From the NCBI GenBank assembly GCA_025363635.1, contig JANYDL010000019.1, positions 1 to 64,000 of the forward strand: 64,000 nucleotides of DNA, given 5' to 3'. The notes under the pieces were generated by a model. It was not told the DNA's origin. It searched no databases and was given only the letters and a program-made list of their open reading frames with translations. Below, piece by piece: positions 1-64,000 of the stretch. Source of the stretch: Actinomycetes bacterium (lineage in GTDB: Bacteria; Actinomycetota; Actinomycetes; Nanopelagicales; Nanopelagicaceae). Every line of letters starts with the position of its first letter. Position 1 is the first letter of the stretch. The translations under genes and the position numbers were made by a program.

Positions 1-141
1 TCTCCCAGCACGAGATCGATTCGAGTCGAAGCTACTGGACAAATCTGCTGCTGGATGAGGAAGTGAAAAAGTCACGAAAAAGAAAATAAAAGTGTCCACT
101 ATGTCTGGAGACATCTGTTCACTATGTCTCGACACATCACA
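1..141. mobile_element. End of an IS481-like insertion sequence (partial)
   Basis: The last 50 bases before the tRNA contain two nearly identical blocks about 23 bp apart, each with the core CACTATGTCT, forming the palindromes ATGTCT-GG-AGACAT (101-114) and ATGTCTCGACACAT (124-137). Read on the minus strand the end starts TGTGATGTGTCGAGACATAG, which is the style of terminal inverted repeat I know from IS481-family elements. A short reading frame ends just inside it. The element runs off the left edge, so the other end and any target duplication cannot be seen. Family assignment is by resemblance only. Confidence 0.55.
3..89 (+). CDS. C-terminal end of a probable transposase (partial)
   Basis: An open frame enters from the left edge and stops at 87-89, 29 codons, ending in a strongly basic tail (KKSRKRK). 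The segment EIDSSRSYW resembles the C-terminal 'IDP.R.YQ' ending of IS481-type DDE transposases, and it lies directly inside the repeat-rich element end. Only the tail is present, so neither the catalytic triad nor the start can be checked. It could instead be an unrelated gene end or a degraded copy. Confidence 0.35.
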   Translation, partial: SQHEIDSSRSYWTNLLLDEEVKKSRKRK

Positions 142-145
142 ACCG

Positions 146-218
146 TGGAGCTGAGGGGAATCGAACCCCTGACCTCCTCATTGCGAACGAGGCGCGCTAC
201 CAACTGCGCTACAGCCCC
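146..218 (-). tRNA. tRNA-Ala (anticodon CGC)
   Basis: The minus strand folds into a full cloverleaf of 73 nt. The 7-bp acceptor stem GGGGCTG pairs with CAGCTCC, followed by discriminator A. The D arm is GCGC/GCGC, the anticodon loop is TTCGCAA giving CGC, and the T arm is AGGGG-TTCGATT-CCCCT. CCA is not encoded. It reads GCG codons for alanine. Its 3' end is only about 5 bp from the end of the insertion element at the left edge. Confidence 0.95.
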
Positions 219-283
219 TAGCCATGTTAAGTGACTAGTGCCTGAAAGGTATCACTCGAGAAGCGTTCTAGAAATACGAATAA

Positions 284-1060
284 TTACTGGTTTGCGGCGC
301 GGTTTTGGCGAACTCTTTCAACCGCTTCATCTGCTAATTGCTGATCAAATACTTCATCTCGAGACGGCGCGGCGGCTGATAGCGCCGCCCGGGCAAGGCG
401 TTCTTGCTCATCGCTCCAAGCGCCAGGAACTGTCAGATCAATCACTCTCTTAGAAGGTACAGCTTTAGCCGCATTGACATACGTGGGCACCGGCACAGAA
501 TTTGGTTGCCACTCATTTCGTGCCTGCGCGGTACCTTTGGGAAGAAGAACGATTGTGCTCATCTCGCGTTCGGCAAGTGGAATCCAATGATCGCGCGCAT
601 CTTTTGGTGCAATAACTTGTGCAAGATTTGTTGAAGAAACTCCTGCACGGGTTCGATGCAATTGCGAAACTCTGCGACGTTGCAATCGTGCATCAACACT
701 TTGCCGACGTACGTGTGCAACGTATATTACAAAACCCGAAATGGGAACAAGTGAATATAGGAATGGAAGCGAGCCAAAAATTGCTGAGACTAAGGTCGCT
801 AAAAGCGAAATAATCAAAACTCCAAAAATAATTCTTCTGCGAAGTAACAAGTTCGCATTTCGATTTTCATTTTCATAATCGACGTGCGCCGGAATTCCGG
901 GATGAGAATCAATTTCAGACGGGCCAGCAACAACCTTGAGTGCACTTTTATACCGCTCCACAGATTTTCCAGAAAATTCATCATGACTATGAACCCAGCG
1001 AGGAACGAAATAGGCGACCCACATCCCGACGATGGATAGGTAGATGATTCCGGAGGCCAT
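284..1060 (-). CDS. GlpR-like membrane protein (actinobacterial glp-rimJ neighbour)
   Basis: A 258-residue membrane protein with one N-terminal transmembrane segment (about residues 3-20), a soluble stretch, a hairpin of two further segments (about 77-96 and 99-116), then a basic linker (RLQRRR) and a long soluble C-terminal part. I chose the ATG at 1060; a GTG at 1090 would add ten residues. It is third in the set MoeA-like protein, RimJ-like acetyltransferase, membrane protein, the same order as in mycobacteria. In Corynebacterium glutamicum the gephyrin-like protein Glp binds FtsZ, and its membrane receptor GlpR is encoded close by. The GlpR assignment rests on gene order and topology, not on a sequence search. 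Confidence 0.6.
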   Translation of the reverse strand: MASGIIYLSIVGMWVAYFVPRWVHSHDEFSGKSVERYKSALKVVAGPSEIDSHPGIPAHVDYENENRNANLLLRRRIIFGVLIISLLATLVSAIFGSLPFLYSLVPISGFVIYVAHVRRQSVDARLQRRRVSQLHRTRAGVSSTNLAQVIAPKDARDHWIPLAEREMSTIVLLPKGTAQARNEWQPNSVPVPTYVNAAKAVPSKRVIDLTVPGAWSDEQERLARAALSAAAPSRDEVFDQQLADEAVERVRQNRAANQ

Positions 1061-1140
1061 AATGAACAAAGATAGAGGGGCAAATGGCACTTATCGGGTA
1101 TTTCCACGCCCAATTCGCACATAATTTCAGATGATGTGCA

Positions 1141-1722
1141 CTAGGAAATATTCGTATTCTCTTTCACAAAACAGAGGTGATCTCGCCAATTACCGTCAAT
1201 GTGAAGATAACGAGGTCGCTCTCCTTCGAAGATATATCCCGCTTTCTCAGCCACTCTGCGAGAGGCGATATTTTCAGGACGAATGTTAATTTCAACACGG
1301 TGAAGTTCAAGGACTGAAAAAGCAAATTCTGTCATCGTTCTTACCGCCTCAGTAATGATTCCAAGGTTGGCATGACGCTTATCAACCCAATAGCCGATAT
1401 GCGCCCCACGCAGAGCTCCATAAATGATCCCGCCCATGGAAATTTGCCCAACAATCTTGTTTTCGAACCAAATGGTCATTGACAGTGAACGGCCCGCTTT
1501 ACCTTCACGATTGTGGCTTGCGACCATGGCATAAAAACTAGGAAATCGCTGTGGATTTCTCTCCCCATGAATACGGGGCAATGTAGCTTCCCAAGGATTC
1601 AACCAGTCGTGATTCTCCGCTCGAACTCGATCCCACTGCGACTTATCTCGTAGGCGCAAAGGGCGCAAAGTGAGTCTTGTAGTTTTTATGACAAGGGGCC
1701 AATGAAGCGAAGTGGACGACAT
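1141..1722 (-). CDS. RimJ/RimL-type GNAT N-acetyltransferase
   Basis: About 193 residues of the GNAT fold. The opening 'TTRLTLRPLRLRDKSQW' is typical of the RimJ/RimL branch (Acetyltransf_3). The acetyl-CoA binding region lies around 'IGYWVDKRHANLGIITEAV', and the C-terminal strand 'RVEINIRPENIASRRVAEKAGY' is classical. Such enzymes acetylate protein N-termini or small molecules; the substrate here is unknown. It starts nine bases after the stop of the upstream MoeA-like gene, so it is cotranscribed. GTG at 1725 and ATG at 1722 are both possible starts. Confidence 0.85.
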   Translation of the reverse strand: MSSTSLHWPLVIKTTRLTLRPLRLRDKSQWDRVRAENHDWLNPWEATLPRIHGERNPQRFPSFYAMVASHNREGKAGRSLSMTIWFENKIVGQISMGGIIYGALRGAHIGYWVDKRHANLGIITEAVRTMTEFAFSVLELHRVEINIRPENIASRRVAEKAGYIFEGERPRYLHIDGNWRDHLCFVKENTNIS

Positions 1723-1730
1723 CACAAAGC

Positions 1731-2642
1731 CTAAAAATATCTTCGCCTGAGGACAACCACTGTTACTTCAGTACCCGCTTCTAGATCTGTCTCAGATTCA
1801 GGAATTGCGATGAGTGCATTTGCATCGGAAAGGGTGGCCAGTTCTTCTTGATCCGGGAGTGCCCGCACCGTTGTGGCATCCTCCGAGAGCCATGCACGCA
1901 AATATGAGCGCGAACCACTGGTGGAGGCGATAGAGCGCTCTAAACGAGCTTTCACAGATGGGCGATGAATGCTCGCTGATCCCAACATCGTACGAATCAT
2001 GGGTCGAACAAAAAGTTCTAGGGATATATAGGCCGCGATGGGATCGCCCGGAAGTGTGACGACAGGTGTTTGATCTGGGCCGATTGTGCCGTAGTTATGA
2101 CGACCGCTCGCCTCGATTGCTAAATCAATCGTCTTAATTTCACCCATAGCGCTCATTGCGCGAGTGATGAGGTCAAAGGAATCATCTCCGCGTTCCCCAC
2201 TGACAACGATGAGGTCAGCTCGGACTAGTTGATCTTCAACTACTTTTCGAAGTTGTTCCACATTGTCTGGAATTGAGAAGACTCGATAACCAACTCCCCC
2301 CGCCTCACGAACCGCGGTAGTCAACAACCATGAATTTGTCTCATACTCCTCTGTTTCACTCAATGGTTGTCCAGGTTCCACCAGATCTGGTCCAGCTGAA
2401 ATAACTACAACGCGAGGGTGCGGGCGAGTGGGAAGGTGATCCAATCCGATGGAGGCGGCAAGCCCGATCTGAGTCGCACGTATGCGAGACCCAGCGCGCA
2501 TGACCAAACGATCCCGGTTGTATATATCATCAGCAAGAGTGGCGCCATGAGAATCAAGCAAGGGCATATCGAAACTGGCAAGGGGTCGCGAGATCGCCAA
2601 AAGCGCAGTGAGGAACTCATCAACTCGAAGAAGCTCTGACAT
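1731..2642 (-). CDS. Shortened MoeA/gephyrin-like protein, probable Glp
   Basis: 303 residues from the ATG at 2642 (GGTGGG upstream). The N-terminus (MSELLRVDEFLTALLAISRP) matches the MoeA start helix. The molybdopterin-binding domain follows, with 'VVVISAGPDLVEPG' near residue 78 and 'LPGDPIAAYISLELFVRP' near 197, then a domain IV tail. MoeA/Glp proteins are usually about 400 residues. Here domain II, with the conserved 'PPFDNSAMDGYAV' and 'TGAPVP.GAD' motifs, is absent: the chain runs from 'ADDIYNRDRLVMRAG' directly to 'IGLAASIGL'. The 'TTGG.S.GDYD' motif is also degenerate (VSGERGDDSFDL). Molybdate insertion is therefore unlikely; a division role like corynebacterial Glp is inferred from the neighbours. 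Confidence 0.75.
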   Translation of the reverse strand: MSELLRVDEFLTALLAISRPLASFDMPLLDSHGATLADDIYNRDRLVMRAGSRIRATQIGLAASIGLDHLPTRPHPRVVVISAGPDLVEPGQPLSETEEYETNSWLLTTAVREAGGVGYRVFSIPDNVEQLRKVVEDQLVRADLIVVSGERGDDSFDLITRAMSAMGEIKTIDLAIEASGRHNYGTIGPDQTPVVTLPGDPIAAYISLELFVRPMIRTMLGSASIHRPSVKARLERSIASTSGSRSYLRAWLSEDATTVRALPDQEELATLSDANALIAIPESETDLEAGTEVTVVVLRRRYF

Positions 2643-2673
2643 AATCCCACCATACTTGTTTGGCAGTTGTTCT

Positions 2674-2712
2674 GTTGGGATATCAGGTTGGGATATCAGG
2701 TTGGGATTCGGG
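2674..2712. repeat. 13-bp tandem repeat in the glp/cyclo-ligase divergent promoter region
   Basis: The unit GTTGGGATATCAG occurs twice exactly (2674-2686, 2687-2699) and a third time in part (2700-2712). Each full unit contains the palindrome GATATC. The array fills the centre of the 87-bp gap between two divergent starts, so it may be a regulator site, although a simple replication-slippage repeat is equally possible. Confidence 0.7.
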
Positions 2713-2729
2713 GTGAAAGGCAGTACACG

Positions 2730-3272
2730 ATGGCTGAAAGCAAGAAAGAACTTCGCGCCCGATATCGCAGAGATCGCAAACAGCAATATATTCCAGCGAC
2801 TTTTCGTCATCTTCTCAGCGCGCCCGAGATGCAAACTGCCCGATGTGTTACAAGTTATTTGTCGATAGATGATGAGCCCAGTACCGAACACATTAATCGC
2901 GGACTACTCGAAAAGGGCGTTACCTTATTGCTCCCTCGAGTATCGGGCAAGGAATTACATTGGGTCGAATGGAATGGCGACAAATCAAAGATTAAGGAGA
3001 CAAAAGGGTTACTTGAGCCAATCGGAAATCGAAGAAGTGACATCTCGGATATTGATGTGGTGATTGTGCCCGCGCTCCATATTGATCAATCCGGCTACCG
3101 ACTAGGTCAAGGCGGTGGATTCTATGATCGCGCCTTGCCAACGTTGCCAGGTTGGAAAGTTGGGCTTGTCTACGGTCGAGAGCTTTCGAGTCTCTCGCTC
3201 CCTATCGAGAGCCACGATATTCCATTGGATGCAGCGGCGACCCCAAATCTCATTGTTCGATTTGCTCGATAG
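2730..3272 (+). CDS. 5-formyltetrahydrofolate cyclo-ligase
   Basis: 180 residues. It makes 5,10-methenyl-THF from 5-formyl-THF with ATP, in folate salvage in the cytoplasm. The basic ATP-binding start 'KKELRARYRRDR' is present, as are the nucleotide motif 'GQGGGFYDRAL' and the C-terminal 'HDIPLDAAATP' signature. The ATG at 2730 is preceded by GAAAGG at proper spacing; a longer frame upstream would run into the tandem repeat. Its place beside the glp-rimJ-glpR group matches the mycobacterial order. Confidence 0.93.
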   Translation: MAESKKELRARYRRDRKQQYIPATFRHLLSAPEMQTARCVTSYLSIDDEPSTEHINRGLLEKGVTLLLPRVSGKELHWVEWNGDKSKIKETKGLLEPIGNRRSDISDIDVVIVPALHIDQSGYRLGQGGGFYDRALPTLPGWKVGLVYGRELSSLSLPIESHDIPLDAAATPNLIVRFAR

Positions 3273-3278
3273 AAGTTT

Positions 3279-4427
3279 CTACAACTTCGGCAAATTTCTC
3301 GCCATGATGATTCTCTGAACTTGATTAGTCCCCTCATAAATCTGGGTGAGTTTTGCATCGCGCATCATACGTTCAGCCGGATAATCTGAAACATATCCGT
3401 AGCCTCCCAAAATCTGCACTGCATCTGTAGTCACTTTCATAGCGGTATCACTGGCAAAAGTTTTACAGGCAGCGGCAAAGAATCTCAGATCTGGTGCATT
3501 GCTTTCGCTCTTGCTTGCGGCAACGTACGTTAATTGACGAGCAGCAGCAATGGACATCGCCATATCCGCCAACATGAATTGCACTCCTTGAAAATCAAAT
3601 ATTGGTTTTCCAAATTGGTGTCGTTCGTGAGCGTATTTCGCCGCAACATCAAGTGCCCCTTGTGCAATTCCAAGGGCTTGAGCGGCAATCGTGATTCGAG
3701 TGTGGTCCAAAGTCTGCATAGCAAGATCAAAACCATTTCCTTCTTCGCTAATGCGGCGATCATCTGAAAGTTCCACGTTATCAAAATAAACCTCTCGAGT
3801 GGGCGAGCCTCTAAAACCCATCTTTTTCTCATGTGCACCAAATGAAACGCCCACATCACTTTTCTCAACGACAAATGCGGTAATTCCGTGCGCTCCCTTA
3901 GCAGGGTTTGTGGAAGCCATCACGGTGTAGAAATCAGAAAATCCTGCATTGGATATCCACTTTTTACTTCCGCTCAAAATCCAGTTATCGCCCGACTTCA
4001 CGGCCTTAGTGCGAATAGATGCTGCGTCGGAGCCGGCTTCAGACTCTGAAAGACAATATGAAAATCCTTTTCCCTGAGCCAAAGGACGCAACCAGCGCTC
4101 CTTTTGCTCATGTGAGCCAGCGAGTATTAATGGCAAGGAGCCTAATTTATTCACCGCCGGAATCAGAGATGAAGCCCCACAAACTCTTGCCACTTCCTCA
4201 ACAATGATCACAACTGCTAACGCGTCTGCACCCTCGCCACCAAATTCCGTTGGAACATGCGCTGCTGCAAGCCCGGCTTTTTGCAATGCATCAAATGCTT
4301 CTTGCGGAAATCGCGAATTCTCATCGACCTCGTGTGCATAGGGTGCGATTTCCCTTTCAGCCAAAGCCTTCACGCTCTCACGAAGGTCGCCATATTCCGT
4401 TGGCAGTTCGAAGAGTCCGTCACTCAT
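3279..4427 (-). CDS. Acyl-CoA dehydrogenase
   Basis: 382 residues, the family's normal length. FAD-dependent alpha,beta-dehydrogenation of an acyl-CoA. Seen: the FAD/substrate motif 'FSYCLSESEAGSDAASI', 'KKWISNAGFSDFYTVMA', the helical domain, and the C-terminal 'DAKLTQIYEGTNQVQRIIMA' with the catalytic Glu of YEGT. I chose ATG 4427 because GAAAGG lies nine bases upstream; ATG 4436 directly touches that motif. It overlaps the stop of the CopD-CtaG gene and so is probably cotranslated. Substrate chain length cannot be read from the sequence. Confidence 0.93.
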   Translation of the reverse strand: MSDGLFELPTEYGDLRESVKALAEREIAPYAHEVDENSRFPQEAFDALQKAGLAAAHVPTEFGGEGADALAVVIIVEEVARVCGASSLIPAVNKLGSLPLILAGSHEQKERWLRPLAQGKGFSYCLSESEAGSDAASIRTKAVKSGDNWILSGSKKWISNAGFSDFYTVMASTNPAKGAHGITAFVVEKSDVGVSFGAHEKKMGFRGSPTREVYFDNVELSDDRRISEEGNGFDLAMQTLDHTRITIAAQALGIAQGALDVAAKYAHERHQFGKPIFDFQGVQFMLADMAMSIAAARQLTYVAASKSESNAPDLRFFAAACKTFASDTAMKVTTDAVQILGGYGYVSDYPAERMMRDAKLTQIYEGTNQVQRIIMARNLPKL

Positions 4428-6288
4428 CTTGTCCATCCTTTCGAGCCAAATTCGCCAAATATGCGTTGTAGTTTGCTAGATCATCTGGCAACCCCATCGC
4501 TGCCAACCGCTCTTCACTCCGATCGATTCGCTTAGTTTCGCGCGAGTCATCCTTTATCCAAAGAATAAATGTCGCAACAAGAGCCAACAATATTGGGATC
4601 TCCCCCATTGCCCACCCAATAGAACCCCCGAGTCGCTGATCTGCAATTAAGTCATGTACCCACGGTGCTTTGAGTTGGGCGAAATAACCATGATCAATGA
4701 GAGTGCTTGATGACATTAGAGCGACCGAGAAGAAAGCGTGAATACTCATAGCAGCAAAGAGAATCACTATTCGAAGTAGATGAGGTGCTTTGCGTGGGTT
4801 CGGATCCACCCCAATAATCACGTGAAAGAAAAGTATTCCAGCGAGAATAAAATGGAGATCCATTGCGAAGTGGCCAATATGGCTCTCCATCATTCCGCCA
4901 AAGAGCGATGTGAAATAAAGCGCAAATAAAGATCCATCAAAAATTGCAAGGGCGACCACTGGATTAACCCAAAAGCGCGCCAACCCCGAATGCAGACCCG
5001 CGATGAGAGTTCCGCGAATTCCCCTTTCATTGGGTGTTCGTCCTTGCGGGAGAGTCCTCAACGCCAAAGTAATAGGAGCGCTCATCACAATAAAAATCGG
5101 CGCAATCATGCCCAAAATCATGTGGGCGATCATGTGAAACGAAAAAGCAAAGTGCGCATACACGCCGAAGCCGCCACTCGTCGCGAAATCGATCAGTGCA
5201 ATACCTGTGACGAAGGACGCCGTCCGTAACCATGACCACTGATCTCCACGGCGCTTCAAGATGAGAACCCCTCGCGAATAGAGAGTGACGCTTAGTACCA
5301 GAATTCCAATGAAGAGGGCATCGGGGTTATAAAGGAAGAGAATCCGTGAAAGGTTTGGAGCCCCTGGCATCGGTAATCCTGCCACCGTAATTGCGACGTC
5401 GAACTTCCCAGAAGAAGGAGCCAACGGGGGGCGGTTTGATGAAAGCCAAGTTCCAAGTGCAAGAGCCCCCACCATTATTACTAATTCGATGGAGACCAGC
5501 TCTGCAAATTTGACCCAGTTGACACTGTCCGTGAATCGCCGCGAGAGATTCTTTCTTTGCAAGTACCCGATAGAGATCAGAGCAATAGTCAAAGCAATTT
5601 TCGCCAAAACTATATAGGCGTAAGTCGAGTGCCATGCAGCTGCAAAATTGAGTCGCGTATATGAATTTATCGCCCCGCTAATAACCACCGCCACGACTGA
5701 CCAGAGAGCAATTACGCTGAACCTCGGCACAGCGAGGGCGCGGTCATTCTCATCCAATAAGGCCAAAGCGAAAATGCCACCTACCCACAAGGAGAGAGCA
5801 ATCACATGAATAACAAGTGATCCAACTGCGAGGGCGTGAGAGCCATCAGAGGAGGCATGCGACTGAAACACGGGCAAAACAATTCCGATGATTGCGAGAA
5901 GCGTTGTCAAAGTTGTGCCACCGACGCGATTCATTCTTCGAGATAGCGCGACTATTGATAGCGCCACAAGTACCTGAATGAACATGTACTGACCAAGAGT
6001 TATTTGTGTGATGAAAGATTTGAGCGTAGTGAGATCGAGAGCCTGATCGATGGGGACATTCAAGATGTTAGCCAGCGAGAAAATAATATTTCCTGCTGCC
6101 GCTGCAGCCCATAAAAGAGCTGACCAAAAAACAACTTTCAGAACTCTCTTTGTCGAGGGGGCTAAGTTCCCTTTCTCGTCTTCGATTAAGAAACTAGCAG
6201 CCACCAATCCGCCGACCGTAAAAATGCTTGATGTTATGCCCAGGAATTTACTAACTGTGGTGAATGAGTCGATAAGTGGAGAACTCAT
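4420..6288 (-). CDS. CopD-CtaG fusion: copper uptake/cytochrome oxidase assembly membrane protein
   Basis: 622 residues, almost entirely transmembrane. The N-terminal half resembles CopD (copper transport across the membrane), with a 'FQSHASSDGSHALAVG' segment. The C-terminal half resembles CtaG (copper delivery to cytochrome c oxidase), with clustered histidines in 'VYAHFAFSFHMIAHM' and 'ESHIGHFAMDLHF'. This fusion is common in actinobacteria. It starts inside the last codons of the CopC-like gene (ATGA overlap), so the two are translationally coupled. The histidines are kept here although the partner CopC has none. Confidence 0.88.
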   Translation of the reverse strand: MSSPLIDSFTTVSKFLGITSSIFTVGGLVAASFLIEDEKGNLAPSTKRVLKVVFWSALLWAAAAAGNIIFSLANILNVPIDQALDLTTLKSFITQITLGQYMFIQVLVALSIVALSRRMNRVGGTTLTTLLAIIGIVLPVFQSHASSDGSHALAVGSLVIHVIALSLWVGGIFALALLDENDRALAVPRFSVIALWSVVAVVISGAINSYTRLNFAAAWHSTYAYIVLAKIALTIALISIGYLQRKNLSRRFTDSVNWVKFAELVSIELVIMVGALALGTWLSSNRPPLAPSSGKFDVAITVAGLPMPGAPNLSRILFLYNPDALFIGILVLSVTLYSRGVLILKRRGDQWSWLRTASFVTGIALIDFATSGGFGVYAHFAFSFHMIAHMILGMIAPIFIVMSAPITLALRTLPQGRTPNERGIRGTLIAGLHSGLARFWVNPVVALAIFDGSLFALYFTSLFGGMMESHIGHFAMDLHFILAGILFFHVIIGVDPNPRKAPHLLRIVILFAAMSIHAFFSVALMSSSTLIDHGYFAQLKAPWVHDLIADQRLGGSIGWAMGEIPILLALVATFILWIKDDSRETKRIDRSEERLAAMGLPDDLANYNAYLANLARKDGQDE

Positions 6289-6812
6289 CGCTTCTTAAAA
6301 ATATTCCATGCGTAATAGCACAGACCAAAAAACACGAGAACTGCCGAGATCAGTAATACGGCGATCAAAGTGGGGACACCTCCACCACCATTGACTGTTA
6401 CGGCAGGATTAGTGGCGGTAACAATTGGGGTCGGAGATTGCGAAGAAATTTCACTTGGAGCTTTGAAGGAAAAAGTAAAAGTACCTTGGAGTGGAACATC
6501 ATTGTCTGCGAGCAATGTATAACTTACGGTGTACAGACCTTCTGCTTTGAGAAGACTTAACCCGGCGATGACATCATTTCCATTTACGGTAATTGTGCCG
6601 TCATCGACTCGAGCCCCTTGAGGATCAGTAACGGTGACAGTATTGCCAATGTCCAAGACCGGCGAAGCGGTAGTCAGGGTAATTGCCCCCGGCGAGGTAG
6701 TCAGAGTTACACCCGCGCTAGGGATAGATGACACCAACGAGTTTGCGCTCGCTACAGGCATGGCAAAGAAGGTCAAGATCGAGAGGACTAGTCCGGCAAC
6801 TGCTTTACGCAC
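6285..6812 (-). CDS. CopC-like exported protein without copper ligands
   Basis: 175 residues: signal peptide ending at about VASA, a CopC beta-sandwich, a Pro/Thr linker and a C-terminal transmembrane helix (about 150-170) with a basic end. CopC domains bind Cu(II) through the N-terminal His of the mature chain and a His/Asp pair in a 'DGHP' loop. Here the mature start reads 'NSLVSSIPSAG' and the loop 'ADNDVPLQGTFTFSF'. The whole protein has no histidine. GTG start at 6812 with GGGAGA upstream. It is coupled to the CopD-CtaG gene, so the fold is likely right, but copper binding by the usual site is not possible. Confidence 0.85.
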   Translation of the reverse strand: MRKAVAGLVLSILTFFAMPVASANSLVSSIPSAGVTLTTSPGAITLTTASPVLDIGNTVTVTDPQGARVDDGTITVNGNDVIAGLSLLKAEGLYTVSYTLLADNDVPLQGTFTFSFKAPSEISSQSPTPIVTATNPAVTVNGGGGVPTLIAVLLISAVLVFFGLCYYAWNIFKKR

Positions 6813-6943
6813 TATTTCTCCCTGTATGTGTCAGAAAGGCCGCGAGGCTGCGCCTTCAATTCGCCACTATCGTCTCACTTCTTTAGACTTCCCTCTACTG
6901 CACTGGTATCCATTTCCATTGAAAAATCATGAAAGGAGCGCAT

Positions 6944-7234
6944 ATGCCAACATATCAATATGCATGTAGCGCTTGCCAACATGAATTTGAGGTTTTCCAA
7001 GCATTCACGGATACTTCGCTGACTCATTGCCCCGAATGTGGTGGAGAACTTCGTAAGGTCTATTCAGCAGTTGGCGTCGTTTTCAAAGGTTCTGGTTTCT
7101 ACAAAACAGATTCAAAAACCTCTTCGCCTAGTTCCGAAGGTAGCGGTGCCAATTCTTCAGGTAGCCCTGCACCTAGCGCTACACCTGCGCCAGCAAAAGA
7201 AAGTTCTCCTGCGCCAGCGCCATCGAGCGACTGA
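6944..7234 (+). CDS. FmdB-family zinc ribbon protein
   Basis: 96 residues. The start 'MPTYQYACSACQHEFE' is the FmdB signature. Zinc ligands are C8, C11, C29 and C32, in two CxxC knuckles. The second half is a low-complexity Ser/Pro/Ala tail, as in many actinobacterial members. The ATG at 6944 has AAGGAG at good spacing; an in-frame GTG/ATG further up lacks one. The family's molecular role is not established. Confidence 0.9.
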   Translation: MPTYQYACSACQHEFEVFQAFTDTSLTHCPECGGELRKVYSAVGVVFKGSGFYKTDSKTSSPSSEGSGANSSGSPAPSATPAPAKESSPAPAPSSD

Positions 7235-7261
7235 ATATCTAAAAACCGCAGATCAGATATT
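7234..7261 (+). terminator. Weak hairpin after the FmdB gene
   Basis: AATATCT (7234-7240) pairs with AGATATT (7255-7261) around a 14-base loop and is followed by a T/A-rich stretch. The stem is AT-rich and weak, and it overlaps the end of the small convergent frame, so this is only a possible terminator. Confidence 0.25.
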
Positions 7262-7380
7262 TATTCTCCGTGGTGAGGTGGCTTATCTGCGTTGATTTCG
7301 ATATCTCGTCGATCTGATTCGTCTTTATCTTCGCGCGGATCAGTTTCATCAGATTTTGCCTTCGGCCAAATTTCACTCAT
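7261..7380 (-). CDS. 39-residue charged small protein (hypothetical)
   Basis: ATG at 7380 lies inside the last codons of the TetR gene, and the frame runs 39 codons to TAA at 7261. The product begins MSEIWPKAKSDETDP and is rich in Asp, Glu, Lys and Arg, ending in KPPHHGE. It has no hydrophobic stretch and no Cys. Start-stop overlap with the regulator suggests translational coupling. I do not recognise it; it may be a chance frame, though its strongly biased composition argues for coding. Confidence 0.45.
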   Translation of the reverse strand: MSEIWPKAKSDETDPREDKDESDRRDIEINADKPPHHGE

Positions 7381-8002
7381 TCGATTTCACCATCCTTAAA
7401 GAAATTTCAAGCGCATCAAGAACTGACTCGAAGGCGGCTTCTGGTAAGTGGCCCTCAATGATGAGAGATGTTGCTCCATGCACTGCAGACCACGCAAGAA
7501 TTTCTCCGTAAGGTCGCACAGCAGAATTAATTGCACCGACATTTGCTAACTGATCGAGGGATCCTTGTAGTAACTTCCACGCTCTGCTTTCATCCCTTGC
7601 TGCGACCGTTTGTTCTTGATCGAGTGCGCAAAAAACACCAAACATCAATCTAAAGAGATTGGACTCCGTATTGCCCCACTCGAAATATGCACGGCCCAGT
7701 GCGCGAAAACGTGCGCGTACCGCCTTTTCTCCATTCCCCGGGAACGCAGCCATGGCTACCTCTTGGCGATCGGCCAATAAATCAAAGAGGGCCAGACCGA
7801 CTCCACTGATCAGAGCGTCTTTATCGGGAAAGTAGTGATAGGCCGCACTTGGGCTAACCCCTACCTGCGCCGCGACCGCTCGAAGTGAGATGTGTTCGAC
7901 ACCACTTTCGCGAATCATCTCAGTGGCCGCCGCGATAAGCGCCATCTCGAGATTGCCATGGTGGTAATTGGTCCGCGACTTTTCGGCTTTGAGAATACTC
8001 AT
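7373..8002 (-). CDS. TetR/AcrR-family transcriptional regulator
   Basis: 209 residues. The N-terminal helix-turn-helix is clear: 'LIAAATEMIRESGVEHISLRAVAAQVGVSPSAAYHYFPDKDALI', about residues 20-65, followed by a helical ligand domain of the TetR_C type. It is divergent from an MMPL exporter and shares an 80-bp promoter region holding an inverted repeat, so it most likely represses that exporter and itself. The ligand is unknown. Confidence 0.92.
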   Translation of the reverse strand: MSILKAEKSRTNYHHGNLEMALIAAATEMIRESGVEHISLRAVAAQVGVSPSAAYHYFPDKDALISGVGLALFDLLADRQEVAMAAFPGNGEKAVRARFRALGRAYFEWGNTESNLFRLMFGVFCALDQEQTVAARDESRAWKLLQGSLDQLANVGAINSAVRPYGEILAWSAVHGATSLIIEGHLPEAAFESVLDALEISLRMVKSNE

Positions 8003-8023
8003 GGTCAGATCATCCCTCCTATC

Positions 8024-8058
8024 TTGACAATGTTCAATTGTATACAGAATAATCTGTA
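8024..8058 (+). promoter_or_regulatory. MMPL promoter with TetR-type operator
   Basis: A -35 box TTGACA (8024-8029) and a -10 box AATAAT (8048-8053) are 18 bases apart, reading toward the MMPL gene. The inverted repeat TACAGA-ATAA-TCTGTA (8043-8058) covers the -10 box, a normal position for a repressor operator. Sequence shows the boxes directly; TetR binding is inferred from the divergent layout. Confidence 0.6.
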
Positions 8059-8082
8059 CATCGTTCAGATTTGGAGATTTTA

Positions 8083-10185
8083 ATGTTTAACGCCCTTGCT
8101 AACGCCGTCGTTCATCGTCGCAAACGCACTTTGGTCATTTTCTTACTCTCCATCGTTGTGGCCGGAGCGGTCGGATCGATGGCTTTTGCAAAACTCGACA
8201 CTGGCGGCTACTCCGACCCAAAAAGTGAATCATCGCGTGCTTACAAGTATCTGACCGATAACTTCAATGTGAAAGATCCGATCATCGTGCTTATCGTGGA
8301 TGGCGGGAGCCGGGCAGCCAGTGACCCCAGTGTCATTAAATCGGCGACGAAATTAGAAGCAGAAGTTAGACATGTAAATGGCGTTACGAGCACCTTGTCT
8401 TATTGGTCAGCCGGCGGTGCGCCTACGCTGCTTTCTAAAGACGGCAAGGCCGCATATCTCTTTGCGTACGCCGACACCACGAATTTTTCTACCGTCGGCG
8501 AAATCGGTAAAGCGGTGCAAGAAAAATTTGACGGGAAATTTGAAGGTCTCAAGGTATTTGCCTCTGGTGGTGGCGTTGTTGCACATGCGATTAATACCAA
8601 GATCTCTAAAGATTTAGCTTTAGCCGAAGCAATCTCCATTCCCTTGGTCTTCATCCTCCTGGTTTTTGTCTTCGGCGCTCTTGTTGCTTCCGCTATGCCT
8701 TTAGTTGTGGGAATCAGCGCAATACTTGGCGCATTTTTCATTATCTATCTTTTCACTCTCTTCACCTCTGTCAGTATTTACGCCCTTAACTTGATCACCG
8801 GCCTTGGTCTGGGTCTTGGAATTGACTATGCCCTCTTGATAGTGAATCGTTTCCGAGAAGAACTCCACACGGGTAAGAGCGTGGAAGAATCAGTAAAAAC
8901 CACTGTTAATACTGCAGGAAAGACAGTCTTTTACTCTGGCCTCACCGTCCTGGTCACTCTGAGCGCCATGATGGTCTTTCCCTTGAGCTTCTTAAAATCA
9001 TTTGGTTACGCAGGCATCGCTGTTGTCACTTTGGCGGTAGCCGGCGCTCTTATTCCTCTGCCCGCAATCCTGGCCATCATTGGAAAGCGCGTTGATAAAG
9101 GGGTGGTTCGCAAAAGCGCAATCACTCCAAAGGAAGATGGCCGATGGGCTTCGACCGCGCGCTTTGTGATGCGCCGCCCGATTCCCGTCGTGCTCGTATC
9201 TTTGATTATTTTGGGAATTTTCGCAGCTCCAATTTCCTCACTCTCTTTCGCACAGGTAGATTCTCGTGTTTTGCCCGCCTCCGACAAAGCCGCGATTGCA
9301 TCTCAAATGGTCACGGAAAGATTTCCGGGTCAAGAAGGCAGTCCGATCGAAATCATCATTCCGGGTGGAGTCAGCAAATCTGCTCAAGTCGATGCCTACC
9401 TCAAAGAGGTCGCAAAGGTTGATGGGGTAGTCCGAATCAACCCGCCTCAGAGCAACGGAAAAGATCTCAGAGTTACTGCAATTCAAGCAATGGCTTCACG
9501 CACGATCGCAGTTGAAAAAGTAGTTCATGGTATCCGCAATCTACATTCTCCTGACGCAACCATGATCGGCGGCGCAGCAGCGGACTTTACTGATTCGCAA
9601 GATGGAATCGCGCATGCACTTCCTTGGGCGTTAGGTTGGATTACCTTAAGCGTTCTTATCCTCATCTTTATTTTCACCGGCTCAATTATTTTGCCAATCA
9701 AAGCGGTCATCCTAAACGTGCTCTCGCTCTGCGCCACTTTGGGTTTACTCTCCTGGATATTTATCGATGGCCATCTGAAATACCTCCTCGGTAACTTCAC
9801 GGTCACGGGCTCCCTTGATACCGGTACGACAATTTTGGTAGCAGTCGTCGTCTTTGGACTTTCCATGGACTACGAAATCTTTCTTCTCTCGCGCATTCGC
9901 GAGGAACACTTTGCTGGTAAGTCGAATATGGAGTCGGTAGCCACAGGTTTACAGCGATCCGCCAGAATCATTACGGCGGCGGCCGGTCTACTTGCCGTTG
10001 TCTTCGCCGCTTTCGTCACGAGCGGTGTGACTTCGATCAAGATGATGGGGCTGGGCGTTGCCTTTGCCGTGCTCCTGGATGCCACGCTCATTCGCGCCCT
10101 GCTTGTGCCGGCCCTGATGCGCCTATTCGGAGAGCGCAACTGGTGGTCACCGAAGGTTCTGAAACGATTCACACTCACACACTGA
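8083..10185 (+). CDS. MMPL/RND-superfamily exporter
   Basis: 700 residues with two repeats, each one transmembrane helix, a large extracytoplasmic loop and a bundle of five to six helices. The conserved proton-relay Asp-Tyr motifs are visible in both halves: 'GLGLGIDYALLIVNRFREE' and 'VFGLSMDYEIFLLSRIREE'. MMPL proteins export lipids or hydrophobic compounds in actinobacteria; the substrate here is unknown. Start chosen at 8083 because GGAG lies upstream; the frame also opens 12 bases earlier. Divergent from the TetR gene, which likely controls it. Confidence 0.93.
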   Translation: MFNALANAVVHRRKRTLVIFLLSIVVAGAVGSMAFAKLDTGGYSDPKSESSRAYKYLTDNFNVKDPIIVLIVDGGSRAASDPSVIKSATKLEAEVRHVNGVTSTLSYWSAGGAPTLLSKDGKAAYLFAYADTTNFSTVGEIGKAVQEKFDGKFEGLKVFASGGGVVAHAINTKISKDLALAEAISIPLVFILLVFVFGALVASAMPLVVGISAILGAFFIIYLFTLFTSVSIYALNLITGLGLGLGIDYALLIVNRFREELHTGKSVEESVKTTVNTAGKTVFYSGLTVLVTLSAMMVFPLSFLKSFGYAGIAVVTLAVAGALIPLPAILAIIGKRVDKGVVRKSAITPKEDGRWASTARFVMRRPIPVVLVSLIILGIFAAPISSLSFAQVDSRVLPASDKAAIASQMVTERFPGQEGSPIEIIIPGGVSKSAQVDAYLKEVAKVDGVVRINPPQSNGKDLRVTAIQAMASRTIAVEKVVHGIRNLHSPDATMIGGAAADFTDSQDGIAHALPWALGWITLSVLILIFIFTGSIILPIKAVILNVLSLCATLGLLSWIFIDGHLKYLLGNFTVTGSLDTGTTILVAVVVFGLSMDYEIFLLSRIREEHFAGKSNMESVATGLQRSARIITAAAGLLAVVFAAFVTSGVTSIKMMGLGVAFAVLLDATLIRALLVPALMRLFGERNWWSPKVLKRFTLTH

Positions 10186-10261
10186 CGCCATCACGGACTG
10201 TGACTAAACCTACGCAGGAAGGTACTCCCCCGCAGGTGCAAGCCCGCAATAACCTTGGGGT

Positions 10262-11029
10262 ATGAGAAAAAACTATTACGCCCTCGCGATCGTCGCCGCA
10301 CTTGCAATAAATATTCCAGCGGCGACGGCTAGTACTCCTTCGCAAACCATCGCCAAAGCCCAAAAGGTCATCACCACTAAATCAGCCGAACTTAAGGCTT
10401 GGTTGGCTAAGGAACATAAAGATGAGGGCGTTTTGGGAGCTCAATACATTCCTCAAATCAATGTTGCAAACCAAAAATTGGCGGCAACGCTAAAGGATTT
10501 GGCCGCGACATATACGCCGCTGCTTGCTAGCGCAGATACTTCAATTTCATATCCGGCTCAGAGTCGCTACGCCGCAGCCCAAGCCGATGCGAATGCTGAG
10601 AATCAAAAGACTGCCTCTGACATCAAGGCTACGTGGGATGCTGCACTTAAAGGTATTGATGAAGTGTATGAACCTGCAGAATTTCTCATGATCGATCAGA
10701 TAGGAGTTGCGAAAGATACTGTGCTTGCCGCAAAACGCGCTAGCAAAGATGCCTCAAATTTTGATTCTGCATTCGCCACCGCGCTTAACTTTGAAATGAA
10801 TCGAGTTGCTTTAAGCAAAGTTGCGCAGTCAGAATGGAGCGGAAAAATAAAAGTCGCGGCTTTGAATTCCTTGGCTAAGGTCGAGGCCGCTTCCAATAAA
10901 GCCGATGCTCTCGCCTCTTCCTATTCATATGCTGCCGCCATGAAATTCAATTCACTCATGGGTACAGCAGTGGTGAGCAATTCATCCTTCAAAGGACATC
11001 TTGCGAAGGCAAAAAAAATATTTGCATAA
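10262..11029 (+). CDS. Secreted helical protein of unknown function
   Basis: 255 residues. An N-terminal signal peptide (MRKNYYALAIVAALAINIPAATAS) probably ends at ATA-S. The mature part is rich in Ala, Lys and Ser with heptad-like spacing, and is probably all alpha-helical. No cysteine and no known motif seen. Upstream, TAACCT ends six bases before the ATG, so a leaderless transcript is possible; no good ribosome site is present. I do not recognise the family. Confidence 0.75.
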   Translation: MRKNYYALAIVAALAINIPAATASTPSQTIAKAQKVITTKSAELKAWLAKEHKDEGVLGAQYIPQINVANQKLAATLKDLAATYTPLLASADTSISYPAQSRYAAAQADANAENQKTASDIKATWDAALKGIDEVYEPAEFLMIDQIGVAKDTVLAAKRASKDASNFDSAFATALNFEMNRVALSKVAQSEWSGKIKVAALNSLAKVEAASNKADALASSYSYAAAMKFNSLMGTAVVSNSSFKGHLAKAKKIFA

Positions 11030-11035
11030 AATGTG

Positions 11036-11108
11036 TGTCCTCGGCCGGAGTCGGACCGGCGACCTACCGCTTAGGAGGCGGTTGCTCTATCCACTGAGCT
11101 ACGAGGAC
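11036..11108 (-). tRNA. tRNA-Arg (anticodon CCT)
   Basis: A 73-nt cloverleaf on the minus strand. The acceptor GTCCTCG pairs with CGAGGAC, then discriminator A. D arm GCTC/GAGC, anticodon stem ACCGC/GCGGT with loop CTCCTAA (anticodon CCT, reading AGG), T arm GCCGG-TCCGACT-CCGGC. CCA is not encoded. Confidence 0.95.
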
Positions 11109-11118
11109 TCGATTATTG

Positions 11119-11147
11119 AATCAAGGCAAGGTTACCTTGCCTTGATT
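11119..11147. repeat. Perfect 29-bp inverted repeat
   Basis: AATCAAGGCAAGGT (11119-11132) and ACCTTGCCTTGATT (11134-11147) are exact reverse complements around one central T. It sits between the tRNA-Arg gene and the GMC oxidoreductase start, 11 bp upstream of the tRNA on its strand. Neither side has a T-run, so it is not a standard terminator. It could be a dimeric regulator site, a transcript-stabilising hairpin, or an insertion-element remnant. Confidence 0.8.
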
Positions 11148-11163
11148 GGCAGAGTTATCTCCA

Positions 11164-12864
11164 ATGGCTAGCATTTCAAGTATGAACGCCGAGTTTGATG
11201 TCATCATTATTGGCTCGGGTTTTGGTGGCTCGGTCTCGGCTCTGAGATTGGTGGAAAAGGGCTACAAAGTCGCAGTGCTTGAAGCGGGACGTCGCTTTAC
11301 CGATGATGAATTACCTAAGACCTCTTGGCGGCTTCGTACATTTCTTTTCGCACCGCAAATTGGGTGCTTCGGTATTCAAAGAATTCACATGCTCCCAGAT
11401 GTGATCGTCTTAGCGGGCGCCGGAGTTGGTGGAGGCTCGTTGGTCTATGCCAATACTTTGTACCAACCTGACGATCGTTATTTCCTCGATCCGCAATGGT
11501 CGAGTATCGCAGACTGGAAAAGCGAACTAGAACCTTGTTATGACTTAGCCCGCAGAATGCTTGGGGTAAAGATCAATCCATTCATGTCGCCTAGTGATGA
11601 AGCCATGAAAAGTGCGGCAGAAGCAATGGGCGTTGCTCATACTTTCAGAATGGCTCCCGTCGGTATCCATTTCGGCGCCTTCCCGGGCGAAAAAGTGAAG
11701 GACCCTTTCTTTGGCGGGGTGGGTCCAGATCGGGACGGCTGCATGCAGTGCGGTGCATGTATGACGGGATGTCGGCACAATGCAAAGAACACTTTGCCAA
11801 AAAATTATTTGGGGTTGGCCGAAAAATTTGGTGCTTGCGTCTTTCCAATGACTACGGTCACCAGAATTCAGCCCAACAAAAATGGTTGGGAGATTATTAC
11901 AACAAAGACAGGATCCGTTTTTAACTCCAATCAAAAATACTTTGCCAAAGAGGTAATCGTTGCAGCGGGAACTTTCAATACACAGAAGTTATTGCACCAG
12001 ATGAAAGCCAAAAAAATCCTTCCCGACCTATCAAATAAACTGGGTGATCTTTCGCGCACGAACAGCGAATCTCTCGTTGGCGCGATGATGCCGAATGTCG
12101 ATATCGATTTCAGTACAGGCTCTGCGATAACTTCCTCTTTCTTCCCTGACGACCGCACTCATATTGAACCTGTTCGATATGGCAAAGGCAGTAATTTCAT
12201 GGGGTTACTTCAAACCTTCATGACGGATGGCCAATCACCAAAATTGCGCAGGAAGCAGTGGAGGAAGTTATTTATTAGTAAGCCGGCTACTTTCTTCCAA
12301 ATACTCAATGTGCGAAAGTGGAGCGAGCGCACTGTCATTGCCTTAGTGATGCAAAACGTAGACAGTTGGATCAAGGTGCAAGGAAAACGTGGCATTTTTG
12401 GTTGGCGACTCACATCAAAAAACAGTGAAGATCATCCCAACGCAATATGGATTCCCGCCGCCAATGAAACAGTGCGCCATATCGCCAATAAATACAATGG
12501 AATTGCAGGAGGAAATGTGGGTGAACTCATTGGAGCACCTTTTACTGCCCACTTTGTTGGCGGTTGCGTAATTGGAGACTCCCCAGAACATGGAGTCATC
12601 GATCCTTATCATCGCGTTTGGAATTACCCGACACTTCACATCATCGATGGCTCGACCATCACGGCAAATCTGGGCGTGAATCCTTCACTCACCATCACCG
12701 CACAGGCCGAAAGAGCACTTTCTATGTGGCCCAATATCGGTGAAGAAGATTTACGACCGGCTCAAGGAAGTGCCTATCAAAGAGTGACACCTATTGCACC
12801 GCATAATCCAGTCGTGCCCCAAGGGGCACCAGCAGAATTACGTTTCTCGCCACCAACGAAGTAA
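11164..12864 (+). CDS. GMC-family oxidoreductase (cholesterol-oxidase-like, with four-Cys motif)
   Basis: About 566 residues. The FAD-binding Rossmann motif 'DVIIIGSGFGGSVSALRL' is at the N-terminus, followed by 'VLAGAGVGGGSLVYANTLY'. Near residue 190 it has 'CMQCGACMTGCRHNAKNTL', a cysteine cluster seen in the mycobacterial ChoD-like branch and suggestive of an Fe-S site. The C-terminal GMC motif is 'GANLGVNPSLTITA'-like (ITANLGVNPSLTITAQAER). It oxidises an alcohol, possibly a sterol-like one; the substrate is not known. ATG 11164 and ATG 11182 are both possible; neither has a strong ribosome site. The last 27 bases overlap the convergent kinase gene. Confidence 0.85.
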   Translation: MASISSMNAEFDVIIIGSGFGGSVSALRLVEKGYKVAVLEAGRRFTDDELPKTSWRLRTFLFAPQIGCFGIQRIHMLPDVIVLAGAGVGGGSLVYANTLYQPDDRYFLDPQWSSIADWKSELEPCYDLARRMLGVKINPFMSPSDEAMKSAAEAMGVAHTFRMAPVGIHFGAFPGEKVKDPFFGGVGPDRDGCMQCGACMTGCRHNAKNTLPKNYLGLAEKFGACVFPMTTVTRIQPNKNGWEIITTKTGSVFNSNQKYFAKEVIVAAGTFNTQKLLHQMKAKKILPDLSNKLGDLSRTNSESLVGAMMPNVDIDFSTGSAITSSFFPDDRTHIEPVRYGKGSNFMGLLQTFMTDGQSPKLRRKQWRKLFISKPATFFQILNVRKWSERTVIALVMQNVDSWIKVQGKRGIFGWRLTSKNSEDHPNAIWIPAANETVRHIANKYNGIAGGNVGELIGAPFTAHFVGGCVIGDSPEHGVIDPYHRVWNYPTLHIIDGSTITANLGVNPSLTITAQAERALSMWPNIGEEDLRPAQGSAYQRVTPIAPHNPVVPQGAPAELRFSPPTK

Positions 12865-13749
12865 GGGCAAATTATCTTCCGGCATCATCGTCACAATCGC
12901 ACTCGCACCATCAAGATGATCACCTTTACTTGCCACTAAACGGGCGTGCGGAAGAAGAGCAACAACACGGCGACGTATCGTTTCTTCATAACCGCGATTG
13001 CGCGCGACCCCGCCCAGGAGTGCGACTGAAAGACCTTCATTTCGCATTCCACCTGAAAGAGTCCAAGCAGCGGCAGTGCTTTTTGCTAGATGTTCTGCAC
13101 CCCGATCTCTAATAAGAAGTGCGCTAGCGATACTACGATCGGCCGCTTCAAGCACCATGCGCGCCGAAGTGATACATAAACTCTGCGCTTCAGCGCCAAC
13201 CTTGCTTGGCAACTTATCAAACAAAACTATCTCATCTTCCATAAATTTTAGAAGTGTTGCGTCGCTTTCACGTCCCTGTCGACTAGCAAGTACACGCTCC
13301 AACCCCTGCTTACCTAACCAATACCCTCCGCCGAGGTCACCGAAAATATGGCCAAGCCCATCAGCATGAGCGAAAACTCCTCTACGCCCTGCAACTGCAA
13401 CAACTCCACTTCCAATGGAAATCACTACTCCATCATCTCCACGCAGCGCCCCGATATAACCCGCTAAACCATCATCAATAATGACTGTGTTTTTTGCACC
13501 GAAAAATTCTTTTGCGAGTTCTCCATAAGGCTTTGGATCCGGCGCAGTACCGCTCATCCCGGTCAAACTCATTGCGACCGTCTCTTCGCGAATGCCCTTT
13601 GGAAAGTTCTTGGCTACTTCTTCAAAAAGATCTTTCACGACACTGAGGACTGTTTCGTCGGCCCGCTTTGCGCGCTTAGACTCGTACGCTCCCCCGCTCC
13701 AACGCATGCGAGCGCCAGACTGTCCTAAATCGAGTGCGAATACCATCAT
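12838..13749 (-). CDS. BadF/BadG-type sugar kinase (N-acetylglucosamine kinase-like)
   Basis: 303 residues of the actin-like ATPase fold. Phosphate-1 motif 'FALDLGQSGARMRW' at the start, phosphate-2 region 'VIIDDGLAGYIGAL' and 'GVVISIGSGVVAVAG', then 'GDLGGGYWLGKQGLERVL', a hallmark of GlcNAc/glucosamine kinases of the BadF/BadG/BcrA/BcrD family. The adenosine motif is 'VALLGGVARNRGY'. It likely phosphorylates an amino sugar from cell-wall or chitin recycling; the exact sugar is inferred. Convergent 27-bp overlap with the GMC gene. Confidence 0.82.
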   Translation of the reverse strand: MMVFALDLGQSGARMRWSGGAYESKRAKRADETVLSVVKDLFEEVAKNFPKGIREETVAMSLTGMSGTAPDPKPYGELAKEFFGAKNTVIIDDGLAGYIGALRGDDGVVISIGSGVVAVAGRRGVFAHADGLGHIFGDLGGGYWLGKQGLERVLASRQGRESDATLLKFMEDEIVLFDKLPSKVGAEAQSLCITSARMVLEAADRSIASALLIRDRGAEHLAKSTAAAWTLSGGMRNEGLSVALLGGVARNRGYEETIRRRVVALLPHARLVASKGDHLDGASAIVTMMPEDNLPLLRWWRET

Positions 13750-13799
13750 TTCAGTTTAGGGTAAGTGTTGAATTCACGAAAGAAATTTTGGGAGAAAAA

Positions 13800-14576
13800 A
13801 TGGCGAAGACTGCCTTAATCACGGGTGCTACGGCCGGCATAGGCGCATCCTTTACGCGACTCCTTGCCAAAGAAGGTTTTAACCTTGTCCTCGTGGCTCG
13901 AGAAGAGGCCCGCCTCTCCGAAAGTGCCAGATCGCTGACGAGGGAATTCAACGTCCAATGCGAAATTTTAGTCGCGGATCTTTCAACCGAAAAAGGAGTG
14001 AGTGCGGTCGAGAAAAGGATGCACAAAGAGGGAGCCGAAATTGATGTACTCATTAATAATGCTGGCTTTGGAATTCGAGATGGTTTTCTGACAAGTGAAT
14101 TGAAGACCGAGTTAGAGCTTCTTGACGTCCTTGTACGCTCCCCGATGCGATTGATGCATGCGGTGCTGCCAGGAATGAAAGATCGAAATCACGGGACAAT
14201 AATTAATGTCTCATCAGTCGCCGGTTGGATCGCAGGCGGAACATACAGTGCGGCCAAGTCTTATCTCACGGTCCTGAGCGAATCGCTTCATACCGAATTA
14301 GCGAAGACCGAAGTGAGGGTTCTGGCTGTGGCTCCGGGTTTTACTCACACCGAATTTCATGCACGTGCGAAAATGCGAATGCGAGGCCTACCAGAGTTTA
14401 TGTGGCTTGATGCCGATCAAGTCGTTGCGAAAGCGTGGACCGATGCAATCGCGAGAAAGGCGATCTCAGTACCAGGGCGGCAGTATTTAATAATTTCCAT
14501 GATCGCTCGGTTCGGCCCGCGTCCGCTCGTTCGAAGGCTGGGTATGCGAGTTCGGATTAAGCAACGCACGAAATAG
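13800..14576 (+). CDS. Short-chain dehydrogenase/reductase (SDR)
   Basis: 258 residues of the classical SDR type. NAD(P) motif 'TALITGATAGIGASF', 'NNAGFGIRDGF', catalytic Ser in 'INVSSVAGW', and Tyr/Lys in 'TYSAAKSYL'. The loop after the first strand has Arg (VAREEARL), suggesting NADP(H). The closest family by look is the DltE/YqjQ-like group. Start at 13800 is supported by GGGAG; the frame extends 22 codons further without a better site. Substrate unknown. Confidence 0.92.
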   Translation: MAKTALITGATAGIGASFTRLLAKEGFNLVLVAREEARLSESARSLTREFNVQCEILVADLSTEKGVSAVEKRMHKEGAEIDVLINNAGFGIRDGFLTSELKTELELLDVLVRSPMRLMHAVLPGMKDRNHGTIINVSSVAGWIAGGTYSAAKSYLTVLSESLHTELAKTEVRVLAVAPGFTHTEFHARAKMRMRGLPEFMWLDADQVVAKAWTDAIARKAISVPGRQYLIISMIARFGPRPLVRRLGMRVRIKQRTK

Positions 14577-14683
14577 AGCAAATATCTGTGCGTTCTCGGT
14601 GAATTTTAAGGTATTGACCGTAAATATCCGCAAGTGTGAGTGACACTTTCGCTACGATGATGCATCGTCTATCGGAGGTTCTC

Positions 14684-15607
14684 ATGTTTCGAAAAGTAGT
14701 TACAGCGTCAATCCTCGGGCTCTTTCTTGCTGGAACGCTAGTCTCCGTGGCCCCTGCTAATGCAGCGACGAGTAAGGTAGTGGTGAAGAACGGTGTTCTT
14801 TGCACCACGGCAAATGTAAAGGCTAAAGTCGGATCAAATGTTTATACCTGCGCTAAGAACCCAATTGTCAACAGCACTAAACTGACGTGGGTCTGGTCGG
14901 GATGTACTGAAGCACAGGCTGCTTACCTCAAATCTCAAACCACGTATTCCGCACTTGCTTCCAGTTATGCAAAAAATTCGACCGATACAAAGGCTGCCGC
15001 AGAAAGTCTCGCTGACGTCATGATTACTTCAATCAATAAGATGATCGAATATAAAGGCAATAAAGATTACGTCCGTGGCGATACGGTCTGGGTCAAGGAC
15101 CTTGGATATTTCACCACCAATGTGGCAACCATCGCGATCGACAGAACAGGTGGCAACACCCCAAAGGCATCGAATACAGGCGCTGTCGGATCCACCTCAA
15201 TGTGGACAGCGTTCGTCTCGACAGGGCCATCAAGCCTTAGTCCAAAGTTTGATCTCATTCCTAGTCCTGAATTGGCAATTGCTGAACGAAAAGCAGATAT
15301 CGCACATTGGGCTGATGCCATCAAGGCGCTTAATGTCGATGCTCAAAAACTGAAGGCTGCAAAGACCCTCACCGCTGCTCAATTGTCAACGCTCAATGCA
15401 ATCCCTGCATACATAAATTCGCTCTCAACAGGCAGTACCGCTGCGAGTAACACTGTGACAAATATGGAGTCCAATATTTCCCGACTCAAGAGACTAAATT
15501 CATCTCAAAACACGTTGCTACTGGCTCAGGCACAACTCACTGGTGCGAAAATGGATATAACAACCAATCTCGCAATGAGAAACCAAGCTTGCGCCAAGAA
15601 TATGTAG
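14684..15607 (+). CDS. Secreted protein with Cys/Trp N-terminal module
   Basis: 307 residues from ATG 14684 (GGAGG upstream). Signal peptide MFRKVVTASILGLFLAGT... ends near ANA-ATS. The mature N-terminus holds a compact module with three Cys: 'NGVLCTTANVKAKVGSNVYTCAKN', then 'KLTWVWSGC'. A long Ala/Ser/Lys helical region follows, ending in 'RNQACAKNM' with a fourth Cys. I have seen similar Cys-x-C/Trp modules on exported proteins of freshwater actinobacteria, but cannot name a family. Function unknown. Confidence 0.78.
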   Translation: MFRKVVTASILGLFLAGTLVSVAPANAATSKVVVKNGVLCTTANVKAKVGSNVYTCAKNPIVNSTKLTWVWSGCTEAQAAYLKSQTTYSALASSYAKNSTDTKAAAESLADVMITSINKMIEYKGNKDYVRGDTVWVKDLGYFTTNVATIAIDRTGGNTPKASNTGAVGSTSMWTAFVSTGPSSLSPKFDLIPSPELAIAERKADIAHWADAIKALNVDAQKLKAAKTLTAAQLSTLNAIPAYINSLSTGSTAASNTVTNMESNISRLKRLNSSQNTLLLAQAQLTGAKMDITTNLAMRNQACAKNM

Positions 15608-15627
15608 CCTGAGTAATCCAACTCAGG
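15608..15627 (+). terminator. Hairpin directly after the secreted-protein stop
   Basis: CCTGAGT (15608-15614) pairs with ACTCAGG (15621-15627) around a 6-base loop. It begins right after the stop codon at 15607. The run after it (tcaaccctattt) is only weakly T-rich, so it may act as an inefficient terminator. Confidence 0.45.
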
Positions 15628-15673
15628 TCAACCCTATTTATGAAGTAGGCATTGCTCTCTTTACTTAAGAGTT

Positions 15674-17056
15674 ATGCGGGGCTTCTCAACTCGATTTGCC
15701 CCCGGGATACTCATAGTCGTGCATTCGCTTGCGCGGTTATGGGTTCCTCACCCGCAGATATTTCTCGACCTTTTCCTCTTCAATGGCGTCGCTCTACTCC
15801 TCGTGGTATCCATAGCGGAGGGCAAAAAATCAGGAGATGGAGTGGGGCGGTTCGCCCTGCCTGGCGCTGTCGCACTGTGGAGTTGCGGCTCAATACTCTC
15901 GACCTACAGTGAATTCGTTGCTAAAAACCCATTCAGCTCAAATTACGCGAATGCATGTTATGTCGCCATGTACCCATTCGCTTTTGTTGGATTACAACGG
16001 GCCATGCAAACGGGCAAGAAGGTAACTCTGGTTGAGATTCTCGATGGCGCCATTCTGGGAATTGGGTTGAGTGCCGTCGGCTCAGCCTTCCTTATATCGC
16101 CGGTCTTACCTCATTTTCGGGGTGATGCAGTCGCGACTTTCTTCGCGATTCTTTTCCCAATCGCAGACTTGGTACTTGTCGCTTTAGTCTTTTCTTTTAC
16201 ACTTCTCTCGTCCTTCTCCCAAAGGTCCCTACTTCTTTGTATAGGAATTTTAGTTTTTGCGTTTGCGGACTTCCTCTTTCTCGGCATGAATATTCGTGGG
16301 ACCTATTCTTTGGGTTCGATTACCGATGATCTCTGGTTGATTGGTCTTGCTATAGTCGCAGAGGCCCTCCGACATCCAAGATCACAGAGAGTGCAAACTC
16401 AAACTCTCCAGCCTCTCTTTATCGCTGTGACAGTGTTGATGTGTGCAACCTTACTAGCCGTTATAAATCTTCGACCACAGTACCTTCCACACTTTGTCGC
16501 AATTCCTGCGATTACCACCTTGCTTCTCGCATTTGCTCGAATGACTATGGCGTTGCGAGCGGCAAACTCGCTAGGAGAAGAACGTCTCCTCGCTCGCACT
16601 GATGAATTGACTGGTCTGCCCAACAGGCGAAAGTTTCTTGCAGATTTGGAATCGGTTAAGACAGAGAAAACAAATCCTTCTGCTCTACTTTTAATGGATC
16701 TTGACGGATTTAAGCCGATCAATGATCGGTATGGCCACGAGACGGGTGACAAGATCCTTCGCGAAGTAACCAAACGCTTTTCCCGCACAATTCCGCAAGG
16801 ATCAATTTTGGCACGATTGGGAGGAGATGAATTTGGGTTAATTATTCATGGTGAAAATGAGAGCACATTGGAAATTGCACTTGCATTGAGAGCAACGCTT
16901 TCTTATCCCTTCGTCATCGATAAGGAAGAAATTATGATTGACGTCAGTATTGGACATGTCATGTTTGATGGAAATTCGAACGTATTAAGAAGAGCTGATC
17001 TAGCAATGTACCAAGCAAAGCGAGAACGTGTTGGAGTTTGGAGCGAGAAAAATTAG
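15674..17056 (+). CDS. Membrane diguanylate cyclase (GGDEF)
   Basis: 460 residues: about eight to nine transmembrane segments over residues 1-290, then a GGDEF domain (about 300-455). It makes cyclic di-GMP from two GTP. Seen: 'TDELTGLPNRRKF', 'LLMDLDGFKPINDRYGHETGD', the intact active-site 'ARLGGDEFGLI', and 'ADLAMYQAKRER'. The inhibitory I-site RxxD that should end five residues before GGDEF is replaced by PQGS, so product inhibition at that site is unlikely. No EAL or HD-GYP domain is attached or nearby. It shares a TTAG stop overlap with the convergent photolyase. Confidence 0.93.
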   Translation: MRGFSTRFAPGILIVVHSLARLWVPHPQIFLDLFLFNGVALLLVVSIAEGKKSGDGVGRFALPGAVALWSCGSILSTYSEFVAKNPFSSNYANACYVAMYPFAFVGLQRAMQTGKKVTLVEILDGAILGIGLSAVGSAFLISPVLPHFRGDAVATFFAILFPIADLVLVALVFSFTLLSSFSQRSLLLCIGILVFAFADFLFLGMNIRGTYSLGSITDDLWLIGLAIVAEALRHPRSQRVQTQTLQPLFIAVTVLMCATLLAVINLRPQYLPHFVAIPAITTLLLAFARMTMALRAANSLGEERLLARTDELTGLPNRRKFLADLESVKTEKTNPSALLLMDLDGFKPINDRYGHETGDKILREVTKRFSRTIPQGSILARLGGDEFGLIIHGENESTLEIALALRATLSYPFVIDKEEIMIDVSIGHVMFDGNSNVLRRADLAMYQAKRERVGVWSEKN

Positions 17057-18402
17057 ATAGGTTCCACGACCTTGATTTCTTCTAGCCGAGCAAGGCTTTC
17101 TAGGCGTTCTACAGAATGGTCAACGATTCGAGTCGGATAACCATGTGAGTACCCATCACTGGCTAACCAAGGTTCGTGAATAAATTCATTTGATAGATGT
17201 CGAAGTTCTGGAAGATACTCCTTGATATAAGCGCCTTCCGGATCAAACCTTCTTCCCTGCTCAACGGGGTTAAATACACGGTAATACGGTGAAGCATCGG
17301 TTCCGCAGCCAGCGGTCCATTGCCACCCATGAGAATTGGATGCAACGTCATTATCAATAAGGTATTTCATAAAGAAGTTCGCCCCGTGCTGCCATTCGAT
17401 ATGAAGGTCTTTAGTCAGAAATGATGCGACGACCATTCGCGCGCGATTGTGCATCCACCCAGTCTGAATAAGTTGTCGCATAGCGGCATCGACAAAGGGG
17501 TAGCCAGTTTTCCCATCACACCATTCTTGGAATTTCTTGGTCGCTGGCTCATAACGCATCTTCGCAAATCTCGGGGCGTAATACTCACGCGATGTATGAG
17601 GGTTATGGTGAAGCACATCTGCATAGAACTCGCGCCAGGCAATTTCCTTTCTAAATACCTCATGCGCTTTAGAATCATTCAGCGAGGCAAGAATCGTGCG
17701 GGGATGAATTTCCCCCCATCGTAAATGTGGCGAGAGGCGACTTGTTCCCGCCATCCCTGGAATATTTCGCGCAGTGTCGTAGTCCGACAAAGCAGATTCT
17801 TGAAATTCATGCCATCTTCTCAGTGCGGCCTTTTCACCAGCCTCTTGTAAGTGGGAACCACGCGGCACCAACCATGAAGGAATATGTTGATCGCCATCCT
17901 TAGGAGAAATTAAGTGAAGTTTCTTGGGCGCCAAGACTGGTGCCCGCCAGCCATGCGTACTCCATCCTCGAAAAAAAGGCGTGTAAACGCGATATGGAGT
18001 CTCGTCACTTTTCCTCACTCTGCCTGGAGCCACGGCATACGCGCTCCCCGTCTTTGTCAGAATTATTCCAGCAGTTTCGATTTTTTTATCTCTCGCTACT
18101 CCATAGGGCGCAAAATCGGCGGCGACGTGCACCGCTGAGATCTGATGGCGATCTATTAATTCTTTTAAGACTCTTGCAGGTGAACCAGAAATGACATGCA
18201 GGTTCCCCTCCAAAGAAGCGTTGAGTGCGCTCAGTGAGGCCGCTAAATAGGCGCGACGATGCTCCCCGGCCCGTTTAGCAATTGCATCATCCATAATGAA
18301 GAGCGGCAGAAATTCATCGGATTCGGCTATCGCGGCAAGAAGCGCTGGGTTATCTGCTAAACGTAGGTCACGACGAAACCAGAAAATAGTTCGTCGCTTC
18401 AT
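17053..18402 (-). CDS. Deoxyribodipyrimidine photo-lyase (cryptochrome/photolyase family)
   Basis: 449 residues from ATG 18402. The antenna-binding Rossmann domain starts 'TIFWFRRDLRLADNPALLAA'. The FAD domain contains 'TSRLSPHLRWGEIHPRTIL', 'EIAWREFYADVLHHNPHTS', 'WCDGKTGYPFVDAAMRQL', 'TGWMHNRARMVVASFLTKDL' and 'SNSHGWQWTAGCGTDASPYYRVFNP' (in two pieces), all typical of class I CPD photolyases. It repairs UV-induced pyrimidine dimers using blue light, consistent with life in sunlit water. Upstream sequence would extend the frame but lacks the family start. Confidence 0.94.
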   Translation of the reverse strand: MKRRTIFWFRRDLRLADNPALLAAIAESDEFLPLFIMDDAIAKRAGEHRRAYLAASLSALNASLEGNLHVISGSPARVLKELIDRHQISAVHVAADFAPYGVARDKKIETAGIILTKTGSAYAVAPGRVRKSDETPYRVYTPFFRGWSTHGWRAPVLAPKKLHLISPKDGDQHIPSWLVPRGSHLQEAGEKAALRRWHEFQESALSDYDTARNIPGMAGTSRLSPHLRWGEIHPRTILASLNDSKAHEVFRKEIAWREFYADVLHHNPHTSREYYAPRFAKMRYEPATKKFQEWCDGKTGYPFVDAAMRQLIQTGWMHNRARMVVASFLTKDLHIEWQHGANFFMKYLIDNDVASNSHGWQWTAGCGTDASPYYRVFNPVEQGRRFDPEGAYIKEYLPELRHLSNEFIHEPWLASDGYSHGYPTRIVDHSVERLESLARLEEIKVVEPI

Positions 18403-18419
18403 GGCATGATTCAAGCACA

Positions 18420-19256
18420 ATGGAGCACAAGAGGCGGTATCAGGTATCTGGAGTTCCAGGTCACGTCTCACGGTGCGATTTTCAGGGAAGAACTGTTGAT
18501 TATTGGAGTTCTAACGAAACCCCTTCCCACATGCTTATTGCCCACGATGGCCAGAATGTTTTTGACCATCGAACAGCAACTCGTCATAGAACGTGGAAAA
18601 TGGCTCAGTCAGCGATACAAGTCAGCAGAGAATTAGGTATTGCGCCCCCTGTCATCATCGCTGTCTTCCACGGCACCACCAAGGAAAACCCATGGGGCCG
18701 TCTAAAAGATCTCGCCCCGCAGGACCCATTCCAAAATGGAGTGCAGGCGCCTAATGGAAATGTGCCGGCAGTGAGACAGGAAGAATTAATGGGCAATGCA
18801 TATCTTCACCAAATCACCGATGAGATCGCACCATCAATTGCAAATCAAGTAGGGCTCAATCTCGGCGATCTGGACAAAGCGGTGATCGGCTCCAGTATGG
18901 GCGGATTGGCCTCGCTTTATGCATTGGGCAAGCGACCGGATTTCTTCTCGACCGCGCTAGCACTTTCTACTCACTGGCTCGCGGGTGGAGCGCCCCTCGT
19001 AGATGCTCTCGTGGATCTCTTACCTCCACCAGAGAGCCATAAAATTTGGATGAGCCATGGCACGCGTGGCCATGATGCAAAGTATGGTCCGCTTCAACGT
19101 TACGCCGACTCAAAGATGAAAGATGCCGGATGGATTTTTAATAGAGATTTCACGTCGCACGTGTATAAAAAATCAGGTCACAACGAAAGATCTTGGGCTC
19201 GTTATCTTGATCAACCCATGCGATTTTGGCTTACTTCAGACGCCAAATCCCACTGA
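18420..19256 (+). CDS. Esterase (alpha/beta hydrolase, Fes/EstD-like)
   Basis: 278 residues. The nucleophile elbow 'AVIGSSMGGLASLYAL' gives the Ser. An upstream 'MLIAHDGQNVFDH' and 'PVIIAVFHGT' match the 'putative esterase' family (PF00756), and the likely catalytic His is in 'YKKSGHNERSW'. No signal peptide, so it acts in the cytoplasm. Substrate unknown. It starts only 17 bp from the divergent photolyase, so its promoter must lie within that gene, and its last 26 bases overlap the convergent GH13 gene. Confidence 0.82.
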   Translation: MEHKRRYQVSGVPGHVSRCDFQGRTVDYWSSNETPSHMLIAHDGQNVFDHRTATRHRTWKMAQSAIQVSRELGIAPPVIIAVFHGTTKENPWGRLKDLAPQDPFQNGVQAPNGNVPAVRQEELMGNAYLHQITDEIAPSIANQVGLNLGDLDKAVIGSSMGGLASLYALGKRPDFFSTALALSTHWLAGGAPLVDALVDLLPPPESHKIWMSHGTRGHDAKYGPLQRYADSKMKDAGWIFNRDFTSHVYKKSGHNERSWARYLDQPMRFWLTSDAKSH

Positions 19257-21054
19257 TGGCACCCTTGGAATTCATCGCCACCACATCCGATTTTGCCGTC
19301 GGCCCGTAAAGAGTCTCTTTTATCGAATAACCAAAGGGTTTGAGATTGATCGAATATCGACCTGCGCTTCGAGCAACGAAGACAAGCACGCTCTCTTTTG
19401 AGGACTCACGCAAATACGCGATCGCATTTGGACCGGTCTGAATCCAGCGAATTCCACCATTGCAAAGAGCATCAGAACTCTTTCGAATGGCAATCAATTT
19501 CTTATATTCAGCAAAGAGCTCTTGATTCCACTTCTTGGGATGATCCCAATCAATAGTTCGACGTGAATCCTCTCCCCACTCACCTTCCAAACCAATCTCG
19601 TCGCCAGCAAAGATCGACGGAACGCCTGGATAAGTAAGAAGCAACGCGGCGCCTGCAATATGTCGAGGAATTTCTTTTCCGACCACTGTTCTAAAACGAG
19701 CAGTGTCATGTGAATCAAGAAGCAACATACTTGCCACAAATGAGCGCCACGGAATACCTGCGCTAAACGATCTCATCATCTCGACCATCGCCTGACCGTC
19801 AAATGTGGGAATCGGCACCGGCAAGCCCATGAAGTTATCGATTTTTTTGTTTGGTTTATTAAGCCAAGCCCAAATAGGCCGCGCGAAACCTACATAATTC
19901 ATCGTGCCGTGCCAACCAAATCCGTCTAAGTCAGATGGGGAGTGATCGGCATTTTCCGCAACTAACCACGCTTGCGGGTTTGCTTCATCCATCGAAGAAC
20001 GAATTCCGCGAGCTACTTCTTGGTTAATATCTTGATCAAGATAACGACCTGTCATATTTCCAACATCAATGCGCCAACCATCTGCGCTGTAGGGGGCCTT
20101 CAGCCATTTTTTCACTATGGAATTAGAACCTGAATACATTTTTTCCCGTAGCGCATGCGATTGGTAGTTGAGTTTTGGCAGGGATGCATGTCCCCACCAT
20201 CCAACATAACCGTGGCGAATAGATTTATCCCAGTAGAAGAAATCTCTTTCTTTGGCATCAGGATTTTTAAGGGCAAGTTGGATCCAGTCGTGTCCCAAAC
20301 CGCAATGGTTTGTCGTCAGATCACCCATGATTTTGAAACCACGCTTTTTCGCAATTTTGGAGAACTCAATAAATGCCTCATCACCTCCAAGCAATGGATC
20401 AGCATGTTCAAAGCTCGTAGCGTCATAACGATGATTGCTCCGTGAAGGAAAAAATGGCGTGAAATAGATTGCGTTTATGCCCAAATCCTCAAGATGTCCC
20501 AGGCGCTCACTCACTCCTTGAAAATCTCCGCCATAGAACTCCGCACCGACTTTGGGACCTCTTCCCGTTGGAAGGTCGCTCCATTTGGTGGGAATTGCCC
20601 AATCAGGAAGTTCTTTCTTCTTACCAGACGTGGCAAACCTATCGGGGAAAATTTGGTAGAACACAGCTCGCTTTGTCCAAGCCGGATATTCTGGCTTTGC
20701 AATAATCTGAAAGTCTTCCCGATCTACTACCTCTCGGGAAAAAACTCCCGCACCATTGAGCCAACGATAGGTGCCCTTATCCGCAAGAAGAAACCTGTAA
20801 TGCGTGACTGGGTTGAGAATTTCTACCGTGATACTCCACCACGTCTCTTGGGCGCGAGCACGGCCCTTCTTCATCGGAAAGGTACGAGGCTCACCATCAT
20901 GAAATAGTCGAACAAATAATTGATGCGCTTTATCCCCTTTGGGAACCCGAACCCGAAGTTCTACCTTTTGACCAATCTTGGGGGCAGAGTTGCTTACGTA
21001 AAGCTCACTGCCATCATGATGCGGGGACAGTAAATTTTGTACTCGGGAGTGCAA
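19231..21054 (-). CDS. Intracellular GH13 glucosidase/neopullulanase
   Basis: 607 residues, no signal peptide. The N-terminal beta domain (about 1-100) resembles the CBM34 part of neopullulanase/cyclomaltodextrinase. The catalytic barrel carries nucleophile D330 (DGWRIDVGN), acid/base E367 (WLVAENADH) and D450 (LLDSHDTARF). It likely breaks imported maltodextrins to glucose/maltose. It is last in the mal operon; its start overlaps the end of the secreted amylase gene by 41 bases, so it is translated in coupling. Confidence 0.9.
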   Translation of the reverse strand: MHSRVQNLLSPHHDGSELYVSNSAPKIGQKVELRVRVPKGDKAHQLFVRLFHDGEPRTFPMKKGRARAQETWWSITVEILNPVTHYRFLLADKGTYRWLNGAGVFSREVVDREDFQIIAKPEYPAWTKRAVFYQIFPDRFATSGKKKELPDWAIPTKWSDLPTGRGPKVGAEFYGGDFQGVSERLGHLEDLGINAIYFTPFFPSRSNHRYDATSFEHADPLLGGDEAFIEFSKIAKKRGFKIMGDLTTNHCGLGHDWIQLALKNPDAKERDFFYWDKSIRHGYVGWWGHASLPKLNYQSHALREKMYSGSNSIVKKWLKAPYSADGWRIDVGNMTGRYLDQDINQEVARGIRSSMDEANPQAWLVAENADHSPSDLDGFGWHGTMNYVGFARPIWAWLNKPNKKIDNFMGLPVPIPTFDGQAMVEMMRSFSAGIPWRSFVASMLLLDSHDTARFRTVVGKEIPRHIAGAALLLTYPGVPSIFAGDEIGLEGEWGEDSRRTIDWDHPKKWNQELFAEYKKLIAIRKSSDALCNGGIRWIQTGPNAIAYLRESSKESVLVFVARSAGRYSINLKPFGYSIKETLYGPTAKSDVVAMNSKGAISGIWRLK

Positions 21055-22972
21055 AAGTTTTTCCTTTCGAATTCGTGGCGACCGCCTTAATTTCTATATC
21101 CTGACCCAGAAAATCCTTAGGATTAATATAGACACTGTACGGAGCATTTGTGTCGACTCCAAGTGAAGTCCACGCGGCACTCGATGTCGATCGTGCAAGG
21201 AACTCAACCGAGAGTAGGTCATTTGAGCTCAGTTTGCCTGAGACTTGGTAGTACCCGGTCATGTCATCTAAAACCACCGAAATTTTGCTAACCGCGACGT
21301 TCACCTTATCAATTCGATTATTTGCTTTGAAGACCACGGTCGAAAGTGCTGGAACCGTGAACTTCAGTGTCGCACCACCTGTTCTGTACTGAATTGACCC
21401 TAAGAGACTCCTCCACCCTCCACTGGAGGTCGCAGTGGCTATTTCAATGCTTTGAGGCTTTAACCCATTATTAAATGCAACGACATATTCTCGATTTTCC
21501 GCTGGATCCTTCTTGGAAACCGCATACACCGATCCCTTCGCAAATCGAGTTTGCGTAGTTCCGTTGGCGAGGGCCGGGTTCTGAGCGCGAAGATTCGCCA
21601 GCATCGTGAGATATTTAGGAAGAGGGTTGCTTTTGGCCAAGGTAAAAGAATTTCCATTTCCTACTGATTTCCCGCCTATGCGAAGTTCTGTTTTCCAGTC
21701 TGGAATCTTTGTCGAAAACATATCCTGGCGGGCCATCTGGTCATTTCCGCTGTTGGTGCCGGTCATGCCCACTTCGTCGCCGTAATAAACAGTGGGGACC
21801 CCACGTGAGAAATACATTAGTGCGTGAGCAAGTTTGTCACGAGCCAGCAATTCAGATGGGGTTTGAATCTTCTTGCTGTTCAAGATAAATCCAACACGAC
21901 CCATATCGTGATTTCCTAGAAATGTGACCAAGTTGCTAGCAGTGGAAGTCGGGCTCGTGTAATAGTCGTCATAGAGGAAGAACGAACTCAGGTCAGTCGC
22001 TGTACCTATGCCGGATGCAAAATCCGTGGCACTTGCTTGGAAAGGGAAATCAAGCACCGTTTGAATTTTGTTCTCTCTCACGTATGTCATGAGATTAAAG
22101 GCGGTGGTTTCGGAAACTTCACCGAAAATGGTGAATTTCGAGACACCTGCGTTCTTTGCCTTTTGCAGAATCAATGGTTGCCAGTGCTTAAAAAATTCCG
22201 TATCTACATGTTTGGCAGTATCAACTCGAAAGCCGGAGAAGCCGTACTTCTGAATCCACTGCCCGTAAACGTCGGCCCACCCTTTGTACACAACGGGTTT
22301 TTCCGTCGCCAGATCATCTAGTCCATAAAAGTCTCCTTGAGTGACACAGTCACCGGTGCTTCTGCAGCCCTTCATATCTCCATAGTTGTGATAATTTGCA
22401 AGATCATTGAGCCAGCTTGGATTCTTGAGCTTTGCCCAGTCGATGGGAATATATGCATCGGTCCCGTTGTATTGAATGACGTCGGCCGTATGGTTAGTAA
22501 CGACATCTAGTATCAATTTCAATTTGAGTTTTTTTGCGCAGGCCGAAAATGCCACTAGGTCAGCATTTGTTCCAAGATGCGGATCTACGTTGAGAAAATC
22601 AATCCCCCAATAGCCGTGATACCCAGCAGAAATTGCTGTAGGCGCTGCCTGAGTCACAAGTGGAGTTACCCAAACGGCAGTAAAGCCCATCGCTTTTATA
22701 CGAGCTAAGCCATCATCTCCAGGCGAGCACGTGCCCGTCAGGCCCTTGAGATCGCCTCCATGCCAGAAGGCCGTACTTGTCGGATCAAACCCATCCAATT
22801 TGTCGTTTGAAACGTTGCCGTCCTTGTAACGATCCGGCATGACGAAATAAATTAAGTCTGACGAGAGTCCAACTCGAGCGTTTGCACCGGAAGAAGGTGC
22901 CGCAAATGAGAAAGTCGTCACACTTAGAAAAAGAACGGTGAAGAAAGCCAGAACTGACTTTCGTTTGATCAT
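21014..22972 (-). CDS. Secreted alpha-amylase (GH13)
   Basis: 652 residues with a signal peptide (MIKRKSVLAFFTVLFLSVTT...). GH13 signatures: 'LILDVVTNHTAD', nucleophile Asp in 'GFRVDTAKHVD', acid/base Glu in 'FTIFGEVSE', and 'VTFLGNHDMGR'. After the barrel come an all-beta domain and a C-terminal Ig-like part (about 560-650), possibly for starch or surface binding. It degrades starch outside the cell for the transporter encoded just upstream. ATG overlaps the permease stop by 4 bases. Confidence 0.92.
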   Translation of the reverse strand: MIKRKSVLAFFTVLFLSVTTFSFAAPSSGANARVGLSSDLIYFVMPDRYKDGNVSNDKLDGFDPTSTAFWHGGDLKGLTGTCSPGDDGLARIKAMGFTAVWVTPLVTQAAPTAISAGYHGYWGIDFLNVDPHLGTNADLVAFSACAKKLKLKLILDVVTNHTADVIQYNGTDAYIPIDWAKLKNPSWLNDLANYHNYGDMKGCRSTGDCVTQGDFYGLDDLATEKPVVYKGWADVYGQWIQKYGFSGFRVDTAKHVDTEFFKHWQPLILQKAKNAGVSKFTIFGEVSETTAFNLMTYVRENKIQTVLDFPFQASATDFASGIGTATDLSSFFLYDDYYTSPTSTASNLVTFLGNHDMGRVGFILNSKKIQTPSELLARDKLAHALMYFSRGVPTVYYGDEVGMTGTNSGNDQMARQDMFSTKIPDWKTELRIGGKSVGNGNSFTLAKSNPLPKYLTMLANLRAQNPALANGTTQTRFAKGSVYAVSKKDPAENREYVVAFNNGLKPQSIEIATATSSGGWRSLLGSIQYRTGGATLKFTVPALSTVVFKANNRIDKVNVAVSKISVVLDDMTGYYQVSGKLSSNDLLSVEFLARSTSSAAWTSLGVDTNAPYSVYINPKDFLGQDIEIKAVATNSKGKTFALPSTKFTVPAS

Positions 22973-23820
22973 CCTTTGACAGATCCTGCAGTTAACCCAT
23001 TAACAATAAATCTCTGGAGCGAAAGAAAAATAATAACAATTGGGATTGAGGCAAGAATAGAACCGGCCGCAAAGGGTCCCCAGTTGGAGGCGTATTGACC
23101 TCCAATAAATTGCTGAAGTCCCACGGCGATAGTTCTGCCATTCATCTCAACGAGGAAGAGTCGCGCCAAAATAAACTCATTAAATGTTCCAATGAAGCTC
23201 AACAGACATACCACCGCTAACACGGGTGTGGCGAGTGGAATGAAGATGAGCCAGTACGTTTGCACCGCACTTGCACCGTCGATCTTCGCTGCTTCATCAA
23301 GCTCCACAGGTATTGAGTCAACGAAGCCCTTGAGTAACCATATGTTGACTCCCATCGAGCCACCCAAATAGACAAGTATCAAACCTCCCTGGCTCCCAAG
23401 ACCGATCTTGGGCGCAAAGGTATAAACCCTCTCCATGATGACGTATACAGCGGAGAGAGCGAGTACTGCAGGGAACATTTGAACCAAGAGCAGGAGCCGA
23501 ATTCCCAGCCTCTTGCCTCTGAATTTCAAACGGCTAAAAGCAAAAGCTGATGCAGCGCCGATGACCACGGAACTGATAGCCACGGTCGATGCAATGACGA
23601 GCGAATTCTTGAACCATAGAACATATGGCGTTTTTGGTGAATGAAATAGAAAGCGATAATTATCCAAAGAAATCTCGTGAGGGATAAAAGATCCCACTTG
23701 TAAACTTCCACTAGTTTTTAGCGAGGACAGAATTACCAAATAAAGTGGAAAGAGCGAGAAAAGGCACACTACGATAGCAACTCCATGTCGCCAAAGGTTT
23801 TCTCTTAGCCAGTTATTCAT
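22969..23820 (-). CDS. Maltodextrin ABC transporter permease, MalG-like
   Basis: 283 residues, six transmembrane helices. The EAA loop that contacts the ATPase is 'VELDEAAKIDGASAVQTYWL', and the C-terminus '...FIVNGLTAGSVKG' is typical of MalG-type permeases. It pairs with the larger permease encoded upstream, overlapping it by 4 bases. The two genes and the binding protein form one importer. Confidence 0.93.
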   Translation of the reverse strand: MNNWLRENLWRHGVAIVVCLFSLFPLYLVILSSLKTSGSLQVGSFIPHEISLDNYRFLFHSPKTPYVLWFKNSLVIASTVAISSVVIGAASAFAFSRLKFRGKRLGIRLLLLVQMFPAVLALSAVYVIMERVYTFAPKIGLGSQGGLILVYLGGSMGVNIWLLKGFVDSIPVELDEAAKIDGASAVQTYWLIFIPLATPVLAVVCLLSFIGTFNEFILARLFLVEMNGRTIAVGLQQFIGGQYASNWGPFAAGSILASIPIVIIFLSLQRFIVNGLTAGSVKG

Positions 23821-25358
23821 CCGAAAGTCTCCATAACCTTAGAGCGTCGCAAACCATACATGGAAATTGAAGCGACCATTACGAAAATAATCACGGATAT
23901 TGCGCTAGCTAAACCAAAGTCTTGAAAAGTCTTACTGCCAAATGCGATCTTGTATGTATAGCTAATCAAAATATCTGTAGCACCGGCAATTTCCCCATTG
24001 AGAGTTTGCGTTGGACCACCACCCGTTAACAAATAAATTAAGTTAAAGTTATTAAAGTTGAATGCGAAGGAGGCAATCAACAGCGGTGAGAGAATCTGCA
24101 AGAGGAGTGGAAGCGTAATTTTCCTGAAGACTTGGCGTGGATTTGCCCCATCAATTGCAGCAGCCTCTAGCAATTCAGATGGGATCGCTTGCAACGAACC
24201 GGAACAGATGAGGTAGAAATACGGGAATCCAAGCCATAAATTCACCAACAAGACAACGCTTCGCGCAAGACTTGGATTTTGGAACCAGTGGATATTGGTA
24301 TGCAAAATGCTATTTACTGCACCAAAATCCGAGTCGAACATGCCCGCCCAAATCAAGATACTCATGATGCTGGGCATTGCATAAGGGAGAATCAAAATAG
24401 AACGATAAACGCGACGTCCACGCATTTTGCGATTGAGTGCGATTGCTAGAAGTAAACCCAGTGCAAAAGTGCTTAATACAGAAAAGAGTGCGAAGAAAAA
24501 AGTCCAGATGAAAACCCTGGTCAAAGGAGTGCGGATCTGATGATCGGTGAAAAGCCTCGTGTAGTTTTCAAACCAGATAGGTGCACGCCATCCTGGACTT
24601 AGGATCTCACTTGGGGAGCCAACTTTTGCAAAATTGCCACGGTGGTTATCCACGTACGTTGCGCCAGTTACCGAATTACTCAAAATGCCAGTATTGGCAG
24701 AATAACTCAACGCCTGCCTAAAGACTCCACCAGCATTCTGACTTTCAATAGCAATGTAGTACTTGCCCTGGTATGTGTAATGAATTCTTGAATAGGCATC
24801 ATTTGCAGCAAGAGCAATCGCGGTCATGGATTGGAAGTTCGGGGCGGCTATTGCAACCCCATTCGCATCAAATTTGGCAGCTGCCTTCGGAACCTCAGTC
24901 CGCTTCGTTGCTGTTGAAAGAAAGTACTTATCATTCGCTATATCTGAAACAAGAATTGCATCTTCTTTAGAAGAGGTCTTTCCAACGGTTATATCAAAAG
25001 TTGTCCCTGCAGCATCAGGTTCTGCTCCGAGATTCAGTACTTGTTCTAAGGCTGCTGATTTGGAGAGATAATTGCCAGTCTGATATTTGTAACCAGACAT
25101 TTGAACCGTGAAAAAAATCGGCGCGATAACGAATCCGAAAAAGAAAAGAATTCCAGGTAGGAAGAACTTAAATGGAATCGATATGCTTGTGAGATAAACA
25201 AGATTCAGGGCGAGAATTGCGACAAGTATAAATGTTCCAATTACGTATTGCTTCTGTGCAAAAGCACTTTCAGTAAGCAAGGCCAAAATGGCTGTTGTTA
25301 TGCCAAGAAAGATTATCTTAGTAACCAAGGCGAATTTGCCCCGCATCAATCCACTCAC
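23817..25358 (-). CDS. Maltodextrin ABC transporter permease, MalF-like
   Basis: 513 residues. As in MalF, three N-terminal helices precede a large extracytoplasmic domain (about 85-260), then the core permease helices. EAA loop: 'ELLEAAAIDGANPRQVFRKI'. The extracytoplasmic domain has the size of the MalF P2 domain that clamps the binding protein. It forms a heterodimer with the MalG-like protein. A strong hairpin lies between the binding-protein gene and this gene. Confidence 0.92.
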   Translation of the reverse strand: MSGLMRGKFALVTKIIFLGITTAILALLTESAFAQKQYVIGTFILVAILALNLVYLTSISIPFKFFLPGILFFFGFVIAPIFFTVQMSGYKYQTGNYLSKSAALEQVLNLGAEPDAAGTTFDITVGKTSSKEDAILVSDIANDKYFLSTATKRTEVPKAAAKFDANGVAIAAPNFQSMTAIALAANDAYSRIHYTYQGKYYIAIESQNAGGVFRQALSYSANTGILSNSVTGATYVDNHRGNFAKVGSPSEILSPGWRAPIWFENYTRLFTDHQIRTPLTRVFIWTFFFALFSVLSTFALGLLLAIALNRKMRGRRVYRSILILPYAMPSIMSILIWAGMFDSDFGAVNSILHTNIHWFQNPSLARSVVLLVNLWLGFPYFYLICSGSLQAIPSELLEAAAIDGANPRQVFRKITLPLLLQILSPLLIASFAFNFNNFNLIYLLTGGGPTQTLNGEIAGATDILISYTYKIAFGSKTFQDFGLASAISVIIFVMVASISMYGLRRSKVMETFG

Positions 25359-25404
25359 AAGTGGGTACCGCTCTTTCTCATGTAAAGCAGCGAATCATGA
25401 AATA

Positions 25405-25441
25405 GGTGACGTGGGTGAGAATTTCATCCACCCACGTCACC
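25405..25441. promoter_or_regulatory. Intercistronic hairpin between malE-like and malF-like genes
   Basis: GGTGACGTGGGTG (25405-25417) pairs perfectly with CACCCACGTCACC (25429-25441) around an 11-base loop. In the operon's direction it follows the binding-protein gene and precedes the permease gene. On this strand it is followed by an AT-rich but not T-run sequence, so it may be an attenuator or an RNA-stabilising element giving more binding protein than permease. On the opposite strand it is followed by CTCTTTTTC. Confidence 0.75.
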
Positions 25442-25475
25442 TCTTTTTCACAAACTATTGCCGATAACCGAACCC

Positions 25476-26738
25476 TTAAATAAGGGCCTTAGCGGCAGTG
25501 ACATTTGCTTTCCAAATCTTGGACAGCTTTCGCGCTTCGATAAGTGGATCTTTACCATTTATCAAAGTTTGAGTCCAATAGTCACCGCTTGAATCCCAGT
25601 AGTTTGAGCCGCCAGCCTTGTTATCCAAGATGGCACCAATCTGAGGAATTCCTGAAAGTGCTGCTGCCGCTCCGAAACCCTTTTGGGCATCGCTTACGCC
25701 AGGATCTGATTGAGCACCCTTATTGGCAGGTGGTCGACCCTCGACCTTCTCGTAGGCAACTTGACCTGGAGTTGATCCGAAGAAGTTCGCGAGAAGTGAC
25801 TTCGCTCCGACTGCTACACCATGCTTGTCTGCATAAGAGGTAAGGAACGCTCCGCTTACGCTTCCAAACATGTGGCCATATCCACCGTCGACGCTAGGCA
25901 CTGGCATGAGATTCATCGCAAAGCCCTTTGCAACGTAAGTTGCCCACTCCCAGTTACCGATGACGGAATATGGAACCTTTCCAGCATAGTAATCATCGTT
26001 GCAAGTGGTGTTTGATGAAGCCAAGAAACCATTGCTCTTGCCGGTGGCTGGATCGATCAAATACTTCTTTAGGTTCGTACCGAAGGTTGTTGGGTTGAAT
26101 CCTTGAACTGTGTTGACTTTGCCTTTAGCAGTCATCAAGTAAGGATCGGCTCCGAGTGCAGAGAAGAATGAAAGTCCTCCCCATGACATTCCTCCACCAG
26201 TTACGCAAAGGCCATTCTTAAGACCTAACTTGGTCTTGTTTGCCTGATAGAAATTAACCATGTCGCCGAATGTCTTAGGTGCTGAAGGAACGAGCTTGGT
26301 GTTGTAAATCATTGCGACGTTGTTGATGTCAAGTGGAACTCCGTAGAGCTTTCCACCATAAGTAAGGTCATATAGCTGGCTGGACGTAAATTGAGCCTTC
26401 TGCGAGGCGGTCAACGTAACGGGAGCAAGCTTTCCGCTCTTTGCAGAAGCTACTACCCAGTCATTTCCACCGACGAAGATATCTGGACCAGATGTGCCGG
26501 TTGCCTTATCAAGAGCGTCACCCAAAGCTGAATAGCTTGAGAATGTAACAACCTTGATTGTGTATCCGGGAACCCAGTCACCTTTAGCAGCAAAAACTGA
26601 AGTTAGATGGGGTCCGCGTGTTTCATCCGCCCAAACAACAATCTCATTGGCAGCCTTGGCGGTTGGCACCAAAGCTACGGATAATGCGAGAGCGGCTGTG
26701 GTGAAAGCACCAAGCACGCCCAAACGCTTACGATTCAT
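25476..26738 (-). CDS. Maltodextrin-binding protein, MalE-like
   Basis: 420 residues. Cleavable signal peptide ending near AKA-ANEIV. The mature start 'NEIVVWADETRGPHL' and 'GPDIFVGGNDWV' match the MalE/CycB sugar-binding family (SBP_bac_8); the Trp-rich regions would stack on sugar rings. There is no lipobox Cys, so membrane anchoring is not evident. AAGGAGA precedes the ATG. The 196-bp region upstream to the citrate synthase gene carries TTGACC about 60 bases before the start as a possible -35, but no clear operator. Confidence 0.93.
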   Translation of the reverse strand: MNRKRLGVLGAFTTAALALSVALVPTAKAANEIVVWADETRGPHLTSVFAAKGDWVPGYTIKVVTFSSYSALGDALDKATGTSGPDIFVGGNDWVVASAKSGKLAPVTLTASQKAQFTSSQLYDLTYGGKLYGVPLDINNVAMIYNTKLVPSAPKTFGDMVNFYQANKTKLGLKNGLCVTGGGMSWGGLSFFSALGADPYLMTAKGKVNTVQGFNPTTFGTNLKKYLIDPATGKSNGFLASSNTTCNDDYYAGKVPYSVIGNWEWATYVAKGFAMNLMPVPSVDGGYGHMFGSVSGAFLTSYADKHGVAVGAKSLLANFFGSTPGQVAYEKVEGRPPANKGAQSDPGVSDAQKGFGAAAALSGIPQIGAILDNKAGGSNYWDSSGDYWTQTLINGKDPLIEARKLSKIWKANVTAAKALI

Positions 26739-26934
26739 ACTTTTCTCCTTGATAGTCAGTTAATAAACTGAAGTGGTAGTGCGATTGCGCCTATCTTCGC
26801 CATAGGAGCAAAGCAGGTCAAGCCAAAAACCCCAAAGCGGGATTTATTTACGCGATTGTTATAGAGGGCTTTTATTACAGTAATTGCTGCAACAAAATAG
26901 AGAGAAATAGCAGAAAACTCACGCCATTTTGAGG

Positions 26935-28050
26935 CTATTTGTGGAGGTGGAAAAGGGTCTCGTCCCAGCCTTTTACCGACTCCGCAGGACGTGATCCCTG
27001 ACCAATATACCGAGCAGATGGGCGAACCAATCTACCCGTGCGCTTCTGCTCCAAGATGTGGGCAGACCATCCCGCCGATCGTGCGGCCGTGAACATCGAG
27101 GTAAAGAGATGGCCTTCGATCTTTGCGAAATCGAGAACAATGGCCGCCCAGAATTCAACGTTGGTCTCAAGAACTCGCTCCGGATGGCGCTCGTGTAATT
27201 CAGAAAGTGCAGCCTTCTCCAAAGCAAGTGCAACCTCGTACCGTGGTGCGTTAAGTTCTTTTGCAGTACGACGAAGTGTGCGAGCGCGAGGATCTTCTGC
27301 GCGATAAACACGATGTCCAAAGCCCATGAGTCGTTCTCCGCGATCCATAATCCCGCGAACATATGCAAGAGCATCTCCAGTTTGCTCAACCTCTTCAATC
27401 ATGTGAAGCACTCGTGAAGGCGCTCCCCCATGAAGTGGTCCTGACATGGCTCCGATTCCACCCGATAGTGCCGCGGCTACATCAGCACCTGTTGATGCAA
27501 TAACTCGAGATGTAAATGTAGAAGCGTTCATTCCATGTTCCGCGGCCGAAACAAAATATGCGTCAATCGCACGCACATGCAGGGGATCCGGTTCTCCACG
27601 CCATTGAATCATCATTCGCTCTACTGCTGTATCAGCTTTGTCAATTTCTGATTGAGGTACCGGAAGCAGAGCGGTGCCTCGTGCGGATTGTGCAACATAA
27701 GAAAGTAACATCACCGATGCGCGCGCGAGGTTGTTGCGTGCCTCTTCATCCGAGATATCAAGAAGTGGCTTGAATCCCCATGCCGGTGCCAACATCGCGA
27801 TCGCTGATTGAACATCTACGCGCACATCGCCGGTGTGAACTGGAAGTGGATATGGCTCCGATGCGGGAAGTCCTGGTTGGAATTCGTTGTCAACTAGGAG
27901 TCCCCAAACATTTCCAAATGAAACCCGTCCTACTAAGTCATCAATGTCGACCCCTCGGTATCGAAGCGCACTACCCTCTTTATCAGGCTCTGCAATTTCT
28001 GATTCAAAGGCAATTACTCCTTCAAGACCTGGCTTGAAATCTTCACTCAC
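26935..28050 (-). CDS. Citrate synthase 2 (CitA-like)
   Basis: 371 residues, the short actinobacterial citrate synthase type. It condenses acetyl-CoA and oxaloacetate. Catalytic histidines are in 'MSGPLHGGAPSRVL' and 'LMGFGHRVYRAEDPRA', and the Asp region is near 'VEFWAAIVLDFA'. The order citA, divergent pdxH, then serC recalls the mycobacterial serC-citA region. It may be the only or a second citrate synthase; the window cannot tell. Confidence 0.93.
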   Translation of the reverse strand: MSEDFKPGLEGVIAFESEIAEPDKEGSALRYRGVDIDDLVGRVSFGNVWGLLVDNEFQPGLPASEPYPLPVHTGDVRVDVQSAIAMLAPAWGFKPLLDISDEEARNNLARASVMLLSYVAQSARGTALLPVPQSEIDKADTAVERMMIQWRGEPDPLHVRAIDAYFVSAAEHGMNASTFTSRVIASTGADVAAALSGGIGAMSGPLHGGAPSRVLHMIEEVEQTGDALAYVRGIMDRGERLMGFGHRVYRAEDPRARTLRRTAKELNAPRYEVALALEKAALSELHERHPERVLETNVEFWAAIVLDFAKIEGHLFTSMFTAARSAGWSAHILEQKRTGRLVRPSARYIGQGSRPAESVKGWDETLFHLHK

Positions 28051-28179
28051 GGGTTAACCCTCTCGTTTCTCTGCGACATTTCGCTCTATTACGTCGAAGC
28101 TTTTAAGCGTGCCAATGATGGATATTCTGCTCCTGATTAGTCCTTTGCTCTACCAAAAACCTTGAAAGATGCGCTTGAA

Positions 28180-28860
28180 ATGAAAGTGACGTTAGATACA
28201 TCTATGGACGCACAGATGAGCAGTGCCGAGATCGCGGCTATGCGCCGCTCCTACGGCGAGGTCGGTCTGGAAGAGATTCCAGCAAATCCTTTCGACCTCT
28301 TTTCGTCGTGGCTGGCGCAAGCCCGCGCAAACCCAGCCATGGTAGAAGCCAACGCGATGGTTCTTTCAACCGTCGATCATCGTGGTGAGATTTCTTCGCG
28401 GAGCGTCTTACTCAAGGGCGTAACCGAGCACCGGTTTATCTTTTTCACGAATTACAATTCCAGAAAAGGGCAAGCGATCCATTCCCAACCAAACGTTAGC
28501 TTGTTATTTCCATGGTTTGCAATGGAACGCCAAGTCAGCATCACAGGGACGGCCGAACCCATATCATCGGCCGAATCTGATGAATATTTTGCTTCACGGC
28601 CATGGGGTCACCAGATTGGCACGTGGGCGAGCCGCCAATCAGAACCCTTGACCCACCGCAAGGAGTTGGAAGAAAGATGGAAGGCCGCTGCAGAAAAATG
28701 GCCCGAAGGCTCATCCGTACCACGACCCTCACATTGGGGCGGATACCAAGTAGAACCTTCAACGATTGAATTTTGGCAAGGCCGTTATTCACGATTGCAT
28801 GATCGAGTGCGATATGCGCGCGATAACGACGAATGGGAGTTTGCGCGCTTCTACCCATAA
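28180..28860 (+). CDS. pdxH: Pyridoxamine 5'-phosphate oxidase
   Basis: 226 residues. FMN-dependent oxidation of pyridoxamine/pyridoxine phosphate to PLP. Signatures: 'NAMVLSTVDHRGEISSRSVLLKG', 'FFTNYNSRKGQAI', 'WFAMERQVSITGTAE', and the C-terminal 'PSTIEFWQGRYSRLHDRVRY' (each piece shorter in the gene's own spacing). ATG 28180 is preferred over a TTG six codons upstream; ATG 28204 is also possible. PLP it makes is used by SerC, encoded ten bases downstream. Confidence 0.93.
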   Translation: MKVTLDTSMDAQMSSAEIAAMRRSYGEVGLEEIPANPFDLFSSWLAQARANPAMVEANAMVLSTVDHRGEISSRSVLLKGVTEHRFIFFTNYNSRKGQAIHSQPNVSLLFPWFAMERQVSITGTAEPISSAESDEYFASRPWGHQIGTWASRQSEPLTHRKELEERWKAAAEKWPEGSSVPRPSHWGGYQVEPSTIEFWQGRYSRLHDRVRYARDNDEWEFARFYP

Positions 28861-29982
<1,122 letters not shown>

Positions 29983-30000
29983 CCAACGAAACAATCAGAA

Positions 30001-31161
30001 ATGAGTCTCACGCGAGATCGCGTCTTCTGGACCATCGCGCTACAAATATCAGCAGTCAATTTTTTCATGGGTGGTTTTGGCCCGGCCCAACCGCTTTTAC
30101 GCGCTGAACAACATACCTCCTTAGCAATCGCAGGCTTACATGGCACTGCACTTGGTATCGCTGCAGTCTTTGCAGGCATTGCCGCCCCAAAACTTGTACA
30201 TACATTCGGTCGCTCTCAAACAGGTTGGCTTGGTCTGGCAATTTTTTCCATCGGTGGTCTCGGATTTATTTTCGCCCCTCCCGTACAACTGACACTTCTG
30301 GCAATACTCATCTGCGGATTTGGAATCTCCGTCGTTATCAATTCGATGGTGACGCAACTCGCTCAACACTTTAAGAGTCGGGCATCGCAAGCGGTTTCTC
30401 AAGCAGCAGGTATCGGGTCCGTCGGCTACGTGTTGGGCACCCTCACTGTTGGATCCATCGCGAATACCTCGTTGAGTTGGAGATTAGGGCTTGTAATCGT
30501 GGCTCCTTTCTCCCTTGCCCTTTATCTTCTGAACAAAGACACTGTCGACGTCGACTTCGGTGATGAAACCTCTCGCCCACAAAGGGGGCGGTTAAGCGCA
30601 AAATTTTGGCTGGCGTGGGTCGGATTTGTGGCGTGCATATCAAGTGAATTTGGAACAACATTTTGGTCGGCTGCCCTCTTGCGAGATCGCTCCGGATCTA
30701 GTGCGGCCATCTCCACAATCTGTGTGGTCGCCTTTGGTATTGGAATGGGTGCGGGAAGATGGTTTGGTCCACGAGTGCTTCACAAAATGAATCTTGATCG
30801 CCAGATCATCTCGATGATGCTCGTGCAATTCGTAGGCTTCATTTTCTTGTGGTCCTCACATATTCTTTGGGTTTCGCTTCTTGCGCTTTTTGCAAACGGC
30901 GTTGGGCTTGCGATGCAGTTTGGTCTAATCTCCTTGCGACTCATAAGTTTCAGCGAGGGACGACCCGACCTTGCAGTCGGACAAAGTTCACTTGGAGCTG
31001 GAATTGCAATCGGCGGAGCGCCATTTTTTCTTGGACTCATGGGAGACCATCTTGGAATTTCGAGAGCCTATTTAATGGTGCCACTGTTGATCGTGATAAG
31101 CATGGGCATGATCTTCCTTGTTCCATCTCACGCGAATGAGAGAATCAATCATGAGTTATAA
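30001..31161 (+). CDS. MFS transporter
   Basis: 386 residues, twelve predicted transmembrane helices in two halves, with an MFS loop near 'PKLVHTFGRSQTGW'. No substrate signature is visible. It begins 18 bases after serC, in the same direction, and the next small gene overlaps its last codons. It is likely a drug- or metabolite-efflux type, by overall look only. Confidence 0.85.
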   Translation: MSLTRDRVFWTIALQISAVNFFMGGFGPAQPLLRAEQHTSLAIAGLHGTALGIAAVFAGIAAPKLVHTFGRSQTGWLGLAIFSIGGLGFIFAPPVQLTLLAILICGFGISVVINSMVTQLAQHFKSRASQAVSQAAGIGSVGYVLGTLTVGSIANTSLSWRLGLVIVAPFSLALYLLNKDTVDVDFGDETSRPQRGRLSAKFWLAWVGFVACISSEFGTTFWSAALLRDRSGSSAAISTICVVAFGIGMGAGRWFGPRVLHKMNLDRQIISMMLVQFVGFIFLWSSHILWVSLLALFANGVGLAMQFGLISLRLISFSEGRPDLAVGQSSLGAGIAIGGAPFFLGLMGDHLGISRAYLMVPLLIVISMGMIFLVPSHANERINHEL

Positions 31162-31231
31162 AGTCCGAAGAATAATTACCTTGGTGGCCCTAATTGGGAT
31201 ATTAGCCTTTGTTGTCATATGGGGGCGGTAA
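31151..31231 (+). CDS. 26-residue single-helix membrane protein
   Basis: ATG at 31151 overlaps the end of the MFS gene and the frame runs 26 codons to TAA at 31229. The product MSYKVRRIITLVALIGILAF... is a basic N-terminus, one hydrophobic helix of about 17 residues and a short basic end (WGR), an ideal small transmembrane protein. It may be a regulator or partner of the MFS transporter. Its end overlaps the convergent transporter gene by 30 bases. I do not recognise a family. Confidence 0.5.
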   Translation: MSYKVRRIITLVALIGILAFVVIWGR

Positions 31232-32467
31232 AACTACATCTATAGAAAAGTCATCTGGCACTGAAATTCTATGTCGATAACGTAACCATGCCAGACTTGC
31301 CGCGATGGAGGTGATCAATCCGCATCCGGCCATAGTCGCTCGAACTCCAATTTGTTCGGCCATAAATCCAATCAGTGGGGAACCAATTGGTGCACCACCA
31401 AGAAATATCAATAGATAAATTCCCATGATGCGCCCACGAAGTAACGGGTCAGAATTAATTTGTATTAACGTATTGGCCATTATCAAAGTAGTCAGAGTCA
31501 GGTAGCCACAGACTGGTAACCATATTGCATACGCTAAATAGGTCGGCGTCAGAGCTAACACGGTTATCGCCAAACCAAAGAGAGTCGCCCCTCGAATAAT
31601 AAAAGTTGGTCTTCGAGACTTTTCAAGACGAGCGCTCATCAATGCTCCAGAGAGCGAACCAATGGCTAAGAAGGTTCCTAGAAGTCCAAATGAAATAGCT
31701 CCACGATGGAAAACTCTCGTCGCCATCAGAGCGTTAAATATCTGGAAGTTAAGTCCAAAGGTCGCCATAAAAAAGACCACAATCATCACGACATACAGAT
31801 CTGGTCTGGCTTTCACGTAACGAAGTCCTTCGCGGATGCTTGTCGCACCTTCGCTCTTTGGCAAAGTAAAGAACTCACTTTTTCTCAAGTTTATCAGCGC
31901 AATAATGACAACAACATAGGAAAGAGCGTTGTAAAGAAATGATGGCCCAGTGCCAAAAGCTGCGATGGCCGCGCCAGAAATGGCAGGACCAACTAGTCGT
32001 CCCGCGTTGAAATTTGCCGAGTTAAGACTTACGGCATTCCCAACATCTGAGTGCCCTACGACCTCTGCATTAAATGATTGACGGACAGGATTGTCTACTG
32101 CATTTGCCGTACCCAAGAGAAAGGCAAGAACAAATACTTGCCAAAGTTTTACTTGATGCGTCATGACCAAGAGACCCAATATCCCTGCGGTTAGGCCGCC
32201 CCCAATATTTGTCATGATAAGTACTTTGCGCTTGTCGAAGCGATCAGCTAAGGCACCACCATGCAAACTGAAGAACAGGACAGGTACAAATTGCAAGGCA
32301 GTTACAAGACCAAGATCGGTGCCACTATGAGTGAGTTGGAGGACGAGCCAATCTTGAGCGATTCGTTGAGCCCAGGATCCAATATTTGAAAAAACATTCG
32401 CGGCAAAAAGAATTTGAAAATTACGATGGCGAAATGACCGCCAATTTCCATTTTCATCTATTCGCAT
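31202..32467 (-). CDS. MFS transporter (MFS_3 / EntS-like)
   Basis: 421 residues, twelve transmembrane helices. The N-terminus 'RSFRHRNFQILFAANVFSNI' and 'LQFVPVLFFSLHGGALADRF' with 'DKRKVLI' are typical of the MFS_3 group that includes EntS-like exporters. The central loop and the C-terminal half are complete. Substrate unknown. It converges with the small membrane protein gene and is divergent from the DUF2530 gene. Confidence 0.88.
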   Translation of the reverse strand: MRIDENGNWRSFRHRNFQILFAANVFSNIGSWAQRIAQDWLVLQLTHSGTDLGLVTALQFVPVLFFSLHGGALADRFDKRKVLIMTNIGGGLTAGILGLLVMTHQVKLWQVFVLAFLLGTANAVDNPVRQSFNAEVVGHSDVGNAVSLNSANFNAGRLVGPAISGAAIAAFGTGPSFLYNALSYVVVIIALINLRKSEFFTLPKSEGATSIREGLRYVKARPDLYVVMIVVFFMATFGLNFQIFNALMATRVFHRGAISFGLLGTFLAIGSLSGALMSARLEKSRRPTFIIRGATLFGLAITVLALTPTYLAYAIWLPVCGYLTLTTLIMANTLIQINSDPLLRGRIMGIYLLIFLGGAPIGSPLIGFMAEQIGVRATMAGCGLITSIAASLAWLRYRHRISVPDDFSIDVVLPPPYDNKG

Positions 32468-32519
32468 CTATCGGCCTCCGGTGTGACCCCATCCTTCTCG
32501 CTTATGCGTTAATCTGCAC

Positions 32520-32525
32520 TATTAT
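32520..32525 (+). promoter_or_regulatory. -10 box for a leaderless DUF2530 transcript
   Basis: TATTAT ends six bases before the ATG at 32532, placing the expected transcription start on or next to the A of the start codon. No ribosome-binding site is present. Leaderless mRNAs are frequent in actinobacteria. The -35 region is not obvious. Confidence 0.45.
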
Positions 32526-32531
32526 TTGGTC

Positions 32532-32720
32532 ATGTCTCAAAGTACGAGATCAATAACGCTCTTGATCAGCGCCGGAACAGTTCTCTGGGCCGTTTCAGGC
32601 GTCATCGCTCTCGTCGCAAACGCGGAATCGAAAATCATCTGGACCTGCGTATCTGGGGTGATCCTGGGACTCATAGGAATTCGCTATTCCATCAGGCGAG
32701 CCCGTAGATCAGGGATCTAG
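32532..32720 (+). CDS. DUF2530-family small membrane protein
   Basis: 62 residues, two transmembrane helices (about 10-30 and 36-54) and a basic C-terminus (IRRARRSGI). The pattern 'GTVLWAVSGVIALV', then 'W-(3)-SGVILGLIGIRYS' fits the actinobacterial DUF2530 family, whose function is unknown. Start is ATG 32532 rather than TTG 32526. It sits beside the cold-shock and DUF3027 genes, a neighbourhood I recognise from mycobacteria and streptomycetes. Confidence 0.75.
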   Translation: MSQSTRSITLLISAGTVLWAVSGVIALVANAESKIIWTCVSGVILGLIGIRYSIRRARRSGI

Positions 32721-32729
32721 ATAAAAGTT

Positions 32730-33116
32730 TTACTGATTATCTAGTTGACTTGCAATTCCACGGAGCACTTTTCCAAGACGCTCAGCTTCTACTTGAGTTG
32801 GATAGCGTGAGTGGCGCAAACCATTACTTACCTTGTCCAGAATTTTTATGGTGTCTTCGATCATCGCGGCAAGATCATCATGACTTGCACGTGAATTTGC
32901 CACAAGAGAAGGCGGTGCATCAATGACGCGAATCGAGAGTGCCTGAGGTCCGCGACGACCATCAGCCACACCGAACTCCAACTTTGTTCCGGGCTTTACA
33001 CTTGTCACTCCAGCTGGAAGAGAGGTCGCTGCCAAATACACATCTTCACCCTCGTCTGAGGCGATGAATCCAAAGCCCTTCTCCAAACTGAACCACTTCA
33101 CGCGACCTGTAGGCAT
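32730..33116 (-). CDS. Cold-shock-domain protein with C-terminal extension (mycobacterial CspB-like)
   Basis: 128 residues. Residues 1-65 are a cold-shock domain starting 'MPTGRVKWFSLEKGFGFI', holding RNP1 (KGFGFI). RNP2 is changed to 'DVYLAATSL' as in mycobacterial CspB. 'GRRGPQALSIRVI' closes the domain. Residues 75-128 form an acidic-to-basic helical extension found only in the actinobacterial branch. It likely binds single-stranded RNA/DNA. ATG 33116 gives the family start; a longer frame to 33140 does not. Confidence 0.9.
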   Translation of the reverse strand: MPTGRVKWFSLEKGFGFIASDEGEDVYLAATSLPAGVTSVKPGTKLEFGVADGRRGPQALSIRVIDAPPSLVANSRASHDDLAAMIEDTIKILDKVSNGLRHSRYPTQVEAERLGKVLRGIASQLDNQ

Positions 33117-33220
33117 GCAAACACTCCCTTGGATTATCAACTCGTGTGAGCCGCACGGCGTTACGGACAGAGCGCGAGTTTATCGCACTTGCGCCTTCGG
33201 ATGTAGATGGATTTTCTAGG

Positions 33221-33907
33221 CTAAAAAGTGGCCTCTGAATGTGCTCCGCAACCATGATCGACCGAGACGACGCGACCGTCTTCTGGGGAAATTGCATTGG
33301 CGCACACTCCAAAGGCGGCACGTAAGGATCCTGATATCGAAAGAAAGAACCCACAACTTGAACATGGTCTAGGTGCAGATTGGGCAATGGGAGTCTCTGG
33401 ACCACGATCCCCTGCATACCAACGTTTGCTTGCTTGGTCGCGTCCTTCGATGGATAAAGTGCGAGCCTTGCTCATACCCAGTTCCCAGAGTTCGCGTAAA
33501 TCTAATTCGTGATCCTGAATAAGCGCATCGTCTACGGGAACTAAACGCGTGTCGTCAATGGTGGATGGAACGATATCTCCTACTCCAACATCGCCAGGTT
33601 GGATCCGATCAACGTAAGGGATCCATGCTGGCGCAAGTAAGGCATCTGGGCCAGGCAAAACTGCAACATCACAAACGGTTGGCGCGCTTTTAGCGTCAAC
33701 CTTCACAATGGTGACAACCCATCGCCATCCCTTATATCCCTGAAGAAATGCTTCGAAGAGATAACTTGCCATGCGGTTCTCAACATCGAAGTCCACACTT
33801 ATAAATTCGCCAACAATTTTAGGATCACCGGCATCTGCGAGTAGGGCTTCACGCGCCAAATCGAGGGCGTCAAACAAGAGCGTTGATTCCTTCTTCTTCG
33901 GTGCCAT
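33221..33907 (-). CDS. DUF3027-family protein
   Basis: 228 residues. Recognisable actinobacterial conserved protein: 'GYKGWRWVVTI', 'VLPGPDALLAPAWIPYVDR', and near the C-terminus 'CSSCGF', 'FGVCANAISPEDGRVVS' and 'HGCGAHSE'. The four or five Cys and His of this end suggest metal binding. Function is unknown. It is separated from the groEL gene by a strong hairpin and starts just after it. Confidence 0.85.
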   Translation of the reverse strand: MAPKKKESTLLFDALDLAREALLADAGDPKIVGEFISVDFDVENRMASYLFEAFLQGYKGWRWVVTIVKVDAKSAPTVCDVAVLPGPDALLAPAWIPYVDRIQPGDVGVGDIVPSTIDDTRLVPVDDALIQDHELDLRELWELGMSKARTLSIEGRDQASKRWYAGDRGPETPIAQSAPRPCSSCGFFLSISGSLRAAFGVCANAISPEDGRVVSVDHGCGAHSEATF

Positions 33908-33924
33908 AAGGAAAGGATAAAGCA

Positions 33925-33957
33925 GAAGAGCCCCTCGACGTAATCGAGAGGCTCTTC
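33925..33957 (-). terminator. Terminator after groEL
   Basis: GAAGAGCC (33925-33932) pairs with GGCTCTTC (33950-33957), and inner CTCG pairs with CGAG (33934-33937, 33945-33948), with one mismatch and a 7-base loop. On the minus strand it is followed by TCTGCTTTATCC, moderately T-rich. It ends the groEL message before the DUF3027 gene. Confidence 0.7.
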
Positions 33958-33970
33958 TTGCTTAGACCTA

Positions 33971-35687
<1,717 letters not shown>

Positions 35688-35776
35688 CGCTAAATCTAGA
35701 GCAGGGTTAGGCCGCTGGGCAAACTAGGAAGTGCAAGCTAGGAGGTGCGGCCCGACTGAAGGCACTTCTTGAATGA

Positions 35777-36046
35777 CTAGCGGGAGGAGCGGGCGGCCAT
35801 ACGCGCTTGGCGCAGGCGGCGCAGGCGCTTGACCAGCATCGGAGAAGCCAGCAAGGCATCCTCCCGATCGATCAGGTCGTTTAGGAGTTGGTAATAGCGA
35901 GGCGCGCTCAAATCGAAGAGTTCCTTGATAGCGCTCTCTTTGGCTCCGGCATAGCGCCACCAGTTTCGCTCAAAATCTAAGATCCGACTCTCCAGATCGC
36001 TCAAGCTACTAACTACTGAGTTGGCTTGCGCGCTGGTTTCATCCAT
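35777..36046 (-). CDS. DUF3263-family protein
   Basis: 89 residues. The conserved core is plain: 'ILDFERNWWRYAGAKESAIKE' (in two parts), 'LFDLSAPRYYQLLNDLIDR', and 'SPMLVKRLRRLRQARMAARS'. It is an actinobacterial family with a probable helix-turn-helix-like region and a strongly basic end, so a nucleic-acid role is possible but not shown. No partner gene is coupled to it. Confidence 0.85.
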   Translation of the reverse strand: MDETSAQANSVVSSLSDLESRILDFERNWWRYAGAKESAIKELFDLSAPRYYQLLNDLIDREDALLASPMLVKRLRRLRQARMAARSSR

Positions 36047-36085
36047 GGGATGAGCCTAAAGGAGGAACCTACGAAAAAGTGGGAT

Positions 36086-37435
36086 TTAGAGAGTTGCGAG
36101 GATCTGATCAATATCGACAACCTTGGTCCATGGGTTCACGATTGCAAAACGCAGGATCGGCATCCCTTTGTGCGATGAAGCAGGGACGAAGCCAATTCCA
36201 TTATTGAGCAATGTATCACTCCAATTTTTGTAATCGGCCTTCCCCCAACCCGGACGAGTGAAGGCAACCACTGAAAGATCTGGTTCTCGGAAGAGTTCAA
36301 GTCGTGGATGTTCGCGAATCTTTCGAGCAGCGATTTGAGCCATATCCAGAGTCTTCTCTACCGCATCGGAGTAGGCATCTGTTCCGTTGGCAGCCAAAGA
36401 AAACCAAAAGGGCAATCCACGAGTACGGCGCGTTAGATTAATCGCATAGTCTGAAGGATTCCAAGAATCATCTTCGTGAAGTGTGTCGAGATAAGAAGCG
36501 CTTTGAGTATGAACTTCACGAGCTAATTCGGGTTTTCTATAAATCAATGCGCAGGCATCGAAAGGCGCAAATAGCCATTTATGAGGATCGACTATGAGTG
36601 AATCCGCGCCTTCAACACCGATAAATTTTGGTCGTACCGAGGGTGCACAAAGCGCAGCGAGTCCATATGCGCCGTCGACATGAAACCAAATATTTCTCTC
36701 ACGTGCCGCTGCGCCGACGGATTCAAGATCATCGATAATTCCCAAGTTGGTCGTACCGGCGGTCGCAACAACTGCGAAAATTCGACCATCGCCAGATGAA
36801 TGATATGCATCGATCTCTCGCGCAACATCGTCGCCTCTCAATCGACCCTCTGCGTCTGGCTCTACAAGAACAAGATCTACATCCATTATTTGCGCCGCAG
36901 ACCTGATGGATGAATGCGCTTCCTCGCTACAGATGATTGCCAATTGAGAAGAATGGGGCGAACGCTTTCGACATTGCGCTCTGGCAACAACGAGTGCTGA
37001 CAAATTTCCCACCGTGCCGCCTTGGGCAAAAACTCCACCCGCACTTTCAGGTAAGCCCGCTAAATCAGCTACCCAACGAAGTGCTTGATTCTCTGCGAAA
37101 ACCGCGCCGGCCCCTTCCTGCCACGACCCGCCGTATAGAGCGCTGGCGCCGACGACCAAATCAAAGAGGTTGGCATGCTCACTAGGCGCCGAAGGAATAT
37201 AAGCGAGATTACGAGGATGATCCGTGGAAATGCACGCGGGTGCGAGCACATCAGTAAAGACTTTAAGGGCTTCCAATCCACCCATACCTTTTGCTGAAAT
37301 GGTATTTCCGACCTCTTCGAACAAGTCCTCAGAAGTTCGTGGGCCGTCCAACGGTGGATCGTATTTCAGGCGTTCCAAACTATAAGTAAGCGCGCGATCT
37401 GCTAATTCTTCAAGATCAGAAGTGAACTCATGCAT
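36086..37435 (-). CDS. PLP-dependent amino-acid decarboxylase (group II)
   Basis: 449 residues of the group II decarboxylase family (aromatic-L-amino-acid / glutamate / diaminobutyrate type). The PLP Lys is in 'SLIVDPHKWLFAPFDACAL', with 'WFHVDGAYGLAALC' upstream. N-terminus 'FTSDLEELADRALTYSLERL' and 'YIPSAPSEHANLFDLVV' match aromatic-type members. It removes CO2 from an amino acid to make an amine; the substrate is uncertain. It diverges from a UbiA-type gene, the two being 36 bp apart. Confidence 0.88.
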   Translation of the reverse strand: MHEFTSDLEELADRALTYSLERLKYDPPLDGPRTSEDLFEEVGNTISAKGMGGLEALKVFTDVLAPACISTDHPRNLAYIPSAPSEHANLFDLVVGASALYGGSWQEGAGAVFAENQALRWVADLAGLPESAGGVFAQGGTVGNLSALVVARAQCRKRSPHSSQLAIICSEEAHSSIRSAAQIMDVDLVLVEPDAEGRLRGDDVAREIDAYHSSGDGRIFAVVATAGTTNLGIIDDLESVGAAARERNIWFHVDGAYGLAALCAPSVRPKFIGVEGADSLIVDPHKWLFAPFDACALIYRKPELAREVHTQSASYLDTLHEDDSWNPSDYAINLTRRTRGLPFWFSLAANGTDAYSDAVEKTLDMAQIAARKIREHPRLELFREPDLSVVAFTRPGWGKADYKNWSDTLLNNGIGFVPASSHKGMPILRFAIVNPWTKVVDIDQILATL

Positions 37436-37471
37436 GAGGCCAAGTCTGCCACTTTACGGAAGAATCTCCCC

Positions 37472-38272
37472 ATGCTCCCTCTGCGACTTCTTAAAACTTC
37501 TCATCTAGGGCCGACTCTCGTTGTGACTCTCGTGAGCATCCTAATCGCGAGATCTTTAACCTCTGACCTAAAAGCACTCCTGATCGGGGCCGCTGTATTT
37601 ACTGGACAGCTCTGCGTCGGTTGGACCAATGATTTAGTGGATGAAGAGAGCGATCGCCATGAAGCGCGGACAGATAAGCCCATTGCGCAAGGAACGCTTC
37701 CGCGTGAAATTGTTATTCAATCAACATTTGTAGCACTTGTTCTGACGATATCCCTTTCCGTACTCGGTCCCTTAGGAATTCGAGGAGGACTTCTCCATTT
37801 ACTCGGGGTGGGATGCGGTGTCGCATATAACTTCTACTTTAAGAGCACTCTGCTCTCGCCACTTCCTTATCTCATTGCCTTTTCCGCTCTACCTAGTTGC
37901 ATCGTATTTTCTCAAAATTACGCAGTTCCTATTTGGATGATTACCGCTGGAGCACTCTTCGGTCTGGCGGCGCATTTCGCAAATGTTGTCAAAGATATGG
38001 AGCAAGATCGGATTGCCGGAGTAAAGGGGCTACCTCAACTTCTAGGATCAAAAATTAGTCTTTTCATTGCAGGAATTTCGTTGATCGAAATAGCCATCAC
38101 ATTAGGTGTCGTCACAAGCAATCGAGGAGTAGTTCCGCTCTCTGTAATTGCTTTTGTTGCTCTATTCGCCTTACCAAAGAAATTTTCTTTTCCACTCTTA
38201 TTGCTCATCGCCATTATTGATGTCGGGGTACTTGTCAGCCTTGGGAGCGACTACCTCGTTCTGCGCTCTTAA
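37472..38272 (+). CDS. UbiA-family prenyltransferase
   Basis: About 266 residues, eight to nine transmembrane helices. The two Asp-rich motifs for Mg-diphosphate are 'NDLVDEESDRHEARTDKP' and 'VKDMEQDRIAG'. It transfers a prenyl group to an acceptor at the membrane. The acceptor is unknown: it is not next to menaquinone or heme genes. I chose ATG 37472 because the sequence before is unlike the family; ATG 37430 would overlap the decarboxylase start. It ends 38 bases inside the convergent SDR gene. Confidence 0.88.
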   Translation: MLPLRLLKTSHLGPTLVVTLVSILIARSLTSDLKALLIGAAVFTGQLCVGWTNDLVDEESDRHEARTDKPIAQGTLPREIVIQSTFVALVLTISLSVLGPLGIRGGLLHLLGVGCGVAYNFYFKSTLLSPLPYLIAFSALPSCIVFSQNYAVPIWMITAGALFGLAAHFANVVKDMEQDRIAGVKGLPQLLGSKISLFIAGISLIEIAITLGVVTSNRGVVPLSVIAFVALFALPKKFSFPLLLLIAIIDVGVLVSLGSDYLVLRS

Positions 38273-39725
38273 CAATATTTCGAAGCATCACTGGAAATAC
38301 CAAACCATGAAATGGTGCGACTGCATGCCAGTAAATCTGGCCGCCTAATCCTCGGGGCGCAAAAGTGGCCTCTTGAACAACGTGGGTCTTCTCGCCTTCC
38401 TTTTCAACTCGAAATTCCAACCAGGCTTTTCCAGGCAAAATCATTTCTGCATAAAGTCTCAAACGTTTTTCAGGTTCCAACGCTTCCACTCGCCAAAAAT
38501 CTAAACTTTCCCCCACACGTAAATATTGCGGATCTCTTCTGCCTCGACGAAGTCCAACTCCACCAAAGGCACGATCCACCGCACCTCTCAGCCACCACAA
38601 AATCCCAACTCCATACCAACCAGTCGTTCCACCAATACTTTCTATGCGACGCCACACCTCCGCCAAAGGCGCATCCGTGGTGATTTCGCGAAGGTCATTT
38701 AATATCGTTTCCCCGGCCCAATCCGGATCACCTTGAGCCTTTTGCCATGGAGCCGTTGCAATAGATGCATCGGACCAACGAGTCTCGACCGCGTGTTCTG
38801 AGATTGATGAAAGTGCCAACTTAATTGCGCTTTCAACATTCAATAGCCCTTTTTCTGGTGTTGGAATCAAGGCGGCAATACTTTTGGCTGGATCTGCCAC
38901 CACCTCACTGATAAGTGAACCAACGAGAGGACGCGCCAAAGCGGCCGGTACTGGGGTGACTAATCCAATCCACAAGCTTGATAGTCCAGGAGTTAATACC
39001 GGCACGCGAATGATCCAGCGTCGGCGCAGACCAGAAATATTCGCAAATTTCTGCATCATCGCTGCGTATGTAAGAACCTCTGGTCCACCTATGTCAAAAA
39101 TACTGCTGACTGGCTCTTTAAGTACCGCGCATTTCCTCAAATACCACAGCACATCACGAACCGCGATCGGTTGCGTGCGATTGTCGACCCACTTTGGCGT
39201 TGTCATTATTGGGAGTCGGTGAGTTAGGTGACGGAGCATCTCGAATGATGCCGAACCAGAACCAATGACAATTCCTGCTCGGAGTTCAACCACAGGAACA
39301 TTTTCCGACGCCAATTCCTTTCCGGTCTGCGCACGAGATGCCAAGTGTTTACTGCGCTTGGTGTCATTGGCGATTCCGCCCAGATACACAATCTGTTGCA
39401 CACCTTGTGCTGAAGCGGCCTTTGCAAAATTCCTGGCCATCTCAGCTTCTATATCGTCAAAGTGAGAACCTAGATTTATAGAGTGAAGCAGATAAAAAGC
39501 GGTATGAACTCCAGAAAGTGCCTTATCAAGATCACTGTGAGCATTTGCATTGCCCTCGACAACTTCAACTTCGTGAGCCCATGGTTGACCTTGAATCTTT
39601 GAAGCGTCCCGAATGAAGACTCTCACATCGAGGGAATCTTCAACTAGGGCACGAGTCAATCGACCACCTATATAGCCGGTCGCACCTGTGACAAGAACTT
39701 TCCTACGAGTTGGTGTCGTGCTCAC
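38235..39725 (-). CDS. NAD(P)-binding SDR with C-terminal DUF2867
   Basis: 496 residues. The N-terminal 'RKVLVTGATGYIGGRLTRAL' is an extended-SDR/NmrA Rossmann fold with 'VYLGGIANDTKR' and 'VELRAGIVIGSGSASFEM'. The C-terminal about 160 residues, with 'WRRIESIGGTTGWYGVG', 'LWWLRGAVDRAFGG' and 'VGESLDFWRVE', is DUF2867. Such fusions are common in actinobacteria; substrate unknown. It starts 63 bases from the divergent hydrolase. Confidence 0.88.
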   Translation of the reverse strand: MSTTPTRRKVLVTGATGYIGGRLTRALVEDSLDVRVFIRDASKIQGQPWAHEVEVVEGNANAHSDLDKALSGVHTAFYLLHSINLGSHFDDIEAEMARNFAKAASAQGVQQIVYLGGIANDTKRSKHLASRAQTGKELASENVPVVELRAGIVIGSGSASFEMLRHLTHRLPIMTTPKWVDNRTQPIAVRDVLWYLRKCAVLKEPVSSIFDIGGPEVLTYAAMMQKFANISGLRRRWIIRVPVLTPGLSSLWIGLVTPVPAALARPLVGSLISEVVADPAKSIAALIPTPEKGLLNVESAIKLALSSISEHAVETRWSDASIATAPWQKAQGDPDWAGETILNDLREITTDAPLAEVWRRIESIGGTTGWYGVGILWWLRGAVDRAFGGVGLRRGRRDPQYLRVGESLDFWRVEALEPEKRLRLYAEMILPGKAWLEFRVEKEGEKTHVVQEATFAPRGLGGQIYWHAVAPFHGLVFPVMLRNIVKSAERGSRSQG

Positions 39726-39788
39726 CCCCTAAGTCTAGACTTATGACGAGATCTTGATTTGCCCAACTTTGACGTTTGGAGTTTTAGG

Positions 39789-40550
39789 ATGTCTGGATAT
39801 ATCGATCTTCAGGGACATCAGGTCTGGAGTTATGAACTGCCAGATCATGGCGATGCAACCCTCTTGTTACACGGGGGAATGAGCGCAACCGAAGATTTTG
39901 ATAAGTATCTACTTCCTGCAGTTGAGAATGATCATCATGTTTTCGCTTATGACCGAACAGGGCATGGGAGAACTGGAGATCAAGAAGGAAGTTTTCATTT
40001 CGCATTCCAAACCAATGAAGCGATCGCTTACCTAGAAGATGTAGTTAGGGAACCTGCTCACCTCATTGGGTGGAGCGATGGTGGAATCATCTCACTACTT
40101 GTGGCGCTAGAGCGCCCCGATCTCGTGAAATCGATTGTGGCGATTGGCGCCAATTACCACTTTGATAACGGAAGTCCTCACATACCTTTAGGGGAGATAT
40201 CTGAAAAAGATCGAGCGGAACATGCAGAGCGATCTCCCGATGCTCCAGAAACTCTGGATGATAAACAAGCTCGCACAGTTCATGTCTGGAACACGGAACC
40301 AACGTTACAGATCGAGGAACTGGCAAAAATAAATTGTCCAGTGCTTGTACTGGCAGGAGACGACGAAGCCTTCAGTTTCCAGCACACTACTTCTTTATAT
40401 GAAGCGTTACCACATGGCCAGTTAGCAATAATTCCAGGAACTTCGCACTTCGTTATTAAGGAAAAACCCGCGCTGGTTCAGGCGATGATCAAGGGCTTTC
40501 TTTCAGATCTCACTCCACCTCAAACTCGGATCCCAATAAGAAGGAAGTAA
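39789..40550 (+). CDS. Alpha/beta hydrolase
   Basis: 253 residues. The fold shows 'ATLLLHGGMSATEDF' (oxyanion region) and 'HVFAYDRTGHGRTGD'. Its nucleophile position reads 'HLIGWSDGGIIS': G-W-S-D-G is a valid elbow with Ser. The catalytic Asp/His are around 'LVLAGDDEAF' and 'IIPGTSHFVI'. GGAG precedes ATG 39789. Substrate unknown; epoxide hydrolase- or haloperoxidase-like by appearance. Confidence 0.88.
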   Translation: MSGYIDLQGHQVWSYELPDHGDATLLLHGGMSATEDFDKYLLPAVENDHHVFAYDRTGHGRTGDQEGSFHFAFQTNEAIAYLEDVVREPAHLIGWSDGGIISLLVALERPDLVKSIVAIGANYHFDNGSPHIPLGEISEKDRAEHAERSPDAPETLDDKQARTVHVWNTEPTLQIEELAKINCPVLVLAGDDEAFSFQHTTSLYEALPHGQLAIIPGTSHFVIKEKPALVQAMIKGFLSDLTPPQTRIPIRRK

Positions 40551-40570
40551 TTCTGACTATTGGAGTGGAT

Positions 40571-40852
40571 TTAATGGGTACCGTCATCAGCTGCAGAAAA
40601 TTTGGCCAGTGTTTCGCTCAAGCGTTTGACCGCATCAATATCTGAAACTTGTCGATAGTGGCTGAGCGCAATTGAAATATCTTGAAAGTCAGCAGAGAGT
40701 GAAGCGCATCTTTCACAAATTGCTATATGCGCTTGTAGTCGGTCGATTTCAACTTGACTCAATGGCATTGCGGGATCCCTGTCGAGGTAATGACTTAGAT
40801 GGCTTCTTACCCAACGACATTGCCTCATTGACATAACTTCAGAAAGTTTCAT
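40571..40852 (-). CDS. Anti-sigma factor with zinc finger (zf-HC2)
   Basis: 93 residues with no transmembrane helix. The zinc-binding anti-sigma motif is 'CRWVRSHLSHYLDRD' followed by 'LQAHIAICERCASL' (HxxxCxxC). Its ATG overlaps the stop of the sigma-factor gene (ATGA), so the two are made in equal amounts. It most likely holds that sigma factor inactive and releases it on a redox or zinc signal. Confidence 0.85.
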   Translation of the reverse strand: MKLSEVMSMRQCRWVRSHLSHYLDRDPAMPLSQVEIDRLQAHIAICERCASLSADFQDISIALSHYRQVSDIDAVKRLSETLAKFSAADDGTH

Positions 40853-41412
40853 TCCCGAACCGCTCTTTCGCTGATCATTACAAGTTGTTTTCTAACCTTT
40901 GCTCTTGCTCGACTTCTGCGAGACATTATTGTGCCGATTGGCACATCAAGTATCTCAGCCGCTTCGACATATGAGAATCCCTCGACATCAACCAGAATCA
41001 GAACCGACCTGAATTCTTCAGGCAGATTGTTGACTGCTTCGAGCAAAAATGGATCCGTGATTCCTAACAAGACTTCATCTTCCGCAGAGAGGGGAAGCTC
41101 TGCATTGAATGCCGGCTTACTATCAACTATAAGATTCCAATCGCCTATGTAACTTGGCTTCTTCTTGCGCCATGTACTGTGAGATGTATTTCGAAGAATC
41201 GTGAGCAACCAAGCACGTGGACTCATACCGTCGAAATTTTCTATGGCACCAAAGGCCTTAATTAGCGTTTCCTGAACAAGATCCTCTGCATCTATGGAAT
41301 TACCCGCGAGTGATCTCGCAACACGAAGTAAAATTGGAATCTCTGGTTCCACATATTTGCGAAATCTCTCCGTCCTCCTAAATTGCAAAGGTGATGGATC
41401 TTGAATGGTCAC
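40849..41412 (-). CDS. ECF sigma factor
   Basis: 187 residues from GTG 41412. Region 2: 'PILLRVARSLAGNSIDAEDLVQETLIKAFGAIENF', with 'SPRAWLLTILRNTSHSTWRKKK'. Region 4: 'LPEEFRSVLILVDVEGFSYVEAAEILDVPIGTIMSRRSRAR'. Such factors direct RNA polymerase to stress promoters. It is between a membrane-protein gene and its own anti-sigma, all reading the same way. No target promoter is certain here. Confidence 0.93.
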   Translation of the reverse strand: MTIQDPSPLQFRRTERFRKYVEPEIPILLRVARSLAGNSIDAEDLVQETLIKAFGAIENFDGMSPRAWLLTILRNTSHSTWRKKKPSYIGDWNLIVDSKPAFNAELPLSAEDEVLLGITDPFLLEAVNNLPEEFRSVLILVDVEGFSYVEAAEILDVPIGTIMSRRSRARAKVRKQLVMISERAVRE

Positions 41413-41433
41413 AGCGAGACGTTACCAGCGATT

Positions 41434-41895
41434 CTATTTATGCATTTTAGAAGGAATTAGGACTACAAGGATGCCAAGAATTCCGCCGAAGACCATGTGG
41501 CCCATGAGAGACTCCCACGTTGCCTTATCAAAATTGAACAATGGCATGTGTAGTTTTGCGGGCATAAGTATGAGTGATCCGACTACCCACCAAAAAACTC
41601 CATAGCCTAGACCGAAAGTAAGACCCGACCTCTTGGAATTCAATTTATCTTGAAACAGGAATGCAAATGTTATTCCGATAAAGGTTGAGATTCCGAGGTG
41701 AAGCACCCAGCCGATGCTATTGGACTTGCTTCCAACGAGAGCCGCAACCATACCAATCATGTTGAGCATGGCCATCATCATCCCGAAAACAATCCCGCCC
41801 ATTAGCCCGCTTACCGCACCGTTCACGAATTTTTGAGGGGGACTGCACGATTCTTTTGCCGAGTCCATATAAAGTTTTGATGTTTGATTTGTCAT
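41434..41895 (-). CDS. Membrane protein in ECF cassette, unknown function
   Basis: 153 residues, four transmembrane helices rich in Gly and Met ('GLMGGIVFGMMMAMLNMIGMV', 'IGWVLHLGISTFIGITFAFLF', 'YGVFWWVVGSLILMPAK', 'LMGHMVFGGILGILVVLI'; read as separate helices). Ten or more methionines and several His hint at metal handling but this is only suggestive. GGAG precedes ATG 41895. It is first in the operon with the ECF sigma and anti-sigma, so it may be the protein this pair controls. Confidence 0.78.
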   Translation of the reverse strand: MTNQTSKLYMDSAKESCSPPQKFVNGAVSGLMGGIVFGMMMAMLNMIGMVAALVGSKSNSIGWVLHLGISTFIGITFAFLFQDKLNSKRSGLTFGLGYGVFWWVVGSLILMPAKLHMPLFNFDKATWESLMGHMVFGGILGILVVLIPSKMHK

Positions 41896-42044
41896 GGTTG
41901 AAACTCCAATTCTTTTTGTGGGCAGATCAGGCATCTTTGAGGAGGGTGCCTTGCTTGTGTAACCTGATAGAAAGTCTCGAGGCTAAAGATTTATTCCCGG
42001 CTCGGCCCAATTCAAGGAAGGAGTTAAAACCAGAGATTTAGGCC

Positions 42045-42749
42045 CTACTGGCTCGCTTTCACACGCTCTTCATGCAAGCGGTCAAAAATCGAGGCGTCAA
42101 GGCTTGTAAGCGCACCTAACTTCCTTTCCAACACCCAGTCTGCAAGCCCAGGGTTTCGTACGAGCGCTGGTCCATGCATATAAGTACCAATTATTTGAGG
42201 GGTTACAACTCCATCGACGCCGGTGTTCAATCCGTTGCCTACGCCACGGACGACAATTCCTAATGGTTGTAAATCATCAGTAAAACGGGTTTGGCCGGCA
42301 TGATTTTCAAATCCTGTAAAATGGCGTTCTGACTCAATCGAAAAAGTTGGCTTCAATAATATTTCGCCGACAGAACGTGGAGCAGCAGAGGTTGTCTCAA
42401 TGGGAATTATTCCAAGACCCGCGATAACTCGACCGGCCGAAGCTGGGAACGACTCGCCGAGAATTTGGAGTCCCGCGCATACGGCGAAAACATGACCGCC
42501 GTTTTCGACAATCTTCCTCATTACGCCTTTGCGGGCAAGAATTTCCAGAGCGGCAATCTGAGCATCATCTTCACCACCGCCCAGAAAATAGAGATCTGCC
42601 GATTTAGGAATCTTTTCCCCAATTCCGACTGCGATGACTTCATTTTCGATTTCGCGCTGCGTCAATCTCCAAGCAGTTACATCTACATTTCCTCTATCAC
42701 CGTAGGTACCAAGTAATTCTGGAAAAAGGTGAACGATAGTGAAAGTCAT
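42045..42749 (-). CDS. gatD: Lipid II isoglutaminyl synthase, glutaminase subunit GatD
   Basis: 234 residues of the CobB/CobQ-type glutamine amidotransferase class. Nucleophile C91 is in 'GGHVFAVCAGLQILGESF', and H192 in 'IIGTYMHGPALVRNP'. With MurT it amidates the D-glutamate of lipid II to D-isoglutamine in peptidoglycan synthesis. Start overlaps the murT stop by 4 bases. Confidence 0.93.
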   Translation of the reverse strand: MTFTIVHLFPELLGTYGDRGNVDVTAWRLTQREIENEVIAVGIGEKIPKSADLYFLGGGEDDAQIAALEILARKGVMRKIVENGGHVFAVCAGLQILGESFPASAGRVIAGLGIIPIETTSAAPRSVGEILLKPTFSIESERHFTGFENHAGQTRFTDDLQPLGIVVRGVGNGLNTGVDGVVTPQIIGTYMHGPALVRNPGLADWVLERKLGALTSLDASIFDRLHEERVKASQ

Positions 42750-43966
42750 CGTTTCACCAATTTCGCCAGTCGATGAAATGCAGTATACGAAGCGATAATG
42801 TCAGCGTCGACAGATCCAAAGATCTTTGAGGCAGCAAGTTCATTTTCAGAAACGACGTGACCAATACCTGCGACATTTAGCCTTGCTGAAACATCTGTGC
42901 GCCTATCTCCTGTGACAATAACTCGTCGCCCACTGAGGGGAGAAAAATCAACATCCCAGAGCCACGAAGTGTCTTTTCCGTCTTGTGTATTCGCATTCAC
43001 GACTAGCAATACCGATGCTGGACCCTCGGCGCTCGTCGCCAAAGTCTCCTTCCAACTCGCGGGATTCTTCGAGAGCAACAATCGGAAGCGCGTTGGCCCT
43101 ATAACGACTTTGCCAAATCGACCATCCACGCTGGAAATCCTTGCTATTGCATCCGCAGCGTCATCAAGTTCAATATCGAAAAAAGTCGAAGCCACAACTG
43201 CACGGGCAGAATTTGAAATCGCAGCTTTACCTGGAATTCCACTCACTACTTTTACTTTCTCTTTTTTTGGACCTTTGAGAGTATCCCTTGTAAATTTCCA
43301 ATCCGGCTGAGGTCGGGCAAAACCACATGCACACGAAAAATCGTCACCTTTCTCGCTCCACCAGAGCACTTCTCCACATTCGGGGCAGGTCGAAGCATCA
43401 AGGTGCCCAAGTGAACCACTACTAAACCAAATGACGCGCTTCCAATGTTGGGAGGCCCAGACAACAAAGGGGTCATCGGCGTCAGCCAAAATTACCGCTT
43501 TCTTTGGGAGGCCCACGAGCGCCTCTTTCCATTTTTGTGCAACAACTCTCACTTCGGAAAGGCGATCAAGTTGGTCTCGTCCCAAATTCAAAAGCACTAC
43601 AAGTTCGGGAGAAGTTTGCTTTATCGCCCATGGGATCACCATTTCATCGACCTCAAGGACCGCAACGGTTGCAGAGTTATTCTGACTTAAAGCCGTTGCA
43701 ATTCCAGCAAAAAGATTAGCGCCCGTGAAGTTCGTAACCGTTTGATGGGATGTCTTTATCGCTGCGTCTATCAAAGCAGTACTAGTCGTTTTGCCGTTTG
43801 TACCAGAAACCAAAACTACGCGCCGTTTACGAGAAAGAATTTTTGCTGCATTTGGTTGAAGTTTAAGAATCATCCGGCCAGTTAACATCACGCCAGAACC
43901 TCGACGTGTAATTCGCGATAGCCAGCCTAGGCCATGCGCAAAAAAAATTATTAAACGCAATTTCAT
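42746..43966 (-). CDS. murT: Lipid II isoglutaminyl synthase, Mur-ligase subunit MurT
   Basis: 406 residues. Mur-ligase ATP site 'VLVSGTNGKTTSTALIDAA' (near residue 51), then a four-Cys zinc ribbon insert: 'CPECGEVLWW' and 'FSCACGFARP', which is diagnostic of MurT. The C-terminal Mur domain follows. Together with GatD it amidates lipid II on the inner face of the membrane. It lies five bases after the carbonic anhydrase gene. Confidence 0.94.
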   Translation of the reverse strand: MKLRLIIFFAHGLGWLSRITRRGSGVMLTGRMILKLQPNAAKILSRKRRVVLVSGTNGKTTSTALIDAAIKTSHQTVTNFTGANLFAGIATALSQNNSATVAVLEVDEMVIPWAIKQTSPELVVLLNLGRDQLDRLSEVRVVAQKWKEALVGLPKKAVILADADDPFVVWASQHWKRVIWFSSGSLGHLDASTCPECGEVLWWSEKGDDFSCACGFARPQPDWKFTRDTLKGPKKEKVKVVSGIPGKAAISNSARAVVASTFFDIELDDAADAIARISSVDGRFGKVVIGPTRFRLLLSKNPASWKETLATSAEGPASVLLVVNANTQDGKDTSWLWDVDFSPLSGRRVIVTGDRRTDVSARLNVAGIGHVVSENELAASKIFGSVDADIIASYTAFHRLAKLVKR

Positions 43967-43970
43967 AAGG

Positions 43971-44492
43971 CTAGATGTCTTGGGTTTCTAATACACCCGT
44001 CGCAACATTATAAATCGCCGCAGCGATAACAACGCCTTTTCGAAGTAACGGATAAGACCGCAAACGTATGACATCTATTGCGAGCGCCGCAGTCTGATCT
44101 GCGACGGTGCGAAATTCTAAACTTCGGGTGTCAACGCCATATTGATCAAGAATGGTCTGATGAATGACGGACTCCTCGCTCTGCGCCATTCTGCAATCGG
44201 TGTGGGGCATTACTAGAATCCGCTCGACCCCCAGTAAATAGGTCGCCAAAACTAGCGTCCTCAGCACGTCTTCGGTGACCCTCGCTCCGGCATTTCGAAG
44301 AATCTTTGCATCCCCTGATTTCATTCCGACCACAGCCAGAGGGCTAATTCTCGAATCCATACAAGTCACGATCGCTAAACGCTGGACAGCCACACCGGTG
44401 AGCTCACTACCTTGAAAATTCCTTGCAAAAGTTTGATTTGCCTCCAAAATGTCGGAAAAGGAGTCCCGCGGGAAAGCAAGGTGTTCTGACAT
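43971..44492 (-). CDS. Beta-carbonic anhydrase
   Basis: 173 residues. Zinc ligands are in 'VTCMDSRISP' (Cys and the Asp-Arg dyad) and 'MPHTDCRMA' (His-x2-Cys). It interconverts CO2 and bicarbonate. 'GDAKILRNAGARVTEDVLR' is typical of the small actinobacterial clade. It is upstream of murT in the same direction; the link is probably only shared transcription. Confidence 0.93.
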   Translation of the reverse strand: MSEHLAFPRDSFSDILEANQTFARNFQGSELTGVAVQRLAIVTCMDSRISPLAVVGMKSGDAKILRNAGARVTEDVLRTLVLATYLLGVERILVMPHTDCRMAQSEESVIHQTILDQYGVDTRSLEFRTVADQTAALAIDVIRLRSYPLLRKGVVIAAAIYNVATGVLETQDI

Positions 44493-44529
44493 GCGGCAAG
44501 TCTATCGAGAGAATAAATCCAAGTTTGGC

Positions 44530-44558
44530 TGTAACGAATGGAGCGCCAACATCGTTTT
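44530..44558 (+). promoter_or_regulatory. ECF-type promoter candidate upstream of secreted His-rich protein
   Basis: TGTAAC (44530-44535) and CGTTTT (44553-44558) are 17 bases apart, 37 bases before the GTG start. ECF-controlled promoters typically have AAC in the -35 and CGT in the -10 element, as here. It would fit autoregulation by the ECF sigma factor encoded 400 bases downstream. The pairing is inference. Confidence 0.4.
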
Positions 44559-44594
44559 ACTAGATAGAACTTCCCTATCTTGAAGGAGATTTCC

Positions 44595-44936
44595 GTGAAT
44601 AAAAAACATCTCGCTCTCATTCTCACCGGTTGCCTGGCCCTATCCAGTTCAACCTTTGCGATGGCGGAGGGGAAGTCTAAGGAAGCGCGGAGCAAGCATC
44701 ATGCCAACGGAAAGGTGCTTGCTCCATCCACCCCTATAACTTTGAGCGCTGCCAGCGGCATTGTCAGATTAGATACCTCGACAGTTGTTCCTTTAGTCCA
44801 CTTTGATACCTCCACCGCCACCACCCATACTGATATGAATTCAGATGATGGCGGTGTGGAGACTGATCATCATGGGAACGGAGAGCATGGGAACGGGAAT
44901 CATGAGACGAGTAATTCCTCTCATGATGACGACTAA
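44595..44936 (+). CDS. Small exported His/Asp-rich protein
   Basis: 113 residues from GTG 44595 (AAGGAG nine bases upstream). A signal peptide ends near AMA-EGK. The mature part is short, with a basic start, then a Thr/Ser-rich stretch, and a C-terminal run with many His, Asp, Gly and Asn (HHGNGEHGNGNHE..., ending SHDDD), a likely metal-binding tail. No family recognised. It lies 56 bases before an ECF sigma gene and may be its target or signal. Confidence 0.7.
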   Translation: MNKKHLALILTGCLALSSSTFAMAEGKSKEARSKHHANGKVLAPSTPITLSAASGIVRLDTSTVVPLVHFDTSTATTHTDMNSDDGGVETDHHGNGEHGNGNHETSNSSHDDD

Positions 44937-44992
44937 ACTCACTTAGAGAACTATTGCTAGAAGCGCTGGACTAGCACTTTCATTGGGAGTTG

Positions 44993-45565
44993 ATGCACGC
45001 AACAGAGAATTCTTCCCCTGGGCTAAGTGGAACTACCACTTCAGCTCAGTCGAACGAGCCCAATTACGACCTATTAGTAGAGGAGGCGGTCCGTGGTAGC
45101 GATACAGCATTCACCATCCTCTGGCGACACCATCAACCTCGCATGGTCAGATACTTGGCAACTTTTACAAATGAGCCTGAAGACCTTTGTTCTGAAGCGT
45201 GGATCAAAATTGCTCACTCCATCAAGACTTTCCACGGCGACGCCTCAGCTTTTAAAGGTTGGATTTACACGATTGCTCGAAACTGCGCCATTGATCTGGC
45301 ACGCAAGAAATCTCGCGCAGGAATTGCAGTTGAACTTAGCGAGGAAGATTGGGTCGGTGAGAATTCTTCAGTCGTGGAAATCATGGATGTAATTAGAAGG
45401 CTCCCACAGGAATACGCGGAAATTATTTTGCTTCGAATTGTGGCCGACCTCGATGTCAACGACGTTGCCGAAATTACTGGAAAGACCCCGAGCAATGTTC
45501 GCGTCATGACTCACAGAGGGTTAAAGCAACTCAATGAAATGCTTCAAGCTGGTGATGCTAAATGA
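44993..45565 (+). CDS. ECF sigma factor (second)
   Basis: 190 residues. Region 2: 'DTAFTILWRHHQPRMVRYLA', 'EPEDLCSEAWIKIAHSI', 'AFKGWIYTIARNCAIDLARKK'. Region 4: 'LPQEYAEIILLRIVADLDVNDVAEITGKTPSNVRVMTHRGL' with the helix-turn-helix. ATG 44993 has GGGAG upstream; the TTG just before is less likely. The next gene overlaps its stop by 4 bases. Unlike the other ECF sigma here, it has no zf-HC2 partner. Confidence 0.92.
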   Translation: MHATENSSPGLSGTTTSAQSNEPNYDLLVEEAVRGSDTAFTILWRHHQPRMVRYLATFTNEPEDLCSEAWIKIAHSIKTFHGDASAFKGWIYTIARNCAIDLARKKSRAGIAVELSEEDWVGENSSVVEIMDVIRRLPQEYAEIILLRIVADLDVNDVAEITGKTPSNVRVMTHRGLKQLNEMLQAGDAK

Positions 45566-46284
45566 GCAACTTTGAAGACTTCTCTATGGAGCAGAGCGAA
45601 GAATTGATCGCGCAGTTGAAAACCAACTCCCCTTCTGGATTCACGCAATTACATAGTTCTTTGAAATTGCTTTCGCATGTATCCGAGCTTTCACCTGTAG
45701 CGATGCCTCCGGTTCTTCCTTCAGCGGTTGAGCAACCTATTGAATCGATAACTTTACATCGACCTCGCACGCATCGATCTGCGATTACATCTCTCATAGT
45801 TACGGCCGTTCTGGCATCTGCCTCTTTTGCTGCGGCGGGTGTGACCGGACGTGGTCCCGCCGTTATTGTTGATGCAGCGAAAAAAAGTGGCGAAATTGTT
45901 GCGAATGTCATAGGAACTGTGGGGAATACTCTTACGGGAAATAGTGACAAACCTTCAGCTCCAAGTGGAATTGAGAAGAAGAGTTCCGTGCCAACATCAC
46001 CGAATAGTTCTGCTCCCAATAGACCTTCAATAAATCCACAAACTCAACAAAGTCCGACTCCAAGTTCAGATGAGAACGATCAAAATGCAACTCAAACAGA
46101 TTCACAGGATGGGCAATCCGATCACCCAAGCGTCACCGCAGATCCATCTCCAACACCTAATCAAAGACCGTCTCATACTTCTTTACCAACCCATGGCACC
46201 GAAATTGGAGGCGTTGTCTTACCGCCAGTTACAAATACCCAATCAGGAGAAGATTCCCAAGACTCTGAAAACGAATCCGATTAA
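45562..46284 (+). CDS. Probable transmembrane anti-sigma factor with low-complexity exterior
   Basis: 240 residues: a cytoplasmic part of about 70, one transmembrane helix (about 72-96), and about 140 extracytoplasmic residues dominated by Pro, Ser, Thr, Gln, Asn and Asp (for instance SPTPSSDENDQNATQTDSQD). Its ATG overlaps the sigma stop (ATGA), the standard sign of a sigma/anti-sigma pair. No zinc motif is present. The outside part could be a surface stalk or sensor. The assignment comes from position and topology. Confidence 0.65.
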   Translation: MSNFEDFSMEQSEELIAQLKTNSPSGFTQLHSSLKLLSHVSELSPVAMPPVLPSAVEQPIESITLHRPRTHRSAITSLIVTAVLASASFAAAGVTGRGPAVIVDAAKKSGEIVANVIGTVGNTLTGNSDKPSAPSGIEKKSSVPTSPNSSAPNRPSINPQTQQSPTPSSDENDQNATQTDSQDGQSDHPSVTADPSPTPNQRPSHTSLPTHGTEIGGVVLPPVTNTQSGEDSQDSENESD

Positions 46285-46288
46285 ATAA

Positions 46289-46396
46289 CTACTTATTCTT
46301 CTCTTTCTTTTCCTGCTTCTTTGCCCGCTTCTCTTTCAAAGAAAGTTTTGCTTCTTTCTTTGTATTAGCGTTGCTCTTCTGCTCTTTATTGGCCAT
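46289..46396 (-). CDS. 35-residue Lys-rich small protein
   Basis: ATG 46396 (AAAGG nine bases upstream) to TAG 46289. The product starts MANKEQKSNANTKKEAKLSL and continues with 'KEKRAKKQEKKEKNK'. More than a third of residues are Lys; predicted as one long basic helix. Similar short 'KLSLKEKRA.K' proteins occur in actinobacteria, but I cannot name the family or function. It may bind RNA or ribosomes by charge. Convergent with the anti-sigma gene. Confidence 0.6.
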   Translation of the reverse strand: MANKEQKSNANTKKEAKLSLKEKRAKKQEKKEKNK

Positions 46397-46489
46397 ATTT
46401 GTGCCTTTCTTCAGGGGCTGCATATCCAGACTAACGAGGGCTGAAGTCTAATAGAAAAGGTACTCTCTCCTTGCACTGGAAGGAGTTAA

Positions 46490-47224
46490 GTGATCAATTT
46501 TTCGATTGCCTTACTCGCTGGGCTCTTGGTGGGAACGATTAACGGAATGGCCGGCGGGGCCTCGATTATCTCCTATCCCATCTTGTTAGCCCTGGGAGTT
46601 CCGCCCGTCAATGCGGCGGTAACAAACGCGCTGGGGGTATCGAGTGCAAATTTCTTCGCAATTCGCTCTGGTCCTCACACCTTTCGGAAATTATTTTATA
46701 CTTTTAAAACCCATATCCTTCTCTCTGTTGTGTTCGCAATCATTGGAGCCTTTTTACTGCTTACAATGCCCCCTAAAACTTTTGAGAAGATTGTTCCATT
46801 CCTTCTCTTTGGCGCCACGACGATGATGCTGCTACCTAAGAAACCTCGACATCCGCACCAGAATAAAGTTGCAGAGCGCATAGGTATCGGAGCGAGTGGC
46901 CTTTACTGCGGATACTTCGGTCCAGGTCAAGGCGTCATGGTCGTCGCCACACTTGCAAGAAATCGGGAAGAAGACGCCCCCGCATTAAACGCAGCAAAAA
47001 ATATGATCGTGGGCGTTACGAGTTTGGCATCCAACGTGATTTATATTTTTAGCGGACGCATCTATTGGTCCCTCGCTCTTGCGCTCTTAATCGGTTCAAG
47101 CTTCGGAGGGACGCTAGGAGGAAAGTGGGCCTCCCGAATGTCTCCAATTTTCTACAAAACACTTGTGGTCATTGTCGGCTTTGGCGCCTCTATTTGGCTC
47201 TTTGTCCGCTACTTCGGTTCATGA
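46490..47224 (+). CDS. TauE/SafE-family sulfite/organosulfur exporter-like permease
   Basis: 244 residues from GTG 46490 (AAGGAG). About eight transmembrane helices. The family's twin motifs are seen: 'GLLVGTINGMAGGASIISYP' in the first half and 'GLYCGYFGPGQGVMVV' in the second. It moves anions such as sulfite or sulfoacetate; the substrate is not shown. No sulfur-metabolism gene is adjacent. Confidence 0.9.
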   Translation: MINFSIALLAGLLVGTINGMAGGASIISYPILLALGVPPVNAAVTNALGVSSANFFAIRSGPHTFRKLFYTFKTHILLSVVFAIIGAFLLLTMPPKTFEKIVPFLLFGATTMMLLPKKPRHPHQNKVAERIGIGASGLYCGYFGPGQGVMVVATLARNREEDAPALNAAKNMIVGVTSLASNVIYIFSGRIYWSLALALLIGSSFGGTLGGKWASRMSPIFYKTLVVIVGFGASIWLFVRYFGS

Positions 47225-47285
47225 CCCCGAACTAGACGAGAGCCCCTTTCGGAATTGGGTTTACGCCTCACCTCGCAGAATTTCC

Positions 47286-47300
47286 GTCTCTTAAAGAGAC
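47286..47300 (+). terminator. Possible terminator after the TauE gene
   Basis: GTCTC-TTAAA-GAGAC makes a 5-bp stem; 'ggggttttaaaa' follows. The stem is short, so confidence is low. The rest of 47225-47482 has no convincing gene or RNA. Confidence 0.3.
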
Positions 47301-47482
47301 TGAAGGGGTTTTAAAAGGAAGAGACTCCTAAAAACTCAACTTCGTAATAGTCGCCATCAAAGAATCTATCGGCAAAATTAAAGGCACGGCGATCGGAAAT
47401 TCAGGTCGATTGGCGGTCGAGACGATTCTGCACTCTTACGGGCTGCACGCGTAGAAGTGTTTCGAGCGTAAGTGAAAACTGG

Positions 47483-47554
47483 AGCCCCCCGTCAGGATTG
47501 AACTGACGACCTTCCGCTTACAAGGCGGATGCTCTACCACTGAGCTAGGGAGGC
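47483..47554 (-). tRNA. tRNA-Thr (anticodon TGT)
   Basis: A 72-nt cloverleaf on the minus strand: acceptor GCCTCCC with GGGGGGC, D arm GCTC/GAGC, anticodon stem TCCGC/GCGGA with loop CTTGTAA (anticodon TGT), T arm GTCAG-TTCAATC-CTGAC, discriminator T. CCA is not encoded. Confidence 0.95.
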
Positions 47555-47611
47555 GTTTTATACCTGCTTATTATGACAGGGCAATTGAAATAGTTGAAAT
47601 TTAGACAGCTA

Positions 47612-48316
47612 TCAGCGTAGCAACTGAGTGACTGTCACAGGTGTGAATCCTTTTGCTTGTAAAGTCTGGATGAGAAGTGGAAGTGCGCTGACAGTATGGG
47701 CATGTCCAAAGTGCATTCCAATAATGCTTCCATTTTGTACAGTTTTCATACAAGTATTAATGATTGTTTTTGCAGAAGGATTTTGATAGTCAAAACTATC
47801 GACATCGTACACGAGACAATTTGCATAGCCCGATGCTCCGGCAGCAGCACGGATAATTGCATTTGATTTCAATGTACCCGAGGGGCGAAACCATTTACTC
47901 GCGGTACCTACAGATTTGACGAGAGCAGTCTTTCCTTTAGCCACTTCAGCGGTGGCAGCTTTTAGAGACAGCAGCGTCATCGTCTTATGACTATAGGTGT
48001 GATTACCTAAATCGTTTCCTGAATCCAGAATTTCGTGTCCTATCGTCGGATTCGCGTTCAACCACGTTCCAACCGCCATTACAGAAATAGGCGCGTTGTA
48101 CTTTTTACTGATAGCCAGTATTTTTCTAGCGATCGCCAAGTCTCCTTGTCCGTGAAAAGTAATCGCAACTTCGGCTCGAGAGCGAGAGCCGTGCAAAATA
48201 TCCGGCCCCACTTTTATAGCGGAGGCGCTTTCTGGTAGAAGAATTCCAGTCAGACCAGCTACTGCTGCTCCGGCGCCAATTCTGAGAACGTTTCGTCTTG
48301 ATACATGATCACCCAT
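47612..48316 (-). CDS. Tat-exported polysaccharide-deacetylase-like protein (FHGQ variant)
   Basis: 234 residues. Twin-arginine signal 'SRRNVLRIGAGAAVAGLTG' followed by an ASA cleavage site. The NodB-fold motifs: motif 1 reads 'VAITFHGQGDL' (canonical TFDDGP), motif 2 'LGNHTYSHKT' (H104, H108, normal), motif 3 'WFRPSG' (normal), then 'VYDVDSFDY' and 'GMHFGHAHTV'. Loss of both motif-1 Asp (base and metal ligand) is shared by an actinobacterial subfamily I recognise. Deacetylase activity is therefore uncertain; it acts outside the cell. Confidence 0.85.
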   Translation of the reverse strand: MGDHVSRRNVLRIGAGAAVAGLTGILLPESASAIKVGPDILHGSRSRAEVAITFHGQGDLAIARKILAISKKYNAPISVMAVGTWLNANPTIGHEILDSGNDLGNHTYSHKTMTLLSLKAATAEVAKGKTALVKSVGTASKWFRPSGTLKSNAIIRAAAGASGYANCLVYDVDSFDYQNPSAKTIINTCMKTVQNGSIIGMHFGHAHTVSALPLLIQTLQAKGFTPVTVTQLLR

Positions 48317-48368
48317 AAAACGATTCTATCAAAGCATTTCTCGACCCGTACGCGTGTAGGTTTCTCAC

Positions 48369-49286
48369 ATGAGACTGGGAGTACTTGATGTTGGGTCGAA
48401 CACCATTCACTTACAAGTAATGGATGCACATCAAGGAGCTCGACCAACCCCCACAACTAATCTAAAAGTTGAACTCAGGCTCACGGAATTCCTGCAAGTA
48501 GACGGCTCAATCTCGCAAGTAGGAGTTGACCTCCTCATTAAGTCAATTGAAGATGCGGTCGTGCACGCACGGGAGTTCAACACTCAGGAAATTCTCGCAT
48601 TCGCTACATCTGCCCTAAGAGAAGCTCGCAACGGTGCTTTCATCATTGACCTCATAAACAAACGTTTTGAAATAGATTTACAAATTCTCACGGGTGATGA
48701 GGAAGCCCGCATCACATTTCTAGCGGTGAGACGTTGGTTGGGGTGGTCTGCCGGAGAAATTCTCGTATTAGATATCGGAGGAGGATCTCTTGAATTGGCG
48801 ATGGGTGTTGATGAGAGTCCGACTCAGGCCATATCGCTACCTTTAGGAGCTGGTAGATTGACGAGGGAATTTCTTGCTAACGATCCTTTTACGAGCAAAA
48901 GCATCAAGAGTTTAGAAAATTACGTAACGGATACGTTAAAAAAGAATTTGCCTCCAACTTTGAGCCAGCACGATGCAAATCATTTTGTGGCAACGAGTAA
49001 GACATTTAGAACTTTGGCACGAATTGCGAGCCAATGGTACGGAGACTCTCCAAAATTTCTAGAGTTCTCCTCAATCTTAGGTGTTGTCCCACGGTTAAGC
49101 GATATGAACCGAGCCCAACGTGCCGATTTGCCAGGTGTATCAAATACGCGCGCACAACAAATAGTTGCTGGCGCAATAGTTGCTCGTACGACGATGAATC
49201 TTCTCAATATTTCAGAGTTAGAAATTTGCCCATGGGCGCTGCGCGAAGGTGTAATTCTTCGGTGGCTTGATTGGATGGAGCGCTAA
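48369..49286 (+). CDS. Exopolyphosphatase/guanosine pentaphosphatase (Ppx/GppA)
   Basis: 305 residues. Actin-fold phosphatase motifs: 'LGVLDVGSNTIHLQVMDAH', 'AFATSALREARNG', and 'ILVLDIGGGSLELAMG'. It removes terminal phosphate from polyphosphate or pppGpp. The length fits the short actinobacterial Ppx type (one half of E. coli Ppx). It is close to mutT1-like and ppk, so a polyphosphate role is likely. Confidence 0.93.
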   Translation: MRLGVLDVGSNTIHLQVMDAHQGARPTPTTNLKVELRLTEFLQVDGSISQVGVDLLIKSIEDAVVHAREFNTQEILAFATSALREARNGAFIIDLINKRFEIDLQILTGDEEARITFLAVRRWLGWSAGEILVLDIGGGSLELAMGVDESPTQAISLPLGAGRLTREFLANDPFTSKSIKSLENYVTDTLKKNLPPTLSQHDANHFVATSKTFRTLARIASQWYGDSPKFLEFSSILGVVPRLSDMNRAQRADLPGVSNTRAQQIVAGAIVARTTMNLLNISELEICPWALREGVILRWLDWMER

Positions 49287-50186
49287 TCAGGCAAGTGGAT
49301 CTGGGATCCAATCGATTGCCACTATTTCCCCATCACGATGATGTAGAACCCACGCCTCTCCCGGCTCAAGTTTGCGATCTAAATCTTTAAAATTCTTCTT
49401 TCCAATAAGTTTCTTTAATAATTTTGGAAGAATTGGATTGTGACTGCAGATAATCGTCGAATTGCCACTTTCCATTAACGCCTGCGCATAATCCACCGCC
49501 GCCTCTTTATGGCTTTCATGACGATATTCGCTGAGGTCGGCAGCCACAACTGTTTTGAGGTCTAGCGCTCTAGCCATTGGTTCAATCGTCTCCATACAAC
49601 GAATTGCATCAGAGCTATGAATTTCTGAAATCGCAAAAGGTAAGAAGGTTGGCAGGAGTCGTTTAGCTTGCGTTTGACCATAAACATCAAGTGGGCGATC
49701 ACCATCATCGCCATCCCATTCCGTTCTTTTAACCGCCTTTGCGTGCCGGAGCAGCACAAGTGGTGTCGTATCCGGACCAAAATCGAGAAAGAAATCTAAT
49801 ATTGATTTGTCATCCTTGAGGGTGAGTTTCTTGCGCGCGGCCGGCGGCGTTAGCCACTCCACTGCATCCACCTCTTGAGGGTTCGGCTTTCCATAGGGAA
49901 CATTGCTTGCCATCGCGGCCCAATATCGCACCACTTTTGGCACCCCTTCGACGTCGTAAACCGTCTGACCAAGTTCAGGTCCAAAAATTGGCGTCACACC
50001 GGTTTCTTCTAAAACCTCTCGAAACGCGCACGCGATCAATGACTCGCCCTCTTCCACCTTTCCTTTGGGCAGAGACCAGTCGTCGTAACGTGGGCGGTGG
50101 ACTATCGCAACATTCAAATCGCCTTCAGCATCACGGCGCCAAAGAACCGCCCCGGCAGCCGCAATACTCTCAAAAAATTCGTCCAC
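49287..50186 (-). CDS. Nudix hydrolase fused to histidine phosphatase (MutT1-like)
   Basis: 299 residues. Residues about 1-135 hold a Nudix domain with the box 'GKVEEGESLIACAFREVLEETG' (read in two parts: GKVEEGESL and REVLEETG). Residues about 140-299 are a histidine phosphatase domain with 'VLLRHAKAVKRTEWDGDDGD' and 'TIICSHNPILPKLL'. This matches mycobacterial MutT1, which cleans oxidised or dinucleoside nucleotides. It begins three bases after ppk's stop, in the same direction. Confidence 0.9.
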   Translation of the reverse strand: MDEFFESIAAAGAVLWRRDAEGDLNVAIVHRPRYDDWSLPKGKVEEGESLIACAFREVLEETGVTPIFGPELGQTVYDVEGVPKVVRYWAAMASNVPYGKPNPQEVDAVEWLTPPAARKKLTLKDDKSILDFFLDFGPDTTPLVLLRHAKAVKRTEWDGDDGDRPLDVYGQTQAKRLLPTFLPFAISEIHSSDAIRCMETIEPMARALDLKTVVAADLSEYRHESHKEAAVDYAQALMESGNSTIICSHNPILPKLLKKLIGKKNFKDLDRKLEPGEAWVLHHRDGEIVAIDWIPDPLA

Positions 50187-50189
50187 GGA

Positions 50190-52250
50190 CTATCTCGCCT
50201 TCTCTGATTTTTGAATGAGAAACTCTTGAACATCTATCAGAGATTTCCCGTCGGATCCTTTGCTTACTCTCTGCCAAGTATTTCCTTTCAAGTGCCAACT
50301 GATTGATCCATCTGAAAGTCCTAGATCCAGTAACTCCTGTAAGTATTTCTTATGTTCGGCTCGATCAATTCTCACCATGCTTTCAACACGTCGATCTAGA
50401 TTTCGATGCATCAGGTCCGCGCTTCCAACCCAGTATTCGTCCTCGCCCGCATTTACAAAATGCAAGATACGAGAATGCTCCAGAAATCTACCTAAAACAG
50501 ATCGAACAACTATATTTTCCGATTCTTCAGGCAAGCCTGGTTGGACCGAACATATACCTCTTACTAAAAGATCAATTTTGACTCCGTGTCGCGAAGCTTT
50601 GTAAAGGTGCTCGACAAATTCTTCATCAAGTAGGGAATTAAGTTTGAATTGAATTCCAGCAGGAAGTCCTGCCTTCGCGTTTTCAATTTCTCGGTGAATT
50701 TTTTCATGCAATGCTGGACGTAAAGTGCGAGGCGCGACGAGTAAACGCGAATACGTTGACTGCGGGGCAAAACCTGAAAGTTGATTAAAGAGTTTCATTA
50801 AATCATCAGTCAGCTCGGGCTCGCAGGAGAGCATCCCCAGATCTTCGTAACTTCTCGCGGTTTTTGGATTGTAATTTCCAGTGCCAATATGGCAGTAGCG
50901 TCGTAGGCCGTCAGTCTCATCTCGAATAACAAGTGAGAGTTTGGCATGCGTTTTCAGCCCCATAAGACCATAAACGACGTGAACCCCGGCAGCTTCAAGC
51001 TTTCTCGCCCAACGCACATTTGCTTGCTCATCAAACCGAGCACGAATCTCGATGACAGCGAGAACTTGTTTTCCTGCCTCGGCTGCCTCGATGAGCGACT
51101 CCACTATCGGGGAGTCTCCGGAGGTACGATATAAGGTCTGTTTTATTGCCAATACAGAGGGATCGCGAGAGGCATTCTCCAAGAAGTGCACAACAGAAGA
51201 AGTAAAAGAGTCATAAGGATGATGAAGAAGTATCTCTCCCTCTCTAATTTTTTGAAAAAAACTATCCGGTTCCCCCAAGTCAACACCGACCAAGCCAGAG
51301 GCAATTCGCGAGCGAAATGGTGGGAACTTAATTTCGGGCAATTCAAGATTTGCTAGACGTGTAAGGTCGGTGAGATCCAAGGGCATTTTGCAGGAAATAA
51401 CATTGTCGGCGTCAATGCCCAATTCCTGTGTGAGCCTTTCCAGCAATTCAGGATTAATTCCCTCTTCAATTTCAAGGCGAACCGGTGGACCAAAACGACG
51501 GCGTAACAATTCTTGTTCCAGCGAACTTAAAAGATCTTCTGAATCTTCTTCGTCAAGTTCTAAATCCTGGTTACGTGTGACTCTAAAAGTGTAGTGGTCA
51601 TGAATTTCCATGCCCGGGAAAAGGGATTCGAGATGTTCAGCAATAACGGCTTCAAGTGGGACAAATCGATGCGAGCCATTAGTTCGCGTAGGAATGAAGC
51701 GAGACAGAATAGGAGGAACTTTTACACGCGCAAAAAACTCTTCCTTAGTCGAGGCGTTCCTCACAATTACCGCCAAGTTCAACGAAAGCCCAGATATGTA
51801 AGGAAATGGATGCGAAGGATCCACCGCTAAAGGTGTCAAGACTGGAAAAATGCGCTGATTAAAGAGAGTGGTTAGGTAAGACTTCTCAGTCTCTTCCAAA
51901 TCATTCCACGAAACAATTTCTACTCCATGCACTTTCAATTCAGGCAATATTGTGTCGTGAAAAAGCGCAGACTGCCGCGCCATCAAGGCACGGGTTAAAT
52001 GATTGATTTCGTGCATGAGCGGCTTTGGCGTGTACCCCGCGGAGTTTGCTGAAAAATTCTTGCTATCAATTTTGCTCTTCAAGGTCGCGACTCTCACCAT
52101 AAAAAATTCATCAAGATTTGAAGCGAATATGGCAAGAAATCTCACTCTTTCAAGGAGGGGAATCTCTTTATCTTCGGCCAATTCGAGGACACGCTGATTG
52201 AAAGAGAGCCAACTTAGCTCTCGATCAGTGAAATTTCCGCGGTGAACCAT
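50190..52250 (-). CDS. ppk: Polyphosphate kinase Ppk1
   Basis: 686 residues from ATG 52250, supported by GGGAGA. The N-terminal 'FTDRELSWLSFNQRVLELAED' is typical. Two PLD-like catalytic domains: 'VYGLMGLKTHAKLSLVIRD' carries the phosphorylated His, and 'HIGTGNYNPKTARSYEDLG' the second motif. It makes polyphosphate from ATP. The frame extends 49 codons further upstream but without family similarity. mutT1-like follows it, as in mycobacteria. Confidence 0.95.
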   Translation of the reverse strand: MVHRGNFTDRELSWLSFNQRVLELAEDKEIPLLERVRFLAIFASNLDEFFMVRVATLKSKIDSKNFSANSAGYTPKPLMHEINHLTRALMARQSALFHDTILPELKVHGVEIVSWNDLEETEKSYLTTLFNQRIFPVLTPLAVDPSHPFPYISGLSLNLAVIVRNASTKEEFFARVKVPPILSRFIPTRTNGSHRFVPLEAVIAEHLESLFPGMEIHDHYTFRVTRNQDLELDEEDSEDLLSSLEQELLRRRFGPPVRLEIEEGINPELLERLTQELGIDADNVISCKMPLDLTDLTRLANLELPEIKFPPFRSRIASGLVGVDLGEPDSFFQKIREGEILLHHPYDSFTSSVVHFLENASRDPSVLAIKQTLYRTSGDSPIVESLIEAAEAGKQVLAVIEIRARFDEQANVRWARKLEAAGVHVVYGLMGLKTHAKLSLVIRDETDGLRRYCHIGTGNYNPKTARSYEDLGMLSCEPELTDDLMKLFNQLSGFAPQSTYSRLLVAPRTLRPALHEKIHREIENAKAGLPAGIQFKLNSLLDEEFVEHLYKASRHGVKIDLLVRGICSVQPGLPEESENIVVRSVLGRFLEHSRILHFVNAGEDEYWVGSADLMHRNLDRRVESMVRIDRAEHKKYLQELLDLGLSDGSISWHLKGNTWQRVSKGSDGKSLIDVQEFLIQKSEKAR

Positions 52251-52407
52251 TAGATCATTCTCCCTGAAAGAGATGAATAGGCCATAACTGGGAGGTATAC
52301 AACAGACAAACCTTCGTTTTTTTCGCTCTTTGAAAGGAATTCCCAAGCGTCCATATGGGTGGCAAACTGGTGTCTCACATTTACCGCCCATCGCCAAGGG
52401 AGCCCGC

Positions 52408-55400
52408 GTGCTTAAGAATTATTGGATTAGCCCTGAGACGTCGTCGATTAATCGTCTCCCGATGCTCAATATTGAGCATCTTGAGAAGGTCTCCCTCGAT
52501 GGTGTCTGGCGCTTTCAACTCCTTCGCAGTCCACTTGACCCAATTTCTAAGCGGTGGTCAGAGATCCCGGTCCCGGGACTATGGACGATGCAACCTGAAA
52601 GTTCCGTCTTCTTTGATCCCCCGATATATACCAACGTTCAAATGCCCTTTGATGAGTTACCACCCGCGGTTCCCGAAATGAATCCGACGGGGATTTACGA
52701 GCGAGAATTTGATCTTCCATCTGGCTGGGATCGACGTCGCGTGGTGTTGCATTTGGGTGGATGGGAATCGGTTGCTTTCGTAACCATTAATGGCGAAGAA
52801 GTAGGTATGTCAAAAGATTCCCGACTTGCTGCTGAATTTGATGTAACGACCTTTGTGCGAGCAGGACGAAACACAATCCGAATTAAAGTTATTAAGTGGT
52901 CAGATGCGACTTACATCGAAGACCAAGATCAATGGTGGCATGGAGGGATTACTCGTTCGGTCAAACTATTCGTGACTAACGAAGTTTTTATCGAAAGACT
53001 TTATACAACCACTGGTTTGAAAGATGATTTCACCACTGGAACCATAAAGATTGAAGCACATATTTCTTCTCTACATAATAAACAAATCGCAGGCTACACA
53101 CTTCGAGCGAGCATTTTGGAGCTTCCAAAGGTAAAGAGCACACAACTTTCTGCGACTCTGGAATCACATATTCGTCCGAATTGGACAGAGATGACCGAGG
53201 AACAGAGACTTGCTGGAAGAGATTTCTTTCATGGTGAGTTTTGGGATGGCAAAATCCCTGCTAAAACCCTGAAAGTCCTTCACGAACTTGAGCCGCCCAC
53301 CCCAGGAAAGATCTTGCTTGAAACAGAGATACCAAAAATTTCCGCGTGGTCGGCTGAATTGCCGACCCTGTATACCTTGACCTTGGAATTAGTTGATACC
53401 ACCGGGGTAGTTATTGAGGTGACACATCAAAGAATTGGCTTCAAAGATGTACGCGTTGTCGGAAAAAACCTTCTCGTAAACGGTCAACCCATAATTATTT
53501 ACGGAATCAATCGTCACGATTTCAACCGCCTAACGGGGCGAGTTATTTCACGTGAAGACATGAGACAAGACCTTTTGGAGATGAAACGTTGGAATTTCAA
53601 CGCCGTCCGAACTTCACACTACCCAAATGATGCGGCATTTTTGGATCTCTGTGACGAGCTCGGTTTCTATGTTGTCGATGAAGCCAATATTGAATCTCAC
53701 GCCTTTTATGACTCTATCTGCAACGATCCACGTTATTTAGGCGCATTCGTCGAAAGAGTTGGACGGATGATTCAAAGGGATATTCATCATCCCTCTGTAA
53801 TACTTTGGTCGTTAGGAAACGAATCTGGGGCTGGTCTTAATCATCAAGCGGCAGCCGCATACGCGCGCGCTTTCGATCCTACTCGACCCCTCCACTATGA
53901 AGGTGCTATCAGGGGAGATTGGAGAGGTGGACATTGGCTTACCGACATTGTTAATCCGATGTATCCGACAATCGCAGCAATAGTGAGCTATGCGAAATCT
54001 GGAAAGCAAGATCGTCCTCTGATTATGTGCGAGTACTCCCATGCAATGGGGAATAGCAATGGAACTTTGGCTGACTATTGGGAGGCGATTCACGCTCTCG
54101 ATGGGCTTCAGGGAGGATTTATTTGGGAGTTTTGGGATCACGGTCCTGATCAGACGCTCCCCAACGGCCAGCACCGCGCTGCATACGGCGGTGACTACGG
54201 TGAGAAGAAGCACGATGGAAATTTCTGTTGCGACGGAATGGTTTTCCCAGATCGAACACCCAAGCCTGCCATGCGAGAATTTAAAGAAATTGCATCGCCA
54301 ATTCTGATCACGACCAAATCTGCAAAAACCGGTGAATTCGAGATCTTCAACAAGCAATTCTTTGCGGACTTATCGGATTATGAAATAAGTTGGTCAATTA
54401 GCCGTGACGGTCTCGTATCTCAAACGGGAAAGCTCAATTTTCCAAAAGTAGCGCCGCGCAGAAGCACAAAGGTCGTTATTAAGTCGCCACACCTTGCAAA
54501 AAGCGATGGTCGAGGCGAAAGATTTATCACCTTTACCTTCAGTCGTAAGTCAAGCACTCCATGGGCTTCTTCCGCCAGTGAGGTCGGCTGGAATCAGTTC
54601 TCACTTCCATCACGGGCACTTGCGGTGCCGACGGCGCTCCCCAAAGGCAAAGCCACCGACCTCGTGACGATTGTTGATGACTCGGGATTGATTCATCTTC
54701 CTTATATGCGGTCTGCTCCAGAACTTTCATTGTGGCGAGCGCCTACTGACAATGATCGAATCGGCCATATTGCAACGAAGTGGTCCCGATGGGGAGTTAA
54801 CGAACTCACCCGTAGCGATTGTGTCATTACTCGAAGTGCTCACCAGGTAAAGATTTCAAACATCTGGCAGACGGCTACTGGGACAAATATTAAGCATATG
54901 CAGATCGTCGTCCAAAATGTCGATGGATTTTCGGTAAAAGAGAGTGTCACAATTCCGAAAGAACTTAACGACCTAGGTCGAGTTGGTACGACTTTCCAAT
55001 TGTCAGAAGATCTCGATTCCCTTCTCTGGTTTGGAACTGGCGCACACGAAACTTATCCAGATAGAAGAATTGGGAAAATCCATCGTTGGTCTAGTTCTGT
55101 GGCGGATCAATATGTTCCATACGTGCGACCACAGGAGAATGGCGGACACTATGGAGTTCGTTGGTTCGAAGTGACTGATTCCTCAGGTACAGGAGTTCGT
55201 TTTGATTGTGACACTCCTCGACAGGTTTCAGTAACAAACAATCTTGCCTCAGTCTTGGCAGATGCCACGCACGATGTGGATGTCGTACCCTCTGGCACAG
55301 TTGTAGTGCAGATAGACGCCGCACATCGAGGGCTCGGAACTGCATCCTGTGGTCCAGATACCATCGCAAAATATCTGATTCCGACCGGCCTTCATACCTG

Positions 55401-55425
55401 GCAGTGGCAGGTTACGACTATCTAG
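52408..55425 (+). CDS. lacZ: Beta-galactosidase (GH2)
   Basis: About 1005 residues from GTG 52408 (AAGGGAG seven bases upstream). Domain order as in LacZ: sugar-binding jelly roll, Ig-like, TIM barrel, Ig-like, and the large beta-galactosidase C domain. Acid/base E472 in 'WSLGNESGAGLNHQ' and nucleophile E542 in 'IMCEYSHAMGNSNG'. 'LDGVWRFQLL' is at the N-terminus. No signal peptide, so it hydrolyses beta-galactosides inside the cell. No transporter or regulator is next to it. Confidence 0.94.
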   Translation: MLKNYWISPETSSINRLPMLNIEHLEKVSLDGVWRFQLLRSPLDPISKRWSEIPVPGLWTMQPESSVFFDPPIYTNVQMPFDELPPAVPEMNPTGIYEREFDLPSGWDRRRVVLHLGGWESVAFVTINGEEVGMSKDSRLAAEFDVTTFVRAGRNTIRIKVIKWSDATYIEDQDQWWHGGITRSVKLFVTNEVFIERLYTTTGLKDDFTTGTIKIEAHISSLHNKQIAGYTLRASILELPKVKSTQLSATLESHIRPNWTEMTEEQRLAGRDFFHGEFWDGKIPAKTLKVLHELEPPTPGKILLETEIPKISAWSAELPTLYTLTLELVDTTGVVIEVTHQRIGFKDVRVVGKNLLVNGQPIIIYGINRHDFNRLTGRVISREDMRQDLLEMKRWNFNAVRTSHYPNDAAFLDLCDELGFYVVDEANIESHAFYDSICNDPRYLGAFVERVGRMIQRDIHHPSVILWSLGNESGAGLNHQAAAAYARAFDPTRPLHYEGAIRGDWRGGHWLTDIVNPMYPTIAAIVSYAKSGKQDRPLIMCEYSHAMGNSNGTLADYWEAIHALDGLQGGFIWEFWDHGPDQTLPNGQHRAAYGGDYGEKKHDGNFCCDGMVFPDRTPKPAMREFKEIASPILITTKSAKTGEFEIFNKQFFADLSDYEISWSISRDGLVSQTGKLNFPKVAPRRSTKVVIKSPHLAKSDGRGERFITFTFSRKSSTPWASSASEVGWNQFSLPSRALAVPTALPKGKATDLVTIVDDSGLIHLPYMRSAPELSLWRAPTDNDRIGHIATKWSRWGVNELTRSDCVITRSAHQVKISNIWQTATGTNIKHMQIVVQNVDGFSVKESVTIPKELNDLGRVGTTFQLSEDLDSLLWFGTGAHETYPDRRIGKIHRWSSSVADQYVPYVRPQENGGHYGVRWFEVTDSSGTGVRFDCDTPRQVSVTNNLASVLADATHDVDVVPSGTVVVQIDAAHRGLGTASCGPDTIAKYLIPTGLHTWQWQVTTI

Positions 55426-55440
55426 TCGATCTCACAGCGG

Positions 55441-56232
55441 TCAGTTGGTTGGTGCGCCTATCGGCCAAGGTATTGGGTGGGCGTATTTTGCTGATCGCCC
55501 ATCTCCTGATGATTTTCCGAGCACTCGACGGAAAATCCACGGAAGGAAAAAAGTACTAAACCAGACTACATATTCGTAACTTTGCACGAACCACGATGAC
55601 TTCGGCGCTGGGGGCAAAGGTTCACGCCATGAGGAGGAAAACGGGAGACCAATTTTCTCAAGGACCCCTTGAGCAACTCTGTCGTGGCCAATCGCATTGA
55701 GATGTAAACGATCTTTGGCGAGGAAGCGTCGATCGCTAAGGAATCCATCTTCATTCGCATCGGCGACCATTGCTCCAACTTCTTGTGCAATAGACCGAAC
55801 ATTCTCATTGAACTCTTCAAATCGTGTTGCCCAAATTTGACCGGCTTTGCCTTTATTTGCGGTCTTTTCAAGAACGGTAAAGAGAAGAACTGTTGCTCCA
55901 GAAGCGGCAACCTTCCTAACACCTTCAGAATAAGATGCAAGAACTTCGTGAGATTTGTATTTTGGACGCAAAACATCATTTGCACCGGCGTGAAATACAA
56001 AGAGCGTGTCGGCTCCCGTTACAAATGGCAGGGCTTGAAGCAACTGCTCCTCTACAACTTGGTGAACTAGTTTTCCGCGAATTGCAAAATTAGCGTACGT
56101 AAAATTTGGCACTTCTCGCGCCATCACATCAGCCACTCGATCGGCCCACCCACGATAATTACCGTTGACCATTTCATCGGTCATGCCTTCGGTGAAAGAA
56201 TCTCCACAGGTAATGAGGCGAGTGAATTCCAT
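55441..56232 (-). CDS. SGNH/GDSL hydrolase
   Basis: 263 residues. Block I 'LITCGDSFTEGM' holds the catalytic Ser; block III 'FHAGANDVLRP' (GxND); and block V 'KDRLHLNAIGHDRVA' (DxxH). No signal peptide; the C-terminal stretch near 'YEVVWFSTFFLPWIF' is somewhat hydrophobic. It hydrolyses an ester; substrate unknown. Its start codon sits one base into the end of the RlmB gene. Confidence 0.9.
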   Translation of the reverse strand: MEFTRLITCGDSFTEGMTDEMVNGNYRGWADRVADVMAREVPNFTYANFAIRGKLVHQVVEEQLLQALPFVTGADTLFVFHAGANDVLRPKYKSHEVLASYSEGVRKVAASGATVLLFTVLEKTANKGKAGQIWATRFEEFNENVRSIAQEVGAMVADANEDGFLSDRRFLAKDRLHLNAIGHDRVAQGVLEKIGLPFSSSWREPLPPAPKSSWFVQSYEYVVWFSTFFLPWIFRRVLGKSSGDGRSAKYAHPIPWPIGAPTN

Positions 56233-57173
56233 TACTTACGGCGTTGCTCGTCAACCCAGAAGAGCGCGATAGAAGTAGCAACACTTGCATTGAGGGATTC
56301 CGTCGCCGCTCTCATGGGAATAGAGACAACAAGATCACATTTCTCTTTGACTAGTCGCGATAGCCCTTTGCCTTCGCTACCTACAACGATCATTAGCGGC
56401 TCATTCGCAAGTTTCATTTCGCTCAACCCTTGATCAGACTCGCCATCTAGACCGACAACGAAACATCCACTTTTCTTTGCCTCATCGATTGCACGTGCCA
56501 AATTACTCACCTGTGCGATCTGCATCCGCGATGCGGCACCAGCGGAACTCTTCCAAGCAGACGCAGTCATCGCAGCAGCGCGACGTTCTGTCATCACCAC
56601 ACCGTCCGCTCCAAAAGCAGCGGCACTCCTAACAACGGCGCCAAGGTTTCGAGGGTCAGTCACTCCATCAAGTGCGACGATGAGCGCGGGCTTTTTTGCA
56701 CGCAATACAATCTCTTCAAAACTGGAGTATTGATAAGGCTTTATAGCCAACAGAATTCCTTGACTGCTTCCAGACAGACCCTCCACTTCGGCTCGATGTG
56801 TCTCACGAATGGGAAGGTGTGCAGTAAGAGCCAATTGCAAAGACTCCGTAATGCGGTCGTCGACGTCAATACTTCTAGCTACGATCAATTCGGTGGCTGG
56901 TACTCCGGCACGCAGAGCTTCGACAACAGCATTTCGACCAGCCACGAGTTCGCCACCACCTTTGGGCCGCACGCTTTTCGCACGTGGAGCCTTCGTTGAA
57001 GTCGCTTTCGTCGAGGCGATCCTTCGCTTAGCGGCGGAATGATAAGGACGATCTTCAGCTTTGGGAGTAGGCCCTTTCCCCTCTAAGCGACCCTTGTTAT
57101 TCCCGCCGCTACCCGTGGTAGCGCCTTTCTTAGATCCTCGAATTGCTCCGCGACGCGTTGAATTACCAGCCAT
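56232..57173 (-). CDS. rlmB: 23S rRNA 2'-O-methyltransferase RlmB (TrmH/SpoU family)
   Basis: 313 residues. A basic, Gly/Ser/Lys-rich N-terminal extension (about 75 residues), then 'GGGELVAGRNAVVEAL' substrate-binding domain, and the SPOUT domain with 'LDGVTDPRNLGAVVRSAAAF', 'IVVGSEGKGLSRLVKEKCD' and 'SLNASVATSIALF'. It methylates G2251-type sites in 23S rRNA. The gene is five bases after cysS, a normal actinobacterial order. Confidence 0.93.
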   Translation of the reverse strand: MAGNSTRRGAIRGSKKGATTGSGGNNKGRLEGKGPTPKAEDRPYHSAAKRRIASTKATSTKAPRAKSVRPKGGGELVAGRNAVVEALRAGVPATELIVARSIDVDDRITESLQLALTAHLPIRETHRAEVEGLSGSSQGILLAIKPYQYSSFEEIVLRAKKPALIVALDGVTDPRNLGAVVRSAAAFGADGVVMTERRAAAMTASAWKSSAGAASRMQIAQVSNLARAIDEAKKSGCFVVGLDGESDQGLSEMKLANEPLMIVVGSEGKGLSRLVKEKCDLVVSIPMRAATESLNASVATSIALFWVDEQRRK

Positions 57174-57177
57174 CTGA

Positions 57178-58584
57178 CTACCGCTTTTCCTTAGGTGTTA
57201 CCGACCAACGTGGTCCATGGGGCGTATCTTCAATTGAAACTCCAAGGCCTGCCAGACCATCTCGAATCACATCTGAGGCAGCAAAATCTTTTCTTTCACG
57301 AGCTGCGGCGCGCTGAGCAAGAGCGAGCGCAATAACACCATCGAGTGTGGGTGAGAAATTTTCACCGGTCGAGAGAAAGGCAGAATCAAATGGATCACAC
57401 CCAAGTACTTCCAATGCACCACGAATGTGGTTGGCACTTTTAGATATTGCAGCGGTGTCTTTGGCTGTGATGGCAGTATTGCCCAGCCGCAAATGCTCTG
57501 CAATTTGAGCCAAGACCAGCGGAACCGCTAGGTCATCATTCATGGCGTCAGTGAATTGGTTCGATATGACAGGCGTCGGGATAGTTCCAACAATTTCAAC
57601 CGAGCGATGCAAAAAACTTTCAATTCTTCGAAAAGCGACTGCGGAATCTTGCAGCGCCTCTTCTGAAAACTCCATCATCGACCGATAATGAGCACTGCCC
57701 AAATACCACCGTAACTCAATTCCGCGAACTTTTTCCAAAAGATTTGTAACCAGCAACGAATTGCCGAGGGATTTGCTCATCTTTTCGCCAGAGGCAGTGA
57801 CCCAGGCGTTATGCATCCAAATGTTGGCAAAAGACCAACCTGCACCGTGAGATTGTGCAATCTCGTTCTCGTGGTGTGGAAATATTAGGTCCAGTCCACC
57901 CCCATGGATATCAAAAGATTCACCTAGGTAAGCGTGAATCATCGCAGAGCATTCCAAGTGCCATCCTGGCCTCCCTGCTCCCCAAGGAGTCGGCCATGAG
58001 GGCTCTCCCGGTTTAGCCGATTTCCAGAGCGCGAAATCTTCTGGTTTTCGTTTGAAAATTTCATTTCTTTCGTCCTCGGTAGTGGATTGCAAATCCTCAA
58101 CTTTTTGATGAGAGAGAGCCAAATAAGTATCCAACTTCGATACTTCGAAATAAACATCTCCATTACCAGGTGCGTAGGCGAAATCTTTTTCTATCAATCG
58201 CTCCATCAATTCAATCATCTGCGTGATATGCCCGGTCGCTCGGGGTTCGTATGTAGGTGGCAGAACATTCACCGCCGAATAAGCAGCAGAAAACTCTCTC
58301 TCATATTTTCCGGCTAGGGCCCACCAGGGCATCCCTTCTGCCGCGGCCTTGTGCAGAATTTTGTCATCGATATCAGTTACATTTCTAATGAAGGTAACCT
58401 TGTAGCCACTCTTGGTGAGCCACCGGCGCAAAATATCGAAATTCAATCCACTCCGTATGTGACCGATATGGGGAGAACTCTGCACGGTAGCGCCGCATAA
58501 ATAAATGGAAACCTCGCCCGCCTTGATCGGTGTAAAAGGAGCGCTCTCGCGGCTCATAGTGTTGTACAGCGAGAGAGAACTCAT
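57178..58584 (-). CDS. cysS: Cysteinyl-tRNA synthetase
   Basis: 468 residues. Class I signatures 'GATVQSSPHIGHIRSGL' (HIGH) and 'GEKMSKSLGNSLL' (KMSKS), with zinc-binding region 'GWHLECSAMIHAYLG'. It charges tRNA-Cys. Part of the same minus-strand run as ispF, cysS, rlmB. Slightly short in the C-terminal anticodon domain but complete. Confidence 0.96.
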   Translation of the reverse strand: MSSLSLYNTMSRESAPFTPIKAGEVSIYLCGATVQSSPHIGHIRSGLNFDILRRWLTKSGYKVTFIRNVTDIDDKILHKAAAEGMPWWALAGKYEREFSAAYSAVNVLPPTYEPRATGHITQMIELMERLIEKDFAYAPGNGDVYFEVSKLDTYLALSHQKVEDLQSTTEDERNEIFKRKPEDFALWKSAKPGEPSWPTPWGAGRPGWHLECSAMIHAYLGESFDIHGGGLDLIFPHHENEIAQSHGAGWSFANIWMHNAWVTASGEKMSKSLGNSLLVTNLLEKVRGIELRWYLGSAHYRSMMEFSEEALQDSAVAFRRIESFLHRSVEIVGTIPTPVISNQFTDAMNDDLAVPLVLAQIAEHLRLGNTAITAKDTAAISKSANHIRGALEVLGCDPFDSAFLSTGENFSPTLDGVIALALAQRAAARERKDFAASDVIRDGLAGLGVSIEDTPHGPRWSVTPKEKR

Positions 58585-58615
58585 TGGAGGAGTCTACTCT
58601 GCGACCACTTTGAGC

Positions 58616-59107
58616 CTAGAAATGCGTAAAAATAAGGGCCGAGGCAATGGCTGCGATTCCTTGACCTTCGCCCGTGAAACCTAATCCATCGGTGGTCGTT
58701 GCGGTCAGCGAAACATCTGCTCCCCCAAGCGCTTGCGATAAAACTGCTATCGCTTCACCGCGCCGAGCGCCTAACTTTGGGCGATTACCAATCACCTGCA
58801 CAGCCACATTGGAGATATCGAATCCGGCGTTATGAACCAGCGTTAAAGTTTCTTGAAGAAGTTTTGCTCCAGATGCTCGGGCATACTCTGGTCGATCAAC
58901 GCCAAAATTGGTTCCGAGATCTCCTAAGCCAGCGGCGGAAAAGAGCGCATCACAGATCGCATGAGCAACAACATCTCCATCAGAGTGCGCCTCTACCCCG
59001 ATCTCACCTGGCCAAAGCAGGCCAGCAAGCCACATTTCACTGTCTCGACTGATTGCGTAGGCATGGGCATCAACACCTATACCTGTTCGAAAATGTGGGA
59101 GATCCAT
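58616..59107 (-). CDS. ispF: 2-C-methyl-D-erythritol 2,4-cyclodiphosphate synthase
   Basis: 163 residues. Zinc ligands in 'GIGVDAHAY' (Asp/His) and the signature '[26 protein letters not shown]' (read as AHSDGDV then [16 protein letters not shown]). It makes MEcPP in the MEP isoprenoid pathway. In many actinobacteria ispD lies between carD and ispF; here only 29 bases separate CarD's end from ispF, and ispD is not in the window. Confidence 0.96.
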
Positions 59108-59136
59108 AAATGCCAGCCTTTCAGTACTGCAGCTGG

Positions 59137-59619
59137 CTAGGAAGCAAGAACCTCGTCAAGAATGACAGCGGCTTTTTCTTCATCCGTGCGTTCAGCCAAA
59201 GCGAGTTCGGAGATCAGGATTTGCTTAGCTTTTGCCAGCATCCGCTTTTCGCCAGCTGATAGGCCACGATCGAGATCACGACGATAAAGATCACGTACAA
59301 CTTCTGCCACTTTTATAACATCTCCGGAAGCTAATTTTTCCAGGTTTGCCTTATAGCGACGCGACCAGTTTGTTGGTTCTTCCGTGTATGGCTGACGCAA
59401 AACGCCAAATACTCGATCTAGTCCCGCGCTATCCACAACGTCACGTACGCCGACCAAATCAATGTTTTCAGATGGGACGCGAACGGTTAAGTCACCTTGG
59501 GCAACCTTCAAAACTAGATAAGTTTTCTCTTCACCTTTGATGACTCGGGTTTCAATAGCCTCGATAAGTGCTGCCCCATGATGCGGATATACAACGGTTT
59601 CGCCTACTTGAAATGACAT
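59137..59619 (-). CDS. carD: CarD-family RNA polymerase-binding regulator
   Basis: 160 residues. The N-terminal Tudor-like domain '[20 protein letters not shown]' contacts RNA polymerase beta; the C-terminal helical domain has the DNA-wedging Trp of '[19 protein letters not shown]'. It stabilises open promoter complexes, mainly at rRNA promoters. It starts 236 bases from the divergent lipoprotein gene and heads the carD-ispF-cysS-rlmB run. Confidence 0.95.
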
Positions 59620-59855
59620 GTAAAGCCCTTCGTTAGAGGCTAAGAATACCAGCGATTGGTGACACCAGTCACCCCCATCAAAACGGCCAAAAAATCAATG
59701 AAATGCGCTAAAAATCGCTTACGCCACCTATTTATCCTGATCCCTTCGGTGCTTTGTGCAAACTCACGGCGTGAGAGAATGACGCCACTTAAGGCGTCCC
59801 ACGTGAGAGCCCATCGCTCAACCTGTTAAGCATGTATCGATATGAGGAGAGAATG

Positions 59856-60350
59856 ATGAACTTGTCAAAGATTCGCAATGTCGCAATAGGAATCCTCTGC
59901 GTTGGGCTCACCCTTTCTTTGAGTGCTTGCGGATCTGGCAATCAAGCAGCAACCAGAATGGTTAACCAAGTTACCGATGGGGTTGACGGGACGATTACAG
60001 CGATGGGCAATCAGATCAAAGTTCGCAGCTTTCTTATTGTTGCTCAACCCGATGGTTCTGGCGTCGTAGTTGGAACCATTGCTAATGAGGGGGCTAAAGA
60101 AGATGCGTTATTGGCCTTAGCTGCTAACAATGCGGTCGCGACTCTATCGTCGAAGAGCCTCCCCGTTTCCCAAGGGCATCCCATAATTTTTGAAGGAGCG
60201 ACCTCAAACGCTCGAGCAGTAATTCCCATTCTTAATGCAATCCCGGGAACACGAGTCAAATTGCAAATGTTTTTTGCAAATGCTGGCAATCTCACACTGG
60301 ATGCGATTGTCCGCGAGCGCAGTGGCATTTACGCCAACGTCGGAGCCTAG
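59856..60350 (+). CDS. Lipoprotein of unknown function (CopC/PCuAC-like beta fold possible)
   Basis: 164 residues. Lipobox 'SLSAC' with lipidated C25 after a hydrophobic helix, so it is a membrane-anchored exported protein. The mature part alternates beta-rich patches ('IKVRSFLIVAQPDGSGVVVGTIANEG', 'VIPILNAIPGTRVKLQMFFANAGNLTLDAIV', in pieces) much like the family often found near senX3-regX3. No His or Met metal motif. GAGGAG fits ATG 59856 better than 59853. It shares a CTAG stop overlap with the convergent regX3. Confidence 0.75.
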   Translation: MNLSKIRNVAIGILCVGLTLSLSACGSGNQAATRMVNQVTDGVDGTITAMGNQIKVRSFLIVAQPDGSGVVVGTIANEGAKEDALLALAANNAVATLSSKSLPVSQGHPIIFEGATSNARAVIPILNAIPGTRVKLQMFFANAGNLTLDAIVRERSGIYANVGA

Positions 60351-61033
60351 GCTTCCATCTTATAGCCAAGTCCTCGCACCGTCTGAATTAAAACTGGAAC
60401 AGCGGAATCCTTTTCAATCTTGGCGCGTAAACGTTTTATGTGAACATCCAGAGTTTTGGTATCTCCAACATAATCGCTTCCCCACACTCGATCAATGAGC
60501 TGCATGCGTGTTAAAACGCGACCGGAATTGCGCATCAAGAATTCCAGCAATTCAAATTCCTTAAGTGGAAAATTTACTGTCTCATTATTTACGCTCACCA
60601 AATGTCGTTCTGTGTCCATCCGAACTGGCCCCGCTGAAAGAACGTGTCCGTCTTCTCCCGAGTAAGAACCTTCGTTATTGCGTCGCAAAACAGCGTGTAT
60701 CCGAGCTACAAGTTCACGAGAAGAATAAGGCTTTGTCACATAATCATCGGCGCCCAACTCCAGACCAACGACTTTATCTACCTCAGAATCTTTTGCCGTG
60801 AGCATAATAATTGGCACGCTAGAACGTGATCTCAATTGCCTACATACTTCGGTACCAGAAAGTCCGGGAAGCATTAGATCGAGCAAGACTAGATCGGCAC
60901 CGTTTCGATCAAATTCTTCAACTGCCTTTGTCCCAGTATCTGCAAGCCCCACTTCGAAGCCCTCACGACCGAGCAAATAAGAAAGGGCATCAGAAAAAGA
61001 TGCTTCATCTTCTACGACCAATATTCGTGTCAT
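60347..61033 (-). CDS. regX3: Response regulator RegX3 (OmpR/PhoB family)
   Basis: 228 residues. Receiver domain with phospho-acceptor D52 ('LVLLDLMLPGLSG') and K in 'MLTAKDSEVDK'; then a winged-helix domain ('LKEFELLEFLMRNSGRVLTR', 'VDVHIKRLRAKIE'-like, '...VWGSDYVGDTKTLDVHI'). It controls phosphate-limitation genes. Its ATG overlaps the senX3 stop (TGATG), so the two are co-translated. Confidence 0.95.
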   Translation of the reverse strand: MTRILVVEDEASFSDALSYLLGREGFEVGLADTGTKAVEEFDRNGADLVLLDLMLPGLSGTEVCRQLRSRSSVPIIMLTAKDSEVDKVVGLELGADDYVTKPYSSRELVARIHAVLRRNNEGSYSGEDGHVLSAGPVRMDTERHLVSVNNETVNFPLKEFELLEFLMRNSGRVLTRMQLIDRVWGSDYVGDTKTLDVHIKRLRAKIEKDSAVPVLIQTVRGLGYKMEA

Positions 61034-62160
61034 CAATCCTCCGTGGATACATTATCTAGTTGGGAAAAATATAAAGGGAGTCGAATGGTGAAAGTGCTAC
61101 CGGCACCTTCCACGCTCCACACTGAAACGTCCCCTCCGTGGTTAATTACGACGTGCTTAACTATCGAGAGTCCAAGTCCAGTTCCTCCTGTCGCACGGGA
61201 GCGTGCAGGATCAACACGGTAGAAACGTTCAAAAATACGTTCGATATCTTTTTCAGGTATACCGATTCCTTGATCAGAAACGATGATCTCCGCCAAACCA
61301 TCAACCTCTTGTCCTGAAACCGCAATCCGAGTCCCATCTGGGCTGTAATGAATCGCGTTTTCAATAAGATTTCGAATGGCCATTTCAATTTGACGTCGGT
61401 CTCCAAGAATTTCAAGATCTCTATATTCTGATGTGACTATTGAAATCCCACGAGATTCTGCCTCAATTCGAGAGCCTTCTACGACCTCTTCGATAAGTGG
61501 CCAGATCTTAATTATCTTCGCACGCTTTAAGGGGTCATCGTCTTGCAAACGTGAAAGGTCGATTATTTCTTGGACTAGATCAGAGAGTCGAGTGGCTTCT
61601 GTCTGCATCCGAGTGGCGAAACGAACAATTGAATCTGGGTCATCTTTAGCGCCTAGAACCGCTTCGCTCAATATAGAGAGAGCTCCAATCGGCGTCTTTA
61701 GTTCATGAGAAATGTTGGCAATGAAATCTCTTCGAATTGCATCTAGCCTGCGAAATTCGCTGTCGTCAAAAATCAGAACAACCACAAGCCCTTTGCTTTG
61801 AATCGGCGCCACTCGCACGAGCAAGTCATGAGCACCTTGACCAATAGGACCGCGTGGGAGAGATACCGTCGCTTCTTGATAGTCACCTGACCGACGAGTT
61901 GCTCTGACCAAATGAAGTAATGGATCAGAAACTAAGCGCCCCTCTCGAACTAAACTCATGGCCTCAGTTCGTTCCGACGATTCAACGACAATTTCTCCGG
62001 GGGCGAGCACCAAAAACTCAGCGTCAATTACTTTGAGAAGTTCAAGAATTCCAGAAGGAACCTGTCTGGACAATTCGGAGTTAACCACGGTCCGGCGATT
62101 TCGTAACACCCTCACATCGTAGAGAACTAATCCCCCTCTTCCCTCATCGGTGGCGCGCAA
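61033..62160 (-). CDS. senX3: Histidine kinase SenX3, without transmembrane segment
   Basis: Up to 375 residues. PAS-like N-terminal part, then HisKA 'RDFIANISHELKTPIGALSIL' (His in SHELKTP) and HATPase 'NLIENAIHYSPDG', 'DQGIGIPEKD', 'GTGLGLSIVKH'. Known SenX3/PhoR begin with one or two membrane helices. Here no hydrophobic stretch exists anywhere before the PAS part, and the frame is closed by a stop nine bases upstream of the TTG at 62160. GTG 62115 or 62109 are alternative starts. It pairs with RegX3 and faces phoU across a short intergenic region. Confidence 0.9.
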   Translation of the reverse strand: MRATDEGRGGLVLYDVRVLRNRRTVVNSELSRQVPSGILELLKVIDAEFLVLAPGEIVVESSERTEAMSLVREGRLVSDPLLHLVRATRRSGDYQEATVSLPRGPIGQGAHDLLVRVAPIQSKGLVVVLIFDDSEFRRLDAIRRDFIANISHELKTPIGALSILSEAVLGAKDDPDSIVRFATRMQTEATRLSDLVQEIIDLSRLQDDDPLKRAKIIKIWPLIEEVVEGSRIEAESRGISIVTSEYRDLEILGDRRQIEMAIRNLIENAIHYSPDGTRIAVSGQEVDGLAEIIVSDQGIGIPEKDIERIFERFYRVDPARSRATGGTGLGLSIVKHVVINHGGDVSVWSVEGAGSTFTIRLPLYFSQLDNVSTED

Positions 62161-62179
62161 AAGTACGCATTACACCAAA

Positions 62180-62212
62180 TCTTTACGCCGTATTCAGTCG
62201 CTATTCACCTTC
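62180..62212 (+). promoter_or_regulatory. PHO-box-like 11-bp direct repeats
   Basis: TATTCAGTCGC (62191-62201) is followed at once by TATTCACCTTC (62202-62212); a third, weaker unit TCTTTACGCCG (62180-62190) precedes them. Actinobacterial PhoP/RegX3-type PHO boxes are built of 11-nt direct repeats with a TTCA core. The array ends about 28 bases before the phoU -10 box, a suitable place for activation, and lies upstream of senX3 too. Confidence 0.55.
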
Positions 62213-62239
62213 AACCCCCGCAAAAGGGTTACTTGCAGA

Positions 62240-62245
62240 TATTCT
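62240..62245 (+). promoter_or_regulatory. -10 box for a leaderless phoU transcript
   Basis: TATTCT ends six bases before ATG 62252, so transcription would start at the A of the start codon. No ribosome-binding sequence lies upstream. Same spacing as at the DUF2530 gene. Confidence 0.5.
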
Positions 62246-62251
62246 TTAGCA

Positions 62252-62905
62252 ATGCGCGACGCCTTTCATGACGATTTAGATTCCATCCGCCTTATGCTCG
62301 TTGAGATGGGCCTAATGGTCGGCAGATCAATGGCGCTTGCGACCAAGGCCCTGCTCGAGGCAGACCTACCACTGGCGGAACAAGTTATATCTGAAGATGC
62401 ACACATCGACAATGTTCAGCATGAATTGGATGCAAAGACTTTAACTTTACTCGCCCGTCAACAGCCCGTTGCTGGAGATTTACGATCACTTGTTACTTCG
62501 CTTCGCATGAGCGCTGATCTCGAGCGAATGGGTGACCTCATTAATCACATAGCAAAAGTGGCCAGGATGAGATATCCGGCTAAAGCTGTCCCAATCGAGT
62601 TAATAGAGACTGTTCGTGAAATGGGAAAAGTTGCGGAACAAATTATTGCTAAGGCAACTTCTGTTATCGAGTCACATAATCTTGAAGAAGCGATGCAATT
62701 AGAAAAAGATGACGATGAAATGGATAAACTTCATCGTAAATTATTTCTTACCCTACTGGATGACTCGTGGTCTCATGGAATCGAAGTTGCTATAGACATG
62801 ACTCTTCTCGGAAGATATTACGAAAGATGTGCCGATCATGCAGTTTCCGTCGCAAGGCGAGTTTACTTTCTTGTTACTGGAGAATACGCCTCCGAGTTAA
62901 GTTAG
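62252..62905 (+). CDS. phoU: PhoU phosphate-signalling protein
   Basis: 217 residues from ATG 62252: the family start is '[20 protein letters not shown]'. Two PhoU three-helix repeats, each with the metal-cluster motif: '[22 protein letters not shown]' (first) and '[21 protein letters not shown]' (second). It links the Pst transporter to the SenX3-type kinase and restrains phosphate uptake. It is divergent from senX3-regX3, as in streptomycetes. It ends in a TTAG overlap with gpmA. Confidence 0.95.
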
Positions 62906-63648
62906 CCTTTGCCTTGATTAGCAACCGCGTCGATAGCAGCGGATGCTGCGGCCGGATCTAAATACTCGCCACCGATTTTTGTGGGAAGCATGTGCTCATT
63001 CAATTTATAGAGTAAGGGAATTCCCGTTGGAATATTAAATTCTGCAATGTCTCCATCCGAAATACCATCTAAATGCTTAACGAGTGCACGGAGAGAATTT
63101 CCATGGGCGGTCACTAAAACGGTCTTACCTCGACGCAAATCAGGGACGATTGACTCCGTCCAATATGGAAGCATTCTTGCTACGACATCCTTGAGGCATT
63201 CAGTTTTGGGGAGTTCGACACCAAGACCGACATATCGAACGTCATCGTATTGTGAAAATGGATCATCTCTGTCGATCGGTGGAGGCGGAACCTCGTAAGA
63301 ACGACGCCAAAGTTTAAATTGCTCTTCGCCGTACATCTCTAGCGTTGCCCTCTTGTCCTTGCCTTGCAGGGCTCCGTAATGTCTCTCATTCAAGCGCCAT
63401 GATCGAGCCACGGGAATCCAGTGACGTTCGCATTCATCTAGCGCCAGTTGCGCGGTGTGTATAGCTCGACGCAGCAGTGAAGTGTGAAGGGTGTCAGGCA
63501 AGAGCCTGTGCTCCTTAAGAAGTCGACCAGCTTGGGCAGCTTCACGTTCGCCCTTCTCGGAAAGTCGAACATCCACCCAACCCGTAAAGAGATTCTTTGC
63601 ATTCCATTCGCTTTCACCGTGGCGAAGGAGGATCAACGTGTGAGTCAT
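62902..63648 (-). CDS. gpmA: 2,3-bisphosphoglycerate-dependent phosphoglycerate mutase
   Basis: 248 residues. '[21 protein letters not shown]' holds the phospho-His, '[14 protein letters not shown]' and '[17 protein letters not shown]' the second His. Interconverts 3- and 2-phosphoglycerate in glycolysis. Lies between phoU and the YbjN gene, the classic actinobacterial order. Confidence 0.96.
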
Positions 63649-63674
63649 GGGTACATCTTGCCAAGCGGAGTTCT

Positions 63675-64000
63675 CTAGATCAAATGCTCAAATACCTGAA
63701 GATTGGCTAGCGATTCTCCTCTACTCACCCTCCAAGCCCACTCTCTTCGAATTGCTGAAGAGAAGCCTAGTTCAAGAAGCGGATTAAATGCAGAATCAGA
63801 ATATTGGAGCACCGCACCTAACAAACGATCAATCTCTCTTTCGGTCACCGCACCTAGTGGCAGACGTCCTACCAAATAAAGATCACCAAGTTCATTCATG
63901 GCAAAAGTAACTCCATACATTGCAGAATTCTTGCGAAGACACCAGTCGAATACTTCTAGAGAATTTTCATCAGGCTTACGTATTACGAAGGCAGTAATAC
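63675..64000 (-). CDS. YbjN-domain protein (N-terminus beyond the window)
   Basis: An open frame runs to the right edge without a stop. The visible part reads '...[34 protein letters not shown]', typical of the YbjN (type III chaperone-like) fold, and ends '...[12 protein letters not shown]'. About 108 codons are in view; the ATG at 63920 is internal to the protein. In mycobacteria a YbjN gene lies just before gpm1, near mshA. Function unclear. Confidence 0.85.

Follow-up and report, generated by a model that had tools for sequence, protein, structure and literature searches.

A conserved ECF sigma factor cassette with a putative membrane-anchored anti-sigma partner and a lineage-specific exported protein in small-genome actinobacteria

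The cassette described here, located at 44530-46284 of a 64-kb stretch of actinobacterial DNA (hereafter, the window), is probably a self-activating extracytoplasmic function (ECF) sigma factor/membrane anti-sigma system that controls secreted, disordered, and acidic proteins. The promoter, the exported gene, the sigma factor, and the coupled partner were all found exactly where the original prediction had placed them. The cassette is a real, conserved, and coherent system that belongs to a known kind and whose exported first gene is specific to the lineage; the role of the partner as an anti-sigma factor, and those of the secreted proteins, are ones that we infer. The type of switch is known, and this version and its secreted targets seem to be undescribed; no description of such a composition was found at the level of titles and abstract openings. 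The lineage supplies what such systems usually lack, namely a promoter that is conserved and a small set of predicted targets, all of them secreted, of low complexity, and acidic. It offers an entry point to what small-genome actinobacteria place on their surface and to how a stalk-like anti-sigma factor could sense that surface.

Organization of the cassette and its promoter

The features of the cassette are collected in Table 1. The promoter comprises the -35 element TGTAAC at 44530-44535, followed after 17 bases by CGTTTT at 44553-44558, and an AAGGAG sequence lies a few bases 5' of the GTG of the exported gene. The pattern TGTAAC-N17-CGTTNT has a single occurrence in the 64-kb window and was found in none of 100 dinucleotide shuffles. 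The ECF-like promoter originally proposed is thus present, and TGTAAC-N17-CGTT precedes the exported gene in 11 of 11 genus operons, with a spacer of exactly 17 bases in every case and a distance from the -10 element to the start codon of 32-66 bases. Recurrence of the same promoter at this exact spacing lends support to the earlier suggestion that the cassette is self-activated; positive autoregulation of the sigma factor through this promoter is proposed from comparative data.

TABLE 1. Positions of the cassette features in the window
Feature	Position	Strand	Description or basis
ECF-type promoter, TGTAAC-N17-CGTTTT	44530..44558	+	36 bases 5' of the exported gene
Exported protein gene, 113 aa, GTG start	44595..44936	+	Signal peptide, two DTxT repeats, His/Asp tail
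Two DTST repeat units	44772..44816	+	Protein residues 60-63 and 71-74, 11 residues apart
ECF sigma factor, 190 aa	44993..45565	+	Pfam/NCBIfam domains, tree
Partner protein, 240 aa	45562..46284	+	Start overlaps the sigma factor stop as ATGA
Partner cytoplasmic part, putative zinc-less anti-sigma domain	45562..45771	+	Residues 1-70; conserved FSxExSEELIxxLK...PPxLPS block
Partner single transmembrane helix	45778..45846	+	Approximately residues 73-95; sequence and alignment
Partner helix just outside the membrane	45850..45939	+	Residues 97-126; conserved GxGPAPIVxxAHxTAKFVKxVAGxVTKAVTG
Partner exterior, fast-evolving, Pro/Ser/Thr/Gln-rich, acidic end	45940..46284	+	Alignment; dN/dS

Several neighbouring genes were also recorded. 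A beta-carbonic-anhydrase-like gene (43971-44492, minus strand; PF00484, 173 aa) is oriented divergently to the cassette in all 11 genus genomes that carry the operon and has kept the CxDxR and HxxC metal-site residues; that it lies so near to genes encoding Asp-rich secreted proteins is curious. On the far side, a 35-residue, very Lys-rich open reading frame (46289-46396, minus strand; MANKEQKSNANTKKEAKLSLKEKRAKKQEKKEKNK) is convergent with the partner gene and lies 4 bases from its stop. Nine of the 11 sigma-positive genomes have a near-identical frame; the stretches of the other two, G005 and G017, end before its position. A second ECF sigma factor with a zinc-finger (zf-HC2) anti-sigma factor, closest to the SigH/RsrA type and ordinary in its make-up, lies four kb away (40571-41412, minus strand). 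No Rfam families were found in 43500-47500.

Distribution of the cassette, the sigma factor family, and the partner

A search for the trio in relatives revealed its co-occurrence in 11 of the 21 genus genomes: the sigma factor and the partner were detected in the same 11, and the exported gene lies upstream of the sigma factor in all of them. The partner of G017 is split between two contigs. Given that nearly complete genomes are found among the ten that are negative for the sigma factor, the presence of the cassette in the genus is patchy. At the level of the order, the partner was identified in 13 of 296 genomes, comprising the same 11 together with G222 and G259 of another genus; 7 of the 20 matching genomes were marginal (E 0.001-0.006) and were left out of this count. 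Across a phylum-wide spread of 396 genomes, an acceptable partner match was obtained in the window's own genome only, G601 (E 9e-4, 46 positions, internal stop) having been left out. Order and promoter are kept in G222 of the outlying genus, in which the carbonic-anhydrase-like gene is followed by an exported acidic gene, the sigma factor, and the partner, and TGTAAC-N17-CGTTTT was read by eye 28 bases before the ATG of the exported gene. The relatives are referred to below as aquatic because one of them is a lake metagenome assembly (Lac Pavin).

The sigma factor contains domains for region 2 (Sigma70_r2, PF04542; 1.4e-14, 54.1 bits) and region 4 (r4_2, PF08281; 1.7e-11, 44 bits) and no region 3, which, with its length of 190 residues, identifies it as an ECF sigma factor. 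It is strongly constrained, with dN/dS values of 0.05, 0.02, and 0.05 in three close pairs. BldN was its best NCBIfam match (TIGR02952, 78.1 bits), and the best match to a solved structure was 6dxo_A (2.3e-18), which we take to be the BldN-RsbN entry. Membership of BldN was rejected: the score of 78.1 bits compares with a curated cut-off of 206.45 bits for TIGR02952 and with about 204-264 bits at the 30 BldN-type loci retrieved, and the tree places the sigma factor elsewhere. In this tree of 74 rows (midpoint root, long branches flagged), the 12 sigma factors of the cassette and 28 class relatives formed one clade with support of 100/99, and the 30 BldN-type sigma factors formed a separate clade with support of 84/94.

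Related sigma factors were detected in 44 of the 118 class genomes searched, the window's own genome and G013 being among the 44. A downstream single-pass partner of the same build was recognized at 26 of 28 class loci, and an ATGA overlap of the two genes at 18 of 28, both judged by eye. The alignment of these partners, which uses 15 of the 28 loci, gave the membrane-proximal motif LPxPxQxxAH, and its likeness to the GPAPIVxxAH of the genus is weak (hhalign probability 22, E 0.001). The TGTAAC-CGTT promoter was not enriched upstream of the class loci (2 of 28 versus a shuffle mean of 1.2), and a crude look found the exported first gene mostly absent there. Given that the sigma/partner pair is class-wide, but the class loci are mostly without the other two elements, the exported first gene and the TGTAAC-CGTT promoter look, on sequence comparison, like an innovation of this lineage within a widespread pair. 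At one class locus (L174, G749:C139), two ECF sigma factor matches lie ∼1.8 kb apart, the upstream one being followed by a partner-like gene, which suggests a duplication of the pair.

A coupled, single-helix protein without a zinc motif had been predicted, and the partner matched this description. Its start overlaps the sigma factor stop, and one hydrophobic helix near residues 73-95 precedes ∼145 residues rich in Pro, Ser, Thr, Gln, and Asn. The partner contains no Cys and thus no Hx3Cx2C zinc anti-sigma motif, and there was no zf-HC2 match. No Pfam or NCBIfam family was found for the full-length partner of the window, no DUF5667 was detected among 12 members cut at residue 126, and none of the Pfam/NCBIfam models fits the partners of this ECF family convincingly. 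In close pairs, dN/dS values of 0.04, 0.10, and 0.16 were determined for residues 1-126; the exterior gave 0.19 and 0.15, where the corresponding values for residues 1-126 were 0.04 and 0.10. A model of these 126 residues placed a helix at 68-94 with low confidence (pLDDT 44.7). Comparison with RsbN-like proteins gave an hhalign probability of 1.4, a value to be read in light of the fast divergence of such domains. The RsbN-like alignment was built from 12 of the 30 BldN-type loci, since several of the 30 partners, most of the Streptomyces-like ones included, had been shortened by the start rule. Given the lack of detectable RsbN-like similarity, the putative anti-sigma role of the partner rests on gene coupling and topology. 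Four PDB profile matches (E 4e-5 to 0.26), mostly to designed or helical proteins and lying on the membrane and membrane-proximal helices, were discarded as compositional. A VIA-align comparison returned common helical arrangements only (best Z 6.1) and was set aside; that its list was without anti-sigma factors excludes nothing.

The partner might instead be a wall-spanning surface protein that is made with the sigma factor and is not an anti-sigma factor, in which case the sigma factor would be governed by its own level or by a distant regulator. The fast sequence turnover of the partner would suit such a protein, as would the lack of a recognized anti-sigma domain and of similarity to RsbN-like proteins. 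However, the partner start and sigma factor stop overlap or nearly touch in relatives, all 11 sigma factors detected in the genus are accompanied by the partner, and the related sigma factors are followed at nearly all class loci (26 of 28, by eye) by a coupled single-pass protein. This explanation is considered improbable, and an anti-sigma role is the preferred reading of the partner.

The exported protein and the candidate regulon

The exported protein (44595-44936) has a signal-peptide-like start, and dN/dS values of 0.31 and 0.22 were obtained for its gene in two of three close pairs, the pair G015/G018 being without usable dS. Given this protein-level constraint, the small gene is regarded as real. 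A DTxT repeat is common to the genus: each of the 11 orthologues carries 2-5 units, at a spacing that is mostly 11 residues in one group of orthologues and 9 in another; a variable Asp/Glu-rich region lies C-terminal of the repeats. The G222 protein is without the repeat and retains the acidic tail alone. The cassette proteins are only mildly acidic (pI 4.1-6.5 within the genus), and they and the partner exterior are often acidic-ended across species (e.g. ESD, DDD, and EDD). No solved-structure (PDB) match was found for the exported protein, and Pfam families that matched one or two of the 11 members only (E 0.008-0.08) were dropped. A model of low confidence, based on a 2-row alignment (mean pLDDT 46.6), was nearly structureless with one short helix, as would be expected of a disordered protein, although this is no proof of disorder.

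As the first gene behind the promoter, the exported protein gene is a likely target of the sigma factor, in agreement with the original prediction. Candidate targets elsewhere were identified from the distribution of the promoter pattern. Within the genus, TGTAAC-N17-CGTTNTA has 11 occurrences, which are spread over seven sigma-positive genomes; the 10 sigma-negative genomes have none. Six of the 11 sites belong to the trio, and three of the other five are situated shortly before genes for small exported acidic proteins (G010, G012, and G013). Looser patterns add the same arrangement in G007 and G011, and second acidic targets are present in 5 of the 11 sigma-positive genomes. Altogether, 32 distinct sites were examined, of which 10 are trio sites and 5 of the other 22 precede small exported acidic proteins; this tally leaves out 2 of the 32 looser-pattern sites, which have no locus, and the trio site of G017. 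At L086, a site whose -10 element is poor lies 97 bases before an RTX-like exported protein, which was not scored as a target. With a reversed-pattern control in the same genomes, none of 21 sites preceded an acidic exported protein, and four preceded membrane or exported proteins with 3-4% Asp+Glu. Sites outside the trio were no more numerous than control sites (5 versus 6 reversed-pattern sites in sigma-positive genomes); at the level of sequence, the regulon signal lies in the position and conservation of the sites, not in their number. In the genome of the window itself, no second target was identified: none of its other sites (C53, C16, and C100) lies before an exported gene.

The five second targets are 135-151 residues long as scored, with 14-25% Asp+Glu, 0-1.6% Lys+Arg, a predicted pI of 2.5-3.2, and 0 or 1 His; those of G010, G012, and G013 have a strongly acidic second half. 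Given that four of the five are mutually orthologous, they represent one conserved and one independent case. A regulon of low-complexity acidic secreted proteins in the relatives is plausible. Three exported-protein genes in a row were also observed at L068 (G010:C14, 1030-2870, minus strand), with TGTAAC-N17-CGTT-type sites before the outer two; one of these sites precedes a 203-residue exported protein of helical-looking composition.

The exported protein could also act as a feedback ligand that touches the partner exterior, such that the system would gauge how far its own product is exported or occupies the wall. Consistent with this, the exported gene comes first in the operon of each of the 11 genus members and of G222, and the exported protein and the partner exterior are both of low complexity and often acidic-ended. 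However, on a crude look, most of the class-wide relatives have no exported gene at this position. Moreover, the DTxT repeats are absent from G222, and so no docking motif is conserved across both genera. We regard a ligand function as doubtful and retain the exported protein as a likely target.

The His-Asp tail noticed at the outset is real in this species, in which the mature exported protein has 9 His, but it is not conserved: there is no invariant His column among the 11 genus orthologues, the G222 protein has no His after its signal part, and no Cys occurs in the mature protein of any of the 11. A metal-responsive cassette of the CnrYXH type, in which the His/Asp protein would sense or soak up metal and the zinc-less partner would act as the anti-sigma factor, would suit this tail and would have a precedent in CnrY, which excerpts of PMC7406223 likewise place outside the zinc class of anti-sigma factors, but it is most unlikely given this lack of conserved His and Cys, the near absence of His from the five further targets, and the absence of a metal transporter family from the neighbours examined, where a downstream TauE-like gene is present in only 6 of 11. 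Of the envelope or metal response that had been proposed, the envelope-facing system stands and the metal response does not.

Proposed mechanism and comparison with known systems

The preferred reading of the cassette as a self-activating sigma/anti-sigma switch can be set out as a minimal scheme. In the resting state, the zinc-less N-terminal domain of the coupled single-pass partner would keep the sigma factor bound at the membrane. A change in the envelope that acts on the disordered exterior or on the conserved membrane-proximal helix would then release the sigma factor, probably by regulated proteolysis, as in RsdA. Comparative evidence suggests that the free sigma factor would recognize TGTAAC-N17-CGTT and transcribe its own operon, with the exported DTxT-repeat protein gene first; similar evidence from some relatives points to transcription of further small exported acidic proteins elsewhere. 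Outside the membrane, the secreted proteins would probably contribute to the wall or the surface as a component that is hydrophilic and, for the most part, polyanionic. A bolder version holds that an old actinobacterial sigma/anti-sigma pair was converted, in small-genome aquatic actinobacteria, into a switch dedicated to a coat of secreted proteins that are disordered and acidic, with the head-of-operon repeat protein also serving as a ligand of the anti-sigma stalk, so that the cell measures and refills its own polyanionic wall layer; as a whole, this version is speculative and on present evidence unlikely.

The initial view that no described system resembles the cassette was too strong, since parallels with RsdA and with BldN/RsbN are known and the sigma factor's own family, with similar partners, extends to 44 of 118 class genomes. 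This unnamed family of actinobacterial ECF sigma factors, the single-pass partners of which are rich in Pro, Ser, and Thr, falls in the same clade and has a coupled partner at 26 of its 28 loci; it differs in that TGTAAC-CGTT is not enriched and, on a crude look, most of its loci have no exported first gene. The CnrYXH system of Cupriavidus has an anti-sigma factor outside the zinc class, like the putative one of the cassette, and an extracytoplasmic third protein, its sensor being CnrX. By contrast, the exported protein of the cassette is without conserved metal ligands.

The promoter of the SigD-RsdA system differs from TGTAAC-N17-CGTT, and we know of no exported protein at the head of its operon. 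In the Mycobacteriales, SigD-RsdA shares with the cassette an ECF sigma factor and a membrane-anchored anti-sigma factor (putative in the cassette) with a long disordered exterior, and the features of its own to which the cassette is likened are an envelope stress response and activation by stepwise proteolysis (excerpts of PMC11175481). The same excerpts describe RsdA of corynebacteria as a membrane-anchored, zinc-less anti-sigma factor with a disordered exterior of ∼160 residues that is cleaved by MarP and Rip1, and propose, by comparison with RsgI, that the disordered part senses the wall (PMC11175481). The topology and composition of the partner fit an RsdA-like build, the 126-residue model (pLDDT 44.7) covering none of the exterior, and no Pfam link between the partner and RsdA was found.

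The nearest parallel in output is with Streptomyces, in which BldN with RsbN controls the secreted chaplins and rodlins (excerpt of PMC4255298). The BldN promoter, given as CGTAAC-N16-CGTTGA in part of PMC2375139, resembles the TGTAAC-N17-CGTT of the cassette. Small secreted proteins as output and a fast-diverging, membrane-anchored anti-sigma factor would be common to both systems, as far as the excerpted sources describe them (PMC4255298, PMC8103513, and PMC7406223). They differ in the exterior, which is DUF5667-like at 30 of the 30 BldN-type loci fetched and is without such a domain in the partner of the cassette; PF18915 matched 7 of 12 RsbN-like proteins. Given that the partner has no detectable RsbN-like similarity, the cassette is taken not as a member of the BldN-RsbN system but, by analogy, as one that would work like it.
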